Part shown: piece after piece, positions 1 to 10,477 of the stretch
Numbering within the stretch: position 1 is the first letter of the stretch
Layout of the letters: every line of letters begins with the position of its first letter
Assembly (NCBI GenBank): GCA_905233775.1
Contig: CAJOEB010000026.1
Location: 1-10,477, forward strand
Reading direction: 5' to 3'
DNA length: 10,477 nt
DNA from: an uncultured Alphaproteobacteria bacterium
Lineage (GTDB): Bacteria; Pseudomonadota; Alphaproteobacteria; UBA3830
Made by a program: the position numbers and the translations under genes
The notes under the pieces: model-generated
Database searches by the model: none
What the model saw: only the letters and a program-made list of their open reading frames with translations
Told to the model about the DNA's origin: nothing

Positions 1-1
1 A

Positions 2-2446
2 TTACAACCCCAGTAATGTACAGCCTGGATTTTCTACATACTGCTTAACAATCTTCAAGAATTCAGAGGCAAGTGCCGTATCTGCGACTCTGTGATCGTA
101 TGATAGTGATACGTAAAGCATTGGTCTAACCTCAACGCCATTGTCAGTTGCTATTGGCCGATTATGCATACGATGAACGCTTAATGTCGCAACCTGCGGT
201 GGTGTCAATAAATCCGTACCAATCAATGAGCCATAAACCCCCGCATTAACAACAGTAAATGTTCCTCCCGAAACTTCCTCCACGCTCAAAGTTCCTTCCA
301 CTGCCCTACGCGAAAGATTTATCATGTGCCGCTCAATTTCTTCTACTGTCATAGAATCTGCATGTCTTATAACAGGTGCCATAACCCCATCATTTCCGCA
401 CGTTATAATTGATATATCGTACGTGTTTTTATATATGATTTCGTTTTCGTGTATATGCGCATTAAACACCTTAAATTGTTTTAATGCTTCTATGCTACCC
501 AGTACAAAAAATGGCGTAAATCCCAAACGAATATTATATTTCTTTTGAAAAGCCTCGCCAAAAGTTTTTTCAAGAGTAAGAACGGCACTCATGTCTACTT
601 CATTTGATACTGTAGATATAATAGCAGACTCCTTCCTTTGCTCGTTTTTGCGCTGAGTTAATATATCAATCGGAACAGTTTTATCTTCCGGCGATGCAAA
701 GAAAGTAGGCTTATTCCAGCTTTCCGCATACATGTCCGCTGTATTATCGGATCGTCTATTATTCAGCAAATCACTGACAATTTCCTCTTGTGATTTTATT
801 TCTTCTACTTCTTGTTCAACAATCTTTTTTGCAAGCTTCTCTTCTTGTTTTACCTCTGTTTCTACTTCTTTTATTGTCTTCTGTACTCTCTTATCTGCAT
901 CGTGTTTTAGTTCACGCACAATTCCTTTCAATTCTTCTTTTATTTGTTGCCTAGCTTCAGCTATCATACTGTTGGAAAGTAACTGCATAGAATCGTTTAT
1001 TTTTTCTTTTGTTTCCTCAGAAAATTTATTCAATATATCTTTCGCAGAATTCTTTATTTCATCATTTGCCTCTTCCCGAATACTTTGCATAACTGAATTC
1101 TTACAATTCAAGATTTCGTCATTCATATCCTTTGTAACCTCAACAAGAGTAGCATTCGCAATACTTCTTATTCTCTCAGAAGCTGTACAAAAGATATCGT
1201 TCTTCAGTTTTTCCGCTTCTTTCGCCGCAAGCTCTATGGTGTCATGAAATACTTTTTCAGCTTGAAGACGCGCTGCTTTCTTTGCGTTATTCACAGATTC
1301 AATAACAATACTTTCTGATTTTCTCGTAGCATTCTTACTGGCTGAATGAATTATGTCTTTCTTGATAGCTTTTGCTTCAGTTTTTGCTTCAAAAACAGCA
1401 TTTTCTATGATTTCCTTGCCTTTTTTCTCTGCTTCATCTTTTGCTCTATCAATCGCTTTATTACCTTCATCAATCGCCTGTTGTTTGAGTTGCTTTTCAA
1501 GTTCAATTGCTTCTAACTTTGCGCTATTTTCAGCATTTTTCAAAATTTCTTCTCTCATTGCTTCAGCTTCCAGTTTTGCTTTTTCCCGCGTCTCATTTAA
1601 AAGTTTGGTTTTTGAGTTATCTGCTTCCGCAATAGACCCTTGGATAAGCTTTTGATACATTTCACTGGCATCTTTTGTAGCTTTTTCCTCATACTCTTTC
1701 AAAATTTTTTGTTTTATCTCTTCAGCTTGAGCCATCGCTTGCTTTTTTGCTTCTTCCAGAATGTTATTCTTTATAATTTTCGCTTCTTCTTTCGCTTGTT
1801 CTTCAGCTTTTTTCATAACATCAGCCATTCTTTTTTCCGATTCCTCATAAAAATCATCCAAAATTTCATCTTCTGCTTCTTCCATAGCTAATTCAGCTTC
1901 ATGATCAAGCTGATCCCCTACCCTATCTGCTTCTACTGCGTTCAAAGAATAATCATTCTTAGATTCAGGAACTGAAAGTGAGTATGAATTATCAGATGAA
2001 GATGTGGTATCAACACTAAGGCTCTTGTTTTCGGATGTATCAGTAGATGCATCAGAAGAAGATTTTGACGCTTCTTTAGACGCTTCCGCTGCTTCTTCCG
2101 CATGTTTTTTTTCAACATCAGCTTCTATTTCAGGTGCAATCTCTTCAAGTTCCTGAACTGCGGTTTCTGCTGCACTCTCCTTCTGTATATCGTTAATATC
2201 TGCGTTCATATCTGTTTCAATCACGGCGATTTTAGTTCCCTGACTTATTTCTTCGCCCTCTTTTACGCATATCTGTGCCAATATACAATCGTAGCTGGAT
2301 GTAATTCCGCAAGCTATCTGAGGTGTTTCAGCATCAGCGATAATTTCATTTTTTGAAATTTTATCACCAACCTTCTTATACCACGAAGAAAGCGTTACCT
2401 CATCACTTGAATTGTCAAAATTCGGAACAATTATATCAACACGCAT
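2..2446 (-). CDS. E2-like 2-oxoacid dehydrogenase acyltransferase, non-lipoylatable, with long helical insert
   Basis: An 814-residue protein with three visible parts. Residues 1-77 resemble a lipoyl domain (EIIADAET then VKEGEEISQG), but the position of the lipoylated lysine in the usual ETDK motif is Gln43 (ETPQ), so lipoylation is not expected. Residues about 90-200 are acidic and Ser-rich; about 200-560 are Ala/Glu/Lys-rich helix with a 19-residue period. Residues about 590-814 form the acyltransferase core, SucB-like in NEVDMSAV, TFTVVNAGVYGSL and SYDHRVAD, with catalytic-type His785 and Asp789; the Gly normally after that Asp is Thr790. The N-terminal arginine-rich signature of the core (usually RxxIAxRL) is eroded. 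No E3-binding domain is recognisable. Ordinary E2 proteins are about 400-450 residues. The start at 2446 is preferred over an in-frame ATG at 2485 because AAGGTG lies six bases before it. The fold assignment is secure; the role is unknown and a structural or scaffolding paralogue is likely. Confidence 0.85.
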   Translation of the reverse strand: MRVDIIVPNFDNSSDEVTLSSWYKKVGDKISKNEIIADAETPQIACGITSSYDCILAQICVKEGEEISQGTKIAVIETDMNADINDIQKESAAETAVQELEEIAPEIEADVEKKHAEEAAEASKEASKSSSDASTDTSENKSLSVDTTSSSDNSYSLSVPESKNDYSLNAVEADRVGDQLDHEAELAMEEAEDEILDDFYEESEKRMADVMKKAEEQAKEEAKIIKNNILEEAKKQAMAQAEEIKQKILKEYEEKATKDASEMYQKLIQGSIAEADNSKTKLLNETREKAKLEAEAMREEILKNAENSAKLEAIELEKQLKQQAIDEGNKAIDRAKDEAEKKGKEIIENAVFEAKTEAKAIKKDIIHSASKNATRKSESIVIESVNNAKKAARLQAEKVFHDTIELAAKEAEKLKNDIFCTASERIRSIANATLVEVTKDMNDEILNCKNSVMQSIREEANDEIKNSAKDILNKFSEETKEKINDSMQLLSNSMIAEARQQIKEELKGIVRELKHDADKRVQKTIKEVETEVKQEEKLAKKIVEQEVEEIKSQEEIVSDLLNNRRSDNTADMYAESWNKPTFFASPEDKTVPIDILTQRKNEQRKESAIISTVSNEVDMSAVLTLEKTFGEAFQKKYNIRLGFTPFFVLGSIEALKQFKVFNAHIHENEIIYKNTYDISIITCGNDGVMAPVIRHADSMTVEEIERHMINLSRRAVEGTLSVEEVSGGTFTVVNAGVYGSLIGTDLLTPPQVATLSVHRMHNRPIATDNGVEVRPMLYVSLSYDHRVADTALASEFLKIVKQYVENPGCTLLGL
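1103..1840 (-). repeat. 19-residue helical repeats inside the E2-like protein
   Basis: Residues about 203-448 of the E2-like protein align as degenerate units starting at residues 203, 222, 241, 260, 279, 294, 313, 339, 358, 377, 396, 411 and 430. Nearly all steps are 19 residues, with two of 15 and one of 26. The unit has Ala at position 1, often Glu at 2, a hydrophobic residue at 4, Ile/Leu at 8-9, Ala at 12 and often Ala at 16, for example AEEIKQKILKEY and AKAIKKDIIHSA. Nineteen residues over five turns gives 3.8 per turn, which favours a right-handed helical bundle over a classic heptad coil. The units are not identical at DNA level, so this is old or selected periodicity. Confidence 0.7.
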
Positions 2447-2452
2447 AACAAT

Positions 2453-2458
2453 CACCTT
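2453..2458 (-). promoter_or_regulatory. Ribosome-binding site choosing the E2-like start
   Basis: AAGGTG on the minus strand sits six bases before the ATG at 2446. The alternative in-frame ATG at 2485 has only AT-rich sequence in front, and starting at 2446 places the lipoyl-type fold at the very N-terminus (MRVDIIVPNF), as in normal E2 proteins. Confidence 0.65.
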
Positions 2459-2556
2459 AGTTGTTTTCATCAACAAGTAAATCACAAAAACATTGCTTTT
2501 TTATTAATTTTCAAAATTTTTTGAATAAAAAATCGAATAAAAAGGATATCATTCGG

Positions 2557-3366
2557 TCAAAATATTTTATATTGAGTAATAATAAAGATCCCGAATATTA
2601 TTCGGTAAACAACAAAACATAAGACACTGTGTTTTTTGAAAAATGAATCTACAAATGATAAAGTAATTAACCCAAAAAAGAATGAAAAAATACATCCGAC
2701 AAAAACTAATGTCCAATTTTCTATAATAATATGTCCCGTAAAAATTTTTAATATTCTAAGAAAACATGCACCGGCAACTGGCAATAAAGAGAGTATCATT
2801 GAAAATCTGAAAGCTGTTTGCCTGGAATAATTAGAATATCTCAACATAGAATAGCATGCGCCAAGTCGACTTACTCCTGGTACTATCGAACAAACTTGAG
2901 CAATGCCTGTCAATATAGCATCTTTTCTTGAAACTGTAGTAGTTTGATTAGTAACTTCATTAGCATTTTTACTATCACACCACCACATTATCAATGCGAA
3001 AACTATCATAGAAGAGGCTAAAACGAATGGTGAGTGAAAATCTACATCCAAAAATGCATCCGCTAAACCAAATAAAATAATAGTCGGAATGTTTGCTATT
3101 ATTATAGTTAAAAGAAAATCGCGGTTTTGCGACTTCTTATTACAAACAAAATCAATTCCGCCTTTAATAAGATCAAAAACTTGAGACCAAAAAAAAACTA
3201 CAATAGCAAGTAATGACCCAATATTGAGAAAAATATCAAATGAAAGCCGTTGGTTTGGTAAGTCCTGAAGGCGCGAGAATACAAAAAGATGTGTCGATGA
3301 ACTCACCGGCAACATCTCTGTAATCCCTTGAATTATACCTAAAACTACAGCTTGTAAAAAAGTCAT
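2557..3366 (-). CDS. uppP: Undecaprenyl-diphosphatase (BacA/UppP family)
   Basis: A 269-residue polytopic inner-membrane protein, the usual family length. UppP dephosphorylates undecaprenyl pyrophosphate to regenerate the lipid carrier for peptidoglycan and other surface polymers. Motif 1 is GIIQGITEMLPVSSSTH (residues 10-26), with the expected Glu17, Ser22/Ser23 and His26; Gln13 at the first acidic position is common in the family. Motif 2 is PGVSRLGAC (163-171): the key Arg167 is kept, but the usual RSGAT reads RLGAC, replacing the conserved Ser and Thr with Leu168 and Cys171. A C-terminal YR (254-255) is also typical. The gene starts 32 nt after rpmA and is probably on the same transcript; no strong ribosome-binding site is seen, so translation may depend on upstream genes. 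Family membership is firm; full activity is probable but not certain given the motif-2 changes. Confidence 0.93.
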   Translation of the reverse strand: MTFLQAVVLGIIQGITEMLPVSSSTHLFVFSRLQDLPNQRLSFDIFLNIGSLLAIVVFFWSQVFDLIKGGIDFVCNKKSQNRDFLLTIIIANIPTIILFGLADAFLDVDFHSPFVLASSMIVFALIMWWCDSKNANEVTNQTTTVSRKDAILTGIAQVCSIVPGVSRLGACYSMLRYSNYSRQTAFRFSMILSLLPVAGACFLRILKIFTGHIIIENWTLVFVGCIFSFFFGLITLSFVDSFFKKHSVLCFVVYRIIFGIFIITQYKIF

Positions 3367-3398
3367 TATAAATTATAAAAAGAATGCAGAGCTATGCG

Positions 3399-3647
3399 CT
3401 ATTCGACAGATACCATACATCGACCTTTAGAATTGCGCGAAAATCTTACTGTACCATCAGCAGTAGCAAACAAAGTATGATCTTTGCCAATTCCTACATT
3501 TACACCTGCTTTGATTTTTGTTCCTCTCTGTCTGACAAGGATATTTCCGGCGAGAACGGCTTGTCCGCCATAACGTTTTACGCCTAAACGCTTACTTTCC
3601 GAATCTCTTCCGTTTTTGGAACTACCACCAGCTTTTTTGGTTGCCAT
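3399..3647 (-). CDS. rpmA: 50S ribosomal protein L27
   Basis: An 82-residue protein, close to the usual 85, with the classic N-terminus [18 protein letters not shown] followed by [11 protein letters not shown] and the conserved [16 protein letters not shown]27 sits near the peptidyl-transferase centre, where its flexible N-terminal tail reaches towards the tRNA ends. There is no Firmicutes-type cleavable N-terminal extension. AGGAG at 3656-3660 lies eight bases before the ATG. The gene follows rplU by 43 nt in the order almost universal in bacteria. Confidence 0.98.
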
Positions 3648-3690
3648 AGCCTAAACTCCTAATATTTTTTATCTATTCTTGTTTACTTTC

Positions 3691-3999
3691 TTACTTTATC
3701 TCTTCTATTTGCAGAACTGTAACAGGCTGACGATGACCATTCTTTCTGCGATAATTTTTGCGATGACTTTTCTTAAAAATAAAGACCGTCCCGCGTCTTT
3801 TTTGCGCAATAACATTAGCTTTAACTTTTACCCCCGAAACAAGTGGATTTCCAAGGACAGCTTTACCATTAACCTCAGTCATGAGTATTTCATCAAACTC
3901 TACTGATTTTCCAACCTCATATGGAAGCTTTTCTACGGAAATAAAATCACCTTTCCTTACTTTATATTGCTTACCACCTGTTTTTATAACTGCCAGCAT
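3691..3999 (-). CDS. rplU: 50S ribosomal protein L21
   Basis: A 102-residue protein of normal length for L21, a 23S rRNA-binding protein of the large subunit. It begins MLAVIKTGGKQYKVRKGD, the family hallmark, and contains the C-terminal basic signature FKKSHRKNYRRKNGHRQP. A ribosome-binding site (AGGGA) lies before the ATG. It is the first gene of the leftward group rplU-rpmA-uppP, preceded by a 10-bp tandem repeat and a candidate promoter. In many bacteria obgE follows rplU-rpmA; here uppP takes that place. Confidence 0.98.
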   Translation of the reverse strand: MLAVIKTGGKQYKVRKGDFISVEKLPYEVGKSVEFDEILMTEVNGKAVLGNPLVSGVKVKANVIAQKRRGTVFIFKKSHRKNYRRKNGHRQPVTVLQIEEIK

Positions 4000-4028
4000 A
4001 TGTATTATTCCCTGCTTTACCTATCTAA

Positions 4029-4058
4029 AATATAAAAAGGTGAAACAAAATGTAACAA
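4029..4058 (-). promoter_or_regulatory. Candidate promoter of the rplU transcript
   Basis: On the minus strand TTGTTA (4058-4053) is separated by 18 bp from TATATT (4034-4029). These match the sigma-70 consensus at 4/6 and 5/6 and would start transcription roughly 20 bases before the rplU ATG. The -35 lies inside the 10-bp tandem repeat. In sequence this AT-rich such matches occur by chance, so confidence is modest. Confidence 0.4.
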
Positions 4059-4076
4059 AATGTAACAAAATGTAAC
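4041..4076. repeat. 10-bp tandem repeat, about 3.6 copies
   Basis: Consecutive units read TGAAACAAAA, TGTAACAAAA, TGTAACAAAA and a partial TGTAAC. The period is about one helical turn, so every unit faces the same side of the DNA. It overlaps the candidate rplU -35 and could be a protein-binding array, or simple slippage sequence. Confidence 0.85.
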
Positions 4077-4147
4077 ACTTCTGTCGCATAAACTAAACTA
4101 TTCGTTCATTATTTTCAAGCTATAATAGACTTTTTTTATAAGTACTT

Positions 4148-4173
4148 TATTAGAGTTCTCTATTAGAGTTCTC
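4148..4173 (+). repeat. Perfect 13-bp tandem duplication at the end of repeat copy A
   Basis: TATTAGAGTTCTC occurs twice back to back (4148-4160 and 4161-4173). The unit equals the terminal sequence of the dispersed ~97-bp element, so the element's end has been duplicated. Confidence 0.85.
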
Positions 4174-4258
4174 TGAGAAAATAGAAAACTGCATTTTGAA
4201 ACTTTTGATTTTTAGAAGCTAAAAAGAGCAAAAAATGACCTTTGCAAGAACTCTATTA
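4161..4258 (-). repeat. Dispersed ~97-bp element, copy A (inverted relative to B and C)
   Basis: The ends are imperfect inverted repeats, TATTAGAGTTCT on the left against AGAACTCTATTA on the right. Read on the minus strand it aligns end to end with copies B and C: its first 31 bases match copy C at about 26 positions, and its far end shares GAACTCTAATA exactly with copy B. It lies 42 bp before the esterase ATG. It is too short to code for anything and resembles a MITE or a palindromic intergenic repeat. Confidence 0.7.
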
Positions 4259-4300
4259 TTTGAATAAATTAGACGAGTTATCTGAGAAGTAGGAGTTTTC

Positions 4301-4927
4301 ATGGAAGAAATGAAAGAAGTTGTTATAAAATCGCTGAAAAAAGCAGAAAAAATAATTTTTATATTCCATAAATACGGATCAAGCAAAGAAAAATTTTCTG
4401 TTATAGGAAGAAGTCTCTCAAAAAAATTCGATAATGCGGAGATACATATTCCTGATGGTCCGCAAGCTTGTGATGAAGGAGACGGACGCCAATGGTTTCC
4501 GTTTATCAGCGAAGACATTTCTGATTGGAAAAATTCATATTACGAAGTTGCACCAATACTGGAAACATATATAAATAATATTCTGAAACAAAATAACCTT
4601 AAATATGAAGATGTAATATTAACGGGATTTTCTCAAGGAGCAATGGTTTCACTTATGCTTGGTCTAAAACTCGGAGTAAAAGCCATTGTCGCTTTTTCAG
4701 GTCAGCTTCTTGATGCCAATATAAATATGCAACATAATAGAATTCCGAAAATTTTGTTGGTACACGGGAAAAAAGATACAATTGTCCCAATATCAGAAAT
4801 GTATTCAGCACAAAACGTTCTAAAAAAGAAAAATATAAAAACGGAAATATTTGTAAGTGAAACGGCAATGCATTCAATAGATATAGATATGTTTAAATCC
4901 GGAATTAATTTTTTAAAAAATCTTTAA
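4301..4927 (+). CDS. Phospholipase/carboxylesterase-family alpha/beta-hydrolase
   Basis: A 208-residue cytoplasmic protein without a signal peptide, the normal size for the small carboxylesterase family (Abhydrolase_2, PF02230-like). The nucleophile elbow is GFSQGA with Ser111; Asp159 in HGKKDTIVP and His191 in AMHSID complete a catalytic triad in the expected order and spacing. The N-terminal oxyanion motif, usually HGxG, reads HKYGSS (His23-Lys24), a notable change. The IPDGPQ segment (50-55) with the downstream QWFPF (64-68) is also typical. The family hydrolyses short acyl esters, lysophospholipids or thioesters; the substrate here cannot be told. AGGAG at 4291-4295, five bases before the ATG, supports this start. 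It stands between divergent rplU and codirectional dnaB, with its own leader containing repeat copy A. Confidence 0.88.
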   Translation: MEEMKEVVIKSLKKAEKIIFIFHKYGSSKEKFSVIGRSLSKKFDNAEIHIPDGPQACDEGDGRQWFPFISEDISDWKNSYYEVAPILETYINNILKQNNLKYEDVILTGFSQGAMVSLMLGLKLGVKAIVAFSGQLLDANINMQHNRIPKILLVHGKKDTIVPISEMYSAQNVLKKKNIKTEIFVSETAMHSIDIDMFKSGINFLKNL

Positions 4928-4945
4928 TTTTCTAAATTTATATCA

Positions 4946-4973
4946 CTGAAAAAATCCGTATATGGTGTATAAT
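4946..4973 (+). promoter_or_regulatory. Candidate dnaB-alr promoter
   Basis: A perfect -10 TATAAT (4968-4973) is preceded 16 bp upstream by CTGAAA (4/6 match to the -35). Transcription would start near 4980, leaving a short leader with the strong dnaB ribosome-binding site. The -10 overlaps a possible upstream ATG at 4962, which argues against that start. Confidence 0.55.
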
Positions 4974-4985
4974 GTCGTCCGATCT

Positions 4986-4992
4986 AAGGAGG
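4986..4992 (+). promoter_or_regulatory. Ribosome-binding site choosing the dnaB start
   Basis: AAGGAGG, a near-perfect anti-16S match, ends five bases before the ATG at 4998. The upstream in-frame ATG at 4962 has no such site and lies within the promoter. Confidence 0.85.
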
Positions 4993-4997
4993 GCATC

Positions 4998-6455
4998 ATG
5001 GAGCCTGTAAAAGGCGCGCGAGTAATGAATAACAGCGATCAAATGCGGATTCTCCCACATAATACGGAGGCCGAACAGTCGCTTCTTGGCGCAATCATGC
5101 TAAATAATGAATGTTTAGAAAATGTTTCGGAATTTCTTTTGCCGGTACATTTTGCAACTCCAGTAAACGGAAAGATTTATGACGCGATTATAAAGGTCAC
5201 TTCGCAAGGATTAGTCGCTGATCCTGTAACTTTAAGAGCCTATTTTGAGAAAAATGATGAGTTAAAAAGCGTAGATGGCGGAAATTATCTGATTCAACTT
5301 GTTAATTCAGTTATATCTATCACTGGAGTACAAGATTACGCGAAAATAATATACGACTTATATATGCGTCGTCAGTTAATCACACTTGGAGAAGAGATTT
5401 CACAGAGAGCTACTACCTTTAATTTGGAAGAAAAAGCCATAGATCAAGTCGAAATCGCCGAAGCAAAATTATATGAAATAGCCACTGCCGATAAACAAGG
5501 CGGTTTTGTTTCATTCGCGGGGGCATTGTCTTCAACAATGGACGTTCTTGAAGTAGCATACAAGAGCGACAGTAGCATCACAGGCATAACGACCGGTTTT
5601 ATTGACATGGATAAATGGACTGGCGGACTTAGTCGCTCAGATCTGGTAATTATCGCAGGTCGCCCATCAATGGGAAAAACAGCTTTAGCTACCAATATTG
5701 CGTTTAATGCGGCAACAGCATATTCAAAAAGAGCTGATGGAGGTGGGAAAGTTGCTTTTTATTCCCTTGAAATGTCAAAAGAACAGCTTGTAACGAGAAT
5801 ATTAGCTCAAGAATGTAATATTCCGTCTGAAAGAATTCGTCGTGGAGAGATAAAAGAAGAAGATTATTCAAAATTAGTAGAAGTAAAAAAACAAATAGCT
5901 GATCTGCCACTGTTTATAGATGATACTCCGGCACTTACTATATCAACTGTACGATCGAGATCTCGAAAATTAAAACGGCAATTCGGACTTGATCTGATCG
6001 TCATTGACTACTTGCAATTACTTCAGGGATCCGCTGATAAAAGAAATGAAAATCGCGTACAAGAGATTTCAGAGATAACAAGAGCGTTAAAAAGTATAGC
6101 AAAAGAACTGGATGTTCCGGTTATAGCCTTATCGCAGTTATCGAGAGCAGTTGAAGCTCGTGATGATAAACGTCCGCAATTAGCTGATTTGAGAGAATCA
6201 GGATCCATTGAACAAGATGCTGATGTAGTAATGTTCGTTTTCAGAGAAGAATATTATGAGGCCAGAAGAGAACCAACTCCAGGCACAGAAGATCATGCAA
6301 AATGGATGGATCGAATGGCTAAAGTTCATAATTTGGCAGAAGTAATGTTTGCAAAGCAACGCCATGGACCTGTCGGAACAGTTAGGTTATTCTTCGATGG
6401 AAAATACACGAAATTTGATAACTTATCGGAAAACAGAAAACCTGATGAATTATAA
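4998..6455 (+). CDS. dnaB: Replicative DNA helicase DnaB
   Basis: A 485-residue protein, slightly longer than the typical ~470. DnaB is the hexameric 5'-3' helicase that unwinds DNA at the replication fork and recruits primase. The N-terminal domain begins after a short tail with LPHNTEAEQSLLGAIM (19-34). The RecA-like C-terminal domain has Walker A GRPSMGKT (221-228, Lys227), SLEMS (256-260), Walker B DLIVIDYLQLL (332-342, Asp337), ALSQLSRAVE (377-386), DLRESGSIEQDAD (397-409) and KQRHGPVGT (453-461). A charged insert at about 421-446 (EARREPTPGTEDHAKW onward) resembles that of alphaproteobacterial DnaB. No intein is present. alr follows after 35 nt, an alphaproteobacterial arrangement, but rplI, which often precedes dnaB, is absent. 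Confidence 0.98.
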   Translation: MEPVKGARVMNNSDQMRILPHNTEAEQSLLGAIMLNNECLENVSEFLLPVHFATPVNGKIYDAIIKVTSQGLVADPVTLRAYFEKNDELKSVDGGNYLIQLVNSVISITGVQDYAKIIYDLYMRRQLITLGEEISQRATTFNLEEKAIDQVEIAEAKLYEIATADKQGGFVSFAGALSSTMDVLEVAYKSDSSITGITTGFIDMDKWTGGLSRSDLVIIAGRPSMGKTALATNIAFNAATAYSKRADGGGKVAFYSLEMSKEQLVTRILAQECNIPSERIRRGEIKEEDYSKLVEVKKQIADLPLFIDDTPALTISTVRSRSRKLKRQFGLDLIVIDYLQLLQGSADKRNENRVQEISEITRALKSIAKELDVPVIALSQLSRAVEARDDKRPQLADLRESGSIEQDADVVMFVFREEYYEARREPTPGTEDHAKWMDRMAKVHNLAEVMFAKQRHGPVGTVRLFFDGKYTKFDNLSENRKPDEL

Positions 6456-6477
6456 TAATTGAATTAATAAATATATT

Positions 6478-6483
6478 GGAGAG
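6478..6483 (+). promoter_or_regulatory. alr: Ribosome-binding site choosing the GTG start of alr
   Basis: GGAGAG lies seven bases before the GTG at 6491. A longer reading frame could begin at TTG 6476, but that TTG would overlap this site, so it is very unlikely to be the start. Confidence 0.75.
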
Positions 6484-6490
6484 AAATAAC

Positions 6491-7618
6491 GTGCAAAATA
6501 TTTTAGATACCGTTGAACCATATGTACTGTCTTCTGCAGTAATAGATTTGGATAAAATGAGCAGGAATTATCATAAGGTTCAATCAGAATTATCTTCCGG
6601 CGCAGTTGTCGCTGGTATAGTAAAAGCAAATTCATATGGTTTTGGTGCGGTTCCCGTAAGTAAAAGATTATATAAAGAAGGATGTCGTCACTTCTTTGTC
6701 GCTACAGTCGAGGAAGGATTAGAAATCCGCAGAGTCTTAAATAATGACGCACAAATATTTCTGCTCGCCGGAATTATGAAAGGAAGTGAACAAATTTGTT
6801 TAGAAAATTCCTTAACCCCGGTCTTAAATGATATGAACGAAATTGATCTTTGGATAGATTTCTCCAAAAAAATTGGAGAAAAACTAACAGCTGCTATCCA
6901 GGTAGATACAGGTATGGTTCGCAATGGTCTATCTCAAAAGGATATCGAAAAATATCATACAAAAATCACTGACAATATAAATATAGCGTTTGTTATGAGC
7001 CATTTAGCATGTGCTGATCTCGTCGGACATTATAAAAATATCGATCAATTAAACAGATTTAAAGAAATGCTTTCATTTTTCGGAAATAATGTAAAAGCAA
7101 GTTTCTCCGCAACAAATGGAATATTTTTGGGAAAAGAATATCAGTTCGATATAGTTCGTCCCGGAAAAGCCTTGTATGGATTTTCTGTAAGAGAAGATAA
7201 AATAGATACTTTTGAACCTGTAATGGATATCTACACGAGAATTATACAACTTAATACAATTTCAAAAGGTGAAACAATAGGATACGGAGCGACTTTTGTC
7301 GCAGAAAGAGATATGAAAACCGTTACGCTTGGCATGGGATATGCTGATGGATTTATGCGAAAATTCGGTGGATTTGGTCATGCATTTATAAAAGGCAAAC
7401 GAGTACCAATTGTAGGACGAATATCTATGGACTACATGGTAGCAGATGTAACCGATCTCGAAGAAGTCTCAGAATTGCAGATAGGCGAATGGGTCGCCTT
7501 AACACAGTCCCCTGACTATACCCTGGAAAAATGGGCATTGCAAATGAATACTCTACCGCATGAAGTCGCTTGCCGTTTAGGTCGTAGAGTAAAAAAGATT
7601 TACATAGATACAAAGTAA
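6491..7618 (+). CDS. alr: Alanine racemase
   Basis: A 375-residue cytoplasmic PLP enzyme (fold type III) that interconverts L- and D-alanine, supplying D-Ala for peptidoglycan. Lys45 in AGIVKANSYGFG is the PLP-binding lysine; the usual VKADAYGHG is varied, with Phe51 in place of His. Arg144 in DTGMVRNGL is the residue contacting the PLP ring, RPGKALYG (223-230) is present, and Tyr265 in ETIGYGATF is the second catalytic base. Met313-Asp314 in GRISMDY and GYADGFMR (283-290) complete the signature. All key residues are intact, so activity is expected. The start is GTG. It follows dnaB by 35 nt and probably shares its transcript; radA, a frequent next gene in alphaproteobacteria, is not found here. 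Confidence 0.96.
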   Translation: MQNILDTVEPYVLSSAVIDLDKMSRNYHKVQSELSSGAVVAGIVKANSYGFGAVPVSKRLYKEGCRHFFVATVEEGLEIRRVLNNDAQIFLLAGIMKGSEQICLENSLTPVLNDMNEIDLWIDFSKKIGEKLTAAIQVDTGMVRNGLSQKDIEKYHTKITDNINIAFVMSHLACADLVGHYKNIDQLNRFKEMLSFFGNNVKASFSATNGIFLGKEYQFDIVRPGKALYGFSVREDKIDTFEPVMDIYTRIIQLNTISKGETIGYGATFVAERDMKTVTLGMGYADGFMRKFGGFGHAFIKGKRVPIVGRISMDYMVADVTDLEEVSELQIGEWVALTQSPDYTLEKWALQMNTLPHEVACRLGRRVKKIYIDTK

Positions 7619-7738
7619 TCGGAATAATCGGACATTAATATTTTTTGTAAAAAAAATGGAAAAAAACACAGAAAAAATAAGAAAAGGCATAATAATAAAA
7701 AAGAAGATATCGCAAATAAATAGTAATAGATAAATAAC

Positions 7739-7835
7739 AATAGATGTTTTGCAAAAAAGTGATTTTTTAATATTTGTAGACTCTGATAATCAAACTTGCA
7801 AAAATGCCATTTTCAACTTTCACAGAACTCTAATA
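7739..7835 (+). repeat. Dispersed ~97-bp element, copy B
   Basis: Copy B is in the same orientation as copy C and alignable along its length, with shared blocks around ATAATCA and AAATGCCATTTTC followed by ACTTTC. Its right end GAACTCTAATA is identical to the end of copy A read on the opposite strand. The left end (AATAGATGTTTTGC) is the more decayed terminus. Confidence 0.65.
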
Positions 7836-7968
7836 TAAATATTATTTAATATAAGATCGTTGTTTTTTTGTTTCCGGTATTTTTTTCGAAATTTATTTTT
7901 ATTAAAAAGAAAGAATAGACAAATTTATTTTATGCGATATCATTCTCTTGAAATGAATGAATATTCTT

Positions 7969-8065
7969 TATTAGAGTTATTGCGAAAGTCATTTTATGCG
8001 TTTTTATGTACTCATAATCAGCATCTTACAAATGCCATTTTCGACTTTCGCAAGATACCCCATTA
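7969..8065 (+). repeat. Dispersed ~97-bp element, copy C, with perfect 11-bp inverted arms
   Basis: It begins TATTAGAGTTATTGCGAAAG and contains perfectly complementary arms TTGCGAAAGTC (7980-7990) and GACTTTCGCAA (8043-8053), able to form a hairpin with a 52-base AT-rich loop. The core AAATGCCATTTTC is shared with copy B. The right terminus is diverged (ATACCCCATTA), and the DUF2628 gene's GGAG ribosome-binding site starts at 8067, just outside it. Confidence 0.7.
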
Positions 8066-8080
8066 TGGAGAAAATAACCA

Positions 8081-8875
8081 ATGAATAACTTACATTACGG
8101 AAGCGAAAGATATTATGCAGATGTATTTGAACTTCTCGATAAATCAGGAAAGCATACCTGGAATTGGGCAGCTTTTTTCTTTGGACCATGTTGGATGGCT
8201 TATAGAAAAATGTATTTGTACTCCTTGTTAGGATTACTACTAGCTTATCCTGCCATAGGCATATTCGCGACATTCATTTCTGGTTTATCGTGTCTTCTGT
8301 TTCCTGTGTGTTTTGCAACCGGTGCATTTGCTTTCGGTACAGGAATGTGGATGCTCTTTTGTATGCCACTAATTGTTCATTGTTTATACGGATATTTCGG
8401 AAACGCACTATACTACCGAATTGTAAGACAACGAATATTCGAAGGTTATCACTTAATTGATCAATACAAACCAACCTCAATCACAGCTGGTTTATCTTGC
8501 GGAGTATTTGGTTTTATAATTTGTATATCTGATATTATTATAAGAAATATCCATTTTTCTAAAAAAGAACAACAAGAGAATTCTGATCGTAAGATATCCA
8601 ATCAACATGAAATATCTCAACAAAATATCATTGCTTATCTGAATGAGAACAGACACAAACACTGGGTATCTTGGATTGCCGACATCATTGTTTGTATATG
8701 CCTTTTGTCTCCGACAATAATAGTTCCAACAATTGTTTCCCATTACTCCGAACAAAAGATAAATCGTTTTATGAATTTCGATGATTTTTATGATGATTTT
8801 AATTTTGGAAATGAAGCCTTTGATTTTTATATAAGAAAATTCTCAAGAAATCATCACATCCATTTTAAAGATTAG
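8081..8875 (+). CDS. DUF2628-type multi-pass membrane protein, function unknown
   Basis: A 264-residue protein. The N-terminal part carries the DUF2628 hallmark WNWAAFFFGPCWMAYRKMY (27-45) and a later YGYFGNALYYRIVRQRI (103-119) that matches the family's second conserved block. Hydrophobic segments at about 46-64, 69-100 (likely two), 136-155 and 197-219 suggest about five membrane passes. Between the last two lies a polar, Gln/Asn/His-rich loop (160-195), and after the last comes an unusual Phe/Asp-rich tail (230-252, FMNFDDFYDDFNF and following). The family has no established biochemical role. GGAG at 8067-8070 is ten bases before the ATG and abuts repeat copy C. No partner gene is suggested by the neighbours. 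Confidence 0.8.
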   Translation: MNNLHYGSERYYADVFELLDKSGKHTWNWAAFFFGPCWMAYRKMYLYSLLGLLLAYPAIGIFATFISGLSCLLFPVCFATGAFAFGTGMWMLFCMPLIVHCLYGYFGNALYYRIVRQRIFEGYHLIDQYKPTSITAGLSCGVFGFIICISDIIIRNIHFSKKEQQENSDRKISNQHEISQQNIIAYLNENRHKHWVSWIADIIVCICLLSPTIIVPTIVSHYSEQKINRFMNFDDFYDDFNFGNEAFDFYIRKFSRNHHIHFKD

Positions 8876-8897
8876 TTATAATAAAGCATAAATTCTA

Positions 8898-8926
8898 TTG
8901 AAAATGCATTATATATGGGCTACTAT
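8898..8926 (+). promoter_or_regulatory. Candidate tRNA-Gly promoter
   Basis: TTGAAA (8898-8903) and TACTAT (8921-8926) are exactly 17 bp apart, matching sigma-70 at 5/6 and 4/6. Transcription would start about 20 bases before the mature tRNA 5' end at 8953, a typical arrangement. Confidence 0.55.
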
Positions 8927-8952
8927 CTACTCGTTTTACAAATACTCTTCGT

Positions 8953-9026
8953 GCGGGTGTAGCTCAATGGTAGAGCATAAGCTTCCCAAGCTTGTGACGA
9001 GGGTTCGATTCCCTTCACCCGCTCCA
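8953..9026 (+). tRNA. tRNA-Gly (anticodon CCC)
   Basis: The cloverleaf folds fully: acceptor GCGGGTG/CACCCGC, D stem GCTC/GAGC, anticodon stem TAAGC/GCTTG with loop TTCCCAA, T stem GAGGG/CCCTT with loop TTCGATT, discriminator T and an encoded CCA. The anticodon CCC (8985-8987) reads the glycine codon GGG. The variable loop has four bases. A run of eight T follows directly after CCA and may help end transcription. Confidence 0.97.
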
Positions 9027-9064
9027 TTTTTTTTCGTCATGTATGTATATTTTTTGAGATAAGT

Positions 9065-10477
9065 ATGTTTATTAATAATAAGCTCACAAAGTTAAATATT
9101 CAAAAAACGATTACTCTTCTTATTCTAATTTTGACTATCTTCTTTGGTTATGAAATCGGAAATCGTCCTTTCGCAGATCCGGATGAAGGAAGATATGTTG
9201 AAATACCTCGTGAAATGGTCGTCACCGGAGACTATATAACGCCACGCCTGAATGGATTGAAATATTTCGAAAAACCTCCCCTACTCTATTGGCTCCAAGC
9301 ATCAACAATAAAAGTATTCGGAATGAACGAATATTCAATGCGCTTTTGGATCGCTTTTTTCGCAATTTTAGGATGCTTAAGTGTATTTCTCGTCGGACTA
9401 GCAAGCAAGTCAACTACAATAAACAAATCAACTACAACAGGATTATTTGCAGCCGGAATTTTAGCAACAAATTTACTTTATTACGCACATAGTCGTCTGA
9501 TTATATTGGATCTTGCCGTTTCAGTATTAATCAGTGGTGCTTTATGGTGTTTCTTCTTAGCTTTCGTTAGAAAAGAGAAAATACGATATTCGACATCAAT
9601 AATAATAACAATGTACGTTTTGGCTGCACTTGCATGTCTTACAAAGGGACTTATAGGTGCTATTTTACCGGGATTTGTCGCTTTTCTATGGATTTTCTTT
9701 ACAAATAATTGGAGAAAGATCAAAGAAATGATCTCCATTCCCGGAATATTGGTTTTCTTAGCGATTTTCTTACCGTGGCATATCGCTGTTTGCGCCAAAA
9801 ACTCCGATTTCTTCCATTTCTATTTCGTTGTAGAACACTTTTTAAGATATACAACACAAATGCATGCCAGATATCAACCAGTTTGGTTTTTTATACCTAT
9901 AATTATTGTAGGATTATTACCATGGACAGGATTTTCACTGATTGCACTAAAAGAATCGATAAAACAAAGTTTTCGAAATAAAAACAACTCTGAAAATATT
10001 TTCTTAATTTGCTGGATTTTTGGCATTTTCGGATTTTATTCTTTTTCTAATTCAAAACTAATTCCCTATATTCTGCCGATTGTACCGCCAATATCGTATC
10101 TAACAGCAAAAATGTTGGCAGAAAGCGGAGTATATTTAAACATAATTCTATTGTGTATCGCTCTCATCGCCTTTTATTTTGCAAAAGGAAGTATTTCCGA
10201 CGTGACCAGCACATTTCCAGAAGTAAAAATACTCATAATCGCTTTTTCAGTAGTCATTATTATGTGTATTGCTTTACTACTGTTTTCAATATCCTCTTTT
10301 AAAAATACAAAAAAATCGACAAGTAACACTGTCATTTTATATATCTTTCTCGCAATGAATATGATGTGGATATTAAATAAAGCTGCACCATTCTATCAAG
10401 CAGTAAAAAAGCCATCAGCTAAACAAATGGCTCAAATCGTTCGTTTGAATAGACAACCTGAAGACTTAGTTTTTAGT
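9065..10477 (+). CDS. GT83/ArnT-like membrane glycosyltransferase (3' end beyond window)
   Basis: The frame is open for 471 codons from ATG 9065 to the window edge with no stop, so the gene is incomplete. The protein is polytopic, with a first membrane segment at about 15-31. It then shows the family's periplasmic signature: PFADPDEGRYVEIPREM (35-51, acidic Asp38/Asp40/Glu41), EKPPLLYWL (69-77), SRLIILD (143-149), LTKG (192-195), LPWH (236-239), VEHFLRY (256-262), GLLPW (283-287) and SNSKLIPYILP (328-338). These are typical of ArnT and related PMT-superfamily enzymes, which move a sugar from a polyprenyl-phosphate donor to lipid A or another acceptor outside the inner membrane. Donor and acceptor cannot be told; the arn biosynthesis genes are not in view. 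The ribosome-binding site is weak. The gene starts 38 nt after the tRNA. Confidence 0.88.
   Translation, partial: MFINNKLTKLNIQKTITLLILILTIFFGYEIGNRPFADPDEGRYVEIPREMVVTGDYITPRLNGLKYFEKPPLLYWLQASTIKVFGMNEYSMRFWIAFFAILGCLSVFLVGLASKSTTINKSTTTGLFAAGILATNLLYYAHSRLIILDLAVSVLISGALWCFFLAFVRKEKIRYSTSIIITMYVLAALACLTKGLIGAILPGFVAFLWIFFTNNWRKIKEMISIPGILVFLAIFLPWHIAVCAKNSDFFHFYFVVEHFLRYTTQMHARYQPVWFFIPIIIVGLLPWTGFSLIALKESIKQSFRNKNNSENIFLICWIFGIFGFYSFSNSKLIPYILPIVPPISYLTAKMLAESGVYLNIILLCIALIAFYFAKGSISDVTSTFPEVKILIIAFSVVIIMCIALLLFSISSFKNTKKSTSNTVILYIFLAMNMMWILNKAAPFYQAVKKPSAKQMAQIVRLNRQPEDLVFS

Follow-up and report, generated by a model that had tools for sequence, protein, structure and literature searches.

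The question raised by this locus is what a SucB-derived E2-like protein does once the lipoyl lysine and the E3-binding domain have both been lost. The window, i.e., the whole stretch of DNA analyzed, is 10,477 nucleotides long and carries the gene on its reverse strand at 2..2446, an open reading frame encoding 814 amino acids plus a stop with the ATG at 2446. The sequence AAGGTG is found at 2453-2458, 6 bases upstream of this ATG, and a single base lies between the gene and the contig end. The profile searches proposed in the preliminary description recover both expected families, with Biotin_lipoyl (PF00364) matched at residues 5-76 (31.2 bits, cut-off 22.1) and 2-oxoacid_dh (PF00198) at residues 606-808 (175.5 bits, cut-off 23). 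No further Pfam domain is matched in the protein at E ≤ 1. The protein divides into a lipoyl-fold domain without the lipoyl lysine (residues 1-80, 2207..2446), a linker (residues 81-197, 1856..2206) modelled as a helix at 84-125 with a low-confidence remainder, a long helical stalk (residues 198-561, 764..1855) and an E2 catalytic domain of the SucB type (residues 588-814, 5..685). The predicted structure is of a monomer and is weak (pLDDT 63, pTM 0.34), and it was used for secondary structure alone. Homologues were taken as the best 120 of 155 matches and metagenomic relatives as the best 120 of 772 (8000 candidates scored); the 59 canonical comparators are P0063-P0121 among the matches listed.

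The lipoyl-fold domain and the missing lysine

Gln43 (codon 2318..2320, reverse strand) had been placed at the lipoyl-lysine position in the preliminary description (ETDK to ETPQ), and alignment to a solved SucB confirms this, with 'etpq' of the window protein opposite the canonical 'etdk'. Lysine occupies column 43 in 0/70 distinct family proteins that have the domain, compared to 59/59 of the canonical matches compared, so the homologues with lysine that the description had named as grounds for doubt are not found in the family. The 70 proteins have Thr (30), Ser (17), Gln (14), Met (3), Phe (2) and single cases of Glu, Arg, Leu and Tyr at this column. Clustering at 95% leaves 55 representatives, and none has Lys43. 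The lysine is also missing in all four distant relatives that have a lipoyl domain among the matches listed (P0062, P0122, P0125 and P0126).

The residues around column 43 are nearly invariant: Ala37, Cys46 and Thr49 are found in 70/70 and Cys54 in 69/70. In these sequences, column 43 itself is free to vary, while its neighbourhood is fixed on new residues. Cys46 (2309..2311, reverse strand) replaces a canonical Val, Ile, Leu or Phe, and among the matches listed it is also present in P0062, P0122, P0125 and P0126. Cys54 (2285..2287, reverse strand) was gained in the family; the position is Gly in 58/59 canonical proteins and in the same four relatives among the matches listed. The model of residues 1-80 has seven strands (block pLDDT 71-86).

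Nei-Gojobori estimates over nine pairs, which are rough where dS exceeds 1 and have dS near saturation in many pairs, give a dN/dS of 0-0.07 for the N-terminal domain (8/9 pairs with finite dS), 0.02-0.11 for the catalytic domain (5/9) and 0.10-0.20 for the insert (5/9). In seven of the nine pairs dN is lower in the N-terminal domain than in the catalytic domain. The lipoyl-fold domain without its lysine is constrained about equally to the catalytic domain, and the rates indicate that these two domains and the insert are all under purifying selection. Since this selection is accompanied by new fixed residues, the lipoyl-fold domain has not simply decayed.

The peripheral-subunit-binding domain reported as unseen in the preliminary description is indeed not found: E3_binding (PF02817) is unmatched in 30/30 full-length family members at E ≤ 0.1, a threshold at which PF00364 is matched in 30/30, and it is absent from the precomputed domains of P0002-P0061 among the matches listed. 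A further lipoyl domain or a binding domain within the insert, the other feature that would have changed the reading, was also not found in Pfam searches of the window protein and the 30 full-length members; the insert consists of degenerate, helical repeats of 15 and 19 residues.

Descent, host genomes and gene neighbourhood

The best NCBIfam match of the window protein is TIGR01347 (sucB) with 287.1 bits, below the equivalog cut-off of 378.65. The best solved relative is 9njt, the best fold match is 1scz (E. coli E2o, to which the catalytic domain aligns), and the related structures that have been solved comprise E2 catalytic domains and lipoyl domains. In a tree of 39 catalytic domains the family has support of 97/90 and forms one clade with P0062 (100/99). 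A 100/100 split places this clade with SucB and apart from three PDH E2 proteins of the same order, although its stem of 1.48 changes per column carries a long-branch warning and leaves the exact placement unsure. On the sequence evidence, the protein is an orphan E2 of SucB descent that is outside a 2-oxoglutarate dehydrogenase complex.

P0062 (521 aa) has Gln43, Cys46 and the HxxxDT motif, but it has Gly54 and a shorter, different linker. P0122, P0125 and P0126 are 429-453 aa and have Asn at the position of Asp789, and P0123 is without a lipoyl domain. The active-site His is lost in two of these five distant relatives among the matches listed (Asn in P0122, Ser in P0123). Since P0062, P0122, P0125 and P0126 lack Lys43 and have Cys46, the loss of the lysine and the gain of Cys46 probably preceded the long stalk and Cys54. 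Residues 1-90, used as a query, retrieved 50 proteins, all within P0002-P0061.

The window contig is part of a 1.21-Mb MAG that is 83% complete. The gene is the sole PF00198 match in this MAG, and the search found no second, canonical E2 in it; the suggestion of a paralogue kept beside a canonical copy is therefore not borne out. The sole other Biotin_lipoyl match is a 168-aa frame just upstream of an accC-like ORF on another contig (C116), and it is taken for AccB. The gene is matched in 35/40 genomes of one alphaproteobacterial family (f1, order UBA3830), of which 18 reach 90% completeness with no more than 5% contamination. The match exceeds a contig-edge fragment in 32 of the 35 (fragments in G011, G033 and G036). 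No match was found in G005, G012, G018, G026 and G032, three of which are 94-97% complete. Named genome contigs, when scanned, yielded 35 loci. One of them (L107) is acidobacterial and has the motif of a canonical SucB; the other 34 belong to the E2-like family, several carry rumen or ruminant names, and L098 (isolate UBA3830) and L106 (RUI108) are among them. The placing of f1 in UBA3830 rests on such names. The ORF is interrupted at three of 33 loci (L034, L037 and L039).

The proteins that a swinging-arm E2 works with were searched for in the 40 family genomes. LipA (TIGR00510) is above its cut-off in 0/40, and the 25 weak matches (best 36.7 bits against 310) are taken for other radical-SAM proteins. 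LplA-B_cat (PF21948; LplA/LipB) is above cut-off in 0/40 with three weak matches, E1_dh (PF00676, the one E1 type covered, as distinct from AceE) in 0/40 with two weak matches, and Pyr_redox_dim (PF02852, E3) has no match in the 40 genomes. The same models are above cut-off in 10/14, 12/14, 12/14 and 14/14 control genomes, respectively. BPL_LplA_LipB is matched in 37/40 family genomes. A hidden lipoate ligase among these matches was considered and rejected, since biotin ligase models gave the best match for each of six proteins scanned (the G000 protein and, from another four genomes, five more), with two scores above the birA cut-off, and since LplA-B_cat is above its cut-off in none of the 40. 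The ferredoxin-type POR_N domain is found in 38/40 family genomes. With the lysine and the binding domain missing and these partners not found, it is close to certain that the protein is not a swinging-arm enzyme, as the preliminary description had argued.

Outside the family, three f2 genomes and one f4 genome of the same order have a PDH-type E2 with the lysine, which adjoins an E1-beta-like ORF (by eye), and five f3 genomes have no match. An even sample of 385 alphaproteobacterial genomes gave a match in 344, and the lysine is present at each of the best 27 loci outside the family. The available text of PMC9177762 assigns RUI108 to the order UBA3830 and reports citric acid cycle enzymes to be absent from its Alphaproteobacteria. 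The available text of PMC11257099 presents UBA3830 as alphaproteobacteria that have not been cultured, that occur in termites and ruminants and that are putative flagellate endosymbionts with an ATP/ADP antiporter. No paper describing the E2-like protein was found among the open-access papers searched, by titles and abstract openings.

The conserved upstream neighbour is uppP/bacA (PF02673; 2557..3366, reverse strand), 110 bases from the gene. In 21 of the 34 family genomes matching both genes, and in four of six genera, it is the adjacent upstream gene in the same orientation; in the other 13 genomes it is on another contig. Genes further out vary. Five g5 loci have the order accB-accC-uppP-E2-like and six g4 loci permease-def-fmt-uppP-E2-like (names by eye), and at L046 and L064 a POR operon is divergent from the E2-like gene. 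The pairing is no more than a hint of a functional link between uppP and the E2-like gene.

Catalytic domain, stalk and possible roles

The preliminary description noted a well-conserved catalytic domain including His785 and Asp789, which agrees with the Pfam score and with conservation in the family. Asp784, His785, Arg786 and Asp789 align with Asp374, His375, Arg376 and Asp379 of E. coli E2o. Asp784 is found in 70/70 family proteins, His785 (92..94, reverse strand) in 69/70, Arg786 in 67/70 and Asp789 (80..82, reverse strand) in 68/70. The exceptions include Gln for His785 in P0053 and the loss of Asp789 in P0060. The first reading missed that Thr790 (77..79, reverse strand) replaces the Gly of the HxxxDG motif in 70/70 family proteins, compared to Gly in 59/59 canonical proteins. 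Further invariant substitutions near the active site are Ala735 for Gly (70/70), Asp745 for Pro and Thr644 for Met. Ser614 is also invariant in the family, where canonical proteins have Phe (53/59) or a gap (6/59). Position 733 (E2o Thr323) is Val in 49 and Ile in 21 of the 70, compared to Ser in 42 and Thr in 17 of the 59 canonical proteins, so the hydroxyl is lost here throughout the family. According to the available text of PMC5986005, Ala variants of Asp374, His375 and Asp379 in E. coli E2o retain 2.1, 2.1 and 9.5% activity, Thr323Ala retains 45% and His375Trp retains 59%. The last value means that a retained His alone is no proof of catalysis. Judged by its residues, the active site is certainly remodelled, and that catalysis is retained is no more than a fair guess. 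Leu812 (70/70) and Leu814 (68/70) sit at the C-terminal end, which is the site of the trimer-trimer knob in E2 cores (available text of PMC8421416).

The two domains are separated by a spacer of 377-904 residues in the 30 full-length members. In the window protein, helices are modelled at 198-358, 373-516 and 520-561. The best apolar period is 3.755-3.81 in 30/30 inserts (power 14.5-51; 3.78 in the window protein; mean-spectrum peak 3.785), and shuffled inserts reach a power of 5.8-6.8 at the 95% level (ten tested, scan to 3.8). A straight helix has an apolar period of about 3.6. Since 15/4 is 3.75 and 19/5 is 3.80, the observed values indicate a right-handed supercoil rather than heptads. Heptads and an 11/3 helix were rejected, with a mean power of 0.8 at 3.5 and 1.7 at 3.667 compared to 22 at 3.778. 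Self-comparison of six inserts gives offsets of 19 (window protein, L053), 15 (L060, L057) and 72 (L064, L045), the last being 3 x 19 + 15; the offset in L053 barely exceeds shuffles. The period drifts locally, to 3.65 at residues 496-585 of the window protein, 3.62 in the second half of L045 and 3.70 in that of L057, and is weak in L060. The insert is probably a right-handed coiled coil, and a three-stranded stalk would fit E2 trimers.

The best explanation, with a probability just short of even, is that the protein is a stalked, E2-cored oligomer outside 2-oxoacid oxidation, in which the former lipoyl domain is a docking head and the remodelled centre is perhaps active on another acceptor. 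In this mechanism the catalytic domains would still form E2 trimers and perhaps a 24-mer cube. From each trimer a right-handed coiled-coil stalk would extend for about 50 nm (361 residues x 0.15 nm), with the longest relatives reaching about 110 nm, and at its far end the former lipoyl domain would bind a partner and carry no acyl group. It is less certain that the centre formed by Asp784-His785-Arg786, Asp789 and Thr790 may still use CoA thioesters, that the acceptor may now be diffusible or partner-bound, and that a ferredoxin-dependent 2-oxoacid oxidoreductase might supply the acyl-CoA. A stalked oligomer is likely, and descent as a neofunctionalised E2 is well supported.

Some of the same observations fit a structural pseudoenzyme, in which the E2 core would only hold the oligomer together, the stalk and head would work as a cytoplasmic scaffold or spacer, and the active-site residues would be kept for the fold or trimer contacts. 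The replacement of Gly by Thr790 and Ala735 and the lack of Ser or Thr at 733 in all 70 proteins, the loss of His in P0122 and P0123, its change to Gln in P0053, the loss of Asp789 in P0060 and the long spacer all favour this role. However, Asp784, His785 and Asp789 have been kept (70/70, 69/70 and 68/70) in a family where dS is near saturation in many pairs. This role is somewhat unlikely, though to be taken seriously.

The boldest form of the stalked-oligomer explanation would be a new cytoplasmic particle: a SucB-derived E2 cage with right-handed coiled-coil arms of 50-110 nm radiating from the trimers, tipped by a re-evolved, partner-capturing lipoyl fold and with a CoA-dependent acyltransferase centre that has a new acceptor, in gut symbionts without lipoate and the citric acid cycle. 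This full combination is doubtful.

An extracellular use of the protein, or one with host partners, by putative gut-flagellate endosymbionts is improbable. Endosymbiotic life is suggested in the available text of PMC11257099, and the metagenomic relative P0124 combines ankyrin repeats with the same catalytic domain; however, no signal peptide is seen by eye, and P0124 is a single protein whose largest contig is 3.7 kb and which may be a chimera.

The conservation of Cys46 in the family and in 4/4 distant relatives with the domain (among the matches listed), along with Cys54 in 69/70, could mean that the cysteines, as a thiol carrier or redox pair, have taken the place of lipoate on the former lipoyl hairpin. 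Cys46 occupies a canonical hydrophobic strand position, however, and is probably buried, and Cys54 is Gly in P0062, P0122, P0125 and P0126. A cysteine is also far shorter than lipoyl-lysine and would hardly reach down the E2 channel, which makes such a carrier very improbable.

A dying, functionless remnant of a lost 2-oxoglutarate dehydrogenase would explain why the rest of the pathway is not found in 40 genomes, why ORFs are interrupted at 3/33 loci and why five of 40 genomes have no match. The chance of this is slight, since purifying selection on the very domain without the lysine largely refutes it, the gene is matched in 35/40 genomes (32 beyond contig-edge fragments) and new residues have become invariant. 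An error of sequencing or assembly in the lysine codon, conceivable for a MAG contig with the gene ending 1 base from its edge, is refuted by 70 concordant distinct proteins (55 after 95% clustering) and can be dismissed.

E2 proteins are the textbook swinging-arm enzymes, and this family is a clear-cut example from nature of a multienzyme core that has been co-opted. Neither the lysine nor the binding domain is left and the partners were not found in 40 genomes, yet the E2 is kept and constrained; therefore, the core seems to have been taken over for another job. A central metabolic E2 core has been retained and reshaped in some gut bacteria, and the protein probably does something new. Several public records name such genes 2-oxoglutarate dehydrogenase E2, a practice that calls for caution. 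The protein also offers a soluble, very regular and probably right-handed coiled coil for structural study.

Comparison with known systems

The family shares with SucB/E2o the catalytic domain, the same side of the tree and the N-terminal lipoyl fold. It differs in being without the lipoyl lysine and the E3-binding domain, in having HxxxDT rather than HxxxDG, in its spacer of several hundred residues and in that no E1_dh or E3 was found in its genomes. The E3-binding protein (protein X, PDHX) is an E2 derivative with a changed role, but it retains the lipoyl lysine and the binding domain and acts within the PDH complex, whereas the E2-like family lost both and no complex partners were found. 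The lipoyl fold is in use without the lysine in HlyD-type adaptors. HlyD_3 is weakly matched in five of 30 members (best E 0.02), although the family is otherwise without the adaptor architecture.

The stalks of trimeric autotransporters such as YadA are right-handed coiled coils with 15- and 19-residue repeats, and the E2-like inserts resemble them with a period of 3.75-3.80 and units of 15 and 19. Unlike these stalks, the insert is joined to an E2 core, in a protein where no export signal or membrane anchor is seen by eye. Chloramphenicol acetyltransferase has the E2 fold, forms trimers without lipoate and uses a diffusible acceptor. The available text of PMC5986005 compares its His195 to His375 of E2o. 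This enzyme may serve as a working model for the remodelled centre, although the sequence match of the E2-like protein is to SucB.

Integrity and divergence of the E2-like gene

The open reading frame of the E2-like gene is broken in three of the 33 loci (L034, L037 and L039), through either decay of the gene or assembly error. Synonymous divergence is also uneven along the gene. Between locus L047 and the loci L051 and L056 it is approximately 0.09-0.10 in the catalytic domain and 0.39-0.66 outside of it, a pattern resembling that of an exchange of one gene segment.

Other genes of the window and of the family genomes

The window also encodes a DUF2628 protein (8081-8875, forward strand) and an ORF resembling PMT-type glycosyltransferases (9065-10477, forward strand), which is truncated at the end of the window, where the contig also ends. 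Additional biotin-ligase-like proteins are encoded in some family genomes at loci L151 (4890-5753 and 8829-9770), L152 (281-835), L156 (902-1927) and L157 (1106-2101). By eye, the N termini of such additional proteins resemble signal peptides, and a thioesterase-like gene, also recognized by eye, adjoins one biotin-ligase-like gene in each of L151, L156 and L157.

Distant relatives and PDH-type E2 loci

The active-site His is replaced in two distant relatives, by Asn in P0122 and by Ser in P0123; the latter also lacks a lipoyl domain. The metagenomic protein P0124 (357 aa) has a catalytic domain of the HxxxDT type, as in the E2-like family, joined directly to ankyrin repeats. The longest contig with P0124 is 3.7 kb, and the joining is either a true fusion or an assembly chimera. 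In f2, another family of the order UBA3830, the PDH-type E2 gene of loci L111, L112 and L113 is followed by a gene that resembles, by eye, a membrane-bound O-acyltransferase.
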